Shown: positions 1 through 64,000 of the stretch, one piece after another
Layout: each line of letters opens with the position of its first letter
Position numbering within the stretch: position 1 is the first letter of the stretch
Source: a virus
Virus record (IMG/VR): IMGVR_UViG_3300042544_001590
Span: 143,490-207,489 of that record
Strand: one strand, 5' to 3'
DNA length: 64,000 nt
The notes under the pieces: model-generated
What the model saw: the letters and a program-made list of their open reading frames with translations, nothing else
The model's database searches: none
Told to the model about the DNA's origin: nothing
Program-made: the position numbers and the translations under genes

Positions 1-240
1 CAAGCATATTTAAAAGGGTTGACGGATGCCGAAGACCGAATCATCGACAACCTGATCAATCTCCTAAATGATTCCAAATATGACGTTCCGTTTCCCAACC
101 CCAAGTTGGAAATCGTGAGACATATCATCAAGGATCGCTCGGATTATTATCACAATCTTGCCAAGAGAATTAATAATATGGGTGGATCATTTAGAAAAAA
201 ATTGGCACAACAAAAGGATTATCTTGACAACGCCAGATAA
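1..240 (+). CDS. C-terminal fragment of unknown phage protein
   Basis: The reading frame is open from the first base of the window, so only the C-terminal 79 residues are present and the true start lies upstream. A TTG at 19 is internal and unlikely to be the start. The fragment is charged and predicted helical, and ends in a basic segment (KKLAQQKDYLDNAR). It lies upstream of uvsX on the same strand, where T4-like phages often carry recombination accessory genes, but I see no diagnostic motif and assign no function. Confidence 0.6.
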   Translation, partial: QAYLKGLTDAEDRIIDNLINLLNDSKYDVPFPNPKLEIVRHIIKDRSDYYHNLAKRINNMGGSFRKKLAQQKDYLDNAR

Positions 241-258
241 ACAATTAAATCTACACAT

Positions 259-615
259 ATGAAAGAAAACAAGCACATCGTAATCATCGACAATATTGGG
301 CGCAACATCATCGGCAAGCTGGTGAACGAAACCGACACCACCCTGACACTCCATAATCCGGTGATCGTATTTGTCCAGCCAGAACAAAGCGGACAGATTC
401 AGGTTCAGAGCTTCCCCGTATTCTTCTTTGAGTTCATCAACAAGGACTTCAGGGGGCAAAACAATTGGACTTATCAGAAGGCTAATATCACCACAAGTGA
501 TGTTGTTCTAGATGATAGGATTCTCATTCAATATGAGAAGATCAACACTCCTCCGGAGGAACCACAGGCGGCTCCAAGCGCATCGCCTAAAATTATTTCA
601 ATCGATTCTCTGTAA
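259..615 (+). CDS. Conserved hypothetical protein, possibly Sm-like beta-barrel
   Basis: 118 residues. The first 80 look beta-rich, beginning IVIIDNIGRNIIGKLVNE, which is the look of a small barrel in which a glycine-containing strand is followed by 'ETDTTLTLHNP'. The C-terminal 30 residues are Pro/Ala/Ser-rich and probably disordered. Similar short proteins are common near recombination genes in T4-like phages, but I cannot name the family. It is preceded by a 19-nt gap and its stop overlaps the next start by one base (TAATG), so the two are probably co-translated. Confidence 0.75.
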   Translation: MKENKHIVIIDNIGRNIIGKLVNETDTTLTLHNPVIVFVQPEQSGQIQVQSFPVFFFEFINKDFRGQNNWTYQKANITTSDVVLDDRILIQYEKINTPPEEPQAAPSASPKIISIDSL

Positions 616-881
616 TGTCACCTTCTGATTTCGCATACTGGTTGACCGGATACTTTGAAATCTCCGATAGTAATAATCTGAGTCCTCAACAGGTTCAGAT
701 TATTCGGGATCATCTGGCTTTGGTATTTGAAAAGGTTACACCCGATAGAAAGGGATATGAACCGTTGGATACCAGATCTACCGGATTATCAGCTATAGGA
801 TTGTGTGGACAACCGCAAGAGATTGATTGGACGAAATTACCGAAAATGAAATCATATAAAGTAGAAACAAGATACTGTTAA
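615..881 (+). CDS. Small conserved phage protein of unknown function
   Basis: 88 residues. The N-terminal half carries a pattern seen in many phage small proteins (FAYWLTGYFEI, then LSPQQVQIIRDHLALVFEKV), probably a two-helix unit. The C-terminal part is Lys/Thr-rich and ends in Cys. It starts at the base where the previous gene stops and is followed by TAA-ATT-ATG of uvsX, a tight coupling seen again elsewhere in the window. I do not know its function. Confidence 0.75.
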   Translation: MSPSDFAYWLTGYFEISDSNNLSPQQVQIIRDHLALVFEKVTPDRKGYEPLDTRSTGLSAIGLCGQPQEIDWTKLPKMKSYKVETRYC

Positions 882-884
882 ATT

Positions 885-2009
885 ATGTCAAAAGAAATAG
901 ATAAAGAATTATTCGCCTCCCTGAAATCGTTGGATGATGTGGTGCCTTATGCATCGTTCCTAAGTGAATCCACGCTGTCATCGGTTGATGATTGGATTGA
1001 TACGGGAAGTATGGTGTTGAATGCCCTGATTTCCGGTTCTCTATATGGGGGTGTCCCCAAGGGACGATTGGTGCAATTTGCGGGTCCATCAATGTGTGGA
1101 AAATCATACTTCGCATTGCAAATCGCCGCAAATGCCCAAAAGAAAGGTATGATTCCCGTCATCTTTGATTCGGAAGGTGCCATTGATCCTGAGACTGCCA
1201 AGAACTTCGGTTTGGATACCACCAAGGTCAAGTATGTGGGCTGTGAATCGGCGGAACAAACAAGAAACGCTATTTTCAAGTTCCTGACAAGTGTTAGGGA
1301 GAAGAAACAGAATGGTAAGTTTATTATCATCATTGACTCTCTGGCAAACCTCAATTCTGAGATGGAATTGAAGAGGATGGATAAGGATTCCACTTCTGCT
1401 GACATGGGAACCTTCGCCAAATCGGTGAAGAGTCTGTTGAAGACTTGCACCAATATGGGAACCTTAACAAAGACTCCGATCATCATCACCAACCATGTGT
1501 ATGATGATCCTAGCCAAATGTATCCATCATTGGAGAAGAACATGTCGGGTGGTAAGTCCGCTGTTTATCTTCCATCGGTGAACGTGCAGCTTGCCAGAGA
1601 ATTGGTTCGGGATGAGAAAAATACCCAAGTTGTGGATAAGCTTTCCGCTTCCCAGAAGAATTACTCCGGTGTCGTGCTACACGCTCTGATCACCAAGAAC
1701 CGCTTTGCCAAACAATATCTGGAAGGTAAGATTTATCTCTCCTTTAGCAAGGGTCTGGACAAGTATTTCGGTCTTCTTGATATCATGAAGGGTATGGGTG
1801 TTGTCACATTGGATGGACAGACATACAGCGATTGGGAGAAGAATAAAATCGGCAAATATAAAACATGGTCGAAGGACATTGATTTATGGGAAAATAGATT
1901 GCTTCCAGAACTTGAGAAGCGCATCAAAATCCATTGGGCATATGGTTCTTCTCCTGAAGACGATGATCTGGTGGCATTGGAAGAGGATGATGAATTAGAT
2001 GCAGATTGA
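885..2009 (+). CDS. uvsX: UvsX-like RecA family recombinase
   Basis: 374 residues, close to T4 UvsX (about 390). It is a strand-exchange ATPase that coats single-stranded DNA and promotes recombination-dependent replication and repair. Walker A is GPSMCGKS (about 67-74) and Walker B is the hydrophobic strand FIIIID (about 146-151). The C-terminus is strongly acidic (DDDLVALEEDDELDAD), typical of RecA-family regulatory tails. It is the fourth plus-strand gene in a tightly packed run. Its last ten bases overlap the start of a truncated methyltransferase remnant. Confidence 0.95.
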   Translation: MSKEIDKELFASLKSLDDVVPYASFLSESTLSSVDDWIDTGSMVLNALISGSLYGGVPKGRLVQFAGPSMCGKSYFALQIAANAQKKGMIPVIFDSEGAIDPETAKNFGLDTTKVKYVGCESAEQTRNAIFKFLTSVREKKQNGKFIIIIDSLANLNSEMELKRMDKDSTSADMGTFAKSVKSLLKTCTNMGTLTKTPIIITNHVYDDPSQMYPSLEKNMSGGKSAVYLPSVNVQLARELVRDEKNTQVVDKLSASQKNYSGVVLHALITKNRFAKQYLEGKIYLSFSKGLDKYFGLLDIMKGMGVVTLDGQTYSDWEKNKIGKYKTWSKDIDLWENRLLPELEKRIKIHWAYGSSPEDDDLVALEEDDELDAD

Positions 2010-2115
2010 AAAAGGTATCCACTTGTTTCATGGTGATTGCTTGGAAGTCCTCAAAAAGATTCCAAGCAATTTTTGTAATGATCACCAATCGCTATTAAGA
2101 TTATCTTTCGGGTAA
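1999..2115 (+). pseudogene. Truncated N-terminus of a DNA methyltransferase
   Basis: An ATG at 1999, overlapping the end of uvsX, opens a 38-codon frame. Its first 25 residues include HLFHGDCLEVLKKIPSNF. This is the usual opening of N6-adenine or N4-cytosine DNA methyltransferases, in which a 'GDCLEVLK.IP' strand-helix is normally followed within a few residues by the catalytic DPPY block. Here similarity stops at about 2076, and the frame runs antisense into the 3' end of the minus-strand Mom-like gene before stopping at 2115. I read it as the stump of a methyltransferase gene whose remainder was replaced by the Mom-like gene. A short expressed peptide cannot be excluded. Confidence 0.6.
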
Positions 2116-2726
2116 GGCATTGGTTTGTGTTTCAATTCACTTATTATTCTTTTACGGTCTTTTTTATGTAGAATGTAAACGTATCTATGTTTTTTCTTTA
2201 TTTTGACCCTTTCATAATTGGGATCAATTTTAAGCAATTCTTCGCGTTTAATCGTGTTATATACAACACAAACACTTCTTTGATTTGTGAGTTTTCCATT
2301 TATTCTATGTAAATAACCTTGTCCAAGCGAAAGGTTATTACCTTGATATATCCAATTCGTTGCTTGATAAATAGTTCCTAAATGATTCGCCATTGGATCG
2401 GAATAACTGACCAAAACTTTTATATTGGTATTTTTTCTCAACCAATCAAAGGTTTTGCCTATGAAATAGCTTTCACTATTTTTAGGTGCTTCATCAACAA
2501 GCCACAATCTTTTCAGTTCCAAAACATCTTTATTCTCTAAATTGGGGGTAATGGATTTAACAGTTTGTCTGCCAACGGGAAACCCATACACGGCAACACC
2601 GATCAAATTATCCTCATCAAATAATCCCAATGAATACCTAGAAGGAGTCCAACTGTGGGAATAGTGGTTTTCCTTTATTAACTTTTTCGCCAAGTTTGTA
2701 TCTATTAAATCAATCGTGTAATTCAT
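2082..2726 (-). CDS. Mom-like GNAT-fold DNA modification protein
   Basis: 214 residues. The order of motifs matches the phage Mu Mom family of GNAT-like proteins, which convert adenine in DNA to an acylamino form and block restriction: KENHYSHSW near the N-terminus, YSLGLFDEDNLIGVAVYGFP, LELKRLWLVDEAPKNSES, then LVSYSDPMANHLGTIYQATN. The C-terminal 60 residues are very Lys-rich (RVKIKKKHRYVYILHKKDRKR) and suit DNA binding. Its ATG is preceded by ATAAATT plus 5 nt, a near match to the late promoter rule. It is opposite in strand to uvsX and cuts into a methyltransferase remnant. The family call is from motif memory. A related domain carried by homing endonucleases is the main alternative. Confidence 0.7.
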   Translation of the reverse strand: MNYTIDLIDTNLAKKLIKENHYSHSWTPSRYSLGLFDEDNLIGVAVYGFPVGRQTVKSITPNLENKDVLELKRLWLVDEAPKNSESYFIGKTFDWLRKNTNIKVLVSYSDPMANHLGTIYQATNWIYQGNNLSLGQGYLHRINGKLTNQRSVCVVYNTIKREELLKIDPNYERVKIKKKHRYVYILHKKDRKRIISELKHKPMPYPKDNLNSDW

Positions 2727-2737
2727 GATTCAATTTA

Positions 2738-4387
2738 TCACTCATTCAAAAACAACCAATGAGCATAATTTATGGGTTTTTTAAATCCACGATCTCTATA
2801 CTCTCCGATGTTGTTGAGATGTCTGTCTTTATTGACCTGTTCGGTCATGTAACCCATGACACCTTCTTCATCTTCGGGATTATCTTTTTTGAGTTTGATT
2901 AGATATTTGGATATGGCATCAATTTTTTCATAATCTGGATCATCATCATCCATCATTTCTCTTAATTTTTCTTCAATTTCTGGTGCCGACAATCCAGCAA
3001 CTTCACCTTCAATATTAATCTTCGGTTTCTTTACACCCTTTTCCTTTAATTTTTTTTCAGCTTCCCATTTCTTACCTCGTTTTTCATATTCTCCTTGACG
3101 AATCATTCTCGCGTCTTCTCTAGATTGAGCTTTTTCAGCCTTTTCATCATCTCTTGAAGATTTACTCACTATTGATAGTTTAAGTTTCGATAGAATATTT
3201 CTCCAGTTTGATAATATTCCACTTTCTTCGTCAGTTATAATCCCCTCATTAACCAAATCATCCAGAAGACCATCATCCAAAGTATCATATACAGATTGAT
3301 ATCTGTCTTTCTTGAGTAGCATTTCCGCTTCGTTTTGGTATGAAGAAGTCTTTAAATTTCTTTTATAATATTTTAAAACCACTCCACCCGCATTACCCAT
3401 AACATTAATTATAAATTTTTGAATTTTTTCATCGGTGATGTCTTGATTAGATTCAATACGAGCCTCAATATTTCTCAGTACTTCATTAAATGTTGCTTGG
3501 GGGGTATTCTTCAACAAGTCTCTTTCATATTTGATGTTTTCTTGAGTGTCTAAACCCACACCTCTCATCTCTTCATCATTATCTTTATTCAAATTTGCAA
3601 TTTGTTGTTTATATGAAATCAACTGTTTTAGAGTATCCCTAAATATAGTAAGGGGAGTGTTGTTATCAACATCGAGTTCTGGTTGAACGAAATTTGTATC
3701 GGCATGATAGATAGACGAAGTTATACCTTTTGGTAATTTTTTAGATTTTTTAAGTTTTTGAATTATTGAACGGGCTTTATTTTGAATAATATAAGCCTCT
3801 TCCATACTCATACCAAACATTTCTTCTTTTTTTGCTGTTGTTCCATATGCGAAATTGGAGCTTCCTCTTTTTTGGAAGTGCTTATCAGCATAATCATAAA
3901 TATTTTTTTGATTTAATAATTTTTTTGCAAATTGCTGGGACAACGCAATTTCTGGATACGCTTTCACTATCAATCTCAACATAAATTCTTGTTGTAATTG
4001 TGTATTATCTGCATTTTTTGGAGCAAATTTAGCATATTCGGGTGTATATGCTCTTGTTTTTCTACTTCCTATTCTTTCTTCCGGCGTGAGTGGTCTGATT
4101 GCTAAATCTTGAACACTTTGGTCAAACCCAACACTTTTATTAATTCCAATCTTTGCAAGATTCTCCGCAGATAAAAAATTGAATAAAGATTTGGTCACGT
4201 ATTCCAACCTTCTATGTCCGAGAGTTGGGCTAGGTGGTGCTTTTGGGTGTCCTTTCATTATTCCCTGCACCTGTAAATATAAATTTTCAAAGTCTGGAAA
4301 TTCATTTCTCCAAAAGGGACTAAATCGAGCCATTTCGTTCAATACCTGCACTTTTTCCACTAGATAATCAAAGCCGTAATTTCTCAT
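2738..4387 (-). CDS. Probable head-internal protein with capsid-targeting-like N-terminus
   Basis: 549 residues, no recognised enzyme motif. The N-terminus (MRNYGFDYLVEKVQVLNEMA) resembles the shared peptide found on about a dozen proteins here, with a possible prohead-protease site LNE. The rest is charged, helical and rich in Lys, Asn and Glu, with a segment around 395-470 of almost uninterrupted charged coil (DDEKAEKAQSREDARM). It ends in a hydrophobic YAHWLFLNE. Base composition is more AT-rich in the middle than at the ends. The late box CTAAATA lies 5 nt before the ATG, so it is expressed late, probably as a virion component. Confidence 0.7.
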   Translation of the reverse strand: MRNYGFDYLVEKVQVLNEMARFSPFWRNEFPDFENLYLQVQGIMKGHPKAPPSPTLGHRRLEYVTKSLFNFLSAENLAKIGINKSVGFDQSVQDLAIRPLTPEERIGSRKTRAYTPEYAKFAPKNADNTQLQQEFMLRLIVKAYPEIALSQQFAKKLLNQKNIYDYADKHFQKRGSSNFAYGTTAKKEEMFGMSMEEAYIIQNKARSIIQKLKKSKKLPKGITSSIYHADTNFVQPELDVDNNTPLTIFRDTLKQLISYKQQIANLNKDNDEEMRGVGLDTQENIKYERDLLKNTPQATFNEVLRNIEARIESNQDITDEKIQKFIINVMGNAGGVVLKYYKRNLKTSSYQNEAEMLLKKDRYQSVYDTLDDGLLDDLVNEGIITDEESGILSNWRNILSKLKLSIVSKSSRDDEKAEKAQSREDARMIRQGEYEKRGKKWEAEKKLKEKGVKKPKINIEGEVAGLSAPEIEEKLREMMDDDDPDYEKIDAISKYLIKLKKDNPEDEEGVMGYMTEQVNKDRHLNNIGEYRDRGFKKPINYAHWLFLNE

Positions 4388-4392
4388 ACTGT

Positions 4393-4415
4393 TATTTAGT
4401 CATAATAATTAAATA
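4393..4415. promoter_or_regulatory. Divergent pair of late promoters
   Basis: On the minus strand CTAAATA (4393-4399) ends 5 nt before the ATG at 4387. On the plus strand TTAAATA (4409-4415) ends 5 nt before the ATG at 4421. Both match the late box used throughout the window, in a 33-bp intergenic region that leaves no room for a Shine-Dalgarno site. Confidence 0.75.
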
Positions 4416-4420
4416 ATGTT

Positions 4421-5152
4421 ATGATTTCATTCTCACAATACTTTCTAATCAAAGAAGCGTTTGATACTGTCACCGAATTCATGTTAAATCCTGAAAATTC
4501 AGATAAGGATTATGATGAACTTATTGCAGAATTCGAGGCATCAGGTGGGGAGGTCATCGGTTCCGGTTCGTTTGGTATCGTGTATTCCCATCCTAAGTGG
4601 CCGTATGTTCTAAAGGTTTTCTCTTGGGATGATCCTTACTTAAAATTCGCTAGATATGCTCACGATAATCCTCATCCATCTTTTCCCAAATTCTTCGGCA
4701 AACCACAAAGAGTAGTCCCCCAATTCACACGATACAAGGACGAAGCAAAACAATATTTGGCTAGAATTGAAAGGCTTAATCCGACTCCTGTTAATGTTTT
4801 GGGACTAATAGATAATAATCTGATGCTTTATTTTCATTTGAAAGAAAATCCTAAATTAATACAAGATAGGACACAATTCATGAAATTGTCTTCCAAAGTT
4901 AAATCTTTACCAAAAGCTGTTTATAATCTGTTGGAAGGATGGTATCTGCTCCGCAGAGATTTACCTGATCTGAATCCCGATTTACACGGAGATAATGTGA
5001 TGATGCGAGATGATGGTCAATATGTTTGGGTTGATCCGGTCTGGACAGGAGATGAGAATATTGATAATCCTCTGACTGCCGCTATGACATCCAAGGATTA
5101 CGAACCTAGTAACATGCTTAAAGGAGGGAGAACAAAGTTGACTTCCCGATAA
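4421..5152 (+). CDS. Protein-kinase-like protein with capsid-targeting-like N-terminus
   Basis: 243 residues. The N-terminus (MISFSQYFLIKEAF) resembles the capsid-targeting peptide of the other late proteins, with IKE as a possible protease site. The body has kinase features in order: a glycine loop GSGSFGIV (47-54), a candidate ATP-binding lysine in VLKVF (about 65), a catalytic loop PDLHGDNVMM (about 186-195) with Asp and Asn placed as in eukaryotic-like and choline/HipA-type kinases, and VDPV (about 204-207) where DFG normally sits. It carries a late promoter. I infer a kinase packaged into the head and injected to phosphorylate host proteins at infection. The substrate is unknown. Confidence 0.7.
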   Translation: MISFSQYFLIKEAFDTVTEFMLNPENSDKDYDELIAEFEASGGEVIGSGSFGIVYSHPKWPYVLKVFSWDDPYLKFARYAHDNPHPSFPKFFGKPQRVVPQFTRYKDEAKQYLARIERLNPTPVNVLGLIDNNLMLYFHLKENPKLIQDRTQFMKLSSKVKSLPKAVYNLLEGWYLLRRDLPDLNPDLHGDNVMMRDDGQYVWVDPVWTGDENIDNPLTAAMTSKDYEPSNMLKGGRTKLTSR

Positions 5153-5165
5153 GACATGGTAAGGT
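5138..5165 (+). promoter_or_regulatory. Early promoter
   Basis: TTGACT (5138-5143), 16-nt spacer, TAAGGT (5160-5165), then 6 nt (AATTCC) to the ATG at 5172. The same arrangement, including TAATTCCATG, occurs before 54247. The predicted transcript starts at or next to the ATG. Confidence 0.6.
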
Positions 5166-5171
5166 AATTCC

Positions 5172-5852
5172 ATGGAAAATACTAACGTCTCGTCCAACAT
5201 CGCCATTTTTACGGCAACAAAAGGTAATAACGGACAATTCCCATTAGCCCAAACAGCGTTGAAATTGAATCTGGATGAATTTATTCACCCAAAATTCAAC
5301 AATCGCCAAGGATTACCCAAGGTTTACAACGAATTCCTAGACTTGGCTATTAGGGAGAAATTTGAATACGTCATGTTCATCCACGATGATGTCCATCTGG
5401 AACACGATCCCCGCCCAAAGCTGGAGAAGCTGTTTCAGGAATACGATATCGTAGGTGTGGCAGGATGTTCCAAAGCAGAAATAGAGTCCCCCGCACTTTG
5501 GCACATCATGGGTGGGGGGTTTGGAGGTGGCTTTCTACATGGTGCGGTAGCTCACGGCAACGCTGATAGGAAGCACATGACGAGCTTTGGTGTATATCCC
5601 CATCGCGTGGTGATGATTGATGGTGTTTTCATGGCATTTAATCGGAAAGCGATTGAAACGGTGAGATTTGACGAGGCTTGCCCATCAAGCTTTCATTTTT
5701 ACGATCTTTGCATGTGTGCTTCAGCTTTAGAAAGAGGCTTGAAAATTGGGGTGGGGGATGTTATGATAACTCACGAGTCACCGGGATTGCGAGAATTTAC
5801 AGAGGATTGGAAAGCTGGGGAGTCTTACTACCTAAACAAATATGGAAAATAA
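5172..5852 (+). CDS. StrF-type family 2 glycosyltransferase-like protein
   Basis: 226 residues. Key features are YVMFIHDDVHLEHDP (about 61-75), where the DDV replaces the DXD metal site of GT-A enzymes, IVGVAGCSKAEIESPALWH, then MIDGVFMAFNRKA and a late HFYDLCMCASALERGL. This is the pattern of the StrF-like glycosyltransferase-2 domain. It would transfer a sugar from a nucleotide donor. The acceptor (host surface, DNA or protein) is not visible. Unlike the late glycan genes in this window it has an early-type promoter, so an early role such as altering the host envelope is possible. It overlaps the next gene by 11 nt. Confidence 0.75.
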   Translation: MENTNVSSNIAIFTATKGNNGQFPLAQTALKLNLDEFIHPKFNNRQGLPKVYNEFLDLAIREKFEYVMFIHDDVHLEHDPRPKLEKLFQEYDIVGVAGCSKAEIESPALWHIMGGGFGGGFLHGAVAHGNADRKHMTSFGVYPHRVVMIDGVFMAFNRKAIETVRFDEACPSSFHFYDLCMCASALERGLKIGVGDVMITHESPGLREFTEDWKAGESYYLNKYGK

Positions 5853-6222
5853 AGAAGAAATAGTCCTCATTAAAGGAGAAGAGTGGAAGATGACGATGAT
5901 TGATGCTCCTGATTATACCGGAAAGTCTGATAGACTCAACCCCAAGTATAATTTTGAATACAAATCGGATTTTTCGTGGGGGGATTACACGAAAGTTATT
6001 TACGATTTTATTAATGATAATTTGAAATCCGCACTGAAGAAGGATAATGTTGAAGACCTGACAGATGATGAGAAATTTGCCATTGCCCAATCAGCGGGAG
6101 TTCGTATGAATAATTTGATGGTTGATGATAAATTCAAATTGCAAACAGAAAAATGTGGCATCATTAAGGATGGTGATAAGTGGGTGGTATTAACTGAAAA
6201 TGAAGGATGGATAATGAGATGA
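5842..6222 (+). CDS. Hypothetical protein
   Basis: 126 residues, acidic and Lys/Asp-rich, without recognised motif. The centre (DKFAIAQSAGVRMNNL-type helix near 78-93) and C-terminal IKDGDKWVVLTENEGW look globular. It overlaps the glycosyltransferase upstream and the next gene downstream, so it belongs to the operon that leads into the replicative helicase. Confidence 0.65.
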   Translation: MENKEEIVLIKGEEWKMTMIDAPDYTGKSDRLNPKYNFEYKSDFSWGDYTKVIYDFINDNLKSALKKDNVEDLTDDEKFAIAQSAGVRMNNLMVDDKFKLQTEKCGIIKDGDKWVVLTENEGWIMR

Positions 6223-6431
6223 GTGAAAAATTTGAAGAACCGGAATGGTCGAAGGAAGCATCGAAAGAATTTTCTAAAGAATATTGTGAAAAAGTTGACA
6301 AGTCATTTGTAGAAGCCATTAATCATTATTACAATATTCTCGGAGAAACTGATAAAATTGACATCAAAAGGTGTTTACAACAGTGTATAGATAATACCAC
6401 CAAGAGTTACGGATTTAAAGTGAATGAGTGA
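6207..6431 (+). CDS. Small acidic hypothetical protein upstream of helicase
   Basis: 74 residues from the ATG at 6207. A second in-frame ATG at 6219 (MSEKFEEPEW) is an equally possible start. It is highly charged and helical (KEASKEFSKEYCEKVDKSF) with two Cys in the C-terminal half. It overlaps both neighbours and so is translationally linked to the helicase gene. Function unknown. Confidence 0.6.
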   Translation: MDNEMSEKFEEPEWSKEASKEFSKEYCEKVDKSFVEAINHYYNILGETDKIDIKRCLQQCIDNTTKSYGFKVNE

Positions 6432-7740
6432 AATTGATTTTGATTATTTTGAGAAAGTTCTGGTGAAGAACGCGATCACAAATGGGTCTTATCTCGCTTC
6501 CATCGCTGATTACGTCCAACCAAAATATTTTACTGATAAAAATATCGCAAAATATTTTGAGATTGTCGCGGATTTCTATGAGAAACGGCAAGCTCTTCCC
6601 ACATTTTCAGAGGTTAAAACGTATCTCACCACTGATGAACTCAAGACCAACTTCAAAAAGCTGATTGAGTCTTTCAAGGAGATTGATTCCAACCACAATG
6701 AGGATGAATTATACGAGAATACGGAAAGATTTCTCAAGGAACGGGGGATGTATCACTCCATTTTGGAGTCAGCGGAAGAAATATCGGAAGGAGAAGCTGA
6801 TACTGCCAAGATCGTGGAGAAATTTGAGAAGATTGCGGGTATTAATCTCAATGTTGACAAGGGAATTGAGCTTTATGGTGATGTTGAGAAGGTTATTGAT
6901 GACATTCTGAGTGATGAAGCTACCATTTCTTCCAAATGGCCATGGTTGGATGAGGCTCTTGGTGGAGGATTTCAAGAAGCTGGTAAGGCTCTGTATGTGT
7001 TTGCTGGACAATCCAACATTGGTAAGAGTATCTTCCTTGGTAACGTTGCTGCAAACATGGCATCCCAAGGTAAGCATGTGCTTGTGGTGACTTTGGAGAT
7101 GAGTGAAACGCTCTATGCCAAGAGAATTGCGTCCAATGTGACGAAGATTCCCATGAAGGAGTTCCGAAATTGTGTTCCCACGCTTAGACATGCTCTGGAA
7201 GAGGAACATAAGAACACTGATGGTAGAATTTACATCAAGGAATTTCCCCCATCAACGATTACTCCCAAGCAATTGGGAGCGTTCATCAAGAAGATGAAGG
7301 ATTCTGGTATTAGGATTGATGCTATTGTTCTTGACTACATCACCTTGATGACTGCTGCTGGTGTAAATTCCTATGAGAAAGGCAAGAACATCTGTGAACA
7401 GATCAGAGCGTTGACGTATGTATTTAAATGCCCTATAATTAGCGCATGTCAGCTAAATCGATCTGCTGTGGGGCAAAATAACCCTGATATGTCGGGTGTT
7501 GCAGAGAGTTTGGCAATTGTCATGACTGCTGACGTTATCACATCCATCTTCCAGAACGAGGAAGATCAGGAAATGGGTATTATCCGTCTGGGAATGATGA
7601 AAAACCGATTTGGTATGCGGGGAATGGTTCAAGCCATGAGGATTGACTACCAAACGCTCACCGTTTATCAATCGGAGGAAGATGAGGAAGAGTTGATGAA
7701 CGATGAAGAACTTAGTCTGCTTGAGAAGCTTTCGGAATAA
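6424..7740 (+). CDS. 41: DnaB-type replicative helicase (gp41-like)
   Basis: 438 residues, near T4 gp41 (475). It is the hexameric 5'-3' helicase that unwinds the fork and works with the primase encoded at 19108. An N-terminal helical domain (1-140) is followed by the RecA-like motor: Walker A GQSNIGKS (195-202), catalytic Glu in TLEMS (about 225), Walker B IDAIVLDY (298-305), a Gln sensor region SACQLNRSA, and KNRFGMRG near the arginine finger. The tail is acidic (EEDEEELMNDEELSLLEKL). It is last in the operon starting at 5172. Confidence 0.93.
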   Translation: MSEIDFDYFEKVLVKNAITNGSYLASIADYVQPKYFTDKNIAKYFEIVADFYEKRQALPTFSEVKTYLTTDELKTNFKKLIESFKEIDSNHNEDELYENTERFLKERGMYHSILESAEEISEGEADTAKIVEKFEKIAGINLNVDKGIELYGDVEKVIDDILSDEATISSKWPWLDEALGGGFQEAGKALYVFAGQSNIGKSIFLGNVAANMASQGKHVLVVTLEMSETLYAKRIASNVTKIPMKEFRNCVPTLRHALEEEHKNTDGRIYIKEFPPSTITPKQLGAFIKKMKDSGIRIDAIVLDYITLMTAAGVNSYEKGKNICEQIRALTYVFKCPIISACQLNRSAVGQNNPDMSGVAESLAIVMTADVITSIFQNEEDQEMGIIRLGMMKNRFGMRGMVQAMRIDYQTLTVYQSEEDEEELMNDEELSLLEKLSE

Positions 7741-7752
7741 AAAACAATTTTA

Positions 7753-7759
7753 CTAAATA
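7753..7759 (+). promoter_or_regulatory. Late promoter box
   Basis: CTAAATA, then ATTAA, then the ATG at 7765. It lies just after the helicase stop and gives the next gene late expression inside an early block. Confidence 0.65.
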
Positions 7760-7764
7760 ATTAA

Positions 7765-8262
7765 ATGAATAATTATTTCAAAGAATTGGGTTTAATTTAT
7801 GAAAATATTTTATTAGAGGCAAATTTATCAAATAAAAATCTTTTTTATGGCTTAAAAAGTATGCTGGATGGTGGAGATGATTTTGTATTGTTGACTGATA
7901 GAAACATCGACACGGACAACCAACAAACTATGAGTTGTCAATTTATTTATAAAGGAACTAGACATATTAAAGTTTTCACAGGAGCATTTTTTGAAAATAA
8001 AAATTATAATAATGTTTCACATATTACTGTTACTATATTTGAAGTAACCCCAGAGGGTAAAACAATATCTAAATTGGATACTAATGTATTCTATAATAAA
8101 GGTGGACACCTTGATCTTTCACACGATCCAGTAATATCTACGGTTGAGAATTTTGTAAAATATGTAAAATCAGTATTGGATAGGTCTGATAGGGATGGTG
8201 ATGATGAAATATTACCACCGAAATCTCCAAGCCCGATGAGTAAAAAATTGTTATCAGTTTGA
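7765..8262 (+). CDS. Late protein with capsid-targeting-like N-terminus
   Basis: 165 residues. The N-terminus MNNYFKELGLIYENILLEA carries the shared head-targeting pattern and a good prohead-protease-like site (LLE before A). The body is beta-rich (HIKVFTGAFFENKNYNNVSH) and ends in a Pro/Ser-rich tail. It is clearly more AT-rich than the flanking helicase and phosphoesterase genes, which suggests separate acquisition. Its own late promoter lies 5 nt upstream. Biochemical role unknown. I infer a small internal head protein. Confidence 0.65.
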   Translation: MNNYFKELGLIYENILLEANLSNKNLFYGLKSMLDGGDDFVLLTDRNIDTDNQQTMSCQFIYKGTRHIKVFTGAFFENKNYNNVSHITVTIFEVTPEGKTISKLDTNVFYNKGGHLDLSHDPVISTVENFVKYVKSVLDRSDRDGDDEILPPKSPSPMSKKLLSV

Positions 8263-8276
8263 TAGTGTCCTTTGTA

Positions 8277-8304
8277 TTGATTTGTCCTGATCCCATGCTA
8301 AGAT
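8277..8304 (+). promoter_or_regulatory. Early promoter
   Basis: TTGATT (8277-8282), 16-nt spacer, TAAGAT (8299-8304), 6 nt to the ATG at 8311. Confidence 0.6.
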
Positions 8305-8310
8305 TCCTAC

Positions 8311-9210
8311 ATGGAATCACCCCTTGACAAATTCATAGAGAATACTAATTATAGTATGTCTCGCGTATTTGCTTGGGTCAACTCAGATTTAGATGGAATT
8401 GGATCAACAATTCTATTGGGAAACCTTTTCAAAAATTTTGAGTATCGCCACTGTTTCTTCGGTAAATTTGAGGAGCAATACCTACCATGGGCGAAGGAAA
8501 ACGCGGATGATTATGATAAAATCTTCATCGTTGGCATGGTCTTGGATCAAAATCTAATCAAAAAGATTGATGATCACCGTGTCGTGTTCGTTTCAGACCG
8601 TCCCGATGACTTCAAAACATGGGATTCCACCAAGATTCAGGAAGAATGTTCATCTTGCACCAAGATGTTATATAAAAAATTCAAGGAAAAGGTGGAATTT
8701 ACTAAAGATTTGAAGAAATTTTTCCTTTACGTTGACGATTATAATTCATATGATCTGAAACATGAGGAAACCAAGTATCTTAATGCTCTTTACCGCAAAT
8801 CAGGGGGAAATCGCTTTATTAATTTTGTAAATCGCTTCTGGAACGGGTTTGATGGGTTCACCACTACCGAAGTTAAGCTTGCTGAAGATTTTTTTGAGAG
8901 ATTAGACGATGAATTGGTTGATATTACATTATATTCAGGAGAGTGGGAAGGATATAAGGTCATCTCCACGATTTCCAAGTTCTCCGTGAATGAATTATCC
9001 CATGCCATCATGGAAAATTACCAAGGAGACGCTGTGATTGTAATGAATGCGGATACTCAATTTGTATCTTTTAGGAAATACAAAGGATCAGAGGTTGACA
9101 TTGCGAAAATGGCTGGTAATCTGTGTGACGGTGGTGGCGGCGAATGGGCTGCTGGTGGAAAAATCACCAAGGAATTTTTGAAATTTAGTGAAACATTGAG
9201 AGAAATATAA
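8311..9210 (+). CDS. DHH/DHHA1-type phosphoesterase-like protein
   Basis: 299 residues. The N-terminal WVNSDLDGIGSTILLGNL (about 22-39) matches the DxDG-x-(A/G)-S metal motif that opens DHH phosphoesterases (RecJ, NrnA). The C-terminal GGGGEWAAGGKIT (about 272-284) matches the DHHA1 'GGGH..AAG' motif with the His replaced. The middle DHH motif is not canonical: DDHRVVFVSD stands at about the right place. It may cleave short oligonucleotides or cyclic dinucleotides, but the altered motifs mean activity is uncertain. It has its own early promoter. Its last 52 bases are duplicated about 380 bp downstream. Confidence 0.7.
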   Translation: MESPLDKFIENTNYSMSRVFAWVNSDLDGIGSTILLGNLFKNFEYRHCFFGKFEEQYLPWAKENADDYDKIFIVGMVLDQNLIKKIDDHRVVFVSDRPDDFKTWDSTKIQEECSSCTKMLYKKFKEKVEFTKDLKKFFLYVDDYNSYDLKHEETKYLNALYRKSGGNRFINFVNRFWNGFDGFTTTEVKLAEDFFERLDDELVDITLYSGEWEGYKVISTISKFSVNELSHAIMENYQGDAVIVMNADTQFVSFRKYKGSEVDIAKMAGNLCDGGGGEWAAGGKITKEFLKFSETLREI

Positions 9211-9216
9211 ATTATG
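9165..9216 (+). repeat. Direct repeat, copy 1 (end of phosphoesterase gene)
   Basis: 52 bases from CACCAAGGAATTTTTG to the ATG of the next gene. They match 9548-9599 at 47 of 52 positions by eye. This copy encodes the in-frame C-terminus TKEFLKFSETLREI. Confidence 0.85.
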
Positions 9217-9564
9217 GAACAGATACAATACCCAATTAAAGTTTATGGTTATACTATAAAAGGATTTAATATTGATGGATTTAATATATTTGAAAGAATT
9301 TTTGATCATCCATCAGATGGAATCGTAGATGAAATAGATGATGGTAAATTTATTAGAAAAACACCAGAGGATGTTGTAAAATTTAAATCTGATAATATGT
9401 TTAATTATAAAAGTTATTGGGTGAATTTTGACGAATTTAAATTATTTATGTGTGAACAAATTAAAGATTTTAAATTGAAGGCTGATGTAGAGTATAAAAA
9501 TAAAATTGAAAATATGAATGAATGTATGGTGGAATTGGAAAAAATAACACCAAGGAATTTTTGA
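9214..9564 (+). CDS. Inserted AT-rich hypothetical protein
   Basis: 116 residues, Phe/Asn/Lys/Ile-rich, no recognised motif (opens IQYPIKVYGYTIKGFNIDGF). The gene lies between two copies of the phosphoesterase gene's 3' end. Its own last codons read the second copy in a different frame (ITPRNF). It is far more AT-rich than its neighbours. I infer insertion of a foreign small gene by recombination at this junction. It starts directly after the phosphoesterase stop (TAA-ATT-ATG). Confidence 0.6.
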   Translation: MEQIQYPIKVYGYTIKGFNIDGFNIFERIFDHPSDGIVDEIDDGKFIRKTPEDVVKFKSDNMFNYKSYWVNFDEFKLFMCEQIKDFKLKADVEYKNKIENMNECMVELEKITPRNF

Positions 9565-9599
9565 AATTTAGCGAAACACTGAACGAAATTTAAATTATG
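9548..9599 (+). repeat. Direct repeat, copy 2 (remnant of phosphoesterase 3' end)
   Basis: The second copy of the 52-base repeat. It keeps the TAAATTATG junction and supplies the ATG at 9597 of the following gene, as copy 1 does for the inserted gene. Confidence 0.85.
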
Positions 9600-9884
9600 A
9601 GTAATCCTTCTCCATCTTCTGCAATTATAGAAAGCGAAAGCGATCACCTATTCCTTTGCTATTGTTCCTTCGTGAACCATCTCAAGGGCAAGAAATTGTC
9701 CATCCAGAACGTTTTCGTGACCACTCTCCAAGAGGAGAAGCTGAAAACGATCCTGAAAACGATATTGTCTCTTGACTCTGATCAGGAACTTGTTAAGGTT
9801 TTCCTAGACCAAGACAACGCTCTTGCAAAGTCGAAATACGTTACGAAATTTATCAGGGGGGAACAGAAGAAGAAAAAGAAATGA
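9597..9884 (+). CDS. Hypothetical protein
   Basis: 95 residues. An N-terminal Ser-rich stretch is followed by a helical domain (HLFLCYCSFVNHLKGKKLS) and a basic tail ending in GEQKKKKK that may bind nucleic acid. Its start sits in the second copy of the 52-base repeat, so it was probably once the direct neighbour of the phosphoesterase gene. It overlaps the next gene by 4 nt (ATGA). Confidence 0.65.
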   Translation: MSNPSPSSAIIESESDHLFLCYCSFVNHLKGKKLSIQNVFVTTLQEEKLKTILKTILSLDSDQELVKVFLDQDNALAKSKYVTKFIRGEQKKKKK

Positions 9885-10180
9885 AATACACATACTCAAT
9901 CCAATGCCCATGTCTAAACGATTGGAACTCTTTCATCAAAGACGAAATCAAATCTTATTGCGATGGCTACATGGATGCCATGAAAGGAGAGATGCCACGG
10001 ATTCACCTGAGAATGGTTCGTTCAGATGGTAAGATCATCAGAGAAATAACAGAACACGATGATGTGGGTATTGGCATGATCGCTGGATTTCCCACTGCCG
10101 AACAATATGAACGGGCTGCGGAGAGGGCATTGGAGAGAGCAAGGAAAATTAGGGAAAATCAAGAGAAGAACAGACGATGA
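9881..10180 (+). CDS. Hypothetical protein
   Basis: 99 residues with two parts: a Cys-containing N-terminus (SIQCPCLNDWNSF) and a long basic/acidic C-terminal helix (YERAAERALERARKIRENQE) that may form a coiled coil. No family recognised. 4-nt ATGA overlaps with both neighbours indicate co-translation. Confidence 0.65.
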   Translation: MKYTYSIQCPCLNDWNSFIKDEIKSYCDGYMDAMKGEMPRIHLRMVRSDGKIIREITEHDDVGIGMIAGFPTAEQYERAAERALERARKIRENQEKNRR

Positions 10181-10497
10181 TTACTAATTTAGGCGATACT
10201 GGTTCACAACATTCCCATCGCAATTATTATTGTCCAACATGTAAATGTTTTGGTTGGAGAACACCACACGAAGAAGGCTGCGTTGGGGAGAAGGTTATGA
10301 TTTCAGCCACCGCTAGAATACCGAGAAAAAATGCTTCTAAAAAGACATGGGATGAATTTTATGATAAGTTCGTCCTCCAGAAAGATTTGAAAGAATTTTT
10401 ATCAAAACCTAAAAAAGAATCCAAATCAATGAAGACTTGGAGAATACGGAGAAAGTTGAAATCATTCGACGTTAAAACCAATAAATGGTATGACTGA
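10177..10497 (+). CDS. Small protein with putative zinc-binding motif
   Basis: 106 residues. The N-terminal part has HSHRNYYCPTCKCFGWRTPH followed by EEGC, giving CxxCxC plus His/Cys ligands for a likely zinc site. The rest is basic (KPKKESKSMKTWRIRRKLK), which suits nucleic-acid binding. It lies in the run of small genes between helicase and gp32. No named family recognised. Confidence 0.65.
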   Translation: MITNLGDTGSQHSHRNYYCPTCKCFGWRTPHEEGCVGEKVMISATARIPRKNASKKTWDEFYDKFVLQKDLKEFLSKPKKESKSMKTWRIRRKLKSFDVKTNKWYD

Positions 10498-11116
10498 TTT
10501 TCAAAAAAGAATATATAACTCCCATCTCGCCATCTCCCGCAAGATGCGTGACAAACCATTTCGGATTAGAAAAGATTTCTCCGATATGGATCAAACCAAG
10601 CTGGATTACCTTGCTTCTCTGGAAAGGTTCTTCAATAGTTATAATAATATTAAAATTGATGATTACTTCTCTGCTCCTTATAGGATTTTTGAGGACACTG
10701 ATTATTTTGATTTGGAATTCTACTTGACTTCCAAGGCGAAGAAGGCATACTCCCAATATATGAAGAAGATTGAGATGGACGATCCCGATTCCGAAAGCTC
10801 TCTCAAGCGATTGGCAGATAGTCTCAAATTTGTCAAAAATTTCTGCAAAGAAAAGGGCTTGACTTTGGAAGAATATCCACTATATATAGAGGTATCGCTG
10901 CCGAACATGATTGAGCATCTAAAGAACCATCACATTAATATGTATTGTTTGCATTCTTTGGGTGTCTCAAAAATCGAGGTGGATAATCGGATTTTGGATT
11001 TCATATTCTCGGATTTTTGGATTACATTCCAGAAGACGAAGAATAAATACTTTCTCAGTAAGAAAATGAAGGATTTTGGGAAAAAAGCAATAACAAAAAT
11101 ACGAACACAATTATGA
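10490..11116 (+). CDS. Conserved phage protein of unknown function near gp32
   Basis: 208 residues, mostly helical. The motif string SRKMRDKPFRIRKDFSD, later YFSAPYRIF, YFDLEFYLTSKAKKAYSQY and SLKFVKNFCKEKGLTLEEY, belongs to a protein often seen in large phages. Its length and place between helicase and gp32 recall the T4 helicase loader gp59 (217 residues), but I see no sequence feature that proves this. It overlaps its neighbours by 8 and 4 nt. Confidence 0.7.
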   Translation: MTDFQKRIYNSHLAISRKMRDKPFRIRKDFSDMDQTKLDYLASLERFFNSYNNIKIDDYFSAPYRIFEDTDYFDLEFYLTSKAKKAYSQYMKKIEMDDPDSESSLKRLADSLKFVKNFCKEKGLTLEEYPLYIEVSLPNMIEHLKNHHINMYCLHSLGVSKIEVDNRILDFIFSDFWITFQKTKNKYFLSKKMKDFGKKAITKIRTQL

Positions 11117-11355
11117 ACATGCGAGCTAAATTCAGAGTAACAGAAGTTAAAACACCATACGAAGGTCAGGAAGAATTACATTGGGTTCCCGTGACGGAAT
11201 CTCCATTTAATGAGCATGGTATTAGTGAAGATAATACTTATTCAAAATGGACACCCAGCGGTGAACTTAGAATGGTAATCACTAATCCAGCACTACTTGG
11301 AAAATATGAAGTCGGGGATAAATATTATCTCGACTTCATAAAAGCAGAACAATAA
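11113..11355 (+). CDS. Small conserved phage protein
   Basis: 80 residues. The pattern MRAKFRVTEVKT, DNTYSKWTPSGELRMVITNP and KYEVGDKYYLDF occurs in a small family common in phages, apparently a beta-barrel. The start could be the ATG at 11113 (overlapping the previous stop as ATGA) or 11119. Function unknown. It ends 33 nt before gp32. Confidence 0.75.
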   Translation: MNMRAKFRVTEVKTPYEGQEELHWVPVTESPFNEHGISEDNTYSKWTPSGELRMVITNPALLGKYEVGDKYYLDFIKAEQ

Positions 11356-11388
11356 TCTCACAACAAAAACAAACAAAATAACTAAAAT

Positions 11389-12303
11389 ATGAGCAATACA
11401 AAAACAAAAAGCAAATTCGGCGCAGCTATGTTCGATTCGATCAAAGCAGCATTAAACAAGAGCAACGATTCATCGGGAGGTCAATTCTCCAATATCATGA
11501 GTTTCCCCGCAGGACACACCTACACGCTTAGGTTGATCCCCAACGTGGAAAACTTTGAGAAGAGCGTCTTTGCTCATTGGGTGCATGGATTTACCAGCAA
11601 GGCGAGTGGTAAATACATGAGCTTTCTTGGTCTTCAAACCATGGGAGATCGTGATCCGATTTCAGATCTTCGTTGGAAGCTTTTCAAAAGCTGGAAAGAA
11701 GCAAATCCCAAGGCTGAAAACAAAGAATACAAGGCGGAAATCTCTCAAAAGGAGCAATGGCTTGTGAATGTCTATGTGATCAACGATCCCGCAAAGCCTG
11801 AGAACAATGGCACGGTGAAGATTCTTCGCATGGGTCCACAACTCAAGAAGATCATTGACGATGCTACCGAAGGGGAGCGTTCCGATGAACTTGGATGGGA
11901 TATCTTTGATCCTACCAAGGGACATGATTTCAAGATCGTGGCAGAGAAGAAAGGTGATTACACCACGTTTGAATCTTCGTTCATCACCACCAAATCCAAG
12001 ACTGTTCTGGATGAGGAAGAGATTGAAAAGATTTGTTCGGAAATCCATGATCTGGAAGCTGTGTATTCCGTGAAGACTTATGATGAGCTTCAGGAAGTTC
12101 TCAATGAACACTTCTTCGTTGGCGAGGAAAAGGAAGAGCGTAAGCCTCTTAAACAAGCCAAGCAGGAAGCAGCTAAAGTTGAGGACGACGATGACGACAT
12201 TCCCATGGTTCACGAAGAAAAGAAATCAGCGGCAAAACCCAAGAAAGTGGAAAAGCAAGAGGACGATGAAATTGACGAACTCCTTGCAGGACTAGATGAC
12301 TAA
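11389..12303 (+). CDS. 32: Single-stranded DNA-binding protein (gp32-like)
   Basis: 304 residues, the size of T4 gp32 (301). It coats ssDNA at the fork and organises UvsX, helicase and polymerase. An N-terminal basic segment (TKTKSKFGAAMF) is followed by the core with FPAGHTYTLRLIPN, VFAHWVHGFTSKASGKY and LGWDIFDPTKGHDFKI. The last 60 residues are acidic and end DEIDELLAGLDD, very like the T4 gp32 protein-interaction tail. T4 gp32 binds zinc through three Cys and one His. Here only one Cys is present in the whole protein, so that zinc site is missing. A strong terminator follows. Confidence 0.9.
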   Translation: MSNTKTKSKFGAAMFDSIKAALNKSNDSSGGQFSNIMSFPAGHTYTLRLIPNVENFEKSVFAHWVHGFTSKASGKYMSFLGLQTMGDRDPISDLRWKLFKSWKEANPKAENKEYKAEISQKEQWLVNVYVINDPAKPENNGTVKILRMGPQLKKIIDDATEGERSDELGWDIFDPTKGHDFKIVAEKKGDYTTFESSFITTKSKTVLDEEEIEKICSEIHDLEAVYSVKTYDELQEVLNEHFFVGEEKEERKPLKQAKQEAAKVEDDDDDIPMVHEEKKSAAKPKKVEKQEDDEIDELLAGLDD

Positions 12304-12310
12304 CCCGATT

Positions 12311-12345
12311 CCCTCCCCATCAAGTCGGTGGGGAGGGTTTCCTTT
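12311..12345 (+). terminator. Rho-independent terminator after gp32
   Basis: A perfect 9-bp stem, CCCTCCCCA (12311-12319) with TGGGGAGGG (12329-12337), a 9-nt loop and a T-rich run TTTCCTTTTT. It ends the gp32 transcript. Confidence 0.85.
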
Positions 12346-12353
12346 TTAATAAT

Positions 12354-12770
12354 ATGAATCCAGAAATTCCAGAAGAATACAAAACGATGGCTGCTCTGCT
12401 TGGGGAGAGTGCTGCCATTGATTCGTTGATGATTAATAATCCAACGACATTGGCTACCAATACCAACACCCTCAAACGAGGCATTGCTGAATACCAAGAG
12501 CAACAGAAGCGGGAACGTATGCAACCACAACAACCCGTTCCAACCCATTATTATGGTGAAACTGCAACAGCGGTTCCCGTTTATATCCCACCCCAACCTC
12601 TTCCACAAGCTCCCCAATATGCTCCCATGCCCCAAAAAGTGGATGATGGACAATTGGAACTGAATCTGGAACCATCCAAGGCGGATATCATCATCAATCT
12701 GTTGAAAGAGATTTCCGTAAAGTTGACAAAACAAAATAGTATGTTAGAAAAAAAACAAACCGGAAAATAA
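12354..12770 (+). CDS. Hypothetical protein with Pro/Gln-rich linker
   Basis: 138 residues. The N-terminal third is helical (YKTMAALLGESAAIDSLM). The middle (about 55-100) is Gln/Pro-rich and probably disordered. The C-terminal LELNLEPSKADIIINLLKEI continues into a coiled-coil-like helix. It lies between gp32 and the sliding clamp, so it may be an adaptor of the replication or late-transcription machinery. That is by position only. Confidence 0.65.
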   Translation: MNPEIPEEYKTMAALLGESAAIDSLMINNPTTLATNTNTLKRGIAEYQEQQKRERMQPQQPVPTHYYGETATAVPVYIPPQPLPQAPQYAPMPQKVDDGQLELNLEPSKADIIINLLKEISVKLTKQNSMLEKKQTGK

Positions 12771-12772
12771 TT

Positions 12773-12901
12773 ATGGGTGATTGGATAGCTTTTATTTCAT
12801 TTTGGGTGGTTTTCACAGTTGGATTGATAGTATCAATTTGTGGTATTTTATCATTTTTAATTAAAATTTTAAACAAATTTACTGATTGGGAGAGACGATG
12901 A
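12773..12901 (+). CDS. 42-residue predicted membrane protein
   Basis: Begins MGDWIAFISFWVVF and contains one long hydrophobic segment (about residues 5-32), ending in a charged tail FTDWERR. It is therefore a likely single-pass membrane peptide. Its stop codon overlaps the ATG of the clamp gene (ATGA). Small membrane proteins of this kind in phages often act on the host envelope. No specific role can be assigned. Confidence 0.6.
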   Translation: MGDWIAFISFWVVFTVGLIVSICGILSFLIKILNKFTDWERR

Positions 12902-13605
12902 ATTTAAATCTAAAGAAAAAAGAATTTCAATATCTCCTTCAAAGCCTCGCCCAAATCCATGACACGTGTGTTCTGGAACTGAGGGAAGATGGTATCCACG
13001 GGATTGCCTCCAGCGAGGATAATTCCATGTTTGCCCATGCTTATCTGTCAGGAGAGTATGAGGATCAGAATCTCAATCTACCTTCTCTGAAGAAGCTTTC
13101 CAAAGCTTTGGATATGATTTCTTCCGATGATATCAAGCTCAAGCTGAATAATAATCATCTGGAATACAAGAACAAGTCTCTGAAGTTCAAGTATCATCTC
13201 CATGAAGATGGGGTGATCACCAAACCGAAGTTGTCTCTGGAAAAGATTCGTAATTTTGAATACAATCTCCAATTTGATCTGGATTTTGAGTTCCTTTCCA
13301 ATGTTCTCCAAAAATCATCCATCACAAATACCAACAAGCTCTATCTATTTACTGAGAACGATTCTCTGGTGTGGAAGCTGGGGGATGAGACGGTTCCCAA
13401 TAGTGATACTCTGAGCATCGTGGGAGATGAGGTGGATTTTGAATTGGAATCTTTTATTCTAAAGATCGATAATCTAAAGCTGCTGTCCAAGGTATCCAAG
13501 ACGGGAAACATTTTCAAGATCAATTCCAAGCTTGGGGTCGGCTGCATCATCACGAAGAGTGGAGATTTTGAGATGGAATACATTTTATCGAGCCTTAAAA
13601 ACTAG
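12898..13605 (+). CDS. 45: Sliding clamp (gp45-like)
   Basis: 235 residues, like T4 gp45 (228). It is the trimeric ring that tethers DNA polymerase and, in T4, also activates late transcription. Recognisable features are KKEFQYLLQSLAQIHDTCVL at the N-terminus, the strand order of a PCNA/beta-clamp fold, and the final KSGDFEMEYILSSLKN. The ATG at 12898 is preferred over an upstream TTG because it overlaps the previous stop (ATGA). The loader subunit gp44 is encoded 30 kb away at 42283. Confidence 0.85.
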   Translation: MNLNLKKKEFQYLLQSLAQIHDTCVLELREDGIHGIASSEDNSMFAHAYLSGEYEDQNLNLPSLKKLSKALDMISSDDIKLKLNNNHLEYKNKSLKFKYHLHEDGVITKPKLSLEKIRNFEYNLQFDLDFEFLSNVLQKSSITNTNKLYLFTENDSLVWKLGDETVPNSDTLSIVGDEVDFELESFILKIDNLKLLSKVSKTGNIFKINSKLGVGCIITKSGDFEMEYILSSLKN

Positions 13606-13610
13606 AATAC
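13595..13610 (+). promoter_or_regulatory. Repeated junction element (possible middle promoter), copy 1
   Basis: TTAAAAACTAGAATAC overlaps the clamp stop codon and lies just before the ATG at 13612. It is one of five near-identical copies at gene junctions. No TTGACA-like -35 is found at the expected distance. Confidence 0.55.
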
Positions 13611-13611
13611 A

Positions 13612-13734
13612 ATGAATGACCTTGAAAAAATATTGGATGATATTTTGGAAATTACCGAAAGGAAATATATCATTCCTGAAATTGAAGATTATTACAACGA
13701 TTTGAAAGAAATTAAACAACGAATTGAAAATTAA
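13612..13734 (+). CDS. 40-residue hypothetical peptide
   Basis: Begins MNDLEKILDDILEITERKY and is acidic and helical over its whole length. It follows the junction element and is followed one base later by the next ATG. Small size keeps the call moderate. Tight packing and a plausible helical composition support it. Confidence 0.5.
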   Translation: MNDLEKILDDILEITERKYIIPEIEDYYNDLKEIKQRIEN

Positions 13735-13735
13735 C

Positions 13736-13948
13736 ATGCAACAACACAGATTCAGGATTGAGGAGACTAAAGCAGTCATTGAACAGCTTCAACAAGCACA
13801 GAATAATCTCTATGATGCGCTAATCGATATGATCGAACCAACAGAAGAACAAGAGCCTTGGTTATGGGATTACGTGTTCAACACATACCCCAAGGACAAT
13901 TCGGAATACAACCAGATGGTGGAAAGGGGAATTTACGGTGAGCTATAA
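13736..13948 (+). CDS. Hypothetical protein
   Basis: 70 residues. The N-terminal half is a Gln-rich helix (AVIEQLQQAQNNLYDALIDM). The C-terminal half is aromatic (EEQEPWLWDYVFNTYP). The ATG at 13736 follows the previous stop by one base. It overlaps the next gene, which starts with GTG. Function unknown. Confidence 0.6.
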   Translation: MQQHRFRIEETKAVIEQLQQAQNNLYDALIDMIEPTEEQEPWLWDYVFNTYPKDNSEYNQMVERGIYGEL

Positions 13949-14186
13949 CGATATAACTTTGAAAGCAATAAAGACTGGCATCCAGAACAAAGCCTATGAT
14001 GAGGGTTGGGAGCGCATCTTCGCCAAGAAGACCGCTCATGAATGGCTTGAAACAATGCCCGATATTCGGCTGCTTGATCCTGATGGATGGAGATGGGATG
14101 ATGGGGTGACTATGGATACTCCTATCAAATGGTCGGATTTCAATAATCGTTTGAACCACTCAACGCTCACTGGATTGATTAAATAA
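13938..14186 (+). CDS. Hypothetical protein, GTG start
   Basis: 82 residues starting with GTG at 13938, inside the end of the previous gene. A basic N-terminus (ITLKAIKTGIQNKAYDEGWE) is followed by a Trp/Asp-rich segment (LLDPDGWRWDDGVTMDTP). Its stop codon lies inside the late promoter box of the next gene. No family recognised. Confidence 0.55.
   Translation: MSYNDITLKAIKTGIQNKAYDEGWERIFAKKTAHEWLETMPDIRLLDPDGWRWDDGVTMDTPIKWSDFNNRLNHSTLTGLIK
14179..14185 (+). promoter_or_regulatory. Late promoter box
   Basis: TTAAATA, then AGTAA, then the ATG at 14191. It overlaps the stop codon of the preceding gene. Confidence 0.65.
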
Positions 14187-14190
14187 GTAA

Positions 14191-14790
14191 ATGCGTCCGT
14201 TTTACGATTTTTATCTAGAGAAATTTTCTGATTTGGGTAAATTATCCCCCGAACAATTGAGAAAAGGTCAGAGACTTGATCCAAACAACCCCGATAACTT
14301 CCAACAGGTGAGCGGGAGGGTGTTTTCTCAAGCCCTTACCAACATCACAAAGAATGATGAATTTCGCCGAACGGTAAATCCAAAGTTTTTCAAGAATATC
14401 AAGAACAATCTCAGTGTTTATAAAGTTGAAGAATATCAGCGCATGAAATGTTTCCTTGGAAAGAACAATTCCAGTGGTTTTGCCATCAAGGATGGGGATG
14501 AATTGGTGTCAGTATTCTCTTCTCAAGAATCTTCTGGTAATGCGCTGGTTCAGGAAGCGATTCGGCAAGGTGCCACACGATTGGATTGTTTTGCCACACA
14601 AGATGAAAACGGTAATATCAAGGATGAGGGTTTATACAGGCTTTATAGTAGGAATGGGTTTGTGATTGACAAAACGCTGAACATGGACGGAGAATATCCT
14701 GTCAAGAATGGGATATCCTACTTCGTGGACGAAAATGGAAATGTTGATCCCACCAATCCTACCGTGGTGATCTTCATGGTTAAAAACTAG
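14191..14790 (+). CDS. GNAT-like acetyltransferase with capsid-targeting-like N-terminus
   Basis: 199 residues. MRPFYDFYLEKFSD resembles the shared N-terminal peptide. The C-terminal two-thirds look like a GNAT fold: SGFAIKDGDELVSVFSSQES (strands 2-4 with a bulge), GNALVQEAIRQGATRLDCFA (acetyl-CoA-binding helix and strand), then LYRLYSRNGFVIDKT, where 'LY...GF' is the usual end of the domain. It has its own late promoter inside an early block. I infer an injected acetyltransferase that modifies a host target. The family is moderately sure, the substrate unknown. Confidence 0.65.
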   Translation: MRPFYDFYLEKFSDLGKLSPEQLRKGQRLDPNNPDNFQQVSGRVFSQALTNITKNDEFRRTVNPKFFKNIKNNLSVYKVEEYQRMKCFLGKNNSSGFAIKDGDELVSVFSSQESSGNALVQEAIRQGATRLDCFATQDENGNIKDEGLYRLYSRNGFVIDKTLNMDGEYPVKNGISYFVDENGNVDPTNPTVVIFMVKN

Positions 14791-14795
14791 AATAC
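14780..14795 (+). promoter_or_regulatory. Repeated junction element, copy 2
   Basis: TTAAAAACTAGAATAC, identical to copy 1. It overlaps the stop of the GNAT-like gene and lies 10 nt before the ATG at 14806. Confidence 0.55.
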
Positions 14796-14805
14796 AATTT
14801 AATCA

Positions 14806-15102
14806 ATGAAGATACTTTATCCTGAAAAATATCAAGAAAACGCGCCAAAATCAGAAGATGTTGATTTTGATAATATCGTCAATTTTCACATTGGAAATAA
14901 TTTGTCTGGTTTTTTAGATACTGTTGTGATTGTGGTGGAACACTGTGTAAATGTTCATTATTTGAATTTTGAATCTTGGATTGAAGGAAGGGCGAATACC
15001 ATTTATGTGAAAACATTGGTTGATTGTAGATATCACTCTGATAATCTCAAGTTCTTGATTGAGAAATTTAGAAAAATTGAGGAGGTTTGGAATGAAGGAT
15101 GA
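14806..15102 (+). CDS. Hypothetical protein
   Basis: 98 residues, Asn/Val-rich, with a hydrophobic centre (LSGFLDTVVIVVEHCVNVHY) that is more like a buried strand pair than a membrane segment, and a Lys-rich C-terminus. Its stop (TGA) overlaps the next start. No function recognised. Confidence 0.6.
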   Translation: MKILYPEKYQENAPKSEDVDFDNIVNFHIGNNLSGFLDTVVIVVEHCVNVHYLNFESWIEGRANTIYVKTLVDCRYHSDNLKFLIEKFRKIEEVWNEG

Positions 15103-15910
15103 TTTAAACATACGGGAGCTTTACCAAAAGATAATTGAGGAGAGGGCGGCAGCTAGAGGCGTGATCTTGATGGAAAATGTGAAGATTCCTTCCAATAATT
15201 CCAGTCCCGATCAGGTCAATTTTGATGGAAAGTCATATTCTTATGAATTGGGGGACGCTTTTTCCCTCATAGGAGACACACTTTACCATACGGAGAACAC
15301 CCACCCATACATTTTCAATTCACTTTTAAAAATTAAAAACGATCCAAAGGATTTTAAGAGGATATTAAAATCGTATTATGTGGAAATATGTGGAAAATTC
15401 AACAAATCCGATTTGGAATACTTTTTCAATAACCAGAAAGCGGAAAGCATGGGAGATACCAGAATCAACACTCAATCTGGAAGAATCTGGAAAGATATCA
15501 CCTCAACATCCGCTAAAAAGGATGTGTCGGTGGTGGTGTTTTGGTGTAGGGAGAAAGATATCCAACCGGACACGCTTAAAAAAATCAAGAAGTGTTTTAC
15601 TAAAAATGATATTTTTTGGGCTGCAACCGATTCCAAGAATTTCAACCATTTTGGGGATTCTTATCAAGACACTCCATCTGGAGAAATCAAGGAATTGAAA
15701 AGTAAAATATATCCAGAGCTTTCTCACGAAGATATTGTGGATATCCTGATGAGAGCGCATTCAAATTTCAAGATATCTCCCTTTGAGAAGAAGGTGGTGT
15801 GGGAATTCCGAGGAATCAACCCAGAAGATTTGAAAGTTATTGATGGAGGATACCCATCGGTGGCGGAATTCAGGGATAAACAAAAATTTAGCGAAAATTA
15901 TGAAAAATAA
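15092..15910 (+). CDS. Hypothetical protein with capsid-targeting-like N-terminus
   Basis: 272 residues from the ATG at 15092, chosen because a GAGGAGG-like Shine-Dalgarno sequence precedes it at about 15079-15084. The N-terminus MKDDLNIRELYQKIIEERAA resembles the shared head-targeting peptide, with IIE as a possible protease site. Later segments include FNFNGKSYSYELGDAFSL-like strands and INTQSGRIWKDITSTSAKKD followed by VSVVVFWCREKDI, which suggests a globular alpha/beta domain. No late box precedes it, so it may be read from the 14179 or 14780 elements. Confidence 0.6.
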   Translation: MKDDLNIRELYQKIIEERAAARGVILMENVKIPSNNSSPDQVNFDGKSYSYELGDAFSLIGDTLYHTENTHPYIFNSLLKIKNDPKDFKRILKSYYVEICGKFNKSDLEYFFNNQKAESMGDTRINTQSGRIWKDITSTSAKKDVSVVVFWCREKDIQPDTLKKIKKCFTKNDIFWAATDSKNFNHFGDSYQDTPSGEIKELKSKIYPELSHEDIVDILMRAHSNFKISPFEKKVVWEFRGINPEDLKVIDGGYPSVAEFRDKQKFSENYEK

Positions 15911-16559
15911 ATTTGATGAATTGTATGAACAGGTGATTATTGAAAGTGGTCTTTCAAGAGTATGGAGAAAGATTCAAAATCATTCTTCTGGCACCATCAC
16001 GGCTTTTAGGGGTGATGTCCCATATCAGCAGAATATTAGAAATAATAAAAAGATACTTGCTTATCTACAATCTAAAGGATATTCGGTGACATCTATTATG
16101 GGGACATACATTGAAAATTTTAGAGATGAAGAAAAAAAGGAGGAGATTCACGCTAGAAATGCTGGAGGTGATCCATATGATCCCGAAGAAAGACATGTTC
16201 AAGAAAGATCATTTTTAGTAGTAAATGATAGGGTGGAAGGTGATGATGGTGGTAAATTGGCGCACGATCTTTTTAAATTGGGGGTAGCTTTTGATCAGGA
16301 TTCGGTTATGATTATTCCCGTTGGTGGTAATAACGCATATCTGTGGGGAACATCCAAAAGAGAAGAATCGTATCCCGGTTACAATATCAAAGCTCCAGTT
16401 GGTAGTGGTAAATATGGAAAAACATCAGGAGCATTTTTATCTAAGATTAAGGGGCGAGAATTCGCGTTTGAGGCTATCAAATCACCACAAACCATAAATG
16501 GCAAGCGTGGTCAAATGATTTCGTTGAAAGAAGTTAAGAAACAACTCAATGAAATATAA
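15900..16559 (+). CDS. Conserved phage domain with capsid-targeting-like N-terminus
   Basis: 219 residues from the ATG at 15900. The first 17 residues (MKNKFDELYEQVIIESG) are the clearest example of the shared peptide, with IIE before S as a prohead-protease-like site. The rest matches in outline an uncharacterised family widespread in phages and bacteria (DUF3293-like, by memory): GTITAFRGD, NNKKILAYLQSKGYSVTSIM, GTYIENF, RSFLVVND, FDQDSVMIIPVGG, AYLWGTSK. Other phage members lack the N-terminal tag, which suggests a tagged module. Function unknown. Confidence 0.7.
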   Translation: MKNKFDELYEQVIIESGLSRVWRKIQNHSSGTITAFRGDVPYQQNIRNNKKILAYLQSKGYSVTSIMGTYIENFRDEEKKEEIHARNAGGDPYDPEERHVQERSFLVVNDRVEGDDGGKLAHDLFKLGVAFDQDSVMIIPVGGNNAYLWGTSKREESYPGYNIKAPVGSGKYGKTSGAFLSKIKGREFAFEAIKSPQTINGKRGQMISLKEVKKQLNEI

Positions 16560-16950
16560 TATTTTTCTGGACGACATTCGGTTTCCCAAGGATGCTTTTC
16601 TCCAAAAAGAATTGGCATATCTCACGGAATATTCTAAAATTCCTGAAAACGAATGGGTGATCGTGAGGAATTATGAGGATTTTGTGAAAACGATTGAAGA
16701 ACGCGGTATTCCAGCGGCAGCGAGTTTTGATTGTGATTTAAATTCTGAACATTTTAGACATTATGTTAAGGATAGTATTAATTCCGGTATTTATGAATGG
16801 GAAAATTTCAAATCTAAATGTGGAATTCATTGTGCTTTATATTTGAAATCTTTATTGTGTGATGGAGATGACACAAAAGTTTTTATACATAGTGCTAATA
16901 TTATTGGTAGTATGATTATTAGAGAAATGATGAGGGCATATTTATTTTAA
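16549..16950 (+). CDS. Receiver-like protein of the cyclic-phosphate-processing (cREC) type
   Basis: 133 residues. YNIFLDDIRFPKDAF (acidic pair as in receiver domains), WVIVRNYEDFVKTIEERGIP and ASFDCDLNSEHF follow the layout of the cREC receiver-like family. That family is predicted from gene neighbourhoods to act in processing RNA 2',3'-cyclic phosphate ends. The C-terminal IHSANIIGSMIIREMM completes the alternating beta-alpha fold. In T4-like phages such proteins could take part in tRNA repair after host cleavage. It overlaps the tagged gene upstream by 11 nt and shares a TTAA with the convergent endonuclease gene. Confidence 0.65.
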   Translation: MKYNIFLDDIRFPKDAFLQKELAYLTEYSKIPENEWVIVRNYEDFVKTIEERGIPAAASFDCDLNSEHFRHYVKDSINSGIYEWENFKSKCGIHCALYLKSLLCDGDDTKVFIHSANIIGSMIIREMMRAYLF

Positions 16951-17909
16951 ATATTTTTATTTTTTGGGATTAAAATCCATCCTTTATGTATTCCTGTTTT
17001 TGATGGTTTGTTTTCTTTTCCAGCTTTTGCTAAAAAATTAAAATCCAAATTTTTTTCTCTACAAAATTCCGCGACATTATGTATTAAATATTCCTCTCCA
17101 GTGTAAATATTTTTAATAATTCTTTTAGTTTCTTGAAAAGAATCAATATTTTTTATAAATTTTTCATATTTTCTATCTAATCTAATAGATTTTGTAGAAT
17201 CTTTATAAATCCATTCCAAAAATTTGAATGCATCTTTTTGAATTGATATACTACAAAGGTTTACATATTTAGTATAATATATTTCTTGAGTTGTTATCTC
17301 TATGGTTTTTAGATAATCTTTAATAAAAATTAGACATTCTGAAGTGCTTAGAAGATTTATTCTGTATCTGTTATTGATAATAGTAACATTACCATCTCCA
17401 TCAAATATACCCCTAACGAAGTGTGAATAATATTTTTCTTCGATAATTGGAAATTTAAAAGATTTTGATTTATTTTCATCAACACCGTGATTTTTTATAT
17501 ATTGGCAAAATTCTTTAGAATTGACTTGTAAAAATTCTATATCATAGGTTTTTCCTGTACGTTTGTCATATCTATTGATACTTGAAATTGGACTTCCAGA
17601 ATCTATAGCCTTTTTAAATTTTGGTAAAACATCTTTATCCTTTACACCAATAGTTAATTTATAGCCAGATTTTTGAATACATCCATCTGCAACAATAAAA
17701 CCCAACCAGTAAGCTTTTTCGGCAGAATCAATTTTTTCGAAATATTTTATATCTAATGATCTTTTTCTCATAGGTGTTGGAATTCCATTAGAATCTAATA
17801 TTTTTTTGATATGTCTAACTGTTATGTTTAAATTCTTAGAAACCTTACTCAAACTTTGGAGCTTGAGGTATTCATCTATAACTGTTTGATGTTTTATAAA
17901 TTCTTTCAT
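16947..17909 (-). CDS. Free-standing LAGLIDADG homing endonuclease
   Basis: 320 residues. Two LAGLIDADG helices are visible: EKAYWLGFIVADGCIQ (about 58-73) and HFVRGIFDGDGNVTI (about 162-176), each with the acidic catalytic residue. The N-terminal 50 residues (LQSLSKVSKNLNITVRHIKK) look like a helix-turn-helix. The C-terminal region includes TKRIIKNIYTGEEYLIHNVAEF-type modular DNA-binding repeats. It is very AT-rich against its neighbours and opposite in strand to them, as expected of a recently arrived mobile gene. No intron boundary is visible, so it is probably free-standing. Confidence 0.85.
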   Translation of the reverse strand: MKEFIKHQTVIDEYLKLQSLSKVSKNLNITVRHIKKILDSNGIPTPMRKRSLDIKYFEKIDSAEKAYWLGFIVADGCIQKSGYKLTIGVKDKDVLPKFKKAIDSGSPISSINRYDKRTGKTYDIEFLQVNSKEFCQYIKNHGVDENKSKSFKFPIIEEKYYSHFVRGIFDGDGNVTIINNRYRINLLSTSECLIFIKDYLKTIEITTQEIYYTKYVNLCSISIQKDAFKFLEWIYKDSTKSIRLDRKYEKFIKNIDSFQETKRIIKNIYTGEEYLIHNVAEFCREKNLDFNFLAKAGKENKPSKTGIHKGWILIPKNKNI

Positions 17910-17992
17910 AATTATTCGGGTGTATGTTTATACTTAGTCTCCTAATCTAAAAAAACGCGTATTATCCGTGATATTATGAAAGAATATCTTGC

Positions 17993-18019
17993 TTGACATC
18001 CAAAATTCTTCATTAAGTA
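17993..18019 (+). promoter_or_regulatory. Composite early/late promoter
   Basis: TTGACA (17993-17998) is followed after 15 nt by TAAGTA (18014-18019), then 5 nt to the ATG at 18025. The downstream part, TTAAGTA (18013-18019), also fits the late-box variant used before 49394 and 59773. Confidence 0.5.
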
Positions 18020-18024
18020 TTAAC

Positions 18025-18375
18025 ATGAAGAACAACGTAAGCACACAGGGGTATTTCATCAAGAGACTTAGAGATTCTGGATTCGCTACCATCAAGCTGT
18101 TTGACAATTATGCACAACACGATCCTCGCAAGTGGTCGATCATGGTCGATCCCAATAATACTTCCGTGATCATCACTTGTTACCAGAACAAGGAAGCTGT
18201 GGGTGATGTGATGTTTGAGTTCAATGATGGGGGTAATCGCTTCATTAAGAACTTTAATCTCAAGACGCAGAGCATGGAAATCGTTGTCACCACCCTGATT
18301 GAAAAAGGGGTGGAGCAAATGAATATCAACTCTGAGTATGTAAAGTCTAAGTATGAATATGGCCAAGAAGGATGA
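18025..18375 (+). CDS. Hypothetical protein in primase operon
   Basis: 116 residues. Beta-rich segments (GYFIKRLRDSGFATIKLFDN, RKWSIMVDPNNTSVIITCYQ) suggest a small globular protein. The ATG at 18025 is chosen because of the promoter spacing. It is the first gene of the run that leads to the primase. Function unknown. Confidence 0.65.
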   Translation: MKNNVSTQGYFIKRLRDSGFATIKLFDNYAQHDPRKWSIMVDPNNTSVIITCYQNKEAVGDVMFEFNDGGNRFIKNFNLKTQSMEIVVTTLIEKGVEQMNINSEYVKSKYEYGQEG

Positions 18376-18676
18376 TGATCAACCGGAGGAAATCTTCAAG
18401 GATGAGCAGGTTTTGGAAGTTCTTCGGGAATCCCTGAAAAAGAAGCTTAGGAATGAGCGTAAGAAAGGTTCTCCACCACTGACAAATGATGCTCTGAAGG
18501 CTATTTTAAAGGAGTTCATGGTTTGTGGGAAACTTTTCGGATATGATCTGGATGGGAATGTCGTGGAAATCGCATTCCACGACAATAAGATGGAGGATAA
18601 TGCCATGCAGAACCTTTTTATTCAGAAATTTGGAGAGTTCATGGCTGGTAGGATGAATATTTTGGATGATTTTTAA
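18353..18676 (+). CDS. Conserved small phage protein in primase operon
   Basis: 107 residues (start at 18353 or, two codons later, 18359). A charged N-terminus precedes TNDALKAILKEFMVCGKLFG, YDLDGNVVEIAF and NKMEDNAMQNLFIQKFGEF. Similar small proteins occur in large phages, but none I recall has an assigned function. It overlaps the previous gene by 23 nt. The next junction element begins at its stop. Confidence 0.65.
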   Translation: MNMAKKDDDQPEEIFKDEQVLEVLRESLKKKLRNERKKGSPPLTNDALKAILKEFMVCGKLFGYDLDGNVVEIAFHDNKMEDNAMQNLFIQKFGEFMAGRMNILDDF

Positions 18677-18688
18677 AAACTAGATTAC
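18673..18688 (+). promoter_or_regulatory. Repeated junction element, copy 3
   Basis: TTAAAAACTAGATTAC, one change from copy 1. It includes the upstream stop codon in a different frame from copies 1 and 2, so the conservation is at DNA level and not due to coding. ATG follows at 18698. Confidence 0.55.
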
Positions 18689-18697
18689 CATCCACGT

Positions 18698-18856
18698 ATG
18701 GGAAATTACAACATATACGAAATCGAAACATTTGACGATAAGTGTCCGAATTGTGGATTGGATATTTACCAATTATTACACGTTGAAGAGTGGGGTAGGA
18801 CTTTTTGTGTCGATTGTTTGGACAGAGAACTTGAAAAATATGATAAACATTTTTAA
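18698..18856 (+). CDS. 52-residue zinc-ribbon-like protein
   Basis: Two Cys pairs, KCPNCG (16-20) and FCVDCLDRE (37-45), are separated by about 17 residues, as in small treble-clef or ribbon zinc proteins. It overlaps the next gene by 17 nt. A small nucleic-acid-binding or protein-interaction role is likely. The actual partner is unknown. Confidence 0.65.
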   Translation: MGNYNIYEIETFDDKCPNCGLDIYQLLHVEEWGRTFCVDCLDRELEKYDKHF

Positions 18857-19115
18857 AAAACAAAAGATCAAAAAAGGTGACGTTTACGCAGTCCAAACTG
18901 GTGATTTCGTTGGGCAGCTATTCAATTTCATTAAAAAAGATGGGGATGATTACGTGTTTCTCTCCGTTCCAGATATAAAAATCCAAAGGGTTCCGATAGA
19001 AAAATTTGACTTTGGCAAAGAACATGAGATTATCGAATTCGTTGAACATCTCCCAAAAAATATCCGCCGCGTTATCGAAGCCCAATACGAAGTCCTTGCA
19101 AAAGAGGATGATTGA
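18840..19115 (+). CDS. Hypothetical protein upstream of primase
   Basis: 91 residues from the ATG at 18840. Beta-rich N-terminal part (KKGDVYAVQTGDFVGQLFNF, then DYVFLSVPDIKIQRVP) and a helical C-terminus. It overlaps the preceding zinc-ribbon gene and the primase start (GATGATTGA), so it is translated together with them. Function unknown. Confidence 0.65.
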   Translation: MINIFKKQKIKKGDVYAVQTGDFVGQLFNFIKKDGDDYVFLSVPDIKIQRVPIEKFDFGKEHEIIEFVEHLPKNIRRVIEAQYEVLAKEDD

Positions 19116-20130
19116 GTTTCCCACGGATTATGTGGTGTCCAAATTCTACGAATATGGATATAAAGTTTCTTTTAGCTCCCATAATGGAAATTATAATTGC
19201 TGTTGCCCCATATGCAGAGAGGGTAAAAGCTGGGGCAAAAAGAAAAGATGTTTCTACATTCCCGAAAATGACAATATCTTCTGTCATAATTGCGGTTGGT
19301 CGTCCAAACCTTTCAAATGGATTAAGGAAGTGTCGGGACTGTCATTCAATCAGATGGTGGATGAAATCGAGAAAGGTAATTACGGGATGATAAATGTCAT
19401 GGACATGGAGGATAAGCAGGAAAAGCCCAAATCAGCATCCCTACCCATTGATAGTATCAACTTATTTGATAAAACCCAGACGGATTACTACAAGAACAAT
19501 AAGATCGTCCAAAAAGCTCTGGCTTACATCAAGGAAAGACGGCTGGATACCGCTGTAAATCGACCAGATGCCTTCTACATCTCTTTGAAGGATGAGAAGC
19601 ATGATAAGCGTCTGGTGATCCCCTTCAAGGACGAGACGGGCAAGATTGTTTATTACCAAAGCAGACGATTGATGGATGATGAATCTCCTTCTTATCTCTC
19701 AAAAGATGGGGGTGACAAGAGTATCTTTGGAATTGAGCGCATATCCCCCGATCTGGATAAGGTTTTCCTTATTGAAGGTCCATTGGATGCCTGTTTTGTT
19801 AAAAATGGGCTTGGTCTGGGGGGTATTACTAAGGGAGATCAGCTTTTCACCGCATATCAACAGGAACAGATGGATGGTCTGAAGTTCTTTGAGCGTATTT
19901 GGGTGTTGGACTCGCAGTGGATAGATGAAACGGCGCGAAAGAAGACCCTAAAGCTCATAGAAATGGGGGAAAAGGTGTTTATCTGGCCTGAATACGATGG
20001 TAAACGCTTTAAAGACATAAATGCCGTGTGTATGGCTTATGAAATGAACGAATATCCCACAGATTTGATTTTAAAAAATAGCTGCAAAGGTTTGGCAGCT
20101 ACGGTAAAAATGAAAATGATTAAAAACTAG
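19108..20130 (+). CDS. 61: DNA primase (gp61-like)
   Basis: 340 residues, equal in size to T4 gp61 (342). It makes RNA primers for lagging-strand synthesis with the helicase. The N-terminal zinc site has Cys at 31-33 and 36 (NCCCPICREG) and at 59 and 62 (IFCHNCGW). The TOPRIM core has VFLIEGPLDACFV (the conserved Glu) and later WVLDSQWID, the acidic metal motif. ATG 19108 is chosen because it overlaps the previous stop and puts the zinc domain at the usual distance. Confidence 0.9.
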   Translation: MIEFPTDYVVSKFYEYGYKVSFSSHNGNYNCCCPICREGKSWGKKKRCFYIPENDNIFCHNCGWSSKPFKWIKEVSGLSFNQMVDEIEKGNYGMINVMDMEDKQEKPKSASLPIDSINLFDKTQTDYYKNNKIVQKALAYIKERRLDTAVNRPDAFYISLKDEKHDKRLVIPFKDETGKIVYYQSRRLMDDESPSYLSKDGGDKSIFGIERISPDLDKVFLIEGPLDACFVKNGLGLGGITKGDQLFTAYQQEQMDGLKFFERIWVLDSQWIDETARKKTLKLIEMGEKVFIWPEYDGKRFKDINAVCMAYEMNEYPTDLILKNSCKGLAATVKMKMIKN

Positions 20131-20135
20131 AATAT
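20120..20135 (+). promoter_or_regulatory. Repeated junction element, copy 4
   Basis: TTAAAAACTAGAATAT overlaps the primase stop and lies 9 nt before the ATG at 20145. Confidence 0.55.
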
Positions 20136-20144
20136 ACTACGATT

Positions 20145-20477
20145 ATGGAAATTGAAATTTTTGACCAACAAATTATTCAAAAAAAGTGGAAAAATTATGA
20201 TGCTCATACGCAAGATTATTTACCACATATTGGTTACGGTGCGTCTGGTACATATGACTCTATAACAAAAAAGGGAACGATTAGATCGTATATGAAAAAA
20301 TGTAAGGAACTTGAAAAGGCAGGTTACAAAAATTTAAAATTTTGTAACGGGGGCGATGACGACTGGTTGGTGGTAGATCACGATGCCAAAGAATTTGGAT
20401 TTTTTGAAGATTACGCTCCCTCTTTAGAAAGGGCTGTGAAATTTGACAACCTCACCACACTTTGGAATAATCATTGA
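20145..20477 (+). CDS. Hypothetical protein
   Basis: 110 residues, rich in Lys, Tyr and Asp, with segments YLPHIGYGASGTYDSIT and CNGGDDDWLVVDHDAKEFGF. It appears globular, with no recognised family. It converges with the late minus-strand gene at 20471; the two overlap by 7 nt at their stops. Confidence 0.6.
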   Translation: MEIEIFDQQIIQKKWKNYDAHTQDYLPHIGYGASGTYDSITKKGTIRSYMKKCKELEKAGYKNLKFCNGGDDDWLVVDHDAKEFGFFEDYAPSLERAVKFDNLTTLWNNH

Positions 20478-20887
20478 GACTTTTTAGCAGTCATAAACGA
20501 TTGTTGAAGAGCAGCAAGATCAGAAGCAATGCGACCAATCTTCACTTGTTGATTCTTCAGATTGCCCAACATCGACTCAGGATTGGCGGTAGCCAGAACG
20601 CTCTGAATGCTGTTTGGTTGATCACCATTGAGATAACCAAGGAACTTATCAATATTTGCATTCCACTTATCAACAACACTAACCATTTGCTCATTCTGAC
20701 GAGCCATAGCATCCCCAATCTCATCAACAGCGGATGGATCAACTTCCATATCCACATCATAATCATCCATGGCAACATCGTCGTCTAAGGACATCTCAGC
20801 AGCATCGCGCTCCAAATCAGGATCGATGTCAAGTTGGGGAGCTTCTTGGAGAATACGGAGGAATTTAGCGTGGAATTTATTAGCCAT
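20471..20887 (-). CDS. Acidic late protein with capsid-targeting-like N-terminus
   Basis: 138 residues. MANKFHAKFLRILQEAPQLD matches the shared peptide with LQE before A as a possible protease site. It is followed by a strongly acidic, Met/Asp/Val-rich stretch (AMDDYDVDMEVDPSAVDEIG) and a C-terminal helix. Small acidic head-core proteins such as T4 gp67 and gp68 have this character. The late box lies 5 nt upstream. I infer a prohead-core or internal protein. Confidence 0.65.
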   Translation of the reverse strand: MANKFHAKFLRILQEAPQLDIDPDLERDAAEMSLDDDVAMDDYDVDMEVDPSAVDEIGDAMARQNEQMVSVVDKWNANIDKFLGYLNGDQPNSIQSVLATANPESMLGNLKNQQVKIGRIASDLAALQQSFMTAKKSQ

Positions 20888-20892
20888 ACCTT

Positions 20893-20915
20893 TATTTAGT
20901 CAAAAGTGTTAAATA
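20893..20915. promoter_or_regulatory. Divergent pair of late promoters
   Basis: Minus strand: CTAAATA (20893-20899), 5 nt before the ATG at 20887. Plus strand: TTAAATA (20909-20915), 5 nt (TCTAT) before the ATG at 20921. The plus-strand box favours ATG 20921 over an upstream GTG at 20906. Confidence 0.7.
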
Positions 20916-20920
20916 TCTAT

Positions 20921-21271
20921 ATGTCTGCTTCAAATTCTCCCTATTCCACCGCAATCGCCTCTGGTGCCATTGATTTCGACTTTGAAAGTTCGTTGAATCC
21001 TTCGGAACAGATGCGAAAATACAAGACGGATGAGAAAGAAGCCAAGGCTCCCCACACTTTACCGTTTGAATTCGGAGAATTGCCCCAACAAATGGCAAAT
21101 ATCGTGGATAATGCGTTTGCAGCGTCCAAAAATCTGGAAAATCTCCTGAAAATGGAGGAATTCCAGAAAAACGGGGAACTCATCAAGCTCAAGGGTAATC
21201 TGGAGAAGATGATCATGTATTTGATGCAGAACGGGGATAAAACGCTTGAGAAATTCACGATTGGTGTTTAA
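20921..21271 (+). CDS. Late hypothetical protein
   Basis: 116 residues. The N-terminus is Ser/Ala-rich (SASNSPYSTAIASGAIDFDF). The remainder is a long amphipathic helical region (ANIVDNAFAASKNLENLLKM, later KLKGNLEKMIMYLMQ). Expression from a late box suggests a structural or assembly role. No family recognised. It ends at copy 5 of the junction element. Confidence 0.6.
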   Translation: MSASNSPYSTAIASGAIDFDFESSLNPSEQMRKYKTDEKEAKAPHTLPFEFGELPQQMANIVDNAFAASKNLENLLKMEEFQKNGELIKLKGNLEKMIMYLMQNGDKTLEKFTIGV

Positions 21272-21283
21272 AAACTAGACTAC
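21268..21283 (+). promoter_or_regulatory. Repeated junction element, copy 5
   Basis: TTAAAAACTAGACTAC, one change from copy 1, beginning in the stop codon of the late gene and 8 nt before the ATG at 21292. Confidence 0.55.
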
Positions 21284-21291
21284 AATAGGGT

Positions 21292-21462
21292 ATGACTTCA
21301 AAAACACTTCAAGACTTCCCCAGAGATGAGCAACTTGCGATTCTGAAAGATATCTGTAACAAAATTTATATCGCTCGGAACATTTCAATGTCTCCTGACA
21401 CGATTATTGAGAATCTGGAAGAGATTGATAGGCTTTTTCGAGATAACGAAAATTATAATTGA
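21292..21462 (+). CDS. 56-residue hypothetical protein
   Basis: Begins MTSKTLQDFPRDEQLAILKD. Helical, acidic, with one Cys in ILKDICNKIYIARNISM. It follows the junction element and precedes a small operon of unknown genes. No function recognised. Confidence 0.55.
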   Translation: MTSKTLQDFPRDEQLAILKDICNKIYIARNISMSPDTIIENLEEIDRLFRDNENYN

Positions 21463-21495
21463 TGGTAATAAGTGGCACATATCCAAGGTAAAATA

Positions 21496-21879
21496 ATGAA
21501 AAATCAGCAAAAATGGCTAACATCCAAGCTCAAAGGTTCTTGGGTGGACAAGGATGGACTATTGGAAATATGTATTTTTGAATCTCTTGTTCATTTTGTG
21601 GAGAAAGAGCGTGGTCTTTGTGATAATCTTGATGAATTATACAAAGAACAACTTGAGAAAGGGTATGTGACGCAAGAGACTGTTGATCTAATCAAGACCA
21701 GAGAAGGATTACTCAAACATTGCTACGATTGGATTAAAGTGGAGCGGGTTGAAATACAAAAATTGCTTGACTCTATTGAGGATTGGAGAGAATATGAGCG
21801 GATTGAACAAGAACTTTATGATGAGGATTCAGCGGTAATGAAAATTATCATTGAACAGCGCGGATACCTCTGGACATGA
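21496..21879 (+). CDS. Hypothetical helical protein
   Basis: 127 residues from the ATG at 21496, preferred over GTG 21472 because AAGG lies about 8 nt upstream. Features: NQQKWLTSKLKGSWVDKDGL, then LLEICIFESLVHFVEKERG and long charged helices. It overlaps the membrane protein gene downstream by 4 nt. Unknown function. Confidence 0.6.
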   Translation: MKNQQKWLTSKLKGSWVDKDGLLEICIFESLVHFVEKERGLCDNLDELYKEQLEKGYVTQETVDLIKTREGLLKHCYDWIKVERVEIQKLLDSIEDWREYERIEQELYDEDSAVMKIIIEQRGYLWT

Positions 21880-22418
21880 AAATTATGAACGAAAAAACAA
21901 AAAGAATAGGATTGCAAATATTGGGAGGAATTGGCATTTCCCTCGGATTGGCATTCGGGTTGACTACAAATGAGACAGATTTCCTACGGTATTTCGTATT
22001 ATCTATGATTGGATGTGTAGTGGGAATGTTCTGGTGGGACAACCGCAAGCAAAAGGATGACAGGGTTGCCGATTTAGAGAACCAGCTTGAGAAAAAGCAG
22101 ACTGATGAGCGTGTGATTGCTCTGGAAAAGATGCTTCAGGAAGCGGATGGCGTGATGGTTGAACAGGAGGATGTGATTAAAAACTACGAGAGTATGTTGG
22201 ACGAAGCGACTGTTAGATTTCCCTGCAATTGTGGACAGAACATGTTTGAGGGGATATTCAAACCGGAGGAGGAATATGAAGTGAAATGTGATGCCTGTAA
22301 CAACACGTATTCCGTCACTCTAAAGATTGATAGCATACTAATTACCGAACCAATTGAAGACTTGAACATAGATAATCTAATTAAAACAAAACTGAATGAT
22401 AACAATAAAAACAAATAA
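21876..22418 (+). CDS. Membrane-anchored coiled-coil protein with zinc ribbon
   Basis: 180 residues. Two hydrophobic segments (about 12-30, LQILGGIGISLGLAFGL, and 37-54, YFVLSMIGCVVGMFWW) form a hairpin anchor. They are followed by a charged coiled coil (about 60-115) and a C-terminal ribbon with CNCGQNMF and CDACNNTY pairs (about 127-152). Such a layout places a zinc-binding head in the cytoplasm on a membrane stalk. I do not recognise the family. Possible roles include membrane sensing or superinfection exclusion, but only by architecture. Confidence 0.65.
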   Translation: MKIMNEKTKRIGLQILGGIGISLGLAFGLTTNETDFLRYFVLSMIGCVVGMFWWDNRKQKDDRVADLENQLEKKQTDERVIALEKMLQEADGVMVEQEDVIKNYESMLDEATVRFPCNCGQNMFEGIFKPEEEYEVKCDACNNTYSVTLKIDSILITEPIEDLNIDNLIKTKLNDNNKNK

Positions 22419-22626
22419 AAAGGGGTTGGTCAAAATGACCATGGAGGAATTTGCAAAATGGGCTTGCTTGGTGGAAGCATTCCATTTCATTCAACAGAGG
22501 GCGGAAGAGCTTGAAGTGAATCCAATCAACATGATCAAACCAGCAGCAATCGAAAAGTATATTGAGGAAAGATTTGAGGCAATGCTTTGGGACACTCGGA
22601 TTGAACATCAATTAGGAAATATTTGA
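22396..22626 (+). CDS. Small hypothetical protein
   Basis: 76 residues from ATG 22396, or 63 from ATG 22435 (MTMEEFAKWACLVEAFHFIQ), which begins at the first recognisably globular residues. Helical, ending RFEAMLWDTRIEHQLGN. It converges with the late glycosyltransferase gene, overlapping it by 15 nt. Function unknown. Confidence 0.5.
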   Translation: MITIKTNKKGLVKMTMEEFAKWACLVEAFHFIQQRAEELEVNPINMIKPAAIEKYIEERFEAMLWDTRIEHQLGNI

Positions 22627-23451
22627 TAACATAACAGCTTCCACTTCAATCTTGTTCATATCATCCACGGATACAACACTTTTGAACTGTTCCTTGAGAA
22701 CTTTGGTATCCTGTCCCAATTCGTGGTGTCCAATCATGTAATTGCGGAAGCGATCCTTTAGGTCGTTCTTGTATGGAATGCCAGCGGGACGTTCAAAGCG
22801 GTGTAGCCAGCGCAGGAAGGGCAAGCAGAGCGTCTTCTTACCGTGTTGGCGATACTTCTCATGGATATACTTCTCCTCGCCTCCAAAGCCCCGAAACGCC
22901 TTGTTAAAGCCCAACCATGAGTCTGTTCTACAAGAGAACAATCCCATGCCTTGGGCTGGTATTTCAAATGGGGGAGCATCAACATCCTTTCCTCTTTCAT
23001 CTGTTTGCCAAGTTCCCCACATGTGGGAACTCCAAGTGTCGTCAAAGTGGGTGGAATAATGATGGAAATCGTCATATAGTAATGGACCTTGTAAAAGATT
23101 TCCAGCATCTCCCCCACAATCATACAAATGAATCAGCTTTTTCAAAGCACCGGGGACGATCATCACATGACTGTCCATGCAAAGGGTGTATGGGGTATCG
23201 GACAGGGAAAAAACCTTATTTTTAACGGTTGATGCGTTGTATTTGGTGAATGGTAGATACTGATAGGGTTCCTTGATCCAATTTGTCAGATTTCTATTTG
23301 ATTGTCCATGGGGGGAATCTGGATTATTATCAATGATAATAAATTCAATATTATTTAGGACTTCTCGATGATATGTTCTAATGGCTTGAATGCTGAAATA
23401 TAATCCGTCGTAATCATTGTAGGTGGGAATACCAATCGTGAGTTTTCGCAT
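22612..23451 (-). CDS. Family 2 glycosyltransferase
   Basis: 279 residues. KLTIGIPTYNDYDGLYFSI (about 3-21) and FIIIDNNPDSPHG (about 37-49) are the nucleotide-sugar-binding strands of a GT-A fold. TLCMDSHVMIVPGAL (about 88-102) carries a D-S-H in place of DXD. HMWGTWQTDERGKD and RGFGGEEKYIHEKYRQHGKK follow, the latter like the acceptor-side catalytic region of GT2 enzymes. It is the last gene of the minus-strand tail block, directly downstream of the Thr-rich protein, so it probably acts late. I infer modification of a virion protein or of the host surface. Confidence 0.8.
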   Translation of the reverse strand: MRKLTIGIPTYNDYDGLYFSIQAIRTYHREVLNNIEFIIIDNNPDSPHGQSNRNLTNWIKEPYQYLPFTKYNASTVKNKVFSLSDTPYTLCMDSHVMIVPGALKKLIHLYDCGGDAGNLLQGPLLYDDFHHYSTHFDDTWSSHMWGTWQTDERGKDVDAPPFEIPAQGMGLFSCRTDSWLGFNKAFRGFGGEEKYIHEKYRQHGKKTLCLPFLRWLHRFERPAGIPYKNDLKDRFRNYMIGHHELGQDTKVLKEQFKSVVSVDDMNKIEVEAVMLSNIS

Positions 23452-23462
23452 GTGAATAATTA

Positions 23463-23948
23463 TCAGAACCCAAGCTTTTTACAATAACTTTCACATTCAA
23501 TAGGCACAACTGTTCCAGTTCTTGGAACAGTTGTTGTGGTCGTTGTGGTCGTAGTCGTTGTTGTGGTGGTCGTAGTTATTTGAATGGTGAATGGATTGAG
23601 AGATGTCGGGGGTATTAGATCAATAACTAACGGGGGAATGGTTCGTGTTGTAAAGTTCGGAATGACGGGGGAATTGATTACTGGTGGGTTTGGAGGGGGC
23701 GCACAGCAATCACTTAAAGATGGTGTCGTGGAAGAACCTGATGGTGTTGTTCCAGTGGTGCTTGTGGGGGGTTCTGGCGTGGTGGTGCCTGAGAGAGTAG
23801 TGGTGGTGCTTGTGGGGGGTTCTGTAGTGATGGGGGGTTCTGGCGTGGTGCTGGTAGTACTCGTGGTGCCTGAGAGAGTAGTGCTGGTGCTTGTGGTGGG
23901 TTCTGGCGTGGTGGTGCCTGAGAGAGTAGTGGTGGTGCTTGTGGGCAT
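23463..23948 (-). CDS. Thr/Pro/Ser-rich mucin-like protein
   Basis: 161 residues. The first 70 are repeats built from 'TSTTTTLSGTTTPEP'. A short middle segment (DCCAPPPNPPVINSPVIPNF) follows, then a run of 16 or more Thr and a Cys-containing end (PIECESYCKKLGF). It is low complexity, probably extended and surface exposed, with four Cys that could form disulfides. It lies between fibre genes and a glycosyltransferase gene. O-glycosylation of the Thr tracts is a reasonable guess but is not shown by sequence. The minus-strand frame is preferred because it fits the operon. Confidence 0.6.
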   Translation of the reverse strand: MPTSTTTTLSGTTTPEPTTSTSTTLSGTTSTTSTTPEPPITTEPPTSTTTTLSGTTTPEPPTSTTGTTPSGSSTTPSLSDCCAPPPNPPVINSPVIPNFTTRTIPPLVIDLIPPTSLNPFTIQITTTTTTTTTTTTTTTTVPRTGTVVPIECESYCKKLGF

Positions 23949-23971
23949 TACAGTGTCAAAGTATATTTACA

Positions 23972-24439
23972 TTATACGATCATATAATTTACATCGGAAA
24001 CGATGTAAAAAGTGTTGGAATCGTTGGAAGCCGATAGTGTTGACCACTCAACCGAAGTGACCCGAACCAGATTATCAATCTGAACACCCCCCAGAGCTTG
24101 GTTTGTATCACTAATCACACCAGAACCTCCAATTTTTTCCCAATCGGATAATAGAGAACCATCATTTACAGATAGGCGATATAATACATTCGCATCACTA
24201 TTATATGCTAGATCGCCAATTTCAGCAGGGGCAAAGATAGTAACATCTGGATTCGATCCTTTAAACACATTACCTGTCAACACTCCCCCATTATCAGCAC
24301 CATTCCCGATGAAAAGACGTTCGGTATCGGTGGTGAATGCGAATTCCCCGGAATTTAAAAGGACATTTAAACGTTCTGCGTTAGTTCCTTGACGGGCAAG
24401 CAACTTTAAAAGGGTGTCGTTGGTGATTGATATTGACAT
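23972..24439 (-). CDS. Short tail-fibre-like protein
   Basis: 155 residues. The N-terminal motif LLARQGTNAERLNVLLNSGE, then FAFTTDTERLFIGNGADNGG, is shared with the next gene upstream and is seen in phage fibre and adhesin proteins. The centre has EIGDLAYNSDANVLYRLSVN and DWEKIGGSG, a small beta unit that also recurs in the 24441 gene. It is directly adjacent to that gene, from which it may have arisen by duplication. Confidence 0.65.
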   Translation of the reverse strand: MSISITNDTLLKLLARQGTNAERLNVLLNSGEFAFTTDTERLFIGNGADNGGVLTGNVFKGSNPDVTIFAPAEIGDLAYNSDANVLYRLSVNDGSLLSDWEKIGGSGVISDTNQALGGVQIDNLVRVTSVEWSTLSASNDSNTFYIVSDVNYMIV

Positions 24440-24440
24440 A

Positions 24441-25499
24441 TTAGTATGTGAAGATTGGGATTGCGAATCTATTTACCGTTTTTCCGGTTTCGGATGTATT
24501 CCCCGCAAATGTGATGAATCCAGCGGAAGATAAGGTGATTGATATGGAAGAAAGACCATTGGAAGACAGTGCTGTGAAACTTGTCAATTGTATTCCGGGA
24601 ACCACACCATCCGTGAGTTGTGATGGACTACCATTGAATAGTGTGGATAGGGAATTATTGGTGGAATTTCCAGTCAGAGTATCATAAATTGTCAGCGCGT
24701 CCTTGGAAATGGCTTCCCAATTTGATAATGCCGTGGATGGCAATGATTGTAATTGGTAGATTACTTTATCAACCGATGCAGTGTTCCCTACTTTGGCGGG
24801 AAGTCCACTGAGGGCATTATAGGCAGACACGGGGAGGTGTGATTGGGTGTTTAGACCATAAGCTGAAATTCTGGCGTAATTTGCCGAAAGTATTCCAGAC
24901 TGGAATGTGAAATCGGTGGGGGAAACGGTCAGAGATATCGGTCTTCCATTACCACCACTCAATCCATTGCTAAATGAAGACGATAAAAGTTCTCTTGTAG
25001 TGATTCCACCAGTCTTGATTGAAAGTTGGTTGGATGATATTTCAAAAAAGTTTGTTCTATAATTTAGTTGGATTTTTCCATCAATGATATTGACACCATT
25101 TGTAACGGTGTTTGGGTTAATTTTGGAAGCGGATAATCCACTAACAGCCATATTAACGGTGGAAGACGAATCATATATAAATTCGGAAGAGAATTTGGTT
25201 CTCATGTCCCCCCAATTTGTTATGACACTATAAGGGGATGCTGTAAGCTGATACCAGATGGAATTAACGGAAACTAAGTCTCCAACTTCAGCCAAAGTGG
25301 TGCTAAGGCTATAATAATTATTCAGAGGGGGGTGAATTTTGCTGGAAACTGGATTACCCCCACTCAACACTCCATTACCAACGAATAGACGTTTGGAATC
25401 TGTTGCGTGAACAAGTTCTCCTTGGTCGAAACGGGTTGAATTGATCTCAGCGTTTGTTCCTCTACGAACTTTGATTTTTGAAATGTAAATGTCTGCCAT
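24441..25499 (-). CDS. Tail-fibre-like protein
   Basis: 352 residues. KIKVRRGTNAEINSTRFDQG and LVHATDSKRLFVGNG at the N-terminus form the same domain as in the downstream gene. The remainder is Ser/Thr/Asn-rich and beta-rich with recurrent 'GLSxxxI' segments (AVSGLSASKI, SNGLSSISI), as in fibrous receptor-binding proteins, and two copies of a 'VGDLV...WYQLTA..VITNW' unit. It is probably part of the adsorption apparatus. The start is supported by a TAAAATA box 5 nt upstream. Confidence 0.65.
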   Translation of the reverse strand: MADIYISKIKVRRGTNAEINSTRFDQGELVHATDSKRLFVGNGVLSGGNPVSSKIHPPLNNYYSLSTTLAEVGDLVSVNSIWYQLTASPYSVITNWGDMRTKFSSEFIYDSSSTVNMAVSGLSASKINPNTVTNGVNIIDGKIQLNYRTNFFEISSNQLSIKTGGITTRELLSSSFSNGLSGGNGRPISLTVSPTDFTFQSGILSANYARISAYGLNTQSHLPVSAYNALSGLPAKVGNTASVDKVIYQLQSLPSTALSNWEAISKDALTIYDTLTGNSTNNSLSTLFNGSPSQLTDGVVPGIQLTSFTALSSNGLSSISITLSSAGFITFAGNTSETGKTVNRFAIPIFTY

Positions 25500-25504
25500 G
25501 GTTC

Positions 25505-25511
25505 TATTTTA
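25505..25511 (-). promoter_or_regulatory. Variant late promoter box
   Basis: On the minus strand TAAAATA, then 5 nt (GAACC), then the ATG at 25499. One base differs from the usual box. Confidence 0.45.
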
Positions 25512-26141
25512 TTATGTTAAGCGTTTCCATATATAAACACCAAAAGACGGTGGGGTGATGTTATGTGCTAATGATCCACCCGTTTCTTCTATAATATTAC
25601 TGTAAGAACCATATTCCAAAATGCTGTCCATACCAGAAAAACCGTTTCCGTCTCTGAGTGTGTCGGTGTTTTCTCCCCCGGTGCCGTTCCTTACTCTGTG
25701 GCTATGTGCTGGAATTTCATTTGTTGTTAATGTGTGTTGATATTCTCCAGCATTTGATCCGGGAGATATCGTTTTATTTACCCCGTTGGTATCCGTTCCA
25801 GTGCCAACTCCCGCCAAGAATACACCATCAGAAATTTTAACCCAAGTGGTTCCCACAAATCGAGTTTGGGGATTGACATCTAAAGTATCAAGATAAACTG
25901 CCCCGACCGGATAAAGATAATCGATAATACTGGGATAACCAGTCAATGTGAGACAATCCGCTGATAAACACCCACTAACAGATGCACCGTTTCCAGCAGA
26001 ACCCAACCTTAAAGAAGATTTGTTACCCAATCCATCATAAACAGGGGGTAAATTTGCTTCAGATAGTGGAACATTTGCAGTGTGTAGAACACCTTTGTAA
26101 CTATCAGCGACGAATAAATTGGTTAAATCTGGTAAAGCCAT
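25512..26141 (-). CDS. Tail-collar-domain protein (short tail fibre-like)
   Basis: 209 residues. YPVGAVYLDTLDVNPQTRFV, then GTTWVKISDGVFLAGVGTG, and EYQHTLTTNEIPAHSHRVR are the classical phage tail-collar pattern found in T4 gp12 and related fibres. The His-x-His near 'PAHSH' is typical of the metal-binding needle. The C-terminus (NITPPSFGVYIWKR) completes the domain. It probably attaches to the baseplate and binds the host surface. Confidence 0.85.
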   Translation of the reverse strand: MALPDLTNLFVADSYKGVLHTANVPLSEANLPPVYDGLGNKSSLRLGSAGNGASVSGCLSADCLTLTGYPSIIDYLYPVGAVYLDTLDVNPQTRFVGTTWVKISDGVFLAGVGTGTDTNGVNKTISPGSNAGEYQHTLTTNEIPAHSHRVRNGTGGENTDTLRDGNGFSGMDSILEYGSYSNIIEETGGSLAHNITPPSFGVYIWKRLT

Positions 26142-26146
26142 ATTGT

Positions 26147-26153
26147 TATTTAT
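26147..26153 (-). promoter_or_regulatory. Late promoter box
   Basis: ATAAATA on the minus strand, 5 nt before the ATG at 26141. Confidence 0.65.
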
Positions 26154-27928
26154 TCGGTGGATGTTAAGTTGGCAACTAATTGTTTTTGCAAGTTTGTCAA
26201 TAATGTTAAAATTCTTTGTAACATTAAAACGTTGATTGTTTCATTACCATTCATATAAAGATTGTTAGTGTCATATGTGATTTCCTGAATTTTGTTCAAA
26301 AACACATCATTTTTACCAATTGAATAGGAATTGGTGGCTTTGGTGTAAAGGGTTAATACATCTTTTAAAATATATGAGATGGTTTTATTTAAAAACAGAC
26401 CAAAAGATGTGTCTGAACAACGGATACCGTCATATGTTTTCACCAAATCCAATGAAACGGATGCAAGATATGAATTTAATATATTTTGACGAATTGGATA
26501 GATTCTACCGGAATTTAGAAGAAACAAATAATTTTTATCTGATTTAGTAATACTATCAAACATATAATTAGTGAAAAAATTGGAATCCGTTGTTTCGGTG
26601 TTCCATTTTAATACTCCATCACCGAATTTTTGTAAATAATTCTTGAATGTCTCTTTCTTCACATATTTTAGATTGTTTTCTCTCATTTGTCCCACTGGAT
26701 ATGTGGGGTTAGATATCATACGAGTGTGAGATTGCATAGTGCTATTCAAATAAAACACGTTTGAATCATAGGTTGAAAACGAAATTCTATAATTATCACT
26801 ATCATTAAACTCGAAAATTTCCTGATCCAATAAACTGTTCTCTATATCAAGAGGGTCAAAAAATGTCACATGGAATTTTTCAGATTTTTTATGCAGGATG
26901 AGAACACAATCATCAATAACCCTAATATTAACGTCCAATAGTTGATTAATACCAAGGGATTCTAAATTAAAGTCAACAATTTTATCAGTTGAATACTTAT
27001 TTCTAAGAGTGAGGTTATCCCCTTCAATGGATGTTCTGTAATTATTGCCAAACCGTATGAATTCCGTGGAATATTCTGTGAGGTTATAAAATTTACGATT
27101 CCATTTACCAATTAAATTTTTATATGCTTTTTGAGTTCCCCAAGTGAGAATTTCAGAATCAACATCCCCCAATTTAATACTGTCAATCAATACCAGAGTA
27201 TCACATGTGATATAATTGATTGAATCATACACCAACAATTCCCCAAGAATGATGATTGTTATTTTATTTTCAAATTCATCATAATCAATCCCATATATCT
27301 CTTGCCCAAATTCCAATTCTTGAATGGAATATTCAATATACCCCTCATCTGTAAATGATCCTTTAAGTGTATATAATTCAAATCCGGTGGAACAGAGGTA
27401 TTTGAAAGTTTGATCCGAGCTAACGAATAATGCACCATATTTAATTTTTTCCAGAAATGCCCATTCCGGGGAATATCGAAATGGATCAATGTGGGAGATG
27501 TTTTTCTTCCCAAGCATGAGATCGTCATTTCTCATGTCAACGATGGTGGATGACAACCCGTAATAATGGGAGTCGTTTTCCGTGAAATTGATGATTTGAG
27601 GATTATTAACAATCAGAGATTTGAAAACAATTAGATTATTCTGGTTGATGATGGATAATAATCTTTCCATCTCAACCTTGTTGAGAACATCAAAAACATT
27701 GGCTGTTATATCGGATGTTTCCGTGATTGAATCAAATTGATTGTCAAATTCCATTTTATTGAGATAGAAATCTGAAATGAAAGTGTTCTTCGGAGTAAGT
27801 TGCTCAGAAGTCTCGCTTTTTTTGCGTTCCGTATATGCAACCCCTTCTTCAACGTGGAAGAATCCAGAGTAATCGGCACCATTTAAGGTAAATGCTTCAC
27901 CGGATGTAAATTTGAAATAGGAAATCAT
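26150..27928 (-). CDS. Large tail/baseplate structural protein of unknown class
   Basis: 592 residues, beta-rich and rich in Asn, Tyr, Ile and Ser, without enzyme motifs. Repeating units such as YGIDYDEFENKITIIILGEL and VIDDCVLILHKKSEKFHVTF give a propeller-like look (strand pairs with a charged turn). It lies between the collar protein and a LamG-containing protein in the minus-strand late block. A weak ATAAATA lies 13 nt before the ATG. Structural role inferred from neighbours. Confidence 0.6.
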   Translation of the reverse strand: MISYFKFTSGEAFTLNGADYSGFFHVEEGVAYTERKKSETSEQLTPKNTFISDFYLNKMEFDNQFDSITETSDITANVFDVLNKVEMERLLSIINQNNLIVFKSLIVNNPQIINFTENDSHYYGLSSTIVDMRNDDLMLGKKNISHIDPFRYSPEWAFLEKIKYGALFVSSDQTFKYLCSTGFELYTLKGSFTDEGYIEYSIQELEFGQEIYGIDYDEFENKITIIILGELLVYDSINYITCDTLVLIDSIKLGDVDSEILTWGTQKAYKNLIGKWNRKFYNLTEYSTEFIRFGNNYRTSIEGDNLTLRNKYSTDKIVDFNLESLGINQLLDVNIRVIDDCVLILHKKSEKFHVTFFDPLDIENSLLDQEIFEFNDSDNYRISFSTYDSNVFYLNSTMQSHTRMISNPTYPVGQMRENNLKYVKKETFKNYLQKFGDGVLKWNTETTDSNFFTNYMFDSITKSDKNYLFLLNSGRIYPIRQNILNSYLASVSLDLVKTYDGIRCSDTSFGLFLNKTISYILKDVLTLYTKATNSYSIGKNDVFLNKIQEITYDTNNLYMNGNETINVLMLQRILTLLTNLQKQLVANLTSTE

Positions 27929-30150
27929 GGAATTGTTAAATTATTTATCTCTGTTGTAATCGGAGAACGATCAACAATCTCTGAAGATATACGATTATGA
28001 AGTCCAACCATATCAGAATCTTCCAATTCAACATTTTTGATGAATATATTAACAAAATTCGATTTATAAGCTTGATTGCTGCACACGCTTTGAAGGTATT
28101 CAACCGTGTCGGTGCTGTTCCTCATACCGCAAGGTAAAGTAATTGTAATTGGGTCTATTTTAGATTCCCCATCAAGCATTGGAGTGATAAATGCGAGATT
28201 TTCTGATGTATATTCTGTGGTTACACCAACTTTCAACAAGGTATTTTGGTTAAAAATGTCCTCATCATTCACCACAAAATCTCCAAACACCAATCTTTTC
28301 CCATAAAATTGGTAAATATCAAAAGTGTAATACCCCACAATTTGATTATTGAGAAAGAAATATAATTGTCCGGTCACAGTATCAATTGAAACACAAACAA
28401 AATTGCGCTGGGATGGTTTATACACAACCGTTTCCGTGAAAGTGGTGGTTTCAACGAATCCGGGATTATAAAGGTTCATTTCAAATATCAGATTATCACC
28501 TCTTTTTTCAATGGTGAGTCCTCCATTGGTATTATTTCGTTTGCTTTTGAATTTCCAATTTTGTCTATTACCATCAAAATAAAATTTTACGGTGAATTTA
28601 CCAGCATCATTCAATTGTTTGAAATAATTAATATTATTTCCGGTTGTTATTAGGGATTGACAGGGTGTTATCACCACCGGATCGGTTATAGATTCTTCCG
28701 CTTTAATTCTTTCATATGTATATTTTCCATTTGGAATGAATACCATATCGCTTTTTTTATCAAACACTGTGAAAGATGAGAGACTGTCTTGTATCGAGGT
28801 GTTTGCCGCCACCAATTCCTCCACCACATCATCATATGTAGGATTGAATGAATTATCTCCCATCAGTGCTAAGGATTTTTCAATCAAATCGGGGTAATAG
28901 TAACGATCCACCCAAACTTTTTCACTACCAAGGGGGGAACCGGACAACCAAGTGCATAGATATGTTTGCCCATCATCATAGCTCACTGAAACATCGGAGC
29001 GATATACCTTATCTGCATATTCGGGCGTTGGATATCCAAATGCCCCCGATTCCACGAATTTTGTATCATTGATATTGATCCTGCTGAATGGGGACATGTT
29101 ATCCGGCGCAGTAAAACGATTCAGTCCGGGAAGAATTTCATATGATTTGTTGTAAAGAACATAATTTAGAGCTAAAGTCTCATCTTTTTCAGTGTCAATA
29201 TCATTGAAAATGGATGTATAATTTCGCATACCATCAACGAAAAATTTCAGGTCTTGAGAAGATAGTAATGTGTTGCCCGATGTGAACGTATTGTCTTGGG
29301 TGAGTTGATTCTTTAGAACAATGATATCAGTTGAATCGTTTTCACGGTGTAACAGATAGTTATTCTCCAAATCCTTTAGTATTCCGTTTTCCGATATGGT
29401 ATTATCGTCCTCATATTCGACATAAGAAGTATTTGGATTGATATTGAAATCGGAATATATGTCTTTGCTCAGATAAATGGGATTGGCATACACACTCGCT
29501 TTATTTGCGGATGTAGATGGGGATAGTGTGAGGAGGTTTCCGGTTTTTCTGACAAAATGAGTAATCCCTGATAAGGTTTGAAATAGAAATATTGCCTTAT
29601 TTGGGCGAGAATATATGTATTTGAAATTAGATGCAGTTAATCCCAGATTTTGAGTGTAAAAATTTAATTCATCATTAGCATTTCTAGTCAAATAATACTT
29701 TTTGTAATCGTAATATTGGTAAATATCGCAGACATTATCAGATTTTAGTGTGATGACGAAATTGGTTGACAAAGTATCACCGTTGGTTGTGAAATTATAA
29801 TTGCCATAGTATTCACTCTCATTGTAAATACCCAATAATCCCAATTGTCTATTATCAGCATTTTGAAACGCCAAAAAATTACCCCCAAAGTTCAGATTGG
29901 TCAACAACGAATCGGATTTCAGAATTTGATCTTCCTTTTCGAGAATGTTCGATACTTTGGTGTTTCTAGTCAGTAAGAAATTGGTATAATTCTTATTTTT
30001 GACATCAACGATACCCGAAAGAGCGTTGTAAAACGTCAGAGTATAATCTCCTTGATAATATCTTGAAAAATTCTGAAACCTTACATCCTCCAAATTTGAG
30101 GAAAGGGGAACAGATTCACAGGATGATAATTTATCAAACAAAATAGCCAC
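27925..30150 (-). CDS. Structural protein with LamG/concanavalin-like domain, GTG start
   Basis: 741 residues if translation starts at GTG 30150. An ATG at 30192 is also open, but the late box TTAAATA lies exactly 5 nt before the GTG and downstream of that ATG. The N-terminal part is beta-rich. A segment near 555-690 looks like a LamG/ConA-type sandwich (DAGKFTVKFYFDGNRQNWKF, LIFEMNLYNPGFVETTTF, VSIDTVTGQLYFFLNNQIVG). Such domains usually bind carbohydrate or serve as structural spacers in baseplate-associated proteins. Overlaps the next gene by 4 nt. Confidence 0.6.
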   Translation of the reverse strand: MAILFDKLSSCESVPLSSNLEDVRFQNFSRYYQGDYTLTFYNALSGIVDVKNKNYTNFLLTRNTKVSNILEKEDQILKSDSLLTNLNFGGNFLAFQNADNRQLGLLGIYNESEYYGNYNFTTNGDTLSTNFVITLKSDNVCDIYQYYDYKKYYLTRNANDELNFYTQNLGLTASNFKYIYSRPNKAIFLFQTLSGITHFVRKTGNLLTLSPSTSANKASVYANPIYLSKDIYSDFNINPNTSYVEYEDDNTISENGILKDLENNYLLHRENDSTDIIVLKNQLTQDNTFTSGNTLLSSQDLKFFVDGMRNYTSIFNDIDTEKDETLALNYVLYNKSYEILPGLNRFTAPDNMSPFSRININDTKFVESGAFGYPTPEYADKVYRSDVSVSYDDGQTYLCTWLSGSPLGSEKVWVDRYYYPDLIEKSLALMGDNSFNPTYDDVVEELVAANTSIQDSLSSFTVFDKKSDMVFIPNGKYTYERIKAEESITDPVVITPCQSLITTGNNINYFKQLNDAGKFTVKFYFDGNRQNWKFKSKRNNTNGGLTIEKRGDNLIFEMNLYNPGFVETTTFTETVVYKPSQRNFVCVSIDTVTGQLYFFLNNQIVGYYTFDIYQFYGKRLVFGDFVVNDEDIFNQNTLLKVGVTTEYTSENLAFITPMLDGESKIDPITITLPCGMRNSTDTVEYLQSVCSNQAYKSNFVNIFIKNVELEDSDMVGLHNRISSEIVDRSPITTEINNLTIP

Positions 30151-30154
30151 AAGA

Positions 30155-30640
30155 TTATTTAATGAGTAATTCCAATAGATAACCACCTTCATCAGTCACC
30201 AACTGATGAATCTTTGAACCGCTCTGTAAATAATCTGTATTTACAAGCTTAACATCTCTCACTGATGTCGCATAATCATAGTTGGTGATGGATAAAGGTA
30301 ATGTAAAAGTTGATATATCAGTATTGGTATAATATAAGGAAACCGTCGCTGTCAGTGTTTGGCTTGTGGAGATGGCAGATGGGAAGTATTCGTGTGTGTA
30401 GGTGGTCATCAGAAGAGATGAAAACACGTTGGATGCAATGTTTTGATTCTGTAGTATATCATTTTCAAAGAAATCTTCCACATTATCTCCCCAATCAATG
30501 GTTAGGTGTGTGGGAAAAATTCGTTCAGTGGCTCCCGATAACGATAATGTCAACAAGGTATGATCAACCACACCTATTGTTGAATAGGTGGTGGTTTGAT
30601 TGGTGTTTGTTGAAGACAAGGATAGGAATTTGGTGTTCAT
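30155..30640 (-). CDS. PKD-like domain structural protein
   Basis: 161 residues. FPTHLTIDWGDNVEDFFEND and TYTHEYFPSAISTSQTLTAT reproduce the 'W-GDG ... H-x-Y' layout of PKD/Ig-like domains, here spanning about 40-120. PKD domains in phage virions are usually extracellular contact modules. It overlaps the upstream gene by 4 nt (ATGA). Its stop codon is inside the late promoter of the next gene. Confidence 0.6.
   Translation of the reverse strand: MNTKFLSLSSTNTNQTTTYSTIGVVDHTLLTLSLSGATERIFPTHLTIDWGDNVEDFFENDILQNQNIASNVFSSLLMTTYTHEYFPSAISTSQTLTATVSLYYTNTDISTFTLPLSITNYDYATSVRDVKLVNTDYLQSGSKIHQLVTDEGGYLLELLIK
30156..30162 (-). promoter_or_regulatory. Late promoter box
   Basis: TTAAATA on the minus strand, then ATCTT, then GTG at 30150. 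The usual 5-nt spacing points to GTG as the real start. Confidence 0.6.
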
Positions 30641-33201
30641 CGTTGTTTGATTTGCTTATGGTTAATCATGGAGAACGGATTCAATTTGAAATCGAATTCC
30701 TGAATGATGAATTGATTGTCCACGGTTTTCATGAGGAATGATATATTATATTGATCGGAGCGATTATCATAGGTGAACATGGGTTCTTCCGCCTTGATGT
30801 ATGCTTCCGATCCTCCCGACACAGCATAGAAGTTGGTCAAACCTCCCACTAAATGAATTTTTCTAATATGTTTGGTAGTATCAATTTCATAAATTGTTGG
30901 ATATATTTTGAAATCGTTACCCACCACTGGATAAGTCTCAACATCCAATCTTGCGTAATACACCTTATCTTTTTTCTTATATCTCTTGGATATCTTTTGG
31001 TAAGGATTATCGTTGAACGATGTGACATATGTAGATTCTTTGGGATTTACAAATTCCCCGTTCTCGAAAAGGATTTTTTGGACGATTAGATTGTTATCGG
31101 TTTGGATAAACATGGTGTCACCCACCACTTCAAACGATAAAACACCTGACAATTCATTGTAAACGGAACTCAACAAGGTTGTTGAGAGATAACCGAATGT
31201 TGTTTGGAGTGGTTTCACTTCTTTGGTGTATGCATTTCTAACATACATGGTGCCAGTAGATGACAATCTTGTGAAATAATTCTCAGTGGGGGAAGATGAA
31301 AGATTGTAAACGCTGGTTTGCAGCACTGTAGGATCGTAGTAGATGGATGGAAGCTGGAATTGTATATCACATAGCGAATTTGTTACTTTACCACCATCAA
31401 TCATGAAAGTCGTTGTTTCATCGGGAACAATTTCTTGGGTAGCGTTTGCAGTCAGGGTTGGATACGAAGGATCAACCAAGGCTCTTTGCAGGGGGGACGA
31501 GTCATGAACACCCCCTTCGATCAAACGGGAGTAATAGTAAGTGCCACTGAGAGGATAGCCACTCAAATCAGATGAAATGGTATCGGTCGCGGGAACTCCA
31601 TTGCGGAAAACATTATAACCTTCCAGAATTTGACAACTTGGATAAAAATCGGGAGGATATACGAACTCATCAGTGAATTTACCACCAAAGAGGATATAAT
31701 GACGGGAGAAATCCGTGGTGAAACCTCCAGTGTATGAGGATAACCCCGATCTTGTGGTGTATGGGAAGGTGGAATCATCAACTGTTGAATAATCGAAGGC
31801 ATATCCTTCCCCATATTTGAAATCGTAAAATGTGTGACCATCCAGAATGATATATTGTTTTTCCGTTTCGGGAATTACCTTGATGGTTTGCTTGAAGCTT
31901 CCATCATTTTTAAACAAACCATAGAGATTGTTATAGATATCCTCCTTGGCATCCTGAATGTAACCCGATTCAAACACCTTATCCAGATATTTGGAAGGTG
32001 TCGTCTCCGTTTGGGATATATAACCGTAATATTGGGAATCGCTTTTATTACTAATCGGTTGATTTTTGGCTTTTCCCGAAGAATCATTGCGTTTCAGGAA
32101 CAAATCGTTGTTCACAAACGTGAGAACACCATCATTATTACCTCTGATATCAGGATCAGGAAAATAATAGATGGTATTTGGTTCCAAATTATTAAAATTG
32201 AAGGAATATGAAGGTCTTTCCCCATCAATTAAAATAATGGATAGCTTGTGGGGGCGAAAGAACCCCATTTCCATGGGTGTTTTGAACTCTTTTCTCTGCG
32301 TGGAGGCTGTTGTGGGGTATTTGGTATTGAAAAAAGAAGCTGCCGGATTATCAGCGTCCAACATCTTACCAGAAATAAAATCATATACAGTGGAACCCGT
32401 GGAAAGATAATAATAATTGGAGGAAATATATTTTTCCGTCAATTTTCTTTTATTATCCAATAAGGAATCCCCTTCTTTCAGTTCTATCAGGGGAGCGGAT
32501 ACACCCGCGAAGATTTCAGGAATGAGTTCCGCATTGGTTTTGAGGAAAATATCCAACCCATAATCCAAATCCTTGTTGTCATATATCTGATCATTGGGAG
32601 TCTGATTGAAGTATTCAGGATATGTTTCATACAATTCTTCAATTTCAACTTCCAAATTGTTTTTCAGATTGGAAAAGTCATAATTGATCTTTCTGTTATC
32701 AATATTTTCCAGATAATTTATGGTGATATCCTTGATATCCTTGGTCAATCCAAAATTTGTTCCTGAAATTCGCTTCTTGGTGATCTGAAATTTGGCTTCT
32801 TCCCGTTTTTTATTGTAATATTCCGAAATTTCAATCAATTTACGGGAATAAAACGGAATGGCAATATCAAGGTCAAGCGGATCATTGAAATCTAGCTTGG
32901 AAAGGAATTTCTGTTCCTCCAAAGTGGTGTATTCCAGATTGACATCCTGAATGAATTCCCGATAACGCTCAATGATTACGGAATTAGCATCAACAGTCTT
33001 GGTATTCTTTACAAAATTCCATACCTTGAGATATGCTGTGTAATAATCCTGATTCTTGGAAGGATTGAACGACGCATCCATCGTTTTGATGAATTGTAGG
33101 AAAGAAAGGGGAGTATTCGCATCCAGAGCATCACGAACCATCACATTTGGATTGGTGATGGACTTGGGAATGTTCGGATAACCTAATGATGTTAGAGTCA
33201 T
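30637..33201 (-). CDS. Large baseplate structural protein (gp7 position)
   Basis: 854 residues. The N-terminal 200 are helical with IPFYSRKLIEISEYYNKKRE and FQITKKRISGTNFGLTKDIK, a segment I associate with large baseplate proteins of T4-like phages. The remainder is beta-rich with Tyr/Gly/Ser repeats (TTRSGLSSYTGGFTTDFSRH). Size and position next to gp6 suggest the counterpart of T4 gp7, but direct similarity is not visible. Late box 6 nt upstream. Confidence 0.6.
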   Translation of the reverse strand: MTLTSLGYPNIPKSITNPNVMVRDALDANTPLSFLQFIKTMDASFNPSKNQDYYTAYLKVWNFVKNTKTVDANSVIIERYREFIQDVNLEYTTLEEQKFLSKLDFNDPLDLDIAIPFYSRKLIEISEYYNKKREEAKFQITKKRISGTNFGLTKDIKDITINYLENIDNRKINYDFSNLKNNLEVEIEELYETYPEYFNQTPNDQIYDNKDLDYGLDIFLKTNAELIPEIFAGVSAPLIELKEGDSLLDNKRKLTEKYISSNYYYLSTGSTVYDFISGKMLDADNPAASFFNTKYPTTASTQRKEFKTPMEMGFFRPHKLSIILIDGERPSYSFNFNNLEPNTIYYFPDPDIRGNNDGVLTFVNNDLFLKRNDSSGKAKNQPISNKSDSQYYGYISQTETTPSKYLDKVFESGYIQDAKEDIYNNLYGLFKNDGSFKQTIKVIPETEKQYIILDGHTFYDFKYGEGYAFDYSTVDDSTFPYTTRSGLSSYTGGFTTDFSRHYILFGGKFTDEFVYPPDFYPSCQILEGYNVFRNGVPATDTISSDLSGYPLSGTYYYSRLIEGGVHDSSPLQRALVDPSYPTLTANATQEIVPDETTTFMIDGGKVTNSLCDIQFQLPSIYYDPTVLQTSVYNLSSSPTENYFTRLSSTGTMYVRNAYTKEVKPLQTTFGYLSTTLLSSVYNELSGVLSFEVVGDTMFIQTDNNLIVQKILFENGEFVNPKESTYVTSFNDNPYQKISKRYKKKDKVYYARLDVETYPVVGNDFKIYPTIYEIDTTKHIRKIHLVGGLTNFYAVSGGSEAYIKAEEPMFTYDNRSDQYNISFLMKTVDNQFIIQEFDFKLNPFSMINHKQIKQR

Positions 33202-33207
33202 TTATCT

Positions 33208-33214
33208 TATTTAA
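33208..33214 (-). promoter_or_regulatory. Late promoter box
   Basis: TTAAATA on the minus strand, 6 nt before the ATG at 33201, overlapping the last codons of the upstream gene. Confidence 0.6.
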
Positions 33215-35295
33215 GCCGAATGGAATAATGATAAAGACTGATAAAGAGTATCCCGCAAAGAAATGTTCATCATTTCCGAGTTATAATCAAAATCAAATTC
33301 CTCAAAGATCGGTTCCGATGTTTCAGTGAGAATTGGATCACCATTCTCATCCCTCAGAACATGTTTGGATGAAAGGTTATCATAGAGGGTGTAATCATAC
33401 ACAATGCTATTGTCAACGAGGGTGTTTTCATATCCTGATTGATATTCAAAGAACAGATAATACTTCTCCAGATCAGAATATTGGTATGTATCGGGAAGAA
33501 CCAAAGGCCAACCCCAATTTGCATTGTATCCAGATAGCATGTAAGCACTCAGTCCGGTTGATTCCGTGGGTTGCTCGGTGTTTAACAACACATAGCGGTT
33601 GGAGAATTTTTCGAGGGCTACAATGGGAGTTCCCGCTGATATGATGTAGGTATCAGTGTTTATCTCATCCCCCAGATTGGTTCCAAAGATTTCTTTGGAG
33701 GAGAATCCCTTGATATCAAAATTCTCCTTAAATTTGTTATTATATCCAATCAACTTGTTCTTGCTGATTGATCCCAAGTCCAGAATACGCTTGATTTTCT
33801 CAGGATATGTGAAAAGGTTGGATTCAAACACATCATTGTCAACTCCCGTCATTTTCATTTGGGAAATCAGGGAGAATATTTCTCCTCTATCCACATCTTG
33901 GGTGTTTTCCACGAAATTGGTGATCTTTTCATAGATTTTCTTACCAAGGGTGTCATAAGAAGAACTAAGTGTTCCAAACGCCGATCCCATAAAATCATCA
34001 AACAATACCGTCTTATCCAAAAGGAATTCTTGGAATCTCAAACCCTTAAATGTCTCTTGGGCATCAAAATCTTCATTTCTCTTTTCAATGGAAATATAAT
34101 TTTTAGGATATACGTCGAAATAATCGGTGACACCAGCCAAGGAATAAGAAGTTCCCTGATCGTTAGTGGTAGTGAGGGAAGCACTCAACTGGACATAATG
34201 AACAACACTATCGATGTTGAATTTCACCTTACCTCTGGCCGAACCGTAATAAGCTCCCACATCTTCCAATTCATAATAGGAAGAATTCATAACATCGCCG
34301 CTTGACAATACTATAACATTGACATCAGAAGCGGAAAGCAAGGGGAAGTTCTTGACGCTGAAATTCTCCGAATCCTTGATCTTGACTACAAATGGGATAT
34401 CAACTTGAGCAAATTTTCTCCCATCAATGTTGAAAGAATCAATCTCATAGAATTCCCCATCCAGACCATTGCTGGTGATGGACAAATCTTCAACTTCATC
34501 ATTATCCACGATAAGAGCCGATAGAGAAATCTTGGCATTATTCCGATTGTTGAGATATTCCACACTTCTATCGAAAAACAGGTCAATGTTGATTCGGTTG
34601 ATGGAATCATCCTTGAAATGGATATCCTTGGTTCCCGATACCCCCACAAAAAATGAATTGTTGTCGCTTTCCGTGGCATTTATCAGATTGGTTCCCGATA
34701 TCTTGGCATAGACGGAAGTATTTTCAGTGGTAATGCGATCAATCTCCTGATATTGGTAGCTTGAGAGATAATTATTATAAATTTTCTCGTGGAAAGCATA
34801 GGTCTTATCCAAATGACGGAATTTATCCACATCATCGAAGTAATAATCGCTGTTGCTGCCACTGATACGATAGAATAGGCTTGTGATGGGAATGGTGGGG
34901 GGATAATATGCTCGTATTGTGATAGGATCACTAATTTGCCCCAATTTCCATGAAATATTATCATAATAGGTGGGACTATCAAAATCTACGGTGAACGTGT
35001 GCTTGAGATAATCAATGATGTGGATGATCTTGTATTCTGTGGAAATCACAGCATTGGAATAGCAATCATAGAGGGTGAAATTGACGACATATTTACCCGG
35101 ATTTTCCCAATACTTCTGAGCAGTCAGAGAAGAGGAAATCGTACCATCTCCAAAGTCCCATAAGACCCGAACATAGCTGAAATCATCCAGATCGGGAATG
35201 AACCGAAGCGGTGTCTGTTCCAAAGCATAGGAACTCAATACATTTTCGTTCTTCCAATCCAGAACATCAAATTCAATATCGCTAAAAATGCTCAT
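33211..35295 (-). CDS. PKD-domain baseplate-associated protein
   Basis: 694 residues. An N-terminal PKD domain is clear: VRVLWDFGDGTISSSLTAQK, then YWENPGKYVVNFTLYDCYSN (about 43-82). The remainder is beta-rich with a helical stretch around 480-560. Coupled to gp6 by an ATGA overlap, so it is probably built into or onto the baseplate wedge. Exact counterpart in T4 not recognised. Confidence 0.65.
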   Translation of the reverse strand: MSIFSDIEFDVLDWKNENVLSSYALEQTPLRFIPDLDDFSYVRVLWDFGDGTISSSLTAQKYWENPGKYVVNFTLYDCYSNAVISTEYKIIHIIDYLKHTFTVDFDSPTYYDNISWKLGQISDPITIRAYYPPTIPITSLFYRISGSNSDYYFDDVDKFRHLDKTYAFHEKIYNNYLSSYQYQEIDRITTENTSVYAKISGTNLINATESDNNSFFVGVSGTKDIHFKDDSINRINIDLFFDRSVEYLNNRNNAKISLSALIVDNDEVEDLSITSNGLDGEFYEIDSFNIDGRKFAQVDIPFVVKIKDSENFSVKNFPLLSASDVNVIVLSSGDVMNSSYYELEDVGAYYGSARGKVKFNIDSVVHYVQLSASLTTTNDQGTSYSLAGVTDYFDVYPKNYISIEKRNEDFDAQETFKGLRFQEFLLDKTVLFDDFMGSAFGTLSSSYDTLGKKIYEKITNFVENTQDVDRGEIFSLISQMKMTGVDNDVFESNLFTYPEKIKRILDLGSISKNKLIGYNNKFKENFDIKGFSSKEIFGTNLGDEINTDTYIISAGTPIVALEKFSNRYVLLNTEQPTESTGLSAYMLSGYNANWGWPLVLPDTYQYSDLEKYYLFFEYQSGYENTLVDNSIVYDYTLYDNLSSKHVLRDENGDPILTETSEPIFEEFDFDYNSEMMNISLRDTLYQSLSLFHSA

Positions 35296-37103
35296 TATTC
35301 GCTATCCGTGATTAGGATTCTATCTCCGATTGTTTGTGGTCTATAAAAATATGGGAACTTGAAAAATGGAAGTGTTGTGGTTTGGTTCACAAATTCCTCA
35401 TCAACCCCCTCATAGACAGGATTCCAGCTTATGAAGGAGATTCCGTTGAAAATCTCGTTTCCGTTGCGGGTTCTGATCTTGTCAACACCTTCCAATCCAA
35501 GAATTGTGGATGTCAGGTCTGATAGATCAAGTCTTTGTCCCAGAGAATTGTTGAGAGGATTGAAGAAATCCAGAATAATATTAATAATTCTCTTTTTCAG
35601 GTTTTCCTTGTTGATCTTGGAATTGGATGTGCGAACGATTTCCAGCTTGGATGTCAAATACACATCCTTATCAGCAGCTTGAGCCGAATATCCAATATCA
35701 AATGCCGTGTAGATCGGATCACGGGGAACAACTTCATGACTAAGCATCTTTTTATCGGAAGTGGAGTCGATGATTAGGTTTTTCAGGCTGTTTGAAAGGA
35801 ATGGGGGATACTCCGCATCCGTTTGAACCACGAATTTGGGAACCACGAAGATATTCACATTGTTGAAGTCACAAGAATCCGCAAAATTCACCTGATTTAG
35901 TATAACCCTGTTCGATTTGTTGGGGTCAACGCAGATACGATAAAAATAATCAATATATTCCCCAATGAATCGCTTGTTATTCACCACTTCCACCGATTGG
36001 AGAACATTGGAAAGGTTTTTGGTGAGATATGTATCATAATCCACCTCAGTCACAAGCCTAAGCTGGGAACTGAGATACTTGGGAACATTCTGGCGAATCT
36101 GATCCACTGTCTCCCCATCGGAGATTGCCGTGGAATTGGCAGTATTGGAGAAATTCAGGGTAGCATTGTTTGTCAGGTCAATTATGGATGAAGGATCGAC
36201 GGTAATCACATCATTGTAGATTGCCGTGAATTGGGAAGTGTTGAAATTGAACAATTTGTTACCATTGATGACGTTCTTGCTGATAATACCCTTGTTATTA
36301 TCACTCAGGATATAATAAACGGCAACCTGATCACCTTCGGCAAGTTTCTTACCAAACACATCATTACCGAACTTGATTTCATAATGACCATTCTCATTGA
36401 GACGAACGCTGTAATATCTATCGGAATCGGGAGTGAGGAACAGATTGTCAATCTCTTCCCATTCATACCAAGTGGCATCTCCGATTTCTTTCACATAAAC
36501 ACTGAGAGTTCCATGGGCAATGAAACGGTCATCGTTCTCATCCACCAGATTATCCACAACAACAGGGAACGTTTCAAATTCCTTACCTTCCGCTGTGTAG
36601 ATGGGGTATTCCTGAACGGTTCCCTGATACAGAATGAGATTATTTTCAATGGAATCAATTTTCTCCGATCCGCTTGTGGTTTTCTCAAAGGAGAAATCGT
36701 TCAGGACGGTGTATTGGATGTTATTGACAAGGAAATAGGAATACTTGCGGAGAGTGTAGTTCCCCGCTGCTAGAGAGGCACTGGCGGTGCAAGTAACGGG
36801 AACAAGGGACGTTTGCTTGCCCGTAGGATTGTAACCCACAAGGTTCACAATCTTGTTCATGTTTTCATAGAGCGATGTCTGGGAGAAAAGGGCTTCCGAT
36901 CCCGTCTGGTTCAAATAGAAAAGCAGGGTGTGGTAGCTGTAAGCGATAATGTCGATGAAAGAAGCCAGATTACTCCCCTCGTAATTCTGATCCGTGAATT
37001 TGGGATTCTCATTCAACCGTTGAATGATGAAATCTTTCAGGGACAACGCATCAAAGTTGATATAGGCGTTTTTGGGCAGGTTATACTCAAGAGAATCATT
37101 CAT
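35295..37103 (-). CDS. 6: Baseplate wedge protein (gp6 / baseplate J-like)
   Basis: 602 residues, near T4 gp6 (660). Features typical of the gp6 family: NYEGSNLASFIDIIAYSYHT followed by LLFYLNQTGSEALFSQTSLY, NMNKIVNLVGYNPTGKQTS, a beta-rich middle with IKFGNDVFGKKLAEGDQVAV, and DQIRQNVPKYLSSQLRLVTE, then VDYDTYLTKN. gp6 forms the dimeric ring that drives baseplate opening. Late box 6 nt before the ATG. It heads the large minus-strand baseplate operon. Confidence 0.85.
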   Translation of the reverse strand: MNDSLEYNLPKNAYINFDALSLKDFIIQRLNENPKFTDQNYEGSNLASFIDIIAYSYHTLLFYLNQTGSEALFSQTSLYENMNKIVNLVGYNPTGKQTSLVPVTCTASASLAAGNYTLRKYSYFLVNNIQYTVLNDFSFEKTTSGSEKIDSIENNLILYQGTVQEYPIYTAEGKEFETFPVVVDNLVDENDDRFIAHGTLSVYVKEIGDATWYEWEEIDNLFLTPDSDRYYSVRLNENGHYEIKFGNDVFGKKLAEGDQVAVYYILSDNNKGIISKNVINGNKLFNFNTSQFTAIYNDVITVDPSSIIDLTNNATLNFSNTANSTAISDGETVDQIRQNVPKYLSSQLRLVTEVDYDTYLTKNLSNVLQSVEVVNNKRFIGEYIDYFYRICVDPNKSNRVILNQVNFADSCDFNNVNIFVVPKFVVQTDAEYPPFLSNSLKNLIIDSTSDKKMLSHEVVPRDPIYTAFDIGYSAQAADKDVYLTSKLEIVRTSNSKINKENLKKRIINIILDFFNPLNNSLGQRLDLSDLTSTILGLEGVDKIRTRNGNEIFNGISFISWNPVYEGVDEEFVNQTTTLPFFKFPYFYRPQTIGDRILITDSE

Positions 37104-37109
37104 TGTTAT

Positions 37110-37133
37110 TATTTAGGAGGATGATATTAAATA
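37110..37133. promoter_or_regulatory. Divergent pair of late promoters
   Basis: Minus strand CTAAATA (37110-37116), 6 nt before the gp6 ATG at 37103. Plus strand TTAAATA (37127-37133), 5 nt (ATCAT) before the ATG at 37139. Confidence 0.75.
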
Positions 37134-37138
37134 ATCAT

Positions 37139-38419
37139 ATGGAATTTGATAAGCTGTATCGTGAATTGATGTTGGAGTTCTCGGAAGGAGCGATCCGTAA
37201 CATTGTGAAGAAATTCCAAAACGATGCCACGGAACAAGAAATCCGTAGAGAGGTTCAGGATTTTGAAAAGTATAAGAACGCTTTACAAAAGAAAGACCCT
37301 TTCCAATATAAATCGTGGATAGAGTTCACGGAAGCGATCCATGCTGCAAAGGGTAAGGCTGAATTTAAAAGGAAAAAAGCACCAACCCAAGATGTTGTTG
37401 CCAATCAGGATGATATCATAGCCGATGATGAGAACGTGACCATCTATCGGGGAGATTCCCAAGACAAGTGCGTGTTATATGGAAAGGGTTATTCTTTCTG
37501 TATCTCAAGACAGGTTGGAGGTAATATGTTCTCTAACTATCGTTTGGGTAAAGAATCTACATTCTATTTCATATATTTCAAGAAGAAACCGAAGAGTGCG
37601 GTTGACCATATTATGGTGTTGGATCATACCAAGCATGGGTATGAATGGACTTTTGCCGATAATGATACTAAAAAGGTGAATGGTGGGTGGGATGAGGTGG
37701 TGGGTAAATATCCAGAATTAAAGAAATATGAAAAATTATTAGTTAATAAAAAGTTGGATGATGAAGAGAGTGAATTTATAAAAGTGTTAAAGAATTTTTC
37801 TAAAAATCCAAGATTAGAAAATTTTAATAAATTCTCTTATGAACAAAAAGCACAAGCTCTTAAAAGTGTTGTTGATTTAAGTGATCAAATATGGAACGCT
37901 TTAGATTCTACTTTGAGAAATGAATTTTTGAGCATAGGTCCAAATTTAACAAAACATCAAGCATTTAATCTTAAACCTAATGAAATTGAACGGTATAAAA
38001 AAACAAGAAATCTTTCCAGACAACATTTAATTGATGATTATAAATATAAGGAAAATATATTTGATTTTTCAGATGATGAAAGATTGGCATTGGAGTATAT
38101 GGAAAAAGTTGGAAGTTCAAAATTTTTCAAAGATGATAGATTATCTAATAAAAAATTAAAGTTTGAAACATCTAATGATTATGAAAGGTCTATTTATGAC
38201 TTGGTTTTTGATGAAAACGGTGCATTAGTGACATATCAAAATATTGTAAGAGATGTTTTTGGGGGGAATCCAGATGATGTTTTATACATAAAGTATGATA
38301 CGAATGGAAATATTATTAATATTGAATCAAGCTATGATGATATTGAAGATACTTCAAATTATAATGAATCTATCCATTTTGATAAATATTATCAAAAGAT
38401 AATGTCAAGTCTCTTTTAA
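37139..38419 (+). CDS. Chimeric injected-protein candidate with capsid-targeting-like N-terminus
   Basis: 426 residues from ATG 37139. MEFDKLYRELMLEFSEG is the shared peptide, with MLE as a weaker protease-like site. Residues about 80-205 carry a domain I have seen repeated in phage proteins: VTIYRGDSQDKCVLYGKGYS, FCISRQVGGNMFSNYRLG, TFYFIYFKKKPKSAVDHIMV and EWTFADNDTKKVNGGWDEVV. From about 37730 the DNA turns sharply AT-rich and the protein becomes Lys/Asn/Asp-rich, as if a second module had been joined. The polyvalent phage effectors of Iyer and Aravind have this multi-domain style. Catalytic function not identified. Confidence 0.65.
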   Translation: MEFDKLYRELMLEFSEGAIRNIVKKFQNDATEQEIRREVQDFEKYKNALQKKDPFQYKSWIEFTEAIHAAKGKAEFKRKKAPTQDVVANQDDIIADDENVTIYRGDSQDKCVLYGKGYSFCISRQVGGNMFSNYRLGKESTFYFIYFKKKPKSAVDHIMVLDHTKHGYEWTFADNDTKKVNGGWDEVVGKYPELKKYEKLLVNKKLDDEESEFIKVLKNFSKNPRLENFNKFSYEQKAQALKSVVDLSDQIWNALDSTLRNEFLSIGPNLTKHQAFNLKPNEIERYKKTRNLSRQHLIDDYKYKENIFDFSDDERLALEYMEKVGSSKFFKDDRLSNKKLKFETSNDYERSIYDLVFDENGALVTYQNIVRDVFGGNPDDVLYIKYDTNGNIINIESSYDDIEDTSNYNESIHFDKYYQKIMSSLF

Positions 38420-38901
38420 ATAATTGAATAACCCGTGGAATTCAGCTTCGATTTCAGGGAAAGCCCCTTGACACCCAGAGATGGAACATCAATTTGCAGA
38501 GACACATCATATTCCTGCGCGTCCTCATTACCCACAACACTCACGTTTCTCACGACAATGCGTGGTTCCGAACGGGGTAATTTCCGTTCAATGTCATCCT
38601 GAATGTCTTCCGCTGTGAATTCATCCACTGGTTCAAACAGATAGCGTCTCAGATCAATGCCAAAGGTTGGATTGAGTATCTTTTGACCGGGAGATGTAAG
38701 GAAAGCATTGGAAATGCTTGTCTTGATGGCTTCCACATCGAAAATAGCCTGAATATCCTTCAGTTGCTCTTTGCGATTGAGTTGGTTGTTGAAAGAATAC
38801 GAAGGTTCCAGATCAAACGACACATCCTTGTAGAGATAATCGTTTTTCAGGGATACTTCATCAATCTTGGATGCTTGAAGTGATTTGATTTTGATGTTCA
38901 T
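38416..38901 (-). CDS. 25: Baseplate wedge protein (gp25-like)
   Basis: 161 residues. The gp25/lysozyme-like fold is shown by AIKTSISNAFLTSPGQKILN, PTFGIDLRRYLFEPVDEFTA and the following helix-strand pattern. It joins baseplate wedges to the sheath. Compared with T4 gp25 (132) it has a longer N-terminus with DVSFDLEPSYSF. It shares a TTAA with the convergent gene end and abuts the CTS-type gene upstream. Confidence 0.85.
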   Translation of the reverse strand: MNIKIKSLQASKIDEVSLKNDYLYKDVSFDLEPSYSFNNQLNRKEQLKDIQAIFDVEAIKTSISNAFLTSPGQKILNPTFGIDLRRYLFEPVDEFTAEDIQDDIERKLPRSEPRIVVRNVSVVGNEDAQEYDVSLQIDVPSLGVKGLSLKSKLNSTGYSII

Positions 38902-40740
38902 TTACCAATTCTTGCAGCTTTCGGCTTTGGGGGTTCCGGGTTTCGCTTTATCGCAACCATGTCTTGCTCGAAATGCTTTCTTTCTATCAGTGTTTCCACT
39001 ATCACCAGTTGCTTTCACACCTTTTTGTCCAAAATGGATTCTTTTATAACCCGAACCATCGGGGTCTTTTACACATTTAGTATATTTTTTACCCTTACGA
39101 TCACTGGATGCTTTTTGAGTAACTTTGGTGCATTTCTTGGATTTTTCTAAGAACACGGCAACTTCCTGAAGATCAATCATGAAGTCGTTGATATCAACAT
39201 TGAAAGATGATGCGTATTTGTTTGCCAATTCATCAAAGGATTCGTTCACCGTTCCTTCATCTCTCATTCCTTGCACGGTGGACAACAATTGCGTTGCACT
39301 GTTAGCACCACTTCTGGTTATAGACCAAAATCCCTTGAGTCGTGAATTGATAATATCCTTGGATGTTTTATTAAATGGTAAATTCTTGACAAGTTTCTTT
39401 AATTCTGGGATGGCGGCATTCCATTGATCCTTTGACTTGATTTCTTCCAATTTCTTGATGAACTCTTCCATTGCCATATAACGGGGATCAACATCCAAAT
39501 TCTCCAAAGGAATGGTTTTTCTTTCCATACCTCGACCCGCAATGGAATTGAAGAATTTTTGTAATGATTGTGCTGGAAGTTCTCCGACTCTCCGCATCAC
39601 TCCAATGTTTATGTTGCGATTCAATGTGCGGGGATCAAAATTTTCCAATCCTCTATCGAATCGATTTACATGATAATCAATAAATGAAAATATGGGATTA
39701 TCATCAGTTGTTAATTTTTTCAATAATCCCAATTTATAAAGAAAATCTGTTTTATTAACATTTAAAAAATCAACCCCGGTGGGTATTTCACTATCTGATA
39801 TTCCATGCTCTATTTTTAACATATCCAATATCCCTGCTGCTTTGTTGTTGATTAAACTTTTCACCTTCGCCAATACAGTATCATTGGATTTCATATTGTT
39901 GGATGTTTTTGTTTCTATTTTTGAATTTATTTCTTCAAATCGTTCATCCGCAGCGTTTGAAGCCTTTATAGCATTTATCAATTTTTTTTCAGCATCTTCT
40001 AATTTACTTTGAACGGAAGATAATTTTTTAACATCTTGTAAAAGAATAGATAATTCTATCTCCGCTTGCTGGATTTGACCGCTTAGGGTTTCCTTTTTTT
40101 CTTTAATCCTAGTATTCTTTTTTTCGGTTTTTTTTCTTTGGATAAAGGATTTGATTTGATCGATTCTATCACTACCATATAAAGAACTATCAAGAATTTC
40201 TTTGAGTCTATTCACTTCGTCTCTCGCATCCGAAGCTTGTCCCGCTCTTTTTTGTTGAGAGACGAGAGCATTATTCCACTCTTTTTCATTATCATCATTT
40301 ATAGTATCTATTCTTAATCCTCCTACCAGTTTAATTTTACCATCTATATCTTCTTTCTTTTCACCGCTGTATATTTTTTTAAAATCTTCAAAGAATGTTT
40401 TGGAATTGAATAGGATTGCAAAAGCATTAGCCATTTCTCTATCTCGCGCAGCTTTCAATTCATAGGTATCCTGTTGACTAACACCTTTGGAGGTGTCATA
40501 AAGATATTTTTTCATCTGATCTATTGGTTTTTGCTTTTCAAAATTGTCAACTTTGCCAACAGGACTGGACGAATAACCAGAGGAAGTTGATGCTCCAGCA
40601 ACTCCCCCATCGGCTGTAATACCAGCTTGTTGCCCACTGATATTCTGTGGTCCTATATTTCGTTGCGCCCTAAAATACGCATCTCCCCCGCGAGTTCCCT
40701 TTGCTTCCAGCGCCAAATTATATAAATCATCAAAGTTCAT
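38902..40740 (-). CDS. Large late protein with capsid-targeting-like N-terminus and Cys-rich end
   Basis: 612 residues. MNFDDLYNLALEAKGTRGG matches the shared peptide. Then come a Gly/Ser/Ala-rich linker (about 30-65), a long coiled coil (about 170-285, ending KLINAIKASNAADERFEEIN), a globular part, and a Cys-containing C-terminal domain KRIHFGQKGVKATGDSGNTD followed by RARHGCDKAKPG. The last resembles a small uncharacterised domain (DUF5872-like, by memory). The centre is more AT-rich than either end, suggesting a composite gene. I infer a head-internal or capsid-associated protein. Confidence 0.65.
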   Translation of the reverse strand: MNFDDLYNLALEAKGTRGGDAYFRAQRNIGPQNISGQQAGITADGGVAGASTSSGYSSSPVGKVDNFEKQKPIDQMKKYLYDTSKGVSQQDTYELKAARDREMANAFAILFNSKTFFEDFKKIYSGEKKEDIDGKIKLVGGLRIDTINDDNEKEWNNALVSQQKRAGQASDARDEVNRLKEILDSSLYGSDRIDQIKSFIQRKKTEKKNTRIKEKKETLSGQIQQAEIELSILLQDVKKLSSVQSKLEDAEKKLINAIKASNAADERFEEINSKIETKTSNNMKSNDTVLAKVKSLINNKAAGILDMLKIEHGISDSEIPTGVDFLNVNKTDFLYKLGLLKKLTTDDNPIFSFIDYHVNRFDRGLENFDPRTLNRNINIGVMRRVGELPAQSLQKFFNSIAGRGMERKTIPLENLDVDPRYMAMEEFIKKLEEIKSKDQWNAAIPELKKLVKNLPFNKTSKDIINSRLKGFWSITRSGANSATQLLSTVQGMRDEGTVNESFDELANKYASSFNVDINDFMIDLQEVAVFLEKSKKCTKVTQKASSDRKGKKYTKCVKDPDGSGYKRIHFGQKGVKATGDSGNTDRKKAFRARHGCDKAKPGTPKAESCKNW

Positions 40741-40745
40741 ACTAT

Positions 40746-40768
40746 TATTTAGAACAAATGACTAAATA
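40746..40768. promoter_or_regulatory. Divergent pair of late promoters
   Basis: Minus strand CTAAATA (40746-40752), 5 nt before the ATG at 40740. Plus strand CTAAATA (40762-40768), then ATCCT and the ATG at 40774. Confidence 0.78.
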
Positions 40769-40773
40769 ATCCT

Positions 40774-41541
40774 ATGGGCAAGAAATTTGATGCTATCTAT
40801 GAAGCTGTTGTGAGTCGTTCCGAAGTGGGGGGTTATCTTCCCGGCGATATCATAAAATTTAGGGATGGATATAAAAACACGGAAACTTACAAGTATATGC
40901 CATTCACTCTCAGGAAAGAAGTGGATGAATTGGCGACTTGCGGATTGAACATCAAAGTCGTTCAGGTTGGAGACAAACAATCAGGATATTCCATTGGAAA
41001 TCAATTCAAACCAGCATCCCAGATCGTTCTCACCATTGCTGCTGATCATGGTGGTGGTAGAACTTATGGTAGAGTGGTTGTCTGTCCCGCCATGGTTGAT
41101 ATGGTGGATGTGAGCGCAGGAGTTCCGGTTCCCGATCAATTCAAGCGCAAGGATACTGTCATCATCAAGCCCAAACCCTTAAAAATTGATCCAAAGATCA
41201 TCACCAATGTCACTGACAAGGGAAATGGTAAGAATACCCCCACCGATCTGAAATTGGCGGGAGAATCCAAGGCTTGGGAATCCACCAAGGAATTGGCTGA
41301 TTTGTATATGGAATCTTTGGGGGAGGTTCCCCTGAGAAATATGCCTCCAGAAAAATCTTTAGGGGAGGTTCCTCGGCGTGATCCGAACACACAACCCCCA
41401 ACAAAAAACAGATTGAATTTGCTTTATGATAGATTACCAGAACTTAAAAAAGCTATAGAAGATGTGAGGTATGGTTCTTTTAAAGAGTTCTATAACAAAA
41501 TTTCAGAGTTTAAGGATTTTCTTGATAACGAGTTTGTTTAA
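40774..41541 (+). CDS. Late protein with capsid-targeting-like N-terminus
   Basis: 255 residues. MGKKFDAIYEAVVSRSEVGG begins like the shared peptide but lacks a clear I/L-x-E site nearby. GGYLPGDIIKFRDGYKNTET and VQVGDKQSGYSIGNQFKPAS form a beta-rich domain that I associate with T4-like virion proteins. There is a short internal repeat (ESLGEVPLRN then KSLGEVPRRD, about 189-209). After it the DNA is more AT-rich and ends in a second FDxxY-like helix (FKEFYNKISEFKDFLDNEF). Probable virion component. Confidence 0.65.
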   Translation: MGKKFDAIYEAVVSRSEVGGYLPGDIIKFRDGYKNTETYKYMPFTLRKEVDELATCGLNIKVVQVGDKQSGYSIGNQFKPASQIVLTIAADHGGGRTYGRVVVCPAMVDMVDVSAGVPVPDQFKRKDTVIIKPKPLKIDPKIITNVTDKGNGKNTPTDLKLAGESKAWESTKELADLYMESLGEVPLRNMPPEKSLGEVPRRDPNTQPPTKNRLNLLYDRLPELKKAIEDVRYGSFKEFYNKISEFKDFLDNEFV

Positions 41542-41569
41542 AAATAACAATCAAATAATAAATAACATC

Positions 41570-42286
41570 ATGGCACAATATAATAACAAAGATCAGCGCA
41601 ATCTGGAAGAACTCCTTGAAGAAGGGTGGATGGATCGTCTCAAGGCACGGGGAGCCGAAGCTTTGGGTTCCGTCAAAGGAGTGGGGCAACAAATCAAAGG
41701 TGGCTTTCAACAAGCTGCTGGCAGTGGCTTGAGTAAGGCTGGAGATTGGCTTGAAAGCGATAAGATTTCTCGTAAAGGGGATAAATACACGCAACAAGGT
41801 CAAAAAAGTGAGCGAGAAGGAAGCGTCTCTGGTCACAATGCCAAAGTCCAGTATCTTCAGAAGAATATTGACAAACGTATTGACTCATTTGTTGCCGATA
41901 TCAAAAATGATATTAAAAAGCTTGGTCTGGACATTGGTAACATTGAAATCGTGTCTGGTATCAATGCTGCTCTTGGACAACTCAAGAAAAGCGTGAGCGG
42001 TGCAACACCTCCTCCTTTACCACAACAATCTGGCGCAACACCTCCTCCTTTACCCCAACAATCTGGCGCAACACCCCCACCACTTCCAAAACAACAAACA
42101 CCGGAGCCAGAAGAGGATGAGCCGGAAAATCCCGTGGAATACTCTTACAGAAAAGCTATTAGTAGGAAGAAAAAAACACAACCAAACACTAATCCCCGTA
42201 AAAGTAAGGTGAGAAAAGACCCATTTGCAAAATATGCCGCTCCCGAACAGGAAGAGGATTTGGACAAGATGTTTTGGGAACGCTAA
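41570..42286 (+). CDS. Late protein with capsid-targeting-like N-terminus and Pro-rich repeats
   Basis: 238 residues from ATG 41570. MAQYNNKDQRNLEELLEEGW carries candidate sites LLE and LEE. A helical amphipathic region is followed by three copies of an 11-residue Pro-rich unit (GATPPPLPQQS) and a basic C-terminus (KAISRKKKTQPNTNPRKSKV) ending DLDKMFWER. The composition is that of a small internal or scaffold-like protein. It converges with the clamp-loader gene, sharing CTAA. Confidence 0.65.
   Translation: MAQYNNKDQRNLEELLEEGWMDRLKARGAEALGSVKGVGQQIKGGFQQAAGSGLSKAGDWLESDKISRKGDKYTQQGQKSEREGSVSGHNAKVQYLQKNIDKRIDSFVADIKNDIKKLGLDIGNIEIVSGINAALGQLKKSVSGATPPPLPQQSGATPPPLPQQSGATPPPLPKQQTPEPEEDEPENPVEYSYRKAISRKKKTQPNTNPRKSKVRKDPFAKYAAPEQEEDLDKMFWER
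41999..42097 (+). repeat. Three 33-bp tandem repeats (Pro-rich linker)
   Basis: Units at 41999-42031, 42032-42064 and 42065-42097 encode GATPPPLPQQS, the same again, and a diverged GATPPPLPKQQ. The first two are nearly identical in DNA, which points to recent duplication. Confidence 0.85.
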
Positions 42287-43197
42287 AACAATTCCTCAAG
42301 CTGTAACAAGCAAGCAATACCACAAATCTCCCTGTCCGTAACGGATATCATCTTAAACAGGTTCTCCGCAATGATAAGGATAGCCTGTTTTTTTGTGGTA
42401 TCATCCAAGGATAAATCATAAAAATAGTTCAACAGGTCTTTCAGAAGGGATTCGTGATCGGAATCGAACAATTCCTCGTTCTCAATCAGAAATTTGCGTG
42501 TTTTCAGGGTATCTCCCGATTTGAGATTGGTGTAAATCAAATCCATCACCTGATTGGTGTCTTTTTTCGTCTCAATGGAGAGAATCCCTGATTTTGAATA
42601 TTTTTCCAATTCATTGATACATTTCCTGATATCGGGATAATGGCTTTTGATCAGGGCAACCAATGGTTTCTTCTGATCATCAGGAATCTCAATTTCCTCT
42701 TTTTTCAGAATCTCCAGACACCTACGAGTAACATCTTTCAGGGATGTGTGGAGTGTGAGACTCTGGCAACGCGATTGGAGGGCGGGAATGATGCGATGCT
42801 TGTAATTGCCCGTGAGAATGAAACGTGTGGTGGATGAATAGGATTCCATGACATTCCTCAAAATTGCCATGGAACTTTTTGATAGATAATCAGCCTCATC
42901 CAAAATGACAATTTTCAATCCCCCGTCAAAGCTCTTCGTTTGGGAGAATCCGATAACTTTATCCCTGATCGTATCCACCCCATTCTCATCGGAAGCGTTA
43001 ATGTAAAGATAATCACAATTTAGGATATCCTTTGCCAATATTTTGGCCAATGTTGTTTTACCAACACCACAAACCCCCGTCAATAATAGATTTGGAACAT
43101 CTTTACCAAAATCTTCGATGATTTTTCTGGTGGTGTCATCCACCATTAAATCGTCTAGCGTCTGTGGTCTGTAACGTTCTGTCCAAGGATTGCTCAT
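42283..43197 (-). CDS. 44: Clamp-loader ATPase (gp44-like)
   Basis: 304 residues, near T4 gp44 (319). An AAA+ ATPase that opens the sliding clamp and places it on primed DNA. Walker A GVCGVGKT (41-48), Walker B IVILDEAD (96-103), sensor 1 FILTGNYKHRI (126-136), arginine-finger motif QSRCQSL (141-147). Its partner clamp is encoded at 12898. No recognisable gp62 subunit lies in this window. Unusually it is in a minus-strand operon with nucleotide-sugar genes and not with the other replication genes. Confidence 0.92.
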   Translation of the reverse strand: MSNPWTERYRPQTLDDLMVDDTTRKIIEDFGKDVPNLLLTGVCGVGKTTLAKILAKDILNCDYLYINASDENGVDTIRDKVIGFSQTKSFDGGLKIVILDEADYLSKSSMAILRNVMESYSSTTRFILTGNYKHRIIPALQSRCQSLTLHTSLKDVTRRCLEILKKEEIEIPDDQKKPLVALIKSHYPDIRKCINELEKYSKSGILSIETKKDTNQVMDLIYTNLKSGDTLKTRKFLIENEELFDSDHESLLKDLLNYFYDLSLDDTTKKQAILIIAENLFKMISVTDREICGIACLLQLEELF

Positions 43198-43946
43198 ATG
43201 CCTACCAAACCAATAGCATGGTTTGAGCGATTGTCAATAGTCCGAACCAAATTTGCACAATCCAATAGACTGTCATATGTGCCAACGTCGAACCAAAATC
43301 CATCCAATTTCTCAACACCAACACCTTCTTTATCATTCATCATGCGAATCAGGTCAACAATTTCCAGTTCTCCTCTAGCAGATGGTTTGACTTTTTTAGC
43401 CATTTCCACAACTTCATTGGAAAACACATAAAGACCAATCACTGCATCTTCGGAAATAAATTCTTTCGGTTTCTCCACAATTTGAATAATATTGCCATCT
43501 TCATCTGTTTCAACCACACCATAGGCGGATGGGTCTTTCACTTTATATGTGTAGATGGTGTTCGGTTGTGGTTGTATTGGGGAATTACCAATAATAACAT
43601 TATCACCAAGAATCAGGCAGATTTCATCTGCATCTTTGACAAATTCTTCCCCAACGATAAAAGCATCGACTAATCCTTTGGGAGAATCTTGGATTGCGTA
43701 TGATAGATTTAATCCGAATTTACTCCCATCTCCAAGTAGAATCTTGAATTGTTTTTGTTGATCCTCGTCGGCATTAATGATGAGGATATCAACATATCCC
43801 ATATCTTTCAGCGTTTGAAGTGGAAATGCGATGCAGGGCTTGTTGAAAATTGGTAAAAGTTGCTTTGATATAACCTTGGTAATCGGGTATAATCTCGTAG
43901 CTTTTCCGCCCGCCAAAATTAGACCACGTTTAATCGTTTCTTGCAT
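43194..43946 (-). CDS. Sugar-1-phosphate nucleotidylyltransferase (RmlA-like)
   Basis: 250 residues. RGLILAGGKATRLYPITKVI (about 7-26) is the signature nucleotide-binding loop of sugar nucleotidyltransferases. ISKQLLPIFNKP, LILGDNVIIG, AYGVVETDEDGNII and EIVDLIRMMND follow in RmlA order. It would make dTDP-glucose from dTTP and glucose-1-phosphate. A strong GAGGAG Shine-Dalgarno precedes the ATG. It overlaps gp44 by 4 nt and the reductase gene upstream by 17 nt. At 250 residues it is slightly shorter than bacterial RmlA (about 290). Confidence 0.88.
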   Translation of the reverse strand: MQETIKRGLILAGGKATRLYPITKVISKQLLPIFNKPCIAFPLQTLKDMGYVDILIINADEDQQKQFKILLGDGSKFGLNLSYAIQDSPKGLVDAFIVGEEFVKDADEICLILGDNVIIGNSPIQPQPNTIYTYKVKDPSAYGVVETDEDGNIIQIVEKPKEFISEDAVIGLYVFSNEVVEMAKKVKPSARGELEIVDLIRMMNDKEGVGVEKLDGFWFDVGTYDSLLDCANLVRTIDNRSNHAIGLVGI

Positions 43947-44847
43947 ATTTCTCCTCTATTTCGTTTTTAATTCTCTTATCTTCCGCTTGTTTCTCAAGCA
44001 TTTTCTCAAAACATTCCTTCATCACATCCTTCTCAAATCGCATCTCATAGATTTCCTTTGATTTGGAGCCATCCAGAACACAATTGCTTCTTCCAGTGGC
44101 AATGGGAAGATCGGCAAGATATACGAATTTCCAATTATCGTTGTGGAATCCGTATTCTTTCATGACATCACACACTTCCTGTGTGGTTAATGCCTGTGGA
44201 TTGATGACATTGTAGATGTTCTGTCCTTTCCATTTACCGACTTTTTTAATCAAAAGATTCTTCACAAATTCGCAGAAATCGGGGATATATGTCTTGGAGT
44301 TCTTGAAATTGATCAAATCGTCGTATTGTCTAATTTTGTTCAAATAATTCCTATTAGATGATTCGTAATGGAATGGCATACGAACCCTCAGAATGATATT
44401 ATCCATATTTTTTGATAAATTTTCAAAAGCGTGTTTTGATTTGGAATAAAATGAAGCCCTATTACAGAATAATCCATAATTTGGGGAATCTTCCTCGTTC
44501 CACACTTTCTCATATCCATCATAAACACAACCAGAAGAAACATGGAGATAATTCACTTCATGTAATTGACATACAGCATTTACTTTTAAAGGAGAAACTG
44601 TATTGAGTTCCCAACACAATTCTTTTTTCATCTCCGCTTCATCAATGTTGGGTCTTCCCGTGAATCCCGAACAGTTAATCACGGTATCAATGGTATTATT
44701 GAGAAGAAATTTGTGGAGGATTTCCACTTTATGATAATCAATCTCTTCCGCTGATTTGATAATCACGTTAAAATCGTTTTTCAAATGATTGTAAAGATGA
44801 TTACCAACGTAACCCTTCCCTAAAATTAATAAATTAAGCTTGCTCAT
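43930..44847 (-). CDS. NAD(P)-dependent sugar reductase/epimerase (RmlD-like)
   Basis: 305 residues from ATG 44847. An upstream start at 44961 would overlap the previous gene by over 100 nt and is rejected. Rossmann motif LILGKGYVGNHLYNHL (about 6-21), VINCSGFTGRPNIDEAE, LHVSSGCVYDGYE and the catalytic ASFYSKSKHAFE (YxxxK) match the RmlD/SDR family that reduces dTDP-4-keto sugars. With RmlA it gives the first and last steps of dTDP-rhamnose synthesis. RmlB and RmlC are not in the window and may come from the host. Confidence 0.82.
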   Translation of the reverse strand: MSKLNLLILGKGYVGNHLYNHLKNDFNVIIKSAEEIDYHKVEILHKFLLNNTIDTVINCSGFTGRPNIDEAEMKKELCWELNTVSPLKVNAVCQLHEVNYLHVSSGCVYDGYEKVWNEEDSPNYGLFCNRASFYSKSKHAFENLSKNMDNIILRVRMPFHYESSNRNYLNKIRQYDDLINFKNSKTYIPDFCEFVKNLLIKKVGKWKGQNIYNVINPQALTTQEVCDVMKEYGFHNDNWKFVYLADLPIATGRSNCVLDGSKSKEIYEMRFEKDVMKECFEKMLEKQAEDKRIKNEIEEKYARND

Positions 44848-45055
44848 ATGTGTTTTCAATAAATTCCCGAACGTTTTCCAAATTACAAATATCATTTTCG
44901 TATAGATATTCCTGTATGCCCTCACATAAATCATCAGCCATTTGGGAAATCTCTTCGTCATCCACAGTATGAAGGAAATCCTGTAAATCCATAATGGATT
45001 TTATGATTTTCTCTTCGTGTAGTTCCAATTTTTTCAGTATCGTATTCTTTTTCAT
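44834..45055 (-). CDS. Small acidic hypothetical protein
   Basis: 73 residues, helical and acidic, beginning KKNTILKKLELHEEKIIKSI. It heads the minus-strand operon with the sugar and clamp-loader genes and overlaps the next gene by 14 nt. CTAAATA occurs 13 nt before the ATG, further than in other late genes. Function unknown. Confidence 0.6.
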   Translation of the reverse strand: MKKNTILKKLELHEEKIIKSIMDLQDFLHTVDDEEISQMADDLCEGIQEYLYENDICNLENVREFIENTYEQA

Positions 45056-45113
45056 TTATGTAGGGATTTATTTAGGTTTTGGTTGATGTCAATACGAAAT
45101 ATGGGTTGATTTG

Positions 45114-45120
45114 TTAAATA
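45114..45120 (+). promoter_or_regulatory. Late promoter box
   Basis: TTAAATA, then GTATT, then the ATG at 45126. It excludes the in-frame TTG at 45111 as start. Confidence 0.7.
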
Positions 45121-45125
45121 GTATT

Positions 45126-46229
45126 ATGCCAAAGATTTCCCAATTAACATCTGCAACATTACCTATTGTTGGTAATGAGGTGGCTATCATCAATCAAAAT
45201 GGAACCACTTATTCAAGTGCTTTAAGTAATTTTATTGGGGGTGGATCGAACGTGTCATCCTTATCTTCAAATTGGCAGAACACTTACACCACATTTTCCT
45301 CAAATTCTGCCAATTATGCAAAGGTTAATGTCAATAATAATTTTTCATCTACCCAAACGTTCACCACAGGTTCAATAAATGTCGGAGGATTTCCTTTATC
45401 TGCGACAGTGAGTAATAGTTTGTTTGGTGGTAATCTCGCAGGTTTCGGTGCTACGTGTGCATGTTTCTCCAATTTCTTTGGTTATAACGCAGGTAACGGT
45501 GCCACATGCGCATCCAATTCCAATTTCTTTGGTCAAGGCGCGGGTTACAATACCACAAACGCATATAGCTCCAATTTCTTTGGTTCAAACGCAGGTTTCG
45601 GTGCCACAAACGCATCCAATTCCAATTTCTTTGGTTCAAACACAGGTTTCGGTGCCACAAGCGCATGTAATTCCAATTTCCTTGGTTCAAACGCAGGTTA
45701 CGGTGCCACAAACGCATCCAATTCCAATTTCCTTGGTAGATACTCAGGTAACGGTGCCACAAACGCATCCAATTCCAATTTCCTTGGTTCAAACGCAGGT
45801 TTCGATGCCACAAACGCATCCAACTCCAATTTCCTTGGTAGATACGCAGGTAACGGTGCCACAAACGCATCCAACTCCAATTTCCTTGGTAGATACGCAG
45901 GTTACTATGCCACATACGCATCATTCTCCAATTTCCTTGGTCAAGGCGCAGGTAACGGTGCCACAAACGCATGTCACTCCATATTCATTGGTTCAAACGC
46001 AGGTAACGGTGCCACAAACGCATGTCACTCCATATTCATTGGTTATAACGCAGGTTTCGGTGCCTCTCTGTCAGCTTCAATCGCCCTTGGCTCTTGTGCT
46101 ATCCCCACATCACACAATCAATTAGTGTTGGGGTCGTCAGCATACCCACTATCAACTGTTAATAGCGGCAACTGTTTAGTTGTAAACATAAATGGAACTA
46201 TGAAGAAAATAGCGTTGCTTTCCGTTTAA
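45126..46229 (+). CDS. Repeat-rich fibre-like late protein
   Basis: 367 residues. The N-terminal 100 (QLTSATLPIVGNEVAIINQN) resemble fibre attachment regions. Residues about 102-305 are twelve tandem 17-residue units of the type GSNAGFGATNASNSNFL, most of which begin Gly and end Asn-Phe-Leu/Phe, as expected of a beta-solenoid with one turn per unit. The C-terminal LVLGSSAYPLSTVNSGN and KIALLSV form a small terminal domain. Probably a fibre or capsid-decoration protein. It is followed by late glycosyltransferase and sulfotransferase genes. Confidence 0.65.
   Translation: MPKISQLTSATLPIVGNEVAIINQNGTTYSSALSNFIGGGSNVSSLSSNWQNTYTTFSSNSANYAKVNVNNNFSSTQTFTTGSINVGGFPLSATVSNSLFGGNLAGFGATCACFSNFFGYNAGNGATCASNSNFFGQGAGYNTTNAYSSNFFGSNAGFGATNASNSNFFGSNTGFGATSACNSNFLGSNAGYGATNASNSNFLGRYSGNGATNASNSNFLGSNAGFDATNASNSNFLGRYAGNGATNASNSNFLGRYAGYYATYASFSNFLGQGAGNGATNACHSIFIGSNAGNGATNACHSIFIGYNAGFGASLSASIALGSCAIPTSHNQLVLGSSAYPLSTVNSGNCLVVNINGTMKKIALLSV
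45429..46040 (+). repeat. Twelve 51-bp tandem repeats
   Basis: Units of 17 codons starting GGT, with a more degenerate thirteenth after 46040. Neighbouring units differ mainly at the second to sixth codons (Ser-Asn-Ala, Arg-Tyr-Ala, Gln-Gly-Ala). Long identical stretches such as GCCACAAACGCATCCAA are shared, so the array probably expands and contracts by recombination. Confidence 0.9.
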
Positions 46230-46234
46230 TGCTA

Positions 46235-46242
46235 TATAAATA
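46235..46242 (+). promoter_or_regulatory. Late promoter box, exact T4 consensus
   Basis: TATAAATA, then GCAAT, then the ATG at 46248. It is the only full TATAAATA among the boxes and lies within a short palindrome GCTATATAAATAGC. Confidence 0.75.
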
Positions 46243-46247
46243 GCAAT

Positions 46248-47120
46248 ATGATAAAAAATGCTATTTTTCATATTGAGGGGGGGTTGGGTAAAAACATTGT
46301 AGCCACTTCGGTTATCCGTTCCTATAAAAAGGAACATCCAATCCACAACATTATAGTAAATTCTGCATATCCTGACATTTTTCAAGGAAATCCTGATATT
46401 GATAGGTGTTATCTATTGGGAAATACTCCGTATTTTTATGAGGACTTTATCTTTGATAAAGATTGTGAAATATTTGCACATGATCCATATAAAACAACGG
46501 CACATATCACCAAACAACAAATATTGGTGAAATCGTGGTGTGATATGATAGGGGTTACTTATGATGGTTTAAATCCGAATATCCATTTTAATTTTAGGGA
46601 AATGGAAATATCCAGAGCGTTACTACCTCAAACTGATAAACCCATTCTCATCTTTCAACCATTTGGAGGCGCACAAAACCAAGAATTTCCATACTCATGG
46701 ACAAGGGATATTCATCCTTTCATTGCCCAAGAAATAATCAATAATCTTAAAGAACAATATACAATATTGCATATTTGTCACCCCCACCATCCTCAATTAC
46801 AAAATGTGATTCGCTATGATAAAAATCAAAATAAAAAGATTTTATGTGCCATGTTGAATCTTTCTAAAAAAAGAATTCTAATCGACTCTTCCTTACAACA
46901 TGCTGCGGCTGCCATGGGATTACCATCAACAGTGGTGTGGGTTGGGACACAACCGGAAGTATTTGGTTATGATATGCATAATAATATAACTCCCCATGTT
47001 ACCTTTCCAAAGGGTAATATTAATTCGTATTTATATGATTATAGTTTCAATGGAATCATCCACGAATGCCCATATGATAACATTTATCAAATTTTCAATA
47101 TCGAAAACATCATAAAATGA
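46248..47120 (+). CDS. Family 9 (heptosyltransferase-like) glycosyltransferase
   Basis: 290 residues. HIEGGLGKNIVATSVIRSYK (about 8-27) is the glycine-rich start of the GT-B fold seen in ADP-heptose:LPS heptosyltransferases. ILIFQPFGGAQNQEF and ILIDSSLQHAAAAMGLPSTV, then VWVGTQPEVFGY, match the C-terminal donor-binding part ('D.s..HlAaAlg.P...lfG'). Late expression and coupling to a sulfotransferase suggest that it decorates new virions or a late surface. The acceptor is unknown. Confidence 0.78.
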   Translation: MIKNAIFHIEGGLGKNIVATSVIRSYKKEHPIHNIIVNSAYPDIFQGNPDIDRCYLLGNTPYFYEDFIFDKDCEIFAHDPYKTTAHITKQQILVKSWCDMIGVTYDGLNPNIHFNFREMEISRALLPQTDKPILIFQPFGGAQNQEFPYSWTRDIHPFIAQEIINNLKEQYTILHICHPHHPQLQNVIRYDKNQNKKILCAMLNLSKKRILIDSSLQHAAAAMGLPSTVVWVGTQPEVFGYDMHNNITPHVTFPKGNINSYLYDYSFNGIIHECPYDNIYQIFNIENIIK

Positions 47121-47908
47121 GAGATATATTTTATGTGTCCGGCTTACCCAGATCGGGAAGCACTCTTCTGATGAATCTGATGGCACAAAATCCTAAAGTA
47201 TTCTGTACTCCTACATCGGGTTTGAATCAATTGATGAATAATATCAAAACATCGTGGGGTAATATCATTGAACATCGATCTGATAAAAACGCTGGTAATG
47301 ATGAAAATTTGAAGCGTATCCTAAACACTATATTACATTCCTACCATAATACCGAAAAACCGTATGTCATCGACAAATGTAGGGGGTGGGGATTCTCCAT
47401 TGAAATGTTGGAGGCAATCACCAATAAAAAAACCAAGATCATAGCACCAGTTAGAGATATAAAGGATGTTCTTGCGTCTTTCGAATTATTATATCGAAAG
47501 GGTTCCTACAAGTTCAACCCCCAAGGACCAATGCCCCAATGTTTAACAACTGAAGGTAGGATGATGCATTGGGCAAGTTTGGATGGGGAAGTCGGTGCTG
47601 CTTACGCAATATTAAAGGATGCTTTTTTAAGAGGATTGGGGGATAGATTCCTTTTGGTGGATTATGATTATCTGACACATAATCCTAAAATTGTCATGGA
47701 CGTAATTTGGGATTTCCTCAATATACCCAAATGTGAACATGATTTTGAAAACATATTGAACCAAACACCAGAAGATGATGGTGTTTATAATTATGTCGAT
47801 TTACATAAAATTAAGAGTAAAGTCGCACCATCCAGTTCAAAAGCTAAAGAAATTTTGGGGGATGAAATATGTAAAGGATTGGATGGTTATGAATTTTGGA
47901 AGAAATGA
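47117..47908 (+). CDS. Sulfotransferase-like protein
   Basis: 263 residues. FYVSGLPRSGSTLLMNLMAQ (about 5-24) is the PAPS 5'-phosphosulfate loop. IIAPVRDIKDVLASFELLYR (about 109-128) matches the 3'-phosphate-binding motif 'vRdp.d...S'. RFLLVDYDYLTHNP fits the 'v.YEdL..dp' element. The enzyme would move sulfate from PAPS to a sugar or tyrosine. Phage-encoded sulfotransferases are uncommon. It overlaps the GT9 gene by 4 nt and shares its late promoter, so both probably act on the same product. Confidence 0.82.
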   Translation: MRDIFYVSGLPRSGSTLLMNLMAQNPKVFCTPTSGLNQLMNNIKTSWGNIIEHRSDKNAGNDENLKRILNTILHSYHNTEKPYVIDKCRGWGFSIEMLEAITNKKTKIIAPVRDIKDVLASFELLYRKGSYKFNPQGPMPQCLTTEGRMMHWASLDGEVGAAYAILKDAFLRGLGDRFLLVDYDYLTHNPKIVMDVIWDFLNIPKCEHDFENILNQTPEDDGVYNYVDLHKIKSKVAPSSSKAKEILGDEICKGLDGYEFWKK

Positions 47909-47915
47909 CTAAATA
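47909..47915 (+). promoter_or_regulatory. Late promoter box
   Basis: CTAAATA begins one base after the sulfotransferase stop, then ATGAT, then the ATG at 47921. Confidence 0.72.
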
Positions 47916-47920
47916 ATGAT

Positions 47921-48289
47921 ATGTCCATATTAGGTAATAACACACTACCAACACCACCCCCGACGCCCAATAAGGAAGTCCTATTGAAACAAGCGGTATC
48001 CCGTATCAAAAATCTTTCCAAGGAATGTTTCGGTAATTTGGTGAGAACCCAACGAGAAGGTATTAAGATTGTTTGGGAGAACGAAAACCTCACCCCGCAG
48101 GAAATAATTGATGAGATGGGGTCGGATGTTTTTAAGATTTTTCAATTCCATGGGGAGCTTACACAATTTATTCTGATGTTGGCCCAAGAGGATGGAGCAA
48201 CGGTTGATGTTAAGTATCCCACCCACTCATTCACCGCAAACCTTAGTGCTGGAACTATCACCGTCCACGATACACCTTACCAACAATAA
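47921..48289 (+). CDS. Small late protein, probably virion-associated
   Basis: 122 residues. A Pro-rich start (LPTPPPTPNKEVLLKQAVSR) precedes a helical domain (RIKNLSKECFGNLVRTQREG, EIIDEMGSDVFKIFQFHGEL) and a beta-rich end. Comparable proteins occur in T4-like phages without assigned function. It leads the cluster with the acidic core-like protein, neck protein and terminase. Confidence 0.65.
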   Translation: MSILGNNTLPTPPPTPNKEVLLKQAVSRIKNLSKECFGNLVRTQREGIKIVWENENLTPQEIIDEMGSDVFKIFQFHGELTQFILMLAQEDGATVDVKYPTHSFTANLSAGTITVHDTPYQQ

Positions 48290-48293
48290 TTAT

Positions 48294-49322
48294 ATGAAAA
48301 AACAACCGACATTGGGAGATATATATGGACAAATGCTGAACAGTGTTCAAGTCGTTCAAGAGAACGCACAGGAAAACATCAACAAGTCCAAAAAAATTCC
48401 CAAGCAATCCAAAAACGCTTTCAACGAAACAAATCCCTTGCAAAAAGGTGGTCCATCTGAGAAAAGCGGTTATCACAAAGCTCTGAATGATACTTATGAT
48501 GAGGATGAAGAGCGTAAGTATGCTAATCTTGATAAACTTAAAGAAAAGTTGAAGAATCCCAATCTTTCTGATAAACAGAAGGAATCTCTCAAAAAAGAAA
48601 TTGCAAGAATGGAGAGTGGAATCCAAAGAGAGGAAGCGGAAGAGAGAATTCACAAGGAATCTAAAAAAATTGCAAGAGATAGACTAAATACATTTATGAC
48701 TAAGAAATCTACATTTGATAAGTTGTTTGAATCCGTTATGGGTAATAATTTTGACCAGCAAGAGGATGCTCAAGAAGTTGATGCCCTCGGCCTTGGTGAT
48801 GCTCCCATGGACGATGAGTTTGGAGATGACGAATTCGGTGACGACGAAGACCAAGTTACATTTACTCTTGATCGTGCCACAGCACAAAAGCTTCACGATG
48901 TTTTGATGGGAGTTCTTGATGGTGGTGGTATGGAAGATGAAGGCGATGATCTGGACTTCGATACTGAAGATGATTTTGGAGGAGACGATGAAATGGACGA
49001 AGACAACGAAGAAGAAGACGATTTCTCCTATGACGAAGACGAAGAGCGCGGAACCTTCCCAACTGACAAGGTTGGTAATGATGGAACCGTTGGTGCCAAG
49101 GATGGCAAAGGTGGTGGTCAACAACACAAGCTCCAAGGTCGTAGCAATAAGGTCAATGGTCGTCCTCAACCAAAAGGTCAAAAAACCAAGGTAGTGGGAA
49201 CCACTGACAAGGTTGGTAATGACGGTGATTACGGTCATGCTCTCCATGGTGCAAAGCAACCCGATATGGGCAAGCAGAACAAAGTTTCAGACATTCGCCA
49301 AGCGGAAGATTTCTTCCGTTGA
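48294..49322 (+). CDS. Acidic prohead-core-like protein with nested start at 48696
   Basis: 342 residues from ATG 48294. The first 134 are charged helix (LKEKLKNPNLSDKQKESLKK). At residue 135 there is an internal Met, at 48696, with CTAAATA 5 nt before it, and the following MTKKSTFDKLFESVMGNNF resembles the shared head-targeting peptide. I infer a second product of 208 residues (48696-49322). The centre is extremely acidic (DDEFGDDEFGDDEDQ) and the C-terminus has two copies of TDKVGNDG. T4 scaffolding protein gp22 has a similar acidic, helical character, so a scaffold or core role is suggested. Confidence 0.65.
   Translation: MKKQPTLGDIYGQMLNSVQVVQENAQENINKSKKIPKQSKNAFNETNPLQKGGPSEKSGYHKALNDTYDEDEERKYANLDKLKEKLKNPNLSDKQKESLKKEIARMESGIQREEAEERIHKESKKIARDRLNTFMTKKSTFDKLFESVMGNNFDQQEDAQEVDALGLGDAPMDDEFGDDEFGDDEDQVTFTLDRATAQKLHDVLMGVLDGGGMEDEGDDLDFDTEDDFGGDDEMDEDNEEEDDFSYDEDEERGTFPTDKVGNDGTVGAKDGKGGGQQHKLQGRSNKVNGRPQPKGQKTKVVGTTDKVGNDGDYGHALHGAKQPDMGKQNKVSDIRQAEDFFR
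48684..48690 (+). promoter_or_regulatory. Internal late promoter box
   Basis: CTAAATA, then CATTT, then an in-frame ATG at 48696 inside the acidic-protein gene. Confidence 0.55.
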
Positions 49323-49349
49323 ATGTGAATTAAAAAAATAAACCTAAGA

Positions 49350-49380
49350 AGAGGGGATCGTGATGATTCCCTCTTTTTTT
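49350..49380 (+). terminator. Rho-independent terminator
   Basis: A 10-bp stem with one G-T pair, AGAGGGGATC (49350-49359) with GATTCCCTCT (49365-49374), 5-nt loop GTGAT, then a run of T. It lies between the acidic-protein gene and the next late promoter. Confidence 0.82.
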
Positions 49381-49381
49381 G

Positions 49382-49388
49382 TTAAGTA
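49382..49388 (+). promoter_or_regulatory. Late promoter box, TTAAGTA variant
   Basis: TTAAGTA, then TTATC, then the ATG at 49394. It begins immediately after the terminator T-run. Confidence 0.58.
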
Positions 49389-49393
49389 TTATC

Positions 49394-50191
49394 ATGAAGT
49401 CCTTTCTGGAATTTTTTGAAGAGCGTAACGGTGTTCTATTGGAATACCGTCACAGGGATGGTTTTGGGGGTATTAAACAATCCCTCCATGCCAACAACAA
49501 AAAAGGGGGCAACATCACCCGTGATCCTCTGACACGCAAGATACCATGGAACAAAGGACCGTATAAGAAAATCAGAACAGCGGGAGAGATTCTGATCGGA
49601 GATGATCTGTTGAAAGAATTGGGTTCTATGGGAGGCGTGGAGTTCAAGGATGGTAAGGAGATCAAAAGAAAAAATAGTAATCAAATTTTAAAATTGTTCA
49701 CAAATCTTCATGGACAACAATGTGGAAAAATAGTGGAGGTAAAAAACCGAAACGCTTTTACTGAAAAAACAGATTATTATGGTAATTGTGTTGATCTGTG
49801 TAATCAATTTACTGTCGATACTGATGAAGATGATTATGACGGTGATTATGAAAATTATTATGAAGATGATGGTAGCGGCGCAGCAGAATGGATGATCAAC
49901 GTTTTATCAAATGATAATAATGTTATTAGGTTAAACAAAGAAACCTTTGATCAGTATGTAGACATTTCAGGTATCCCACAAGACAGAATTGAAAATTTAT
50001 CAAGTGATGAGTATTATTATATTATAGATGGTAGAGGACACCCTAACGGATATGTTAATTTTGTTTTATATGGTGAGAATAGGAATGGTGATGATATACA
50101 TTATTTTTTCAATGTATCACCTGATCCTAATTTAGAAAATAAAAAATTGCCGAAATTGCCAAATGGATATGGGGCAGGTTCTAATATGTGA
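49394..50191 (+). CDS. Late protein with capsid-targeting-like N-terminus
   Basis: 265 residues from ATG 49394. MKSFLEFFEERNGVLLEYRH is very close in style to the T4 capsid-targeting peptide (MKTYQEFIAEA), with LLE as a possible protease site. A basic, Gly-rich middle (GGNITRDPLTRKIPWNKGPY) is followed from about 49670 by AT-rich DNA encoding an acidic/Asn/Tyr-rich region (DTDEDDYDGDYENYYEDDG) and a beta-rich end. The composition break suggests module fusion. No catalytic motif recognised. Confidence 0.65.
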   Translation: MKSFLEFFEERNGVLLEYRHRDGFGGIKQSLHANNKKGGNITRDPLTRKIPWNKGPYKKIRTAGEILIGDDLLKELGSMGGVEFKDGKEIKRKNSNQILKLFTNLHGQQCGKIVEVKNRNAFTEKTDYYGNCVDLCNQFTVDTDEDDYDGDYENYYEDDGSGAAEWMINVLSNDNNVIRLNKETFDQYVDISGIPQDRIENLSSDEYYYIIDGRGHPNGYVNFVLYGENRNGDDIHYFFNVSPDPNLENKKLPKLPNGYGAGSNM

Positions 50192-50197
50192 TAAATA
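50191..50197 (+). promoter_or_regulatory. Late promoter box
   Basis: ATAAATA, then AAAAT, then the ATG at 50203. This selects ATG 50203 over an ATG at 50188. Confidence 0.65.
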
Positions 50198-50202
50198 AAA
50201 AT

Positions 50203-51075
50203 ATGTCCTCTGGTTGTCCAACAATTCCTTTATCGTGTCTAACACCTGAAAACATCTTTGCTGGTGTCTATCGCCCCAATTGTGGGGGATTTGCCGATCC
50301 ATCCAACTTTCAGGCGGAAAGAGCCATATTCAATTCCCAATTCGGGGAGCTTATCAACAATTATGGGGTGGAGATTGATTATTTTGTCAATACTTTCAAT
50401 CCCAAGGCGATGAACTCCATCTATGGGGAACATACGCTCATGTATTGGCTTGGTCCAACAACCATCAAGGCATATATCCAGATGGAAAACGGTTCCCCCA
50501 TATATGCTCTGGCTGGTATGGATTCTCCCGATACCCTGACACTATATTTACATATTGATGACTTCAACACCAAGTTTGAAGGACTCAGCATTTTTGATGG
50601 ATTTTTATACGATGAATCAAATAATAAGATTTTAACGGAAACTGGGGAACCGATCATTGTTGATAGGGACGATGGGCCATTTGTTCCCGAACCTAAATCA
50701 CAGGATAAGATTCGTGTAACACCATTTGGTTGCGATAGACCAAATGGTAGGGGAGCCAAGATATTTGAGGTTACGGAAGCCATGGATGAGGATCAGAGCG
50801 AACTCAATCCTGCGATGGGACATTATGTGTGGAGACTGAAAGCTGTCCGTAGCGAACATAACTTCACCACCAACGAGCCAAGGGAGGAATATAACCAGCA
50901 GATTGCGGACAATTCCTATTTTGGTAAGCTCTCCTCTGTCATGTTCCCCGAACTCTCAAGTGTGTTGGATGATAACAAGGTATATACGCAAAATTCCGAT
51001 GAAATCGTGCAAAGGGACGTGTTTCCTCCATCTACGGGAGGAAGTGATGGGAGTGTTTACGGTAATTATTTCTAA
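50203..51075 (+). CDS. Probable neck/head-completion protein (gp14-like)
   Basis: 290 residues. FGELINNYGVEIDYFVNTFN and MNSIYGEHTLMYWLGPTTIK, followed by DTLTLYLHIDDFNTKFEGLS, fit the neck-protein family, in which a short helix precedes a beta-rich body and an acidic, extended C-terminus. T4 gp14 has 256 residues and lies, as here, shortly before gp17. Identification rests on position and general motif style. Confidence 0.6.
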   Translation: MSSGCPTIPLSCLTPENIFAGVYRPNCGGFADPSNFQAERAIFNSQFGELINNYGVEIDYFVNTFNPKAMNSIYGEHTLMYWLGPTTIKAYIQMENGSPIYALAGMDSPDTLTLYLHIDDFNTKFEGLSIFDGFLYDESNNKILTETGEPIIVDRDDGPFVPEPKSQDKIRVTPFGCDRPNGRGAKIFEVTEAMDEDQSELNPAMGHYVWRLKAVRSEHNFTTNEPREEYNQQIADNSYFGKLSSVMFPELSSVLDDNKVYTQNSDEIVQRDVFPPSTGGSDGSVYGNYF

Positions 51076-51078
51076 ATA
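51072..51078 (+). promoter_or_regulatory. Late promoter box
   Basis: CTAAATA overlaps the previous stop, then 6 nt (ATACAA), then the terminase ATG at 51085. Confidence 0.72.
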
Positions 51079-51084
51079 ATACAA

Positions 51085-52854
51085 ATGGCAGCTAAAAAGA
51101 AACATGAATACATGGGGAATCCGAATCTCCCCACTGCCAATGCGGTGTTTGAATATACACCGGAAATGGTGGTGGAAATTCAAAAATGTAAAGAGTCTCT
51201 AATACATTTTGCTGAAAATTATTTTTATATTATCGATCCCGATGAAGGTAAAAAGGTTATTCCACTCTTTGATTACCAAACGAGATTATTGAAGGCGTTT
51301 GAAGATTTCAAACAAAATATAGTTTTGAGTTCTCGCCAGAGCGGAAAAACGACGGTGATGACTATATTAGCATTACACGTAGCATGTTTTGAAAATCATA
51401 AAAATATTGTTATTGTTGCGAATAAAGAGGAAACAGCTAAAAACATATTCAAACGTGTTAAGTTGGCTTATGAAGAATTGCCTAACTGGTTAAAACCCGG
51501 AATTAAAAAGTGGGGAGATACTTCAATGGAATTGGCGAATGGTAGTTGTATTGAAATTTCAACCACTACTGGAAACGCAGCGAGGGGTAAATTTGTCAAT
51601 TTGTTGCTATTGGACGAATTAGCATTTATCGATCCGCCAAGCATAGTTGAAGACTTCTGGAGATCGGTGTATCCAACAATTTCCCGCGCTAAAACATCTA
51701 AAATTCTTATTACATCAACACCAAACGGAGTTGGTAATTTGTTTCATAGATTATATACTGGATCGGTAAAAGGTGAAAACAGATTCCACTATGAAAGAAT
51801 TGATTGGTGGGAAGTTCCGGGTCGTGATGAAGAATGGAAAAAAGATCAAATTAAAGATTTAGGTTCCCACGAGGCGTTCATGCAGGAATATGGGAACGAA
51901 TTCCTAGACAATAGCCAACAATCCATTGATGAAGCCCTATTTGACCGTCTCAAAAACGAATGCCGTGAACCCAAACACATCCTCAAGGAAGGTGCCTATA
52001 AAATATGGGAAGAATATGATCCCGAAAAAATATATGTTATTGGGGGGGACGTTTCCGAAGGTCTTGGTCTGGATGCATCCGTTCTCCAAGTTCTGGATGT
52101 CACCAATCCCAAGGAAATTATACAAGTTGCCGAATACTGGACAAATACCAAAGGGCCATCGGAATTCACCAACGAAGTGGTGGATGTTTGTGGACATTGG
52201 GGAAATCCTCTGCTATTGATTGAGCGAAACAACCAAGGAACGGGTGTTTGTGACACTTTGGCGAACACCCACATGTATCAGAACCTTGTGTCTTGGGGAG
52301 CTAAGGAAGCGCATAAGAATAAGCAGAACGGTATGATTTCCCATATCAACACCAAATATAAAGCGGTGGAGAACCAAAGATATTTCGTCAATGAAGCGCA
52401 ATCTGTGGTATTCCGCAACATTGACACGCTGAAAGAATTTAAGAATTTTGTGCGCTACCCCAATGGCTCTTGGAAAGCCAAAAGTGGGGAACACGATGAC
52501 CGTGTGATGGCATTCGTATGGGCATTGATGGCTCTCTACAAGGATATCACGGAATTATATTTTGAAATTGAGGAATTGGATGATTGCGATAAGCCTCTTG
52601 TGATCAAACCCATTGATCAGGGACTCCACCAATACAGATCGGCAACTTCCATCTACACCAACGAAGAAGTGCCTAAAATTGAGAATTCCAACATTGCCCC
52701 CATGCTCTTTGGAGGATACGGGGGGGCTGCTGTTAGTGACATGGCGGAATTGGAAGCTGCGGGATGGGCATTGCCTGATCATTCGGTGTTCTCCAATCCT
52801 GAAAGGAATATCAATCCTGATCAGTGGGCAGCGATGGAGAAATATTTCGGTTGA
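51085..52854 (+). CDS. 17: Terminase large subunit (gp17-like)
   Basis: 589 residues, as in T4 gp17 (610). The packaging motor's ATPase and headful nuclease. Walker A SSRQSGKTT (82-90), Walker B LLLLDE (173-178) with catalytic Glu, motif III ILITSTPNGVGN (about 208-219). The RNase H-like nuclease has GGDVSEGLGLDASVLQV (about 320) and GEHDDRVMAFVWAL (about 470), which supply the acidic metal ligands. A small-subunit gene was not recognised. Confidence 0.94.
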   Translation: MAAKKKHEYMGNPNLPTANAVFEYTPEMVVEIQKCKESLIHFAENYFYIIDPDEGKKVIPLFDYQTRLLKAFEDFKQNIVLSSRQSGKTTVMTILALHVACFENHKNIVIVANKEETAKNIFKRVKLAYEELPNWLKPGIKKWGDTSMELANGSCIEISTTTGNAARGKFVNLLLLDELAFIDPPSIVEDFWRSVYPTISRAKTSKILITSTPNGVGNLFHRLYTGSVKGENRFHYERIDWWEVPGRDEEWKKDQIKDLGSHEAFMQEYGNEFLDNSQQSIDEALFDRLKNECREPKHILKEGAYKIWEEYDPEKIYVIGGDVSEGLGLDASVLQVLDVTNPKEIIQVAEYWTNTKGPSEFTNEVVDVCGHWGNPLLLIERNNQGTGVCDTLANTHMYQNLVSWGAKEAHKNKQNGMISHINTKYKAVENQRYFVNEAQSVVFRNIDTLKEFKNFVRYPNGSWKAKSGEHDDRVMAFVWALMALYKDITELYFEIEELDDCDKPLVIKPIDQGLHQYRSATSIYTNEEVPKIENSNIAPMLFGGYGGAAVSDMAELEAAGWALPDHSVFSNPERNINPDQWAAMEKYFG

Positions 52855-52878
52855 CATTGGGTGATTTTGTGGTAATTT
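52851..52878 (+). promoter_or_regulatory. Early promoter
   Basis: TTGACA (52851-52856, overlapping the terminase stop), 16-nt spacer, TAATTT (52873-52878), then 5 nt to the ATG at 52884. Confidence 0.62.
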
Positions 52879-52883
52879 TAGGT

Positions 52884-53108
52884 ATGACTGACACAGGTGA
52901 AGTGAGGGAAGAACATTTGGTAAAGGAACGATACTATCAAGAGTGTATTTCCGACATGCATTATAAAGCTGGTCTTTATGAAAAAGAGGCTATGAAAATG
53001 TTTATCGATGGTAAGCAATTACATCAAGCTCATAGTGCCATGGATAATGCGAGAGCATTGAGAACCGCTGCGAACATTATGGACAATACAGCTTGTAATG
53101 GAGGATAA
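52884..53108 (+). CDS. Small hypothetical early protein
   Basis: 74 residues from ATG 52884, chosen by promoter spacing. Helical, with KERYYQECISDMHYKAGLYE and a run of Ala/Met/His (HQAHSAMDNARALRTAANIM). It is expressed from an early promoter inside the late cluster, together with the macro-like gene downstream. Function unknown. Confidence 0.6.
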   Translation: MTDTGEVREEHLVKERYYQECISDMHYKAGLYEKEAMKMFIDGKQLHQAHSAMDNARALRTAANIMDNTACNGG

Positions 53109-53111
53109 AGT

Positions 53112-53621
53112 ATGAAGTGTTATTCTGATTACATCACCGATCTAAAAAATGATGAAGTCTTTGTATTCACTTCGAATTCATATGGTTTTCATGGTGCTGG
53201 GTCGGCTGGTTACGCATCTTTTGGAGAATTTGGTAATGTCTGGAGAAATCATGATTATGGTAGCAAACCAGATGGGTGGAAAGGTAGATGGAATGTGAAA
53301 GGAATTGCGGAAGGTATTCAAGAAGGACGGGAAGGAAAATCCTATGCGATAAGGTCTGTATTAGCACCGGGATGTAGAAGATCAATAACCAAGGGACACC
53401 TAAAAGCTAACATTCAGGATTTTTATGATTTTGCGTGTGAAAATCTTGATTGGAAATTCTATGTTGCTCAAGATGCCAAACCGGGATACAATGGTTATTC
53501 AGTGGAAGAGATGGTGGAAATGTGGTCTGTTGAATATCCTCCAGATAATGTTTATTTTTATAAACCATTCTATGATTTATTAAAGGAGCGTTTCCCATTA
53601 AATATGTTTAGTGTCAACTGA
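53112..53621 (+). CDS. Macro-domain-like phage protein
   Basis: 169 residues. EVFVFTSNSYGFHGAGSAGY (about 15-34) matches the opening of a phage/bacterial family of macro-like proteins ('vFvFGSNl.G.HG.GAA'). GKSYAIRSVL and LKANIQDFYDFACENLDWKF, then FYVAQDAKPGYNGYSVEEM, correspond to the later strands and loop of that fold. Macro domains bind or hydrolyse ADP-ribose, so a role in reversing or sensing host ADP-ribosylation defence is possible. Two motif positions are altered, so activity is uncertain. An early operon with the upstream small gene. Confidence 0.6.
   Translation: MKCYSDYITDLKNDEVFVFTSNSYGFHGAGSAGYASFGEFGNVWRNHDYGSKPDGWKGRWNVKGIAEGIQEGREGKSYAIRSVLAPGCRRSITKGHLKANIQDFYDFACENLDWKFYVAQDAKPGYNGYSVEEMVEMWSVEYPPDNVYFYKPFYDLLKERFPLNMFSVN
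53598..53604 (+). promoter_or_regulatory. Late promoter box inside macro-like gene
   Basis: TTAAATA, then 6 nt (TGTTTA), then the GTG at 53611. The late gene's promoter is embedded in the coding end of the early gene. Confidence 0.6.
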
Positions 53622-54216
53622 AATAAAACAATCATTCTTAAATCGCAGCAGGAAGGATAAATTCCTTCTCGTTTTCGATTTACCCCCCATTCTCAAGAGA
53701 ATCCAATCCAATTACACAAGGAATGATAATACCATCATTCCCGATAGTGTCCAATTCAGCATCTACGGGACAATGGTTCCGGGTCTGACTATCAAAGCGG
53801 TTGCCACCCGATATGCGGGAGATACGCTTTATGTGTCAAGCCATAGCAAAGACCCTTATCCTCCCGTGAACGTCAAATTCAAGGTGGATTCAGGATATAA
53901 TAATTATTGGGCAATTTACCAATGGTTGAATCTCCAACATGACCAAAAGACAGGTCAATTTAATGCGAAAGGTATCATAGTGGATGGTAATTTTTCGGAT
54001 TATCAGACGGATATCACGATGTATGGACTGGATGAATATGATAATAAAGTGATTCAATTCAAATATACCAAGGCTTTCATAACATCAATCGATCAGCTTG
54101 AATTTTCCCAAAATTCTGATGGTGATATGGAGATAGAAAGTGGTTTTACATTTGTTTTTTCCCAAATGCACATAGAATTGCTAGGATGTGATAGGTATAA
54201 TCAAACTTTGAGTTGA
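53611..54216 (+). CDS. Tail-tube-fold protein, GTG start
   Basis: 201 residues starting with GTG, supported by a late box 6 nt upstream. DKFLLVFDLPPILKRIQSNY and VQFSIYGTMVPGLTIKAVAT, then GYNNYWAIYQWLNLQHDQKT and FKYTKAFITSIDQLEFSQNS, give the two-sheet pattern of gp19-type tube proteins. It may be a tube initiator, terminator or second tube protein. It lies between terminase and sheath, where T4 has no tube gene. Confidence 0.65.
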   Translation: MSTEIKQSFLNRSRKDKFLLVFDLPPILKRIQSNYTRNDNTIIPDSVQFSIYGTMVPGLTIKAVATRYAGDTLYVSSHSKDPYPPVNVKFKVDSGYNNYWAIYQWLNLQHDQKTGQFNAKGIIVDGNFSDYQTDITMYGLDEYDNKVIQFKYTKAFITSIDQLEFSQNSDGDMEIESGFTFVFSQMHIELLGCDRYNQTLS

Positions 54217-54240
54217 CATTTCAATTTTCCAGTTTAAAGT
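54213..54240 (+). promoter_or_regulatory. Early promoter
   Basis: TTGACA (54213-54218), 16-nt spacer, TAAAGT (54235-54240), AATTCC, then the ATG at 54247. Confidence 0.62.
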
Positions 54241-54246
54241 AATTCC

Positions 54247-54642
54247 ATGAAAAATAAATTTGATGAATTTATTCTTTTTTGCAATCTTTACAAAAAAGAA
54301 ACCGGAGAGAATATAACCCAAAAGTTGGTCGATAGATATGAAAAAATATATAACCATGTCACAACTCCATCTACATGGTTCCAGCATCCAAATGGAGTTG
54401 TAGTGAAAGGGAATGTATATAAATTTTGGAAAAAACAATCATCTGATTGTAAATTGGGATTGATGCATATTCCTCTTAAAGAGGATAGTGGGTATGTATA
54501 TTCTCTTCATACTGTTGGTATAGTTGAAGATTTTATACCAGATAAAATATTAGAAGTTATGTTGATGGATGGTTTTTTAACATTTGATTTTGAATTAGAT
54601 AGTAACAAAAATAGAATGGAGGAATTAAAAAATTATGAATGA
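54247..54642 (+). CDS. Early hypothetical protein
   Basis: 131 residues. MKNKFDEFILFCNLYKKETG resembles the head-targeting peptide, but the gene has an early promoter and lacks a good I/L-x-E site, so I do not count it in that set. The middle (VTTPSTWFQHPNGVVVKGNV) and later HIPLKEDSGYVYSLHTVGIV look globular. Second early island inside the late cluster. Function unknown. Confidence 0.6.
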   Translation: MKNKFDEFILFCNLYKKETGENITQKLVDRYEKIYNHVTTPSTWFQHPNGVVVKGNVYKFWKKQSSDCKLGLMHIPLKEDSGYVYSLHTVGIVEDFIPDKILEVMLMDGFLTFDFELDSNKNRMEELKNYE

Positions 54643-54805
54643 TATATTTTTAGGAAAATTACCAACAATGGTTCAAGGAGACGAACCATTGGGAGCAGAA
54701 TTGATAGCCAAATTGGAAAAATATGCGGAAGATAATAAATTACCATCTTTCAAGATTGTCGAGGATATTGATGGGAATTCCGTGGCAGAGATAATTAAAA
54801 AATAG
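54635..54805 (+). CDS. 56-residue hypothetical protein
   Basis: Begins MNDIFLGKLPTMVQGDEPLG and continues with a Lys/Glu helix. It overlaps the preceding stop by 8 nt and ends 49 nt before the sheath ATG. Probably co-expressed with the preceding early gene. Confidence 0.55.
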   Translation: MNDIFLGKLPTMVQGDEPLGAELIAKLEKYAEDNKLPSFKIVEDIDGNSVAEIIKK

Positions 54806-54842
54806 TGGAATTGCTGTTTAGGAAATTTTTGGCGGGGATTTG

Positions 54843-54849
54843 CTAAATA
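54843..54849 (+). promoter_or_regulatory. Late promoter box for tail sheath
   Basis: CTAAATA, then GTAAT, then the ATG at 54855. Confidence 0.75.
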
Positions 54850-54854
54850 GTAAT

Positions 54855-57257
54855 ATGGCAACACGCACAATAAATTCGGCTGGGGTAGAGATATTTGAGA
54901 GAGATTTAAGTCTAGTCGCACAGACGAACGTAGGCACGAATGTCTTTGTAGCTGGATATACCCCCCAAGGTTATTCCGACGAGGTTTTGAAAATCACCAC
55001 CAGAGATGAACTGGAATCAATCTACGGAACCCCAACCAATAGCGCAGAACGCTATTTCTATTACACTGTCCGCGAACTACTCAACTCTCCTGCAAACATC
55101 TACACTTTCCGCCTTCCATATGGATCGGGAACTGGAGATGGATTTGGAACACAACATTCCGCTCTTGTATATCCTGTTGTTGCCGCTACTCCAACTGATG
55201 TAACAACAACCAGAAGCCTTGATCTTTCTGCTGCAACCTATTTCCTTGGAAAACCCTATCAGATTACCCTATCTGAAACGGAATTTGCCCAAGCCATGGA
55301 AGGAACCCTCTTCGATTGGTCTTCCACTGCTGGAAGTAGAGCGGAACTTATTTCTGGATTTTCCACTGACCCTCTTAGTGCGCTAACCTTAAAACAACGT
55401 ATGGGCAATGCTGGTGTCATTGTCTTTGATAAAGCCCAAACCACGATCAATAGCCAATTTGAAGGTTATTATGTCGGTATCGCAGATAACGTCAATCTCA
55501 ATCCTGCATCCAATTTTGATGCAATCACCCGCGCCTATACCACAAGCCTTACTGCTGGGGTGATTTCGGATTATACCCAGATTCCAAACGGAACTCTCCA
55601 ATTCAATCTCTCAGCTACTGCTGGAGGTGCCACTGGTAGTATCTCCCAAGTCATGGAGAACCTTACCGATTATAACATCGATGGTAGGGAAGATGATGAC
55701 CTTCTGAATGTTGGTGTGTTTAAGCTCCGCAAGAGTGTTTATGCAACCGAAGCGTTTAAACTGGATTATGTGCTTGATGACCGTATCGTGGGTTCCATTG
55801 ATACCTTCAGAACTCAACTCAATCCAAATGGTGGACCATCGGTTCCATTCTTCCTTGAGACTCAGGATACCAATTCCCGCAACGTGGAAATCATGGTCAA
55901 CCCATTCATCTCCAACAAATTCACACAATCCTCGCTGGATTCTTCGGGTAATCCTCTCAAGAAAATCCGTGTGGTGACTGAGAGCTTGCTTAATACTGAA
56001 TATGCATCCATTTCTGCTGCATTAGGTATTACAACCACTACCTCTACCGCGCCCGCTCTTAGTGCTAACTTAACGGTAGCCAATACATATGCTCTTTCTG
56101 GTCTTGATGCAAGCGTGGGAGTCGCAAATGCCCTGTATCCTCTTGGTGTTTACAACCCTGTCAAGATTACCCAAAAGATCATCGGCAATGTTCCAACCAA
56201 GATCAACCGCGCTCTGGAATCCATCAAGAATGATGAAATCTATGACATTGATGTGGTTGTCGAAGGTGGTCTGGGAACGATCTTTACGATGATGTCTGCT
56301 GCGGGAACTGATTACTATGATGACACCCTCTACAATACCGCTCTGAAGACCAAGGTGGATACCCTGAGAACTTCGGGTGACATTTCCAATGATGCGGTTG
56401 CAACCGATCTCCGTGCCAATTACAGCGCGATCTTCAACCAATTTGAGAATTTCTGTAACCTTCCAAGCAATACTGGTGGTCGTGGAGACTGTGTGTTCAT
56501 TGCTGATCCAATCCGCCACATCCTTGTTACGGGTAGAAACACCAAGATTCTCTCCGATAGAAACAAAAATTTCCAAAAGGATGTTTATTGGGCAATGCGT
56601 CACCAATTTGAATTGGAAAACACTTCCTATGCTGCCACCTATGGTAACTGGATTCTGGGTTATGATGATTTCAGCGGTGAAAAGGTTTGGCTTCCATTCT
56701 CTGGATACCAAGCTGCTATCATGGCCCGTAGCGATGCTGCGGAATTCCCATGGTCTGCTCCTGCCGGATTTACCCGTGGTCTGGTGACTAATGCTCTGGA
56801 TATTGCAATCAATCCGAATCAGAAACAGCGTGATGAGTTCTACAAGATCAACATCAACCCTGTCATGTTCTCTCCCGCCCAAGGTGTGGTTGTGTTTGGT
56901 CAGAAAACTATGAGCCGCAAACCAAGTGCATTTGATCGTATCAATGTCCGTAGGCTCTTCCTCGCTCTGGAAAGACCTACCAAGAAAGCTGCTCAATTCT
57001 TCGTGTTTGAACCCAACAACGAATTCACCCGCACTCGCTTGGTGAACGTTCTCACTCCGATCTTCGAATTTGCGAAACAGAACGGCGGTTGCTACGATTA
57101 TCTGATCGTTTGTGACGAACGGAATAATACTCCCCAAGTCATTGATACCAATGAGTTGAAAGTTGACATTCTTATCAAACCAACGAGAACCGCCGAGTTT
57201 ATTTTAATAACTTTTACGGCTACCCGTAGTGATGCCAACTTTGAAGAGTTGATTTAA
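54855..57257 (+). CDS. 18: Tail sheath protein (gp18-like)
   Basis: 800 residues, longer than T4 gp18 (659). The contractile sheath subunit. The N-terminus SAGVEIFERDLSLVAQTNVG, then NVFVAGYTPQGYSDEVLKIT, is typical, as is the C-terminal conserved block AALERP-type (RLFLALERPTKKAAQFFVF, then EPNNEFTRTRLVNVLTPIFE and DYLIVCDERNNTPQVI). The extra length falls in the surface domains near 130-430. GC-richer codon use than the unknown genes nearby, fitting high expression. A terminator follows. Confidence 0.94.
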   Translation: MATRTINSAGVEIFERDLSLVAQTNVGTNVFVAGYTPQGYSDEVLKITTRDELESIYGTPTNSAERYFYYTVRELLNSPANIYTFRLPYGSGTGDGFGTQHSALVYPVVAATPTDVTTTRSLDLSAATYFLGKPYQITLSETEFAQAMEGTLFDWSSTAGSRAELISGFSTDPLSALTLKQRMGNAGVIVFDKAQTTINSQFEGYYVGIADNVNLNPASNFDAITRAYTTSLTAGVISDYTQIPNGTLQFNLSATAGGATGSISQVMENLTDYNIDGREDDDLLNVGVFKLRKSVYATEAFKLDYVLDDRIVGSIDTFRTQLNPNGGPSVPFFLETQDTNSRNVEIMVNPFISNKFTQSSLDSSGNPLKKIRVVTESLLNTEYASISAALGITTTTSTAPALSANLTVANTYALSGLDASVGVANALYPLGVYNPVKITQKIIGNVPTKINRALESIKNDEIYDIDVVVEGGLGTIFTMMSAAGTDYYDDTLYNTALKTKVDTLRTSGDISNDAVATDLRANYSAIFNQFENFCNLPSNTGGRGDCVFIADPIRHILVTGRNTKILSDRNKNFQKDVYWAMRHQFELENTSYAATYGNWILGYDDFSGEKVWLPFSGYQAAIMARSDAAEFPWSAPAGFTRGLVTNALDIAINPNQKQRDEFYKININPVMFSPAQGVVVFGQKTMSRKPSAFDRINVRRLFLALERPTKKAAQFFVFEPNNEFTRTRLVNVLTPIFEFAKQNGGCYDYLIVCDERNNTPQVIDTNELKVDILIKPTRTAEFILITFTATRSDANFEELI

Positions 57258-57263
57258 TCCTAT

Positions 57264-57297
57264 AAAAAACCATATCTAATTATAGATATGGTTTTTT
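57264..57297 (+). terminator. Rho-independent terminator after sheath gene
   Basis: AACCATATCTA and TAGATATGGTT form an 11-bp stem with a 4-nt loop (ATTA), flanked by A and T runs. The symmetry means it could work on both strands. Confidence 0.85.
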
Positions 57298-57327
57298 TTG
57301 TATCTATTTGCTAAATACTAATGAAGT

Positions 57328-59154
57328 ATGAATGGGCTTATTGAAGATAACAACACTAAAGAGTATATTTTAAATCGTAAAAATAATGGAATGCCCTTAT
57401 CGAAATCTTTATTTAAAAGAAAATTTCAAAGTATCTTAAATGAAATAAATGATCATAATAACAAATACCTCTTAAAAAATGATAAATTTTCACAAGAAGT
57501 GTATAATTGGATATTTGATATTAAAGAAAATCCAAAATGTCCGCTAACTGGATTGGATTTAAAATTTGATTATCATAAATTTAAATACAGACCAGTTAGA
57601 GGGAAAGGCAAACATTTACCAGACGTTCAACAAATTATAACAAGCAAAAGATTGAAAAATTTTAGTTATAAGAAGTTGTATGAGTCTAAAAGAAATGTTG
57701 AGCCAGTTGAAATATCATTTGAAAAAATAAGAAAATTATTAAATAAAAATTTCAAAAATATTACTAATTTTGGGGGGTTTACCACCAAATTCTTATCAAG
57801 ATTTCCAGAATATTATAATTATGTGGATTCGGATCAATTTTTACCATGGTGTGAATCCTTTCAGGAAAAAATATATTGTATTATCAACAATATTCCAGAA
57901 TCAATAGGTAAAAAATACATGGGATTTGGAAAGGGATATTCCAAATATGCTGATTGGGTGGAGTATCGTAGAAGTAAAGCTGCCAAAAAAATGAATGCTG
58001 CCGTAGATTACGACAAAGATAAGACCATATTAGAACTTAATAAAAGAATCGAAGAGTTAAAATTAGCCAATAAAGCAACCAATAATTTACGACAATCTTT
58101 TATGGGAACCGATCCAAATTTAGTTAGAAGTATTTTTACCCATACCTCAGAGTATCCAGATATAAAATTCAGCAATAGGGTATTTTTATTACTCAATGGG
58201 CAACCAGTTCCAGATAAAGGTTATATAAAACCAGTATTTTTCAGTTTGGATAAAGGATATAGTATGAGATTTTCATCTCAAAATGGAACTTCCAAACCGG
58301 AACAAGAATTATTTGATTGGTTGGGGGGATACATACCAAATCTAAAAAAAGATAGAACGGTGTTAAATGGTAGAGAAATAGATGTATTTTCTGAAGAGAA
58401 TGGTGTAGGAATTGAATATGATGGTGTATATTGGCATAATTATGAAATAGTGGGTGATAAATCATTATTTTTGAAAAATCAATTGGCGAAATCAAAAAAC
58501 ATAAGATTATTACACATTTTTGAAACTGAATGGCTACAAAAACAGGATATTGTTAAGAGTATTATTCTTTCTAAATTTAATATTTTTGAAAATAAATATC
58601 ATGCTAGAAAATGTGATATTAGAACGGTTGATAGTAAAATTTGTGTTGATTTTTTAAACGAAAATCATTTACAAGGTAAAGATAATTCAAAATATAAATA
58701 TGGACTCTATCATAAGGATGAGTTGGTTTCGGTGATGACGTTTGGGCAACGAACCATTACGAAAAATCCACAAATGGAATTGATTAGATTTTGCAATAAA
58801 AAAAATACTACAGTTATTGGAGGTGCTGGTAAATTATTCAAACATTTCATTAAAACGCATAATCCAACATATGTTAAGACATACGCAAACGCCAGAATAA
58901 GTGATGGTGATATGTATAAAAAATTAGGATTCTCTTTCAAACACCACTCACCCCCAAATTATTGGTATTATAAACCAGAAGCAGCCAAAAAGATCAAATT
59001 GATGCATCGAAGTGGTTTTCAAAAACATAGGCTGTCTGGGATTCTTGAAAGATTTGACAAGGGTAAAACGGAATGGGAAAACATGAGCGATCATGGATAT
59101 AAGAAAATCTACGACTGTGGCAACCTTGTTTTTGAATATCAAAGAGAAAATTGA
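57328..59154 (+). CDS. Vsr-like homing endonuclease with GNAT-like C-terminus
   Basis: 608 residues. A helical N-terminus with CPLTGLDLKFDYHKFKYRP (possible DNA contact). The nuclease core (about 330-410) is KPEQELFDWLGGYIPNLKKD, REIDVFSEENGVGIEYDGVY followed by WHN, and LHIFETEW. This is the layout of Vsr/EDxHD-type homing endonucleases. The C-terminal 180 residues (FLNENHLQGKDNSKYKYGLY, ELVSVMTFGQRTITKNPQME, then GGAGKLFKHF and YADARISDG-like YANARISDG) resemble a GNAT/Mom-like domain. The gene is very AT-rich and inserted between sheath and tube genes. CTAAATA at 57311-57317 lies 10 nt before the ATG. Confidence 0.8.
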   Translation: MNGLIEDNNTKEYILNRKNNGMPLSKSLFKRKFQSILNEINDHNNKYLLKNDKFSQEVYNWIFDIKENPKCPLTGLDLKFDYHKFKYRPVRGKGKHLPDVQQIITSKRLKNFSYKKLYESKRNVEPVEISFEKIRKLLNKNFKNITNFGGFTTKFLSRFPEYYNYVDSDQFLPWCESFQEKIYCIINNIPESIGKKYMGFGKGYSKYADWVEYRRSKAAKKMNAAVDYDKDKTILELNKRIEELKLANKATNNLRQSFMGTDPNLVRSIFTHTSEYPDIKFSNRVFLLLNGQPVPDKGYIKPVFFSLDKGYSMRFSSQNGTSKPEQELFDWLGGYIPNLKKDRTVLNGREIDVFSEENGVGIEYDGVYWHNYEIVGDKSLFLKNQLAKSKNIRLLHIFETEWLQKQDIVKSIILSKFNIFENKYHARKCDIRTVDSKICVDFLNENHLQGKDNSKYKYGLYHKDELVSVMTFGQRTITKNPQMELIRFCNKKNTTVIGGAGKLFKHFIKTHNPTYVKTYANARISDGDMYKKLGFSFKHHSPPNYWYYKPEAAKKIKLMHRSGFQKHRLSGILERFDKGKTEWENMSDHGYKKIYDCGNLVFEYQREN

Positions 59155-59163
59155 TCCGAAAAG

Positions 59164-59170
59164 CTAAATA
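59164..59170 (+). promoter_or_regulatory. Late promoter box for tail tube
   Basis: CTAAATA, then ATAAC, then the ATG at 59176. Confidence 0.75.
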
Positions 59171-59175
59171 ATAAC

Positions 59176-59745
59176 ATGGCGACCACAATTGAAAACTTTT
59201 TTAATCAGGCTTCTCAAAAGCAATTTGCAAGGGACTTCCTATTCCGTGTTAAACAAATCAGTGTTACTGGTCTTTCCTTAAATGGGGAGACTGATCTGAT
59301 TTATGCAAGAACCGCAACTTTTCCGGGACGAAACATCCAGAATAAGCAAGTCAACTTCAGTGGTCAAACATTCAACCTACCGGGAAAATCTGAATATCCC
59401 GGAGCAGAAGCATGGTCTATTGAATTCTATGTTGATCAAGACCTTGATATTCGTTCCAAATTGGAAGCTGCATCGAGAGTTTTATTCGATAATGAAACGA
59501 CCACTGGTAACATTTGTATGCCGGGATATGAATCCGTGATTACTCTTGATGTTCTACAAATCCCATGTCAACGTGGATCGAATGTTACATCTGGGGGGGA
59601 ACTTCAAGTTGGTAAAACAATTGAACTGATTGGTGCTTCCCTTAGAGACATTGGTGAAATTTCTTATGAGATTGCTGACGGAACGGGAGAAGTTAAAACC
59701 TTCAATGCGACTTTTGCATATCATTTCTACAAGAAATTTACGTGA
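59176..59745 (+). CDS. 19: Tail tube protein (gp19-like)
   Basis: 189 residues (T4 gp19 163). FARDFLFRVKQISVTGLSLN, LIYARTATFPGRNIQNKQVN and WSIEFYVDQDLDIRSKLEAA are typical of gp19 tubes, as is the end TFNATFAYHFYKKFT. Stacked rings of this protein form the inner tail tube. Late promoter directly upstream. Separated from the sheath gene by an endonuclease gene. Confidence 0.88.
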   Translation: MATTIENFFNQASQKQFARDFLFRVKQISVTGLSLNGETDLIYARTATFPGRNIQNKQVNFSGQTFNLPGKSEYPGAEAWSIEFYVDQDLDIRSKLEAASRVLFDNETTTGNICMPGYESVITLDVLQIPCQRGSNVTSGGELQVGKTIELIGASLRDIGEISYEIADGTGEVKTFNATFAYHFYKKFT

Positions 59746-59760
59746 GCTTAATCTTACGGA

Positions 59761-59767
59761 TTAAGTA
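59761..59767 (+). promoter_or_regulatory. Late promoter box, TTAAGTA variant
   Basis: TTAAGTA, then TCTAC, then the ATG at 59773. Confidence 0.58.
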
Positions 59768-59772
59768 TCTAC

Positions 59773-60375
59773 ATGGCTGGTCCTCAAATTAACGATTTCC
59801 TACAGGCATTTTCTGGTGATGCCAAATACTGCCTATCAATACCAGTATTATGGACTGTATCCATTGATGGTGTCACGGAATCGGCAATCAATAGCGTTCT
59901 ATCGGATGCTGGACAGAAATGGCAAGCTAAGATCGCTCCCAATGCCATGACGAAGAGCGGCACGATCCTCCCAGCCCAAGCAGTTACAATCCCACAAGAA
60001 TCATCCAATTTCTCCGCAATGGTAGCGGGGAATTCGTATGGTGGTTTCCTGCCGGGGTATGCTATGGATTCCCGTGCCGATTTCCTCTCCCGCAGCTTCT
60101 CCATCAACTTTCTAGAAACGAGACAGGATTTGGAACATGAGTATTTTCGTCCTTGGCAGATCGCCATTGGTATCAAGGGTTTGGTTGAGCGTGGAGTGAA
60201 TCTGAAGTCCACCATCACCGTGAAACAATACACCAATGATGGACAGCTTAGGAAAGGATACCGATTCAAAAGGGCATTCCCCACCGCTGTTGAGGGATTC
60301 ACCATGGATTATAATAACACGGATTATCCAATCAAGAGTGTGACATTTGCTTGTGAAAATTATGAGCAATTATGA
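59773..60375 (+). CDS. Second tail-tube-like protein
   Basis: 200 residues. The C-terminal half (SFSINFLETRQDLEHEYFRP, WQIAIGIKGLVERGVNLKST, then YRFKRAFPTAVEGFTMDYNN) follows the gp19 pattern. The N-terminal half is different. Its closeness to gp19 and to gp26-like genes suggests a tube initiator or baseplate-tube adaptor (as T4 gp54 or gp48). The precise role cannot be settled from sequence alone. Overlaps the next gene by 4 nt. Confidence 0.7.
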   Translation: MAGPQINDFLQAFSGDAKYCLSIPVLWTVSIDGVTESAINSVLSDAGQKWQAKIAPNAMTKSGTILPAQAVTIPQESSNFSAMVAGNSYGGFLPGYAMDSRADFLSRSFSINFLETRQDLEHEYFRPWQIAIGIKGLVERGVNLKSTITVKQYTNDGQLRKGYRFKRAFPTAVEGFTMDYNNTDYPIKSVTFACENYEQL

Positions 60376-61070
60376 AGATTACTTTTAAAAATCTTAAAGA
60401 AATCTCCGAAAACGGGGACGATCATCTGATTGATTATCTTAACCAATTTTCAGGATATAATATTTACGAAAAGTTCTTAACAGTTCTCAAATGCTGGGAG
60501 CGTGATGTCTCCTATGACATGGGATTCACCGTGGAAGAGAAGAATGTGAAGGTATCCCTTTCATATTTTATAAAAGAATTGGAAAATTACGATAAGGAAC
60601 CCCTGATCATCAAAACCGATAATCTGGAATTTGAATTGGATGTCCCTCCACTATTTAAAAAGGGTTATGATATTTTTTCCATATCGGAGACGATCCGAAA
60701 GGTGAAATATGGAAAATCCGTTCTGGATTTCGCCAATGTTGGGGATAAATCTGCCTTGATTGAACAGCTTCCCGCATCCACATACAATATGCTGATCAAT
60801 GCCCTTCTTAAAAATGAATCCAAAACAGTCCGTTTTACCAATTCATCCCTAAAAAATATAAAAGTTAACTTTATGAGTAACGCTCCATATGAATTATTAA
60901 AAGGTCTTTGTAATCCCTATGGGGAAGATTACTATCGGGAAATCATATATCACTTGTCGTCCAAAATAGATGGTAATATACTCCTGAATTCCACCATGCG
61001 TGATATTGATTATTATGTGGATAAGCTCAATACTGAGAATACTTCAGAAAAAACACCACAATTGGGTTGA
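60372..61070 (+). CDS. Baseplate hub assembly-like protein (gp26-related)
   Basis: 232 residues. ISETIRKVKYGKSVLDFANV followed by GDKSALIEQLPASTYNMLIN parallels the second protein at 61323 (IVKFIKSVKFGENEIVFADT, then VRIVENLPLSINKEIIKYIE), so the two look like distant paralogues. The family resembles T4 gp26, which acts in baseplate hub and tape-measure assembly. Lies directly before the probable tape-measure gene. Confidence 0.6.
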   Translation: MKITFKNLKEISENGDDHLIDYLNQFSGYNIYEKFLTVLKCWERDVSYDMGFTVEEKNVKVSLSYFIKELENYDKEPLIIKTDNLEFELDVPPLFKKGYDIFSISETIRKVKYGKSVLDFANVGDKSALIEQLPASTYNMLINALLKNESKTVRFTNSSLKNIKVNFMSNAPYELLKGLCNPYGEDYYREIIYHLSSKIDGNILLNSTMRDIDYYVDKLNTENTSEKTPQLG

Positions 61071-61094
61071 TTTTTTGAAATGACGGTGTAAATA
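61067..61094 (+). promoter_or_regulatory. Early-type promoter
   Basis: TTGATT (61067-61072), 16-nt spacer, TAAATA (61089-61094), 8 nt to the ATG at 61103. The first ATG at 61094 would overlap the -10 element, which favours 61103 as start. Confidence 0.5.
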
Positions 61095-61102
61095 TGGTTA
61101 AT

Positions 61103-61300
61103 ATGAAATTGCGAGAGTTAATCGAAAAGCTTAATCACTATGACATGGATAGTGATGTGACTGTCCACGCCGCGAATGGAACAAAATCTTTAAAAATTAA
61201 AAGTTTTAATCTCCATACAGAACGCGAAATGGGAGATACTACAGAGCCTAGATTAACTTTAATTTGTTATGATGATTTTACGGTTTATACCCACAATTAA
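61103..61300 (+). CDS. Small conserved phage protein
   Basis: 65 residues, MKLRELIEKLNHYDMDSDVT, then VHAANGTKSLKIKSFNL and LICYDDFTVYTHN. Small phage proteins of the form 'MKLxELIExLxxxDPDxEV' are common and unassigned. ATG 61103 is preferred for this match and promoter spacing. Early-type island between two gp26-like late genes. Confidence 0.6.
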   Translation: MKLRELIEKLNHYDMDSDVTVHAANGTKSLKIKSFNLHTEREMGDTTEPRLTLICYDDFTVYTHN

Positions 61301-61322
61301 TTTTAATCTTAAATAAACACAT

Positions 61323-62057
61323 ATGGAAAACAACGTTCAACAATTCCTTGACAGCATTCAGGAACTCAAGGCAAAGAAATTCAAGGCATACCAAGCTTCT
61401 ACCAAAAAGGAAGTGGATTGCTCTCCCCTCACCTTCAAGCAACAGAAAGATATCATCGCCACGGTAGCGGACGGGACGGTGGGAGTTCTCAAGTTCCAAA
61501 AAATCCTCAATGACATTCTCATTGAAAATACCGAATCCGACACCCTTAAAGTGGAGGATAAGCTACCCCTGATTCTCAGAATTCGGGGAGAAAGCCTTGG
61601 ATATGATCTGAAGCTGGATGGAGAAGTCGGCAACATTGAAAGTAATGTCGAAAGCTCCCGTAAGATCAAATCTCCCAAGGAAAAGACGATCAATGGTGCT
61701 GTGGATGTGGTTCTGGCTACTCCCACTCTCAAGGATGAGAATAAGGTCATCAATTACTCCATTGAAATTCTCAAAAAGGATGGGGATAAGGATGCAGGTA
61801 AAAATATCGGTAATATCTACACTTTTGAAATCGTAAAATTTATCAAATCCGTGAAATTCGGGGAAAATGAGATTGTCTTTGCCGATACTCCCGTGAAGGA
61901 TCGTGTGCGGATCGTAGAAAATCTACCACTTTCCATTAATAAGGAAATTATCAAATATATCGAAGCTTTCAAGGAGGATGAACAATCCCATCTGAAAGTT
62001 ACGATCAATGGTGAGGAAAAGGCGTTTGATATTGATGTGAGTTTCTTTGATAATTGA
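61323..62057 (+). CDS. Baseplate hub protein (gp26-like)
   Basis: 244 residues. KFKAYQASTKKEVDCSPLTF, then KQQKDIIATVADGTVGVLKF and YTFEIVKFIKSVKFGENEIV, resemble the T4 gp26 baseplate-hub family. Between about 105 and 140 there is a basic/variable insertion (SSRKIKSPKEKTINGAVDVV). A TTAAATA box lies 7 nt before the ATG. It is the last gene before the long hydrophobic tape-measure candidate, consistent with a chaperone or hub function. Confidence 0.7.
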   Translation: MENNVQQFLDSIQELKAKKFKAYQASTKKEVDCSPLTFKQQKDIIATVADGTVGVLKFQKILNDILIENTESDTLKVEDKLPLILRIRGESLGYDLKLDGEVGNIESNVESSRKIKSPKEKTINGAVDVVLATPTLKDENKVINYSIEILKKDGDKDAGKNIGNIYTFEIVKFIKSVKFGENEIVFADTPVKDRVRIVENLPLSINKEIIKYIEAFKEDEQSHLKVTINGEEKAFDIDVSFFDN

Positions 62058-62064
62058 TGCCTGA

Positions 62065-62071
62065 TTAAATA
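62065..62071 (+). promoter_or_regulatory. Late promoter box before GTG start
   Basis: TTAAATA, then ATAGA, then GTG at 62077. The standard 5-nt spacing identifies GTG as the start codon. Confidence 0.65.
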
Positions 62072-62076
62072 ATAGA

Positions 62077-64000
62077 GTGAATGTCGCTTTATTAGAAGAA
62101 CTTTTAGGATTGCTGAAAACGCTGAATGAAACCATTGGCGTTCCGCAGGGGGAATCTATAGAGGATAAGAACGTATTGCAGGGTAATAATCCCTCCGATC
62201 CCAACAAAAGGGTGACACCAACGCTCAATAGCAATGAGCGCAAGAGAACCACGGAAATCGCTTCCCTGTTCGCCAAAACATTCTTCGATTTCCAAAAGAA
62301 GAAGACACCCGATAAGGCGATCAAGACTTCCATTCAAAAAGTAACGGGTAAAACAGGGGAGAAAATCCAACAAGGGGGTGATAAGGTTGACAAAAAATCT
62401 TCTTGGTGGAAGATTCTTTTGCCATTAGTGATAGGTATTGGAGCATTAATAACTGGATTGATGACAGATGGCCCATTTAAAGGTGCTTTGAAAATACTTG
62501 CTAGATTAGGGTTGGGTATCGTTCAGAGGCAAATTAAAATGATACTCAGATTAGCACGGGGACTAATGCCCGATAAGTTAATAGGTAACTTGTTTGAAAA
62601 ATTAATACCGAAAAATTTCATAGGTAATTTAATTAAAAGATTATTACCCATTGATGATATTATCAAAGTTATCACAGGGGGTATGACAGGATTTATAAAT
62701 TCCCTGAAAGGGATGATAGGTGCGCCTTTCAAAGCTCTGGGGGGTATGGTAAAGGGTGGTGGTATAATGGCTAAAATGTTGAAATTTTTAAAGCCGATGC
62801 TATTGGTTCTCAAGAGAATCCCTCTAATTGGAACTATCATATCTTTCGGTTTTGCCATCTCTCGTTTCAGTAGTGGAGATACTGTTGGGGGTGTAATCGA
62901 TGTTTTAAGCGGATTGGCGGGATTACTCGATTTGGTAGCTCCCGGACTTGGCACAACTTTATCCATAGGCTTGGATGTTCTCAACGCATTTTTGGATGTT
63001 AAAACTGGTGGTGCCACTGGTAAACAACAAGGAGCTAAAATGGACTTGCTTGGAGATATGGCTAAAGGAATTGGTAAGTGGATATGGAAAAACGCTCTAT
63101 GGATTCCAGTTCTTGGAGGATTTAAGAGAATGTCTATGTCTTGGGATGCTTTCAAAAGCGGTGATATTATGGGTGGTCTTTATCAATTTGGTATGTCATT
63201 GATATCATTTACCGGAATGGTACCGCTTGTTACTGGTATTGAGATGCTGCTAGGATTTGGGGGAAAGAAAGAAAAGGATAAATCATTATCTCCTAAAACG
63301 GGATGGTTCTCTGGTTTAAAATCGTGGATTAAGAAGAAGTTAAAAGACTTGCCATGGGTTATTAGGAAGCCTTTGGAATGGTTTGGTATTTTGGATGATA
63401 CTGATGATAATACTGCCATTAAAACAAGTTTAATGAATAGTGCATATGATAACTTAAAAAAGTTTGCTTCTGCTATGTGGAGCGGAATTACGAGTGGTTT
63501 AACTTTAGTGGGTGATGCGTTGGTAAAAGGTATTACAATGCTTTATAATAATGTAAAGCAAACGCTTAATGACGCGGCTAAAGCGGTAAAGAAATCCGCA
63601 GTAGAGGTTCACAACAAGCAAGTCAAAAAATATCAGGGTCTTGCAGAAAAAGATGCAGCTACTAGGGTGGTGGAAAGTGTGAAAAATCCAATTGGAACCA
63701 TATATGGGGCAGGAGCGGAAATAGTCGGCATTGGAGCTACACGGAAACGTGCTGCTGCAAGCAAGGCGGCGGGTGATGAGACGCAAAAAAGGTTAATAGA
63801 ACGCGGAATCCTCAATCCAGATGGAACTCCTAAAAGCTACGATGAACGGGTAAAATCGGGTGTATCAAAACCGCGCCCATCACAGGAGAAAACGGTGGTA
63901 TCCGATGCAATCAATACTGTAAAGATTCCCCAAAAATCACAGGAGAAAACGGTGGTATCCGATGCAATCAATACTGTAAAGATTCCCCAAAAATCACAGG
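62077..64000 (+). CDS. Probable tape-measure protein, 3' end beyond window, GTG start
   Basis: At least 641 codons, open to the end of the window. The N-terminus (NVALLEELLGLLKTLNETIG) is helical. Long hydrophobic stretches follow (WWKILLPLVIGIGALITGLM, LLVLKRIPLIGTIISFGFAI, LVTGIEMLLGFGG), separated by Gly/Lys-rich helices. Length, hydrophobic helical character and position after tube and gp26-like genes fit a tape-measure protein (T4 gp29). The visible 3' part has a 57-bp direct repeat and a Lys/Pro-rich sequence (SGVSKPRPSQEKTVV). The stop codon is outside the window. Confidence 0.65.
   Translation, partial: MNVALLEELLGLLKTLNETIGVPQGESIEDKNVLQGNNPSDPNKRVTPTLNSNERKRTTEIASLFAKTFFDFQKKKTPDKAIKTSIQKVTGKTGEKIQQGGDKVDKKSSWWKILLPLVIGIGALITGLMTDGPFKGALKILARLGLGIVQRQIKMILRLARGLMPDKLIGNLFEKLIPKNFIGNLIKRLLPIDDIIKVITGGMTGFINSLKGMIGAPFKALGGMVKGGGIMAKMLKFLKPMLLVLKRIPLIGTIISFGFAISRFSSGDTVGGVIDVLSGLAGLLDLVAPGLGTTLSIGLDVLNAFLDVKTGGATGKQQGAKMDLLGDMAKGIGKWIWKNALWIPVLGGFKRMSMSWDAFKSGDIMGGLYQFGMSLISFTGMVPLVTGIEMLLGFGGKKEKDKSLSPKTGWFSGLKSWIKKKLKDLPWVIRKPLEWFGILDDTDDNTAIKTSLMNSAYDNLKKFASAMWSGITSGLTLVGDALVKGITMLYNNVKQTLNDAAKAVKKSAVEVHNKQVKKYQGLAEKDAATRVVESVKNPIGTIYGAGAEIVGIGATRKRAAASKAAGDETQKRLIERGILNPDGTPKSYDERVKSGVSKPRPSQEKTVVSDAINTVKIPQKSQEKTVVSDAINTVKIPQKSQ
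63880..64000 (+). repeat. 57-bp tandem repeat, at least two full copies
   Basis: Copies at 63880-63936 and 63937-63993, with a third starting at 63994 and cut by the window end. The two full copies look identical by eye. Each encodes 19 residues containing EKTVVSDAINTVKIPQK. Confidence 0.9.

Follow-up and report, generated by a model that had tools for sequence, protein, structure and literature searches.

In the final 64 kb of a 207,489-base virus record, a gene was found that encodes a protein kinase of the T7 gp0.7 type, preceded by a late-type promoter and starting with an N-terminus that resembles those of the T4 internal proteins. We consider it likely that this kinase is virion cargo, which would be made late, targeted to the head, cut, injected with the DNA and then phosphorylate host proteins as T7 gp0.7 does. 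The 64,000-nucleotide stretch that was analysed is called the window throughout, and coordinates refer to it. The virus is a T4-type phage. Its T4-type genes in the window include those for UvsX, a DnaB-like helicase, a gp32-like protein, clamp, clamp loader, terminase, sheath, tube and baseplate, and a gp21-type prohead protease (PF03420, E=5.7e-27) and gp23 (PF07068, E=5.6e-84) are encoded elsewhere in the record. The first 25 kb of the window had no close match among phage genomes.

The kinase gene and its product

The kinase ORF lies inside the replication region, with a divergent 549-aa gene on one side and a glycosyltransferase-like gene on the other, and its features are the following:

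2738..4387, minus strand: divergent late gene, 549 aa, with tag-like N-terminus MRNYGFDYLVEKVQVLNEM
4393..4398, minus strand: late-promoter element TAAATA of the divergent gene
4410..4415, plus strand: late-promoter element TAAATA, 11 nt upstream of the kinase ATG
4421..5152, plus strand: kinase ORF, 243 aa, T7 gp0.7-type kinase domain with N-terminal tag
4421..4456, plus strand: predicted capsid-targeting sequence MISFSQYFLIKE, aa 1-12, following the published rules for such sequences (PMC9026906)
4448..4459, plus strand: predicted prohead-protease cut site I-K-E↓A (L/I-X-E), after aa 12 (PMC9026906)
4559..4582, plus strand: glycine-rich loop GSGSFGIV, aa 47-54
4607..4621, plus strand: VLKVF with the candidate ATP-binding Lys65, aa 63-67
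4979..4996, plus strand: catalytic loop DLHGDN, aa 187-192, with catalytic D187 and N192
5030..5038, plus strand: VDP, the DFG equivalent, aa 204-206, with D205 (TDP, VDP or IDP in the family)
5172..5852, plus strand: glycosyltransferase-like gene, the fixed flank for comparing the slot in relatives

The product has a mass of 28.2 kDa and is mildly acidic (pI 5.8). Its gene neighbours are replication genes (uvsX and the dnaB-like helicase) and the head cluster lies elsewhere. A Mom-like DNA modification protein, encoded at 2082-2726 on the minus strand (PF25680, 7e-56; PHROG 1384, 1.7e-60), adjoins the slot and is another anti-restriction candidate.

A sequence-only reading had proposed a kinase-like effector at this ORF from a glycine loop, a VLK lysine, DLHGDN and VDP, and all four were recovered there. 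The match goes beyond chance, as the profile of the T7-type kinases, PHROG 15752, hits the window protein significantly (E=1.5e-7) and also its 81% (5e-8) and 53% (1.4e-10) identical relatives. Alignment to T7 gp0.7 with hhalign gave E=2.2e-6 over 163 columns, which include GxGxFxxxYSHP and DxHxxNxM...DPV. A 14-sequence alignment brings the glycine loop, Lys65, D187-L-H-x-x-N192 and D205-P206 into register, in the same order, with T7 gp0.7 and with kinases encoded by phages of Pseudomonas, Vibrio, Rhizobium, Klebsiella and Salmonella. Residues G47, G49, K65, D187, N192, D205 and P206 are invariant in homologues down to 37% identity, the catalytic Asp being D187 of D-L-H-x-x-N, while D191 varies. 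VDP in place of DFG is indeed present, but its standing as a peculiarity was not borne out: DP for DFG is the family norm, with TDP in T7, and a degenerate active site was accordingly rejected. Selection on the kinase is strongly purifying (pN 0.010 vs pS 0.31, against one close relative).

Other searches returned little. Pfam had no match for the 243-aa kinase, NCBIfam and PADLOC gave nothing useful and a PDB sequence search only weak kinase-like matches. Relatives were absent from the bacterial genomes searched, and IMG/VR scans seeded with a Pseudomonas phage kinase and with a kinase of Rhizobium phage RHph_I1_18 found nothing. The C-terminus lies only 37 residues past VDP, the alignment with T7 gp0.7 ends at T7 residue 218 of 359, and the C-terminal shutoff domain of T7 gp0.7 is not present in the ORF product. 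Judged by these comparisons, the ORF product is a homologue of the T7 gp0.7 kinase domain without being a gp0.7 orthologue.

Structure prediction, which had been suggested as a check, returned a kinase fold and not the structure lacking one that had been named as the outcome speaking against the idea. AlphaFold2 reached a pTM of 0.69 with core pLDDT mostly 70-94 and low confidence in residues 1-25 and 211-243, using an alignment to which the 53% and 37% relatives had been added, giving depth down to 37% identity; a shallow alignment of 13 near-identical sequences gave a poor model (pLDDT 43). Foldseek found protein kinases throughout among the PDB matches listed (best 5.8e-5) and phage kinases at the head of the BFVD matches (best 1.9e-9), with a VIA Z of up to 8.1, modest taken alone. 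Most of the normal C-lobe is missing, because the kinase domain ends soon after DP. The DLHxxN loop is similar to that of APH enzymes and NCBIfam gave a very weak APH(6) match (E=0.19), as a small-molecule kinase of the aminoglycoside-phosphotransferase type would lead one to expect, but the closest family is the protein kinase T7 gp0.7 and the PDB matches just mentioned point the same way. A pseudokinase fits poorly too, given that no variation occurs at the catalytic Lys, Asp, Asn and DP, and we regard either of these, packaged or not, as improbable.

Late promoter and N-terminal tag

Promoters and tags were examined in 124 kb of the record, including three flanking 20 kb stretches. Among about 49 ORFs with TAAATA within 8-21 nt of the ATG, the offset is 11 in 36 and 12 in 6, and examples of the 11-12 nt spacing occur across the record (4410-4421, 40763-40774, 54844-54855 and 59165-59176 in the window). 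The pattern TAAATAANNNNATG occurs 29 times in the record vs once for the reversed pattern, and in five relatives the late-promoter pattern occurs 136-148 times per record vs 3 for the reversed one. TAAATA is assigned to the late-promoter class because terminase, sheath, tube, baseplate and head-cluster genes lie behind it. It is found ahead of the start of the kinase in 12 relatives or remnants, and all kinase relatives keep it at about the same position, so the late promoter of the sequence-only reading stands. In T4, the TATA box of late promoters sits roughly one helical turn upstream of the transcript start (PMC2988020), which together with the TAAATA spacing places the start of the transcript at or adjoining the kinase ATG. 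This phage group therefore probably makes leaderless late mRNAs; T4 genes under TATAAATA typically have 19-35 nt up to the ATG and a Shine-Dalgarno sequence. Where T7 gp0.7 is expressed early, the kinase has a late-type promoter directly at its start codon.

This firm late promoter would equally serve a kinase that works unpackaged in the infected cell, on phage structural or host proteins at assembly or lysis, its N-terminal likeness to a targeting sequence being incidental or meant for another interaction. We think this unlikely, partly because the N-terminus is conserved as a unit with a protease-type site at its end. The sequence of the kinase begins M-I-S-F-S-Q-Y-F-L-I-K-E↓A, against M-K-T-Y-Q-E-F-I-A-E↓A in T4 ipII/ipIII, and MISFSQYFLIKEA resembles MKTYQEFIAEA of these proteins. 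In T4, residues 4 and 7 govern capsid targeting, residues 8 and 10 govern processing, and the protease cuts following L/I-X-E (PMC9026906). The kinase has aromatics at these targeting positions (F4 and Y7), and the tags of relatives keep F4 and an aromatic at 7 and/or 8. I10-K11-E12↓A13, an L/I-X-E site, is invariant in 13 close homologues, and all tagged kinases keep E12 and a following A or S. The middle of the tag varies in relatives (SQYF, SEFY, SRYF, AKHY), with F4, E12 and A13 constant. A gp21-type protease and a gp23-type capsid protein are encoded by the same phage.

A first regular expression for such tags (two aromatics followed by [LIVM]xE) showed no significant enrichment in late genes (4/42 vs 3/123, p=0.07) and was afterwards split into an internal-protein-type and an FDxLY class. 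Of 165 genes, 3 show the internal-protein-type pattern (the kinase, the gene at 49394 and one at record position 126453), where internal windows predict 0.04, and 8 of the 42 late genes have an FDxLY-type tag, where 0.42 would be expected. Because sight of the data partly guided the design of both patterns, these enrichments are partly post hoc and their P-values optimistic. Other tagged or late genes in the window are:

7765..8262, plus strand: late gene with FDxLY-class tag MNNYFKELGLIYENILLEA
15900..16559, plus strand: gene with tag-like N-terminus MKNKFDELYEQVIIES, S-adenosylmethionine-lyase family (PF23780, E=1.2e-9)
37139..38419, plus strand: late gene with tag MEFDKLYRELMLEF, occupying the second cargo slot next to baseplate gene 6
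40774..41541, plus strand: late gene with tag MGKKFDAIYEAVVSRS
49394..50191, plus strand: gene with internal-protein-type N-terminus MKSFLEFFEERN behind the variant promoter TAAGTA

No late promoter of its own was found for the gene at 15900..16559; the SAM-lyase-type enzyme of T3 is an early anti-restriction gene. The late gene at 14191-14790, whose product starts with the tag-like MRPFYDFYLEKF, may encode an acetyltransferase domain (GNAT match weak at E=0.06; PHROG 2563, E=2e-11, function unassigned). The late gene at 45126-46229 encodes a strongly repetitive product with SNFFGxxAGxGATNA repeats, judging by which it is probably a tail-fibre or adhesin-like protein.

Exchange of tag and body among relatives

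When IMG/VR relatives were aligned on the glycosyltransferase gene, the slot was occupied by the kinase in some genomes and by different late genes with a tag in others, and the divergent 549-aa gene stayed adjacent to it. Two relatives (L031 and L039) retain promoter, tag and some 31 codons of the kinase, after which a different late tagged gene follows. In a third, L055, the kinase body (53% identical) bears another tag, MEFDREYRLWIES; here and in L070 the tag reads MEFDREYRLW[IM]ES on the same kinase body, its W-I/M-E↓S only partly consistent with an L/I-X-E site. The kinase version of L070 is found at the second slot, beside baseplate gene 6, and is extended by a second FDREYRRLIEAY segment and one more domain. 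Promoter, tag and variable body behave as cassettes, like the leader-sharing internal protein genes of T4, in which the leader is the sole shared part and which are variable genes in hot spots (PMC12373910). The head-targeting-like N-terminus that had been noticed at the outset is supported by this exchange and by its resemblance to ipII/ipIII, and on both grounds we predict that it is a capsid-targeting sequence.

Both the swapping of one tag for another of its class on the same kinase body and the filling of the slot with other tagged late genes in relatives speak against the kinase working unpackaged. In favour of that alternative, the relative L094 has a late-promoted family kinase without a clear tag, and the large phages DLP6 and fENko-Kae01, which have an S77 protease, carry family kinases without an obvious tag, so that the link between tag and kinase is not a strict one. 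Conflict genes typically occupy slots that differ from one relative to another, and this variability, together with late expression and the exclusion activity of the 933W prophage kinase (PMC8008677), would suit a superinfection-exclusion or interphage-competition kinase that protects the infected cell or disables co-infecting phages. The 933W kinase is, however, expressed in lysogens and nothing in this phage suggests lysogeny, while the tag has no role in such a model, which we rate as very improbable.

An independent case of a similar combination occurs in the cultured Rhizobium phage RHph_I1_18, which encodes an S77 prohead protease and two gp0.7-type kinases in a row. The second of these, QIG70573.1, starts with MKSFSEHIAES, the next gene starts with MISFKSHLNES, and three more N-termini of the MKSFSEHIAES type are present; the same DNA tag pattern applied to T4 retrieves ipII and ipIII. 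QIG70573.1 thus resembles the window kinase in family, in its targeting-like N-terminus and in the presence of an S77 prohead protease, but it differs in a core identity of only about 26%, a TTG start and a position in a series of three closely spaced genes that lacks the late promoter of the window phage.

Against the cargo reading we count the location in the replication region, the acidic pI where the T4 internal proteins are basic, and the untagged kinases of the family. All in all, the kinase is probably carried in the particle and injected with the DNA. Following transcription from the T4-type late promoter, the 12-residue N-terminal helix would target the kinase to the capsid and pull it into the prohead core, where the gp21-type protease would cut after E12 (LIKE↓A) and leave a 26.7 kDa kinase amid the packaged DNA. 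Ejected with the DNA into the next host, it would phosphorylate host proteins (defence enzymes, RNA polymerase or RNases) as T7 gp0.7 does, ahead of any phage gene expression.

That the phage group runs interchangeable head-cargo slots, as late and apparently leaderless cassettes with two tag classes and changing effectors, we hold to be an evenly balanced proposition, and the same holds for the make-up of these effectors, which would be gp0.7-type kinases and SAM-lyase-like, acetyltransferase-like and ADP-ribosyltransferase-like proteins. Long late genes in L070 (2513-4120) and L031 (3619-5355) have repeated FDxEY segments that link domains, one of them a kinase, and could possibly be cargo polyproteins cut inside the head. 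Another domain of these genes has YRG...ENEVLVF motifs resembling an ADP-ribosyltransferase; as a family call for the L070 C-terminus, L031 and the window gene at 37139 this was rejected, being a motif reading to which Pfam and PHROGs give no support. In L100 (823-1644) a different late gene encodes DMHDENVLM...VVDPV, a second kinase-like family, perhaps of the polyvalent-protein type.

Comparison with known systems

T7 gp0.7 and JSS1_004 (PHROG 15752) share with the window kinase the GxGxF loop, VxK, DxHxxNxM and TDP/VDP, and the window kinase and T7 gp0.7 presumably catalyse the same reaction. The T7-type kinases are synthesised in the cell from early genes and carry a transcription-shutoff domain at the C-terminus, whereas the window kinase has a late promoter and an N-terminal tag, lacks the shutoff region and belongs to a T4-like phage; the contrast with early gp0.7 drawn beforehand was apt and, with the homology to its kinase domain, stronger than could be seen from the sequence alone. 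The gp0.7-type family is described as almost exclusive to Autographiviridae and early, and its promiscuous kinases inactivate DndFGH and other defences (PMC12345140), a role that delivery with the DNA would suit.

Packaged phage kinases have so far been predicted only for a separate clade of polyvalent proteins (PMC5512222). These kinases (Iyer et al. 2017, PMC5512222) likewise are predicted to be packaged and injected and have lost much of the C-lobe, but they form a distinct clade of long multidomain proteins without a T4-type tag, mainly in (pro)phages of Bacteroidetes and Chlamydia-Verrucomicrobia (PMC5512222). In the literature searched, the coverage of which was incomplete, we found neither a stand-alone gp0.7-type kinase with a T4-type capsid tag nor a link of a phage protein kinase to an internal head protein.

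T4 IPI-IPIII share with the window kinase a short N-terminal tag with aromatics at 4 and 7 and an L/I-X-E site, a gp21-type protease in the genome and variable genes that have only the leader in common (PMC12373910, PMC9026906). They are small basic inhibitors of GmrSD enzymes and the window kinase is a predicted enzyme, with a tag that is two residues longer up to the cut site. T4 Alt, a packaged ADP-ribosyltransferase, is a host-modifying enzyme injected with the DNA, and the window kinase would work alike. It differs in chemistry and fold, having a predicted kinase fold and kinase motifs instead of the ART fold and R-S-E active site of the Alt family, and the Alt propeptide is shorter (7 residues). 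By analogy, the window kinase would thus work like Alt and the internal proteins, with a gp0.7-family catalytic domain.

As early gene products, gp0.7-type kinases have to be transcribed and translated before they can disable bacterial defence systems, of which they are known to hit several, Dnd and CRISPR type I-E included, while a capsid-borne kinase, if real, would act at time zero on defences that attack incoming DNA, and protein phosphorylation would join ADP-ribosylation and restriction inhibition among the T4-type virion-delivered chemistries. The cultured RHph_I1_18 makes the idea of a packaged kinase testable, and the tag and slot pattern offers a practical route to more injected effectors in uncultured T4-like phages. 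If the head-cargo slots are true, host-disarming enzymes that T7-like phages make early would come ready-made in the capsid.

Follow-up and report, generated by a model that had tools for sequence, protein, structure and literature searches.

TibC and AAH (BAHT) heptosylate serine residues of the repeat beta-solenoid adhesins TibA and AIDA-I (PMC4358343). In phages, glycosylation of the virion by phage-encoded glycosyltransferases has been proposed, for example for mycobacteriophages such as Maravista (PMC11256854). Sulfotransferases are encoded by cyanophages and OM43 phages, and their function is reported as unclear (PMC10580990). The literature searched contained no account of a phage virion that is sulfated. 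We know of no virus of bacteria for which decoration of its own fibre with a sulfated sugar has been demonstrated. The locus described here places a glycosyltransferase gene and a sulfotransferase gene directly behind a fibre-like gene. Dozens of phage lineages show the same neighbourhood, which makes it most likely that the two enzymes attach a sulfated sugar to the fibre of the phage itself.

The window, that is the whole stretch of DNA analysed (64,000 nucleotides), comprises bases 143,490 to 207,489 of a 207,489-base virus record (IMG/VR IMGVR_UViG_3300042544_001590). Judging from its genes, the source is a large T4-related phage: the terminase shares ~35% identity with the terminases of T4-like phages, and the genome contains many homologues of T4 core genes, among them one of the late sigma factor gp55 (39.6% identity). 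No nucleotide relatives were found among isolated phages. An insertion of 1–1.7 kb divides the large terminase gene of L004, L007, L013, and L030 after residue 90 or so and is missing from the window copy (51085–52854), which suggests an intron or an intein in these close relatives. A second fibre and glycosyltransferase neighbourhood lies among tail-type genes of the window (22612–23451 and 24441–25499, minus strand). In it, an enzyme of the GT2 family (PF00535, E = 2.5e-8) is close to a protein whose N-terminal domain is of the major-tropism-determinant type (PF18454, E = 5e-8).

Three genes of the plus strand make up the locus: a gene for a fibre-like structural protein (45126–46229, 367 aa), a gene for a GT-B glycosyltransferase with the GT9/heptosyltransferase fold (GT; 46248–47120, 290 aa), and a gene for a putative PAPS-dependent sulfotransferase of the Sulfotransfer_3 type (ST; 47117–47908, 263 aa). 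The last two share 4 nt, the GT stop and the ST start being combined in ATGA, as expected from the overlapping pair described in an earlier note made from the sequence alone. The boundary of the cassette is set by the next late gene (47910–48289, plus strand, 122 aa, ATG at 47921), which carries a TAAATA-N5-ATG of its own. In the relatives with ST alone, ST is likewise followed by a gene of about this size.

The fibre-like protein is built of an N-terminal domain (KISQL...GNEVAIINQNGTT), 13 repeats of 17 residues (SNFLGxxAGxGATNASN), which form the main part of the ORF, and a C-terminal segment (NQLVLGSS...NGTMKKIALL). In the AlphaFold model, one short strand recurs every 17 residues, with a pLDDT of 94–98 over the repeats (residues 131–280). 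The repeat region is therefore a solenoid according to the model, which bears out the beta-solenoid-like repeat gene that the earlier note had placed ahead of the pair. The protein itself matches no Pfam or PHROG profile, and comparison of its model with solved structures gave no match below E 0.08. A homologue in L103 (35% identity) has the N-terminal domain and the repeats in common with it and matches phrog_4636, tail spike (E = 1.6e-35), and phrog_23837, virion structural protein (E = 1.7e-29). The number of repeats varies strongly among relatives. Similar repeats are present in gp257 of Sphingomonas phage PAU, which we discarded as a parallel: none of the eight proteins tested there is a GT or ST of these families.

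Identification of GT comes from its structure. The AlphaFold model (pLDDT 85.6) has GT9 enzymes as its top Foldseek matches: a Veillonella GT9 protein (3tov, E = 2e-12), WaaF (1psw, 6e-10), WaaC (5e-9), and TibC (4rap/4rb4, 5e-7). Alignment by hhalign with a profile of four Escherichia coli GT9 enzymes gave an E value of 1.2e-5 over 223 columns. In a search of the phage's own genome, where 7 of 14 controls were positive, the Pfam GT9 profile (PF01075) did not match GT at E ≤ 10, and family membership by profile therefore failed. The one PHROG family matched, PHROG_8954 (E = 3e-11), is annotated as of unknown function. The motif on the nucleotide side, LIDSSLQHAAAA (D(S/T)xxxHxxAA), is kept. 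The catalytic GD (D13 in WaaC and WaaF), which is invariant in the four E. coli enzymes, corresponds to Gly14-Lys15 in GT, and this lysine is invariant in 24 sequences, as are, among other residues, Asp213 and His218. We consider GT a glycosyltransferase on the strength of its predicted GT-B/GT9-type fold and not of a profile. The label "GT9-like" proposed earlier thus holds for the fold, and not for the Pfam profile or the Asp base. With a lysine at the position of the GT9 catalytic base, the activity of the enzyme is presumed.

Relatives of GT were found in 425 stretches of IMG/VR and, among 84,980 species genomes, in a single contig, from a Flavobacteriaceae MAG. This contig, in which GT is 43% and ST 31% identical to those of the window and the two genes again overlap by 4 nt, appears phage-like, as collagen-like fibre genes flank the pair on both sides. 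In these two collections, the GT family is thus nearly confined to viruses. It may consist of protein glycosyltransferases for solenoid repeats.

ST matches PF13469 (Sulfotransfer_3; E = 5e-13, 50.2 bits for a cut-off of 27), PF00685 (Sulfotransfer_1; E = 1.6e-10, above cut-off), and PHROG_27463, annotated as of unknown function (E = 2e-53). Both PAPS signatures, the 5'-PSB GLPR(S/A)GST and the 3'-PB R113...S121 with its two residues eight apart, are kept in nine homologues down to 30% identity. The assignment as a sulfotransferase, already made in the earlier note from these motifs, is solid at the sequence level, and PAPS-dependent sulfate transfer is predicted. ST is the sole sulfotransferase of the genome. 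The nearest solved structures are the protein-tyrosine sulfotransferases TPST1/2 (profile match, E = 2e-10); CurM-type and cytosolic sulfotransferases also match. The TPST segment GEETRV, whose glutamate we take to be the catalytic base of tyrosine sulfotransferases, reads CTPTSGL in the phage proteins. As the region of this glutamate is not conserved, the acceptor of ST cannot be read from homology. Such enzymes had been called uncommon in phages, which is true of isolates (8 of 50,697 phage records) and not of environmental viruses, with at least 559 IMG/VR stretches related to ST.

The T4 late promoter consensus has been described, and the T4 late box spans positions −13 to −6 relative to the start of transcription (PMC1524935). 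In the present genome, TAAATA starts 11–12 nt before the ATG of 43 of 244 heuristic genes versus 0.6% of all ATGs. With the preceding pyrimidine, [CT]TAAATA at −12/−11 marks 7 of 11 homologues of T4 late genes and none of 12 homologues of early or middle genes (Fisher p = 0.001). The fibre gene has this signal (TAAATA-N5-ATG, 45115–45120, plus strand) in the genome-wide register. It is kept before the homologous fibre of L003, L015, L018, L030, L054, L110, L111, and L115, and likewise precedes the related fibres of L088 and L103. The features of a T4-type late promoter, TATAAATA or CTAAATA roughly one turn of the helix ahead of the start, occurrence at late genes, and a gp55 homologue, are all found for the fibre gene. 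The late timing assumed in the earlier note is supported by these data, on grounds other than the one given there.

The same note had an exact TATAAATA promoter drive GT. This octamer is indeed present before the GT start codon (46235–46242, plus strand) and in the late register, but it is found only in near-identical contigs, is absent from relatives 86–87% identical, and is not conserved beyond the species-level group. Moreover, the five copies of TATAAATA in the window correspond to chance frequency (4.94 expected), and its count was dropped as promoter evidence in favour of the register test. Since the box of GT is lost in close relatives and that of the fibre is conserved, GT and ST would be read from the fibre promoter, and the transcription unit is probably fibre-GT-ST. 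A conserved hairpin before the GT start (TGCTAT-ATAA-ATAGCA) was also considered and rejected (29 loci tested, 5 at p < 0.05, median p 0.57).

Across the genome, the TAAATA box stands at a fixed 11–12 nt before late-gene starts, with no Shine-Dalgarno peak; examples are 45115–45126, 47910–47921, and the window homologues of T4 genes 17, 18, and 6. Given the position of the T4 late box, late transcripts of this phage would begin at or near the AUG. Late mRNAs may thus be leaderless; alternatively, the box could be a translation signal.

The association with fibre genes was quantified among the best 80 loci of each IMG/VR search, with GT clustered at 90% and ST at 60% identity, and with fibre-like defined by composition as an ORF containing at least 45% Gly+Asn+Ser+Thr+Ala. 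Such an ORF lies directly upstream of GT in 30 of the 33 clusters with a visible upstream gene, the exceptions being L115, L121, and L132, against 12.9% of 395 background ORFs (binomial p ~1e-23; the lineages are not fully independent and phylogenetic dependence is not removed from this value). For ST, it is the first or second gene upstream in 24 of 31 clusters, against 21.8% of 271 control genes (p ~1e-9, again for lineages that are not fully independent). The partner genes are of many kinds: UspA1_rep/YadA_head, BppL_N with GDSL, collagen repeats, tail spike, head decoration, virion structural, tail fibre, RCC1, Kelch, and BspA-type LRR. As the upstream proteins differ in kind, GT and ST appear to follow the role of fibre and not one protein family.

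The arrangement is variable too. We observed fibre-GT-ST, fibre-ST, fibre-GT, and, in L086, L088, L091, and L103, fibre and GT with an ST of opposite orientation between them. ST is directly behind the fibre in L110–L113, with a 4-nt gap between the open frames, and the 88-kb record of L111 contains no GT of the present family. Conversely, fibre-GT-ST is kept in L030 and L034 though the flanking genes are replaced. The enzymes are thus kept while the type of fibre, the gene order, and the orientation change. This recurrent linkage across many lineages and fibre types supports a virion target, as the earlier note had suggested, and specifies it as the fibre. Two further loci are worth recording. 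At L146:475–6828, a 2118-aa RCC1-repeat protein in the fibre position is followed by a 360-aa gene and a sulfotransferase. At L189:3637–4826, a distant GT-ST locus near collagen-like fibres, two ORFs just before GT resemble, by eye, 2-oxoglutarate/Fe(II) oxygenases; hydroxylation possibly precedes glycosylation there.

Genes that could be related to the sugar donor adjoin the cassette on the minus strand. They encode an RmlA-like sugar-1-phosphate nucleotidylyltransferase (43194–43946; PF00483, E = 2e-54; TIGR01207 rmlA, E = 6e-77, below its cut-off) and an RmlD-like NAD-dependent sugar-nucleotide reductase (43930–44847, likely start 44847; PF04321, E = 2e-18; TIGR01214, E = 1e-18, below its cut-off). 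They run with the gp44 clamp-loader gene and lack the late signal. An RmlB/Gmd-like gene is located elsewhere in the genome (G000:4426–5439). Neither RmlC nor a GmhA-type isomerase (PF13580) was found in the genome, and the reading of a complete dTDP-rhamnose pathway was dropped for want of RmlC. The RmlA- and RmlD-like products possibly supply the donor sugar; they are not obligate partners, being absent from the locus in L030 and L034, which retain fibre-GT-ST. No PAPS-making enzyme was found in the genome: the search for APS kinase gave a single match, which is a KaiC/RecA-like ATPase. PAPS must therefore come from the host.

We consider it probable that fibre, GT, and ST constitute a dedicated late virion-decoration cassette in which GT glycosylates the fibre and ST sulfates the glycan. 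This proposal builds on the observed gene content, the folds and families of the products, the late-promoter signal ahead of the fibre gene, and the repeated association of both enzymes with fibres. The fibre gene would be transcribed late from its own gp55-type promoter, with read-through into GT and ST and translational coupling of ST to GT. GT would then transfer a sugar from a nucleotide-sugar donor to side chains of the freshly synthesized fibre, most likely those of Ser, Thr, or Asn along its repeated, solvent-exposed ridge. ST would transfer sulfate from host PAPS to the fibre glycan, and the negatively charged fibre would be assembled into the virion. We infer the acceptor (the fibre), the sulfated target (the glycan, not the protein), the sugar, and which reaction comes first; the decoration might serve in host binding or protection. 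The phages with only GT or only ST indicate that the two steps are separable.

A gene neighbourhood is not proof of a substrate, and fibre loci also house genes that alter the host surface. GT and ST could act late on the LPS or capsule of the host, blocking superinfection or the re-adsorption of progeny to debris; their place beside the fibre gene would then reflect a shared connection with the receptor. The classical role of GT9 enzymes is that of LPS heptosyltransferases, and temperate phages keep serotype-converting genes near their tail genes. Furthermore, large cyanophages have clusters annotated as LPS genes (PMC3037559), and a distant relative of GT in S-SSM7 has genes in its vicinity with the annotations carbohydrate kinase, nucleotidyltransferase, and phosphoheptose isomerase. 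We nevertheless regard action on the host surface as unlikely, in view of the late signal of the fibre gene, the many lineages in which the fibre is directly followed by GT and ST, and the lack of any evident membrane flippase or gtrA/gtrB-like companion among the neighbouring ORFs. More doubtful still is a separate action of the two enzymes on the fibre, GT glycosylating it and ST sulfating the protein directly on tyrosine or another side chain. The relationship of ST to the protein-tyrosine sulfotransferases, its closest solved relatives, speaks for it, as does the arrangement of L110–L113. Since loci with fibre-GT and no ST, and with fibre-ST and no detectable GT of this family, both exist, there is also room for sulfation of a glycan made by another enzyme. 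However, CTPTSGL replaces the TPST segment, the fibre repeats contain no conserved acidic-tyrosine site, and the matches of ST extend to the CurM-type and cytosolic enzymes.

Two explanations remain. Viral sulfotransferases have been listed as auxiliary metabolic genes of the sulfur cycle (PMC13079714), and ST might accordingly serve sulfur metabolism or a small-molecule product, with GT engaged in an unrelated one. We give this very little credence, as the search for a PAPS-making enzyme, which covered APS kinase, found none in the genome and ST is consistently linked to fibres across the 31 clusters. That both are passenger or decayed genes devoid of present function could be argued from the absence of all or part of the pair in some lineages and from the replaced catalytic Asp of GT, and seems to us just as improbable: both ORFs are intact in contigs of 66–97% identity, and residues of GT (in the 24 sequences) and of the PAPS site of ST are invariant.

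The recurrent position behind fibre genes gives phage sulfotransferases a concrete, testable job, and the data speak for a role of many of them in fibre modification. A broader generalization, which may prove right but which we advance tentatively, is that the phage sulfotransferases of this family are, as a class, modifiers of virion fibres and not metabolic enzymes, that fibres of sulfated (glyco)protein accordingly occur in many marine phages, and that they are products of a mix-and-match module, the same GT and ST families being recruited by repeat fibres unrelated to one another. A sulfated fibre would, if confirmed, represent a new chemistry of the phage virion. It would bear on how the phage adsorbs in seawater, on its binding to charged polysaccharides of the host, and on its protection against enzymes, as well as on the annotation of viral "auxiliary metabolic genes."

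Among the described systems, the sulfotransferases of cyanophages S-SRM01 and S-SKS1 (32–33% identity) and of OM43 phages are homologous to ST, and that of S-SRM01 is set among glycosyltransferase and nucleotide-sugar epimerase genes. Unlike ST, these enzymes are not linked to fibres in the report describing them (PMC10580990). TPST1/2 have in common with ST the 5'-PSB and 3'-PB signatures and a profile match over the whole domain, but differ in the region of the catalytic Glu. WaaC, WaaF, and WaaQ resemble GT in fold, in the D(S/T)xxxHxxAA motif, and in the overall order of elements. In contrast to them, GT is missed by Pfam GT9, carries Lys15 at the position of Asp13, and has relatives in only one contig, itself phage-like, of the species genomes. 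The mycobacteriophages offer a phage-encoded glycosyltransferase thought to modify a virion protein (PMC11256854), whereas the present GT follows a fibre gene and has a sulfotransferase coupled to it. TibC and AAH share the GT-B/GT9 fold with GT, and a repeat-solenoid gene adjoins GT, whose product would be the counterpart of their adhesin substrate. They differ in size (roughly 400 residues versus 290), in their N-terminal beta-barrel, absent from GT, which starts directly with the first GT-B strand, in the CxxC cysteines of the iron finger, which GT also lacks (features according to PMC4358343), and in the catalytic Asp, replaced by Lys in GT. Their partner is an autotransporter and not a phage fibre, and in the phage GT is followed by ST. 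TibC therefore provides a working analogy for the glycosylation half of the proposed mechanism, and not a family to which GT would belong.
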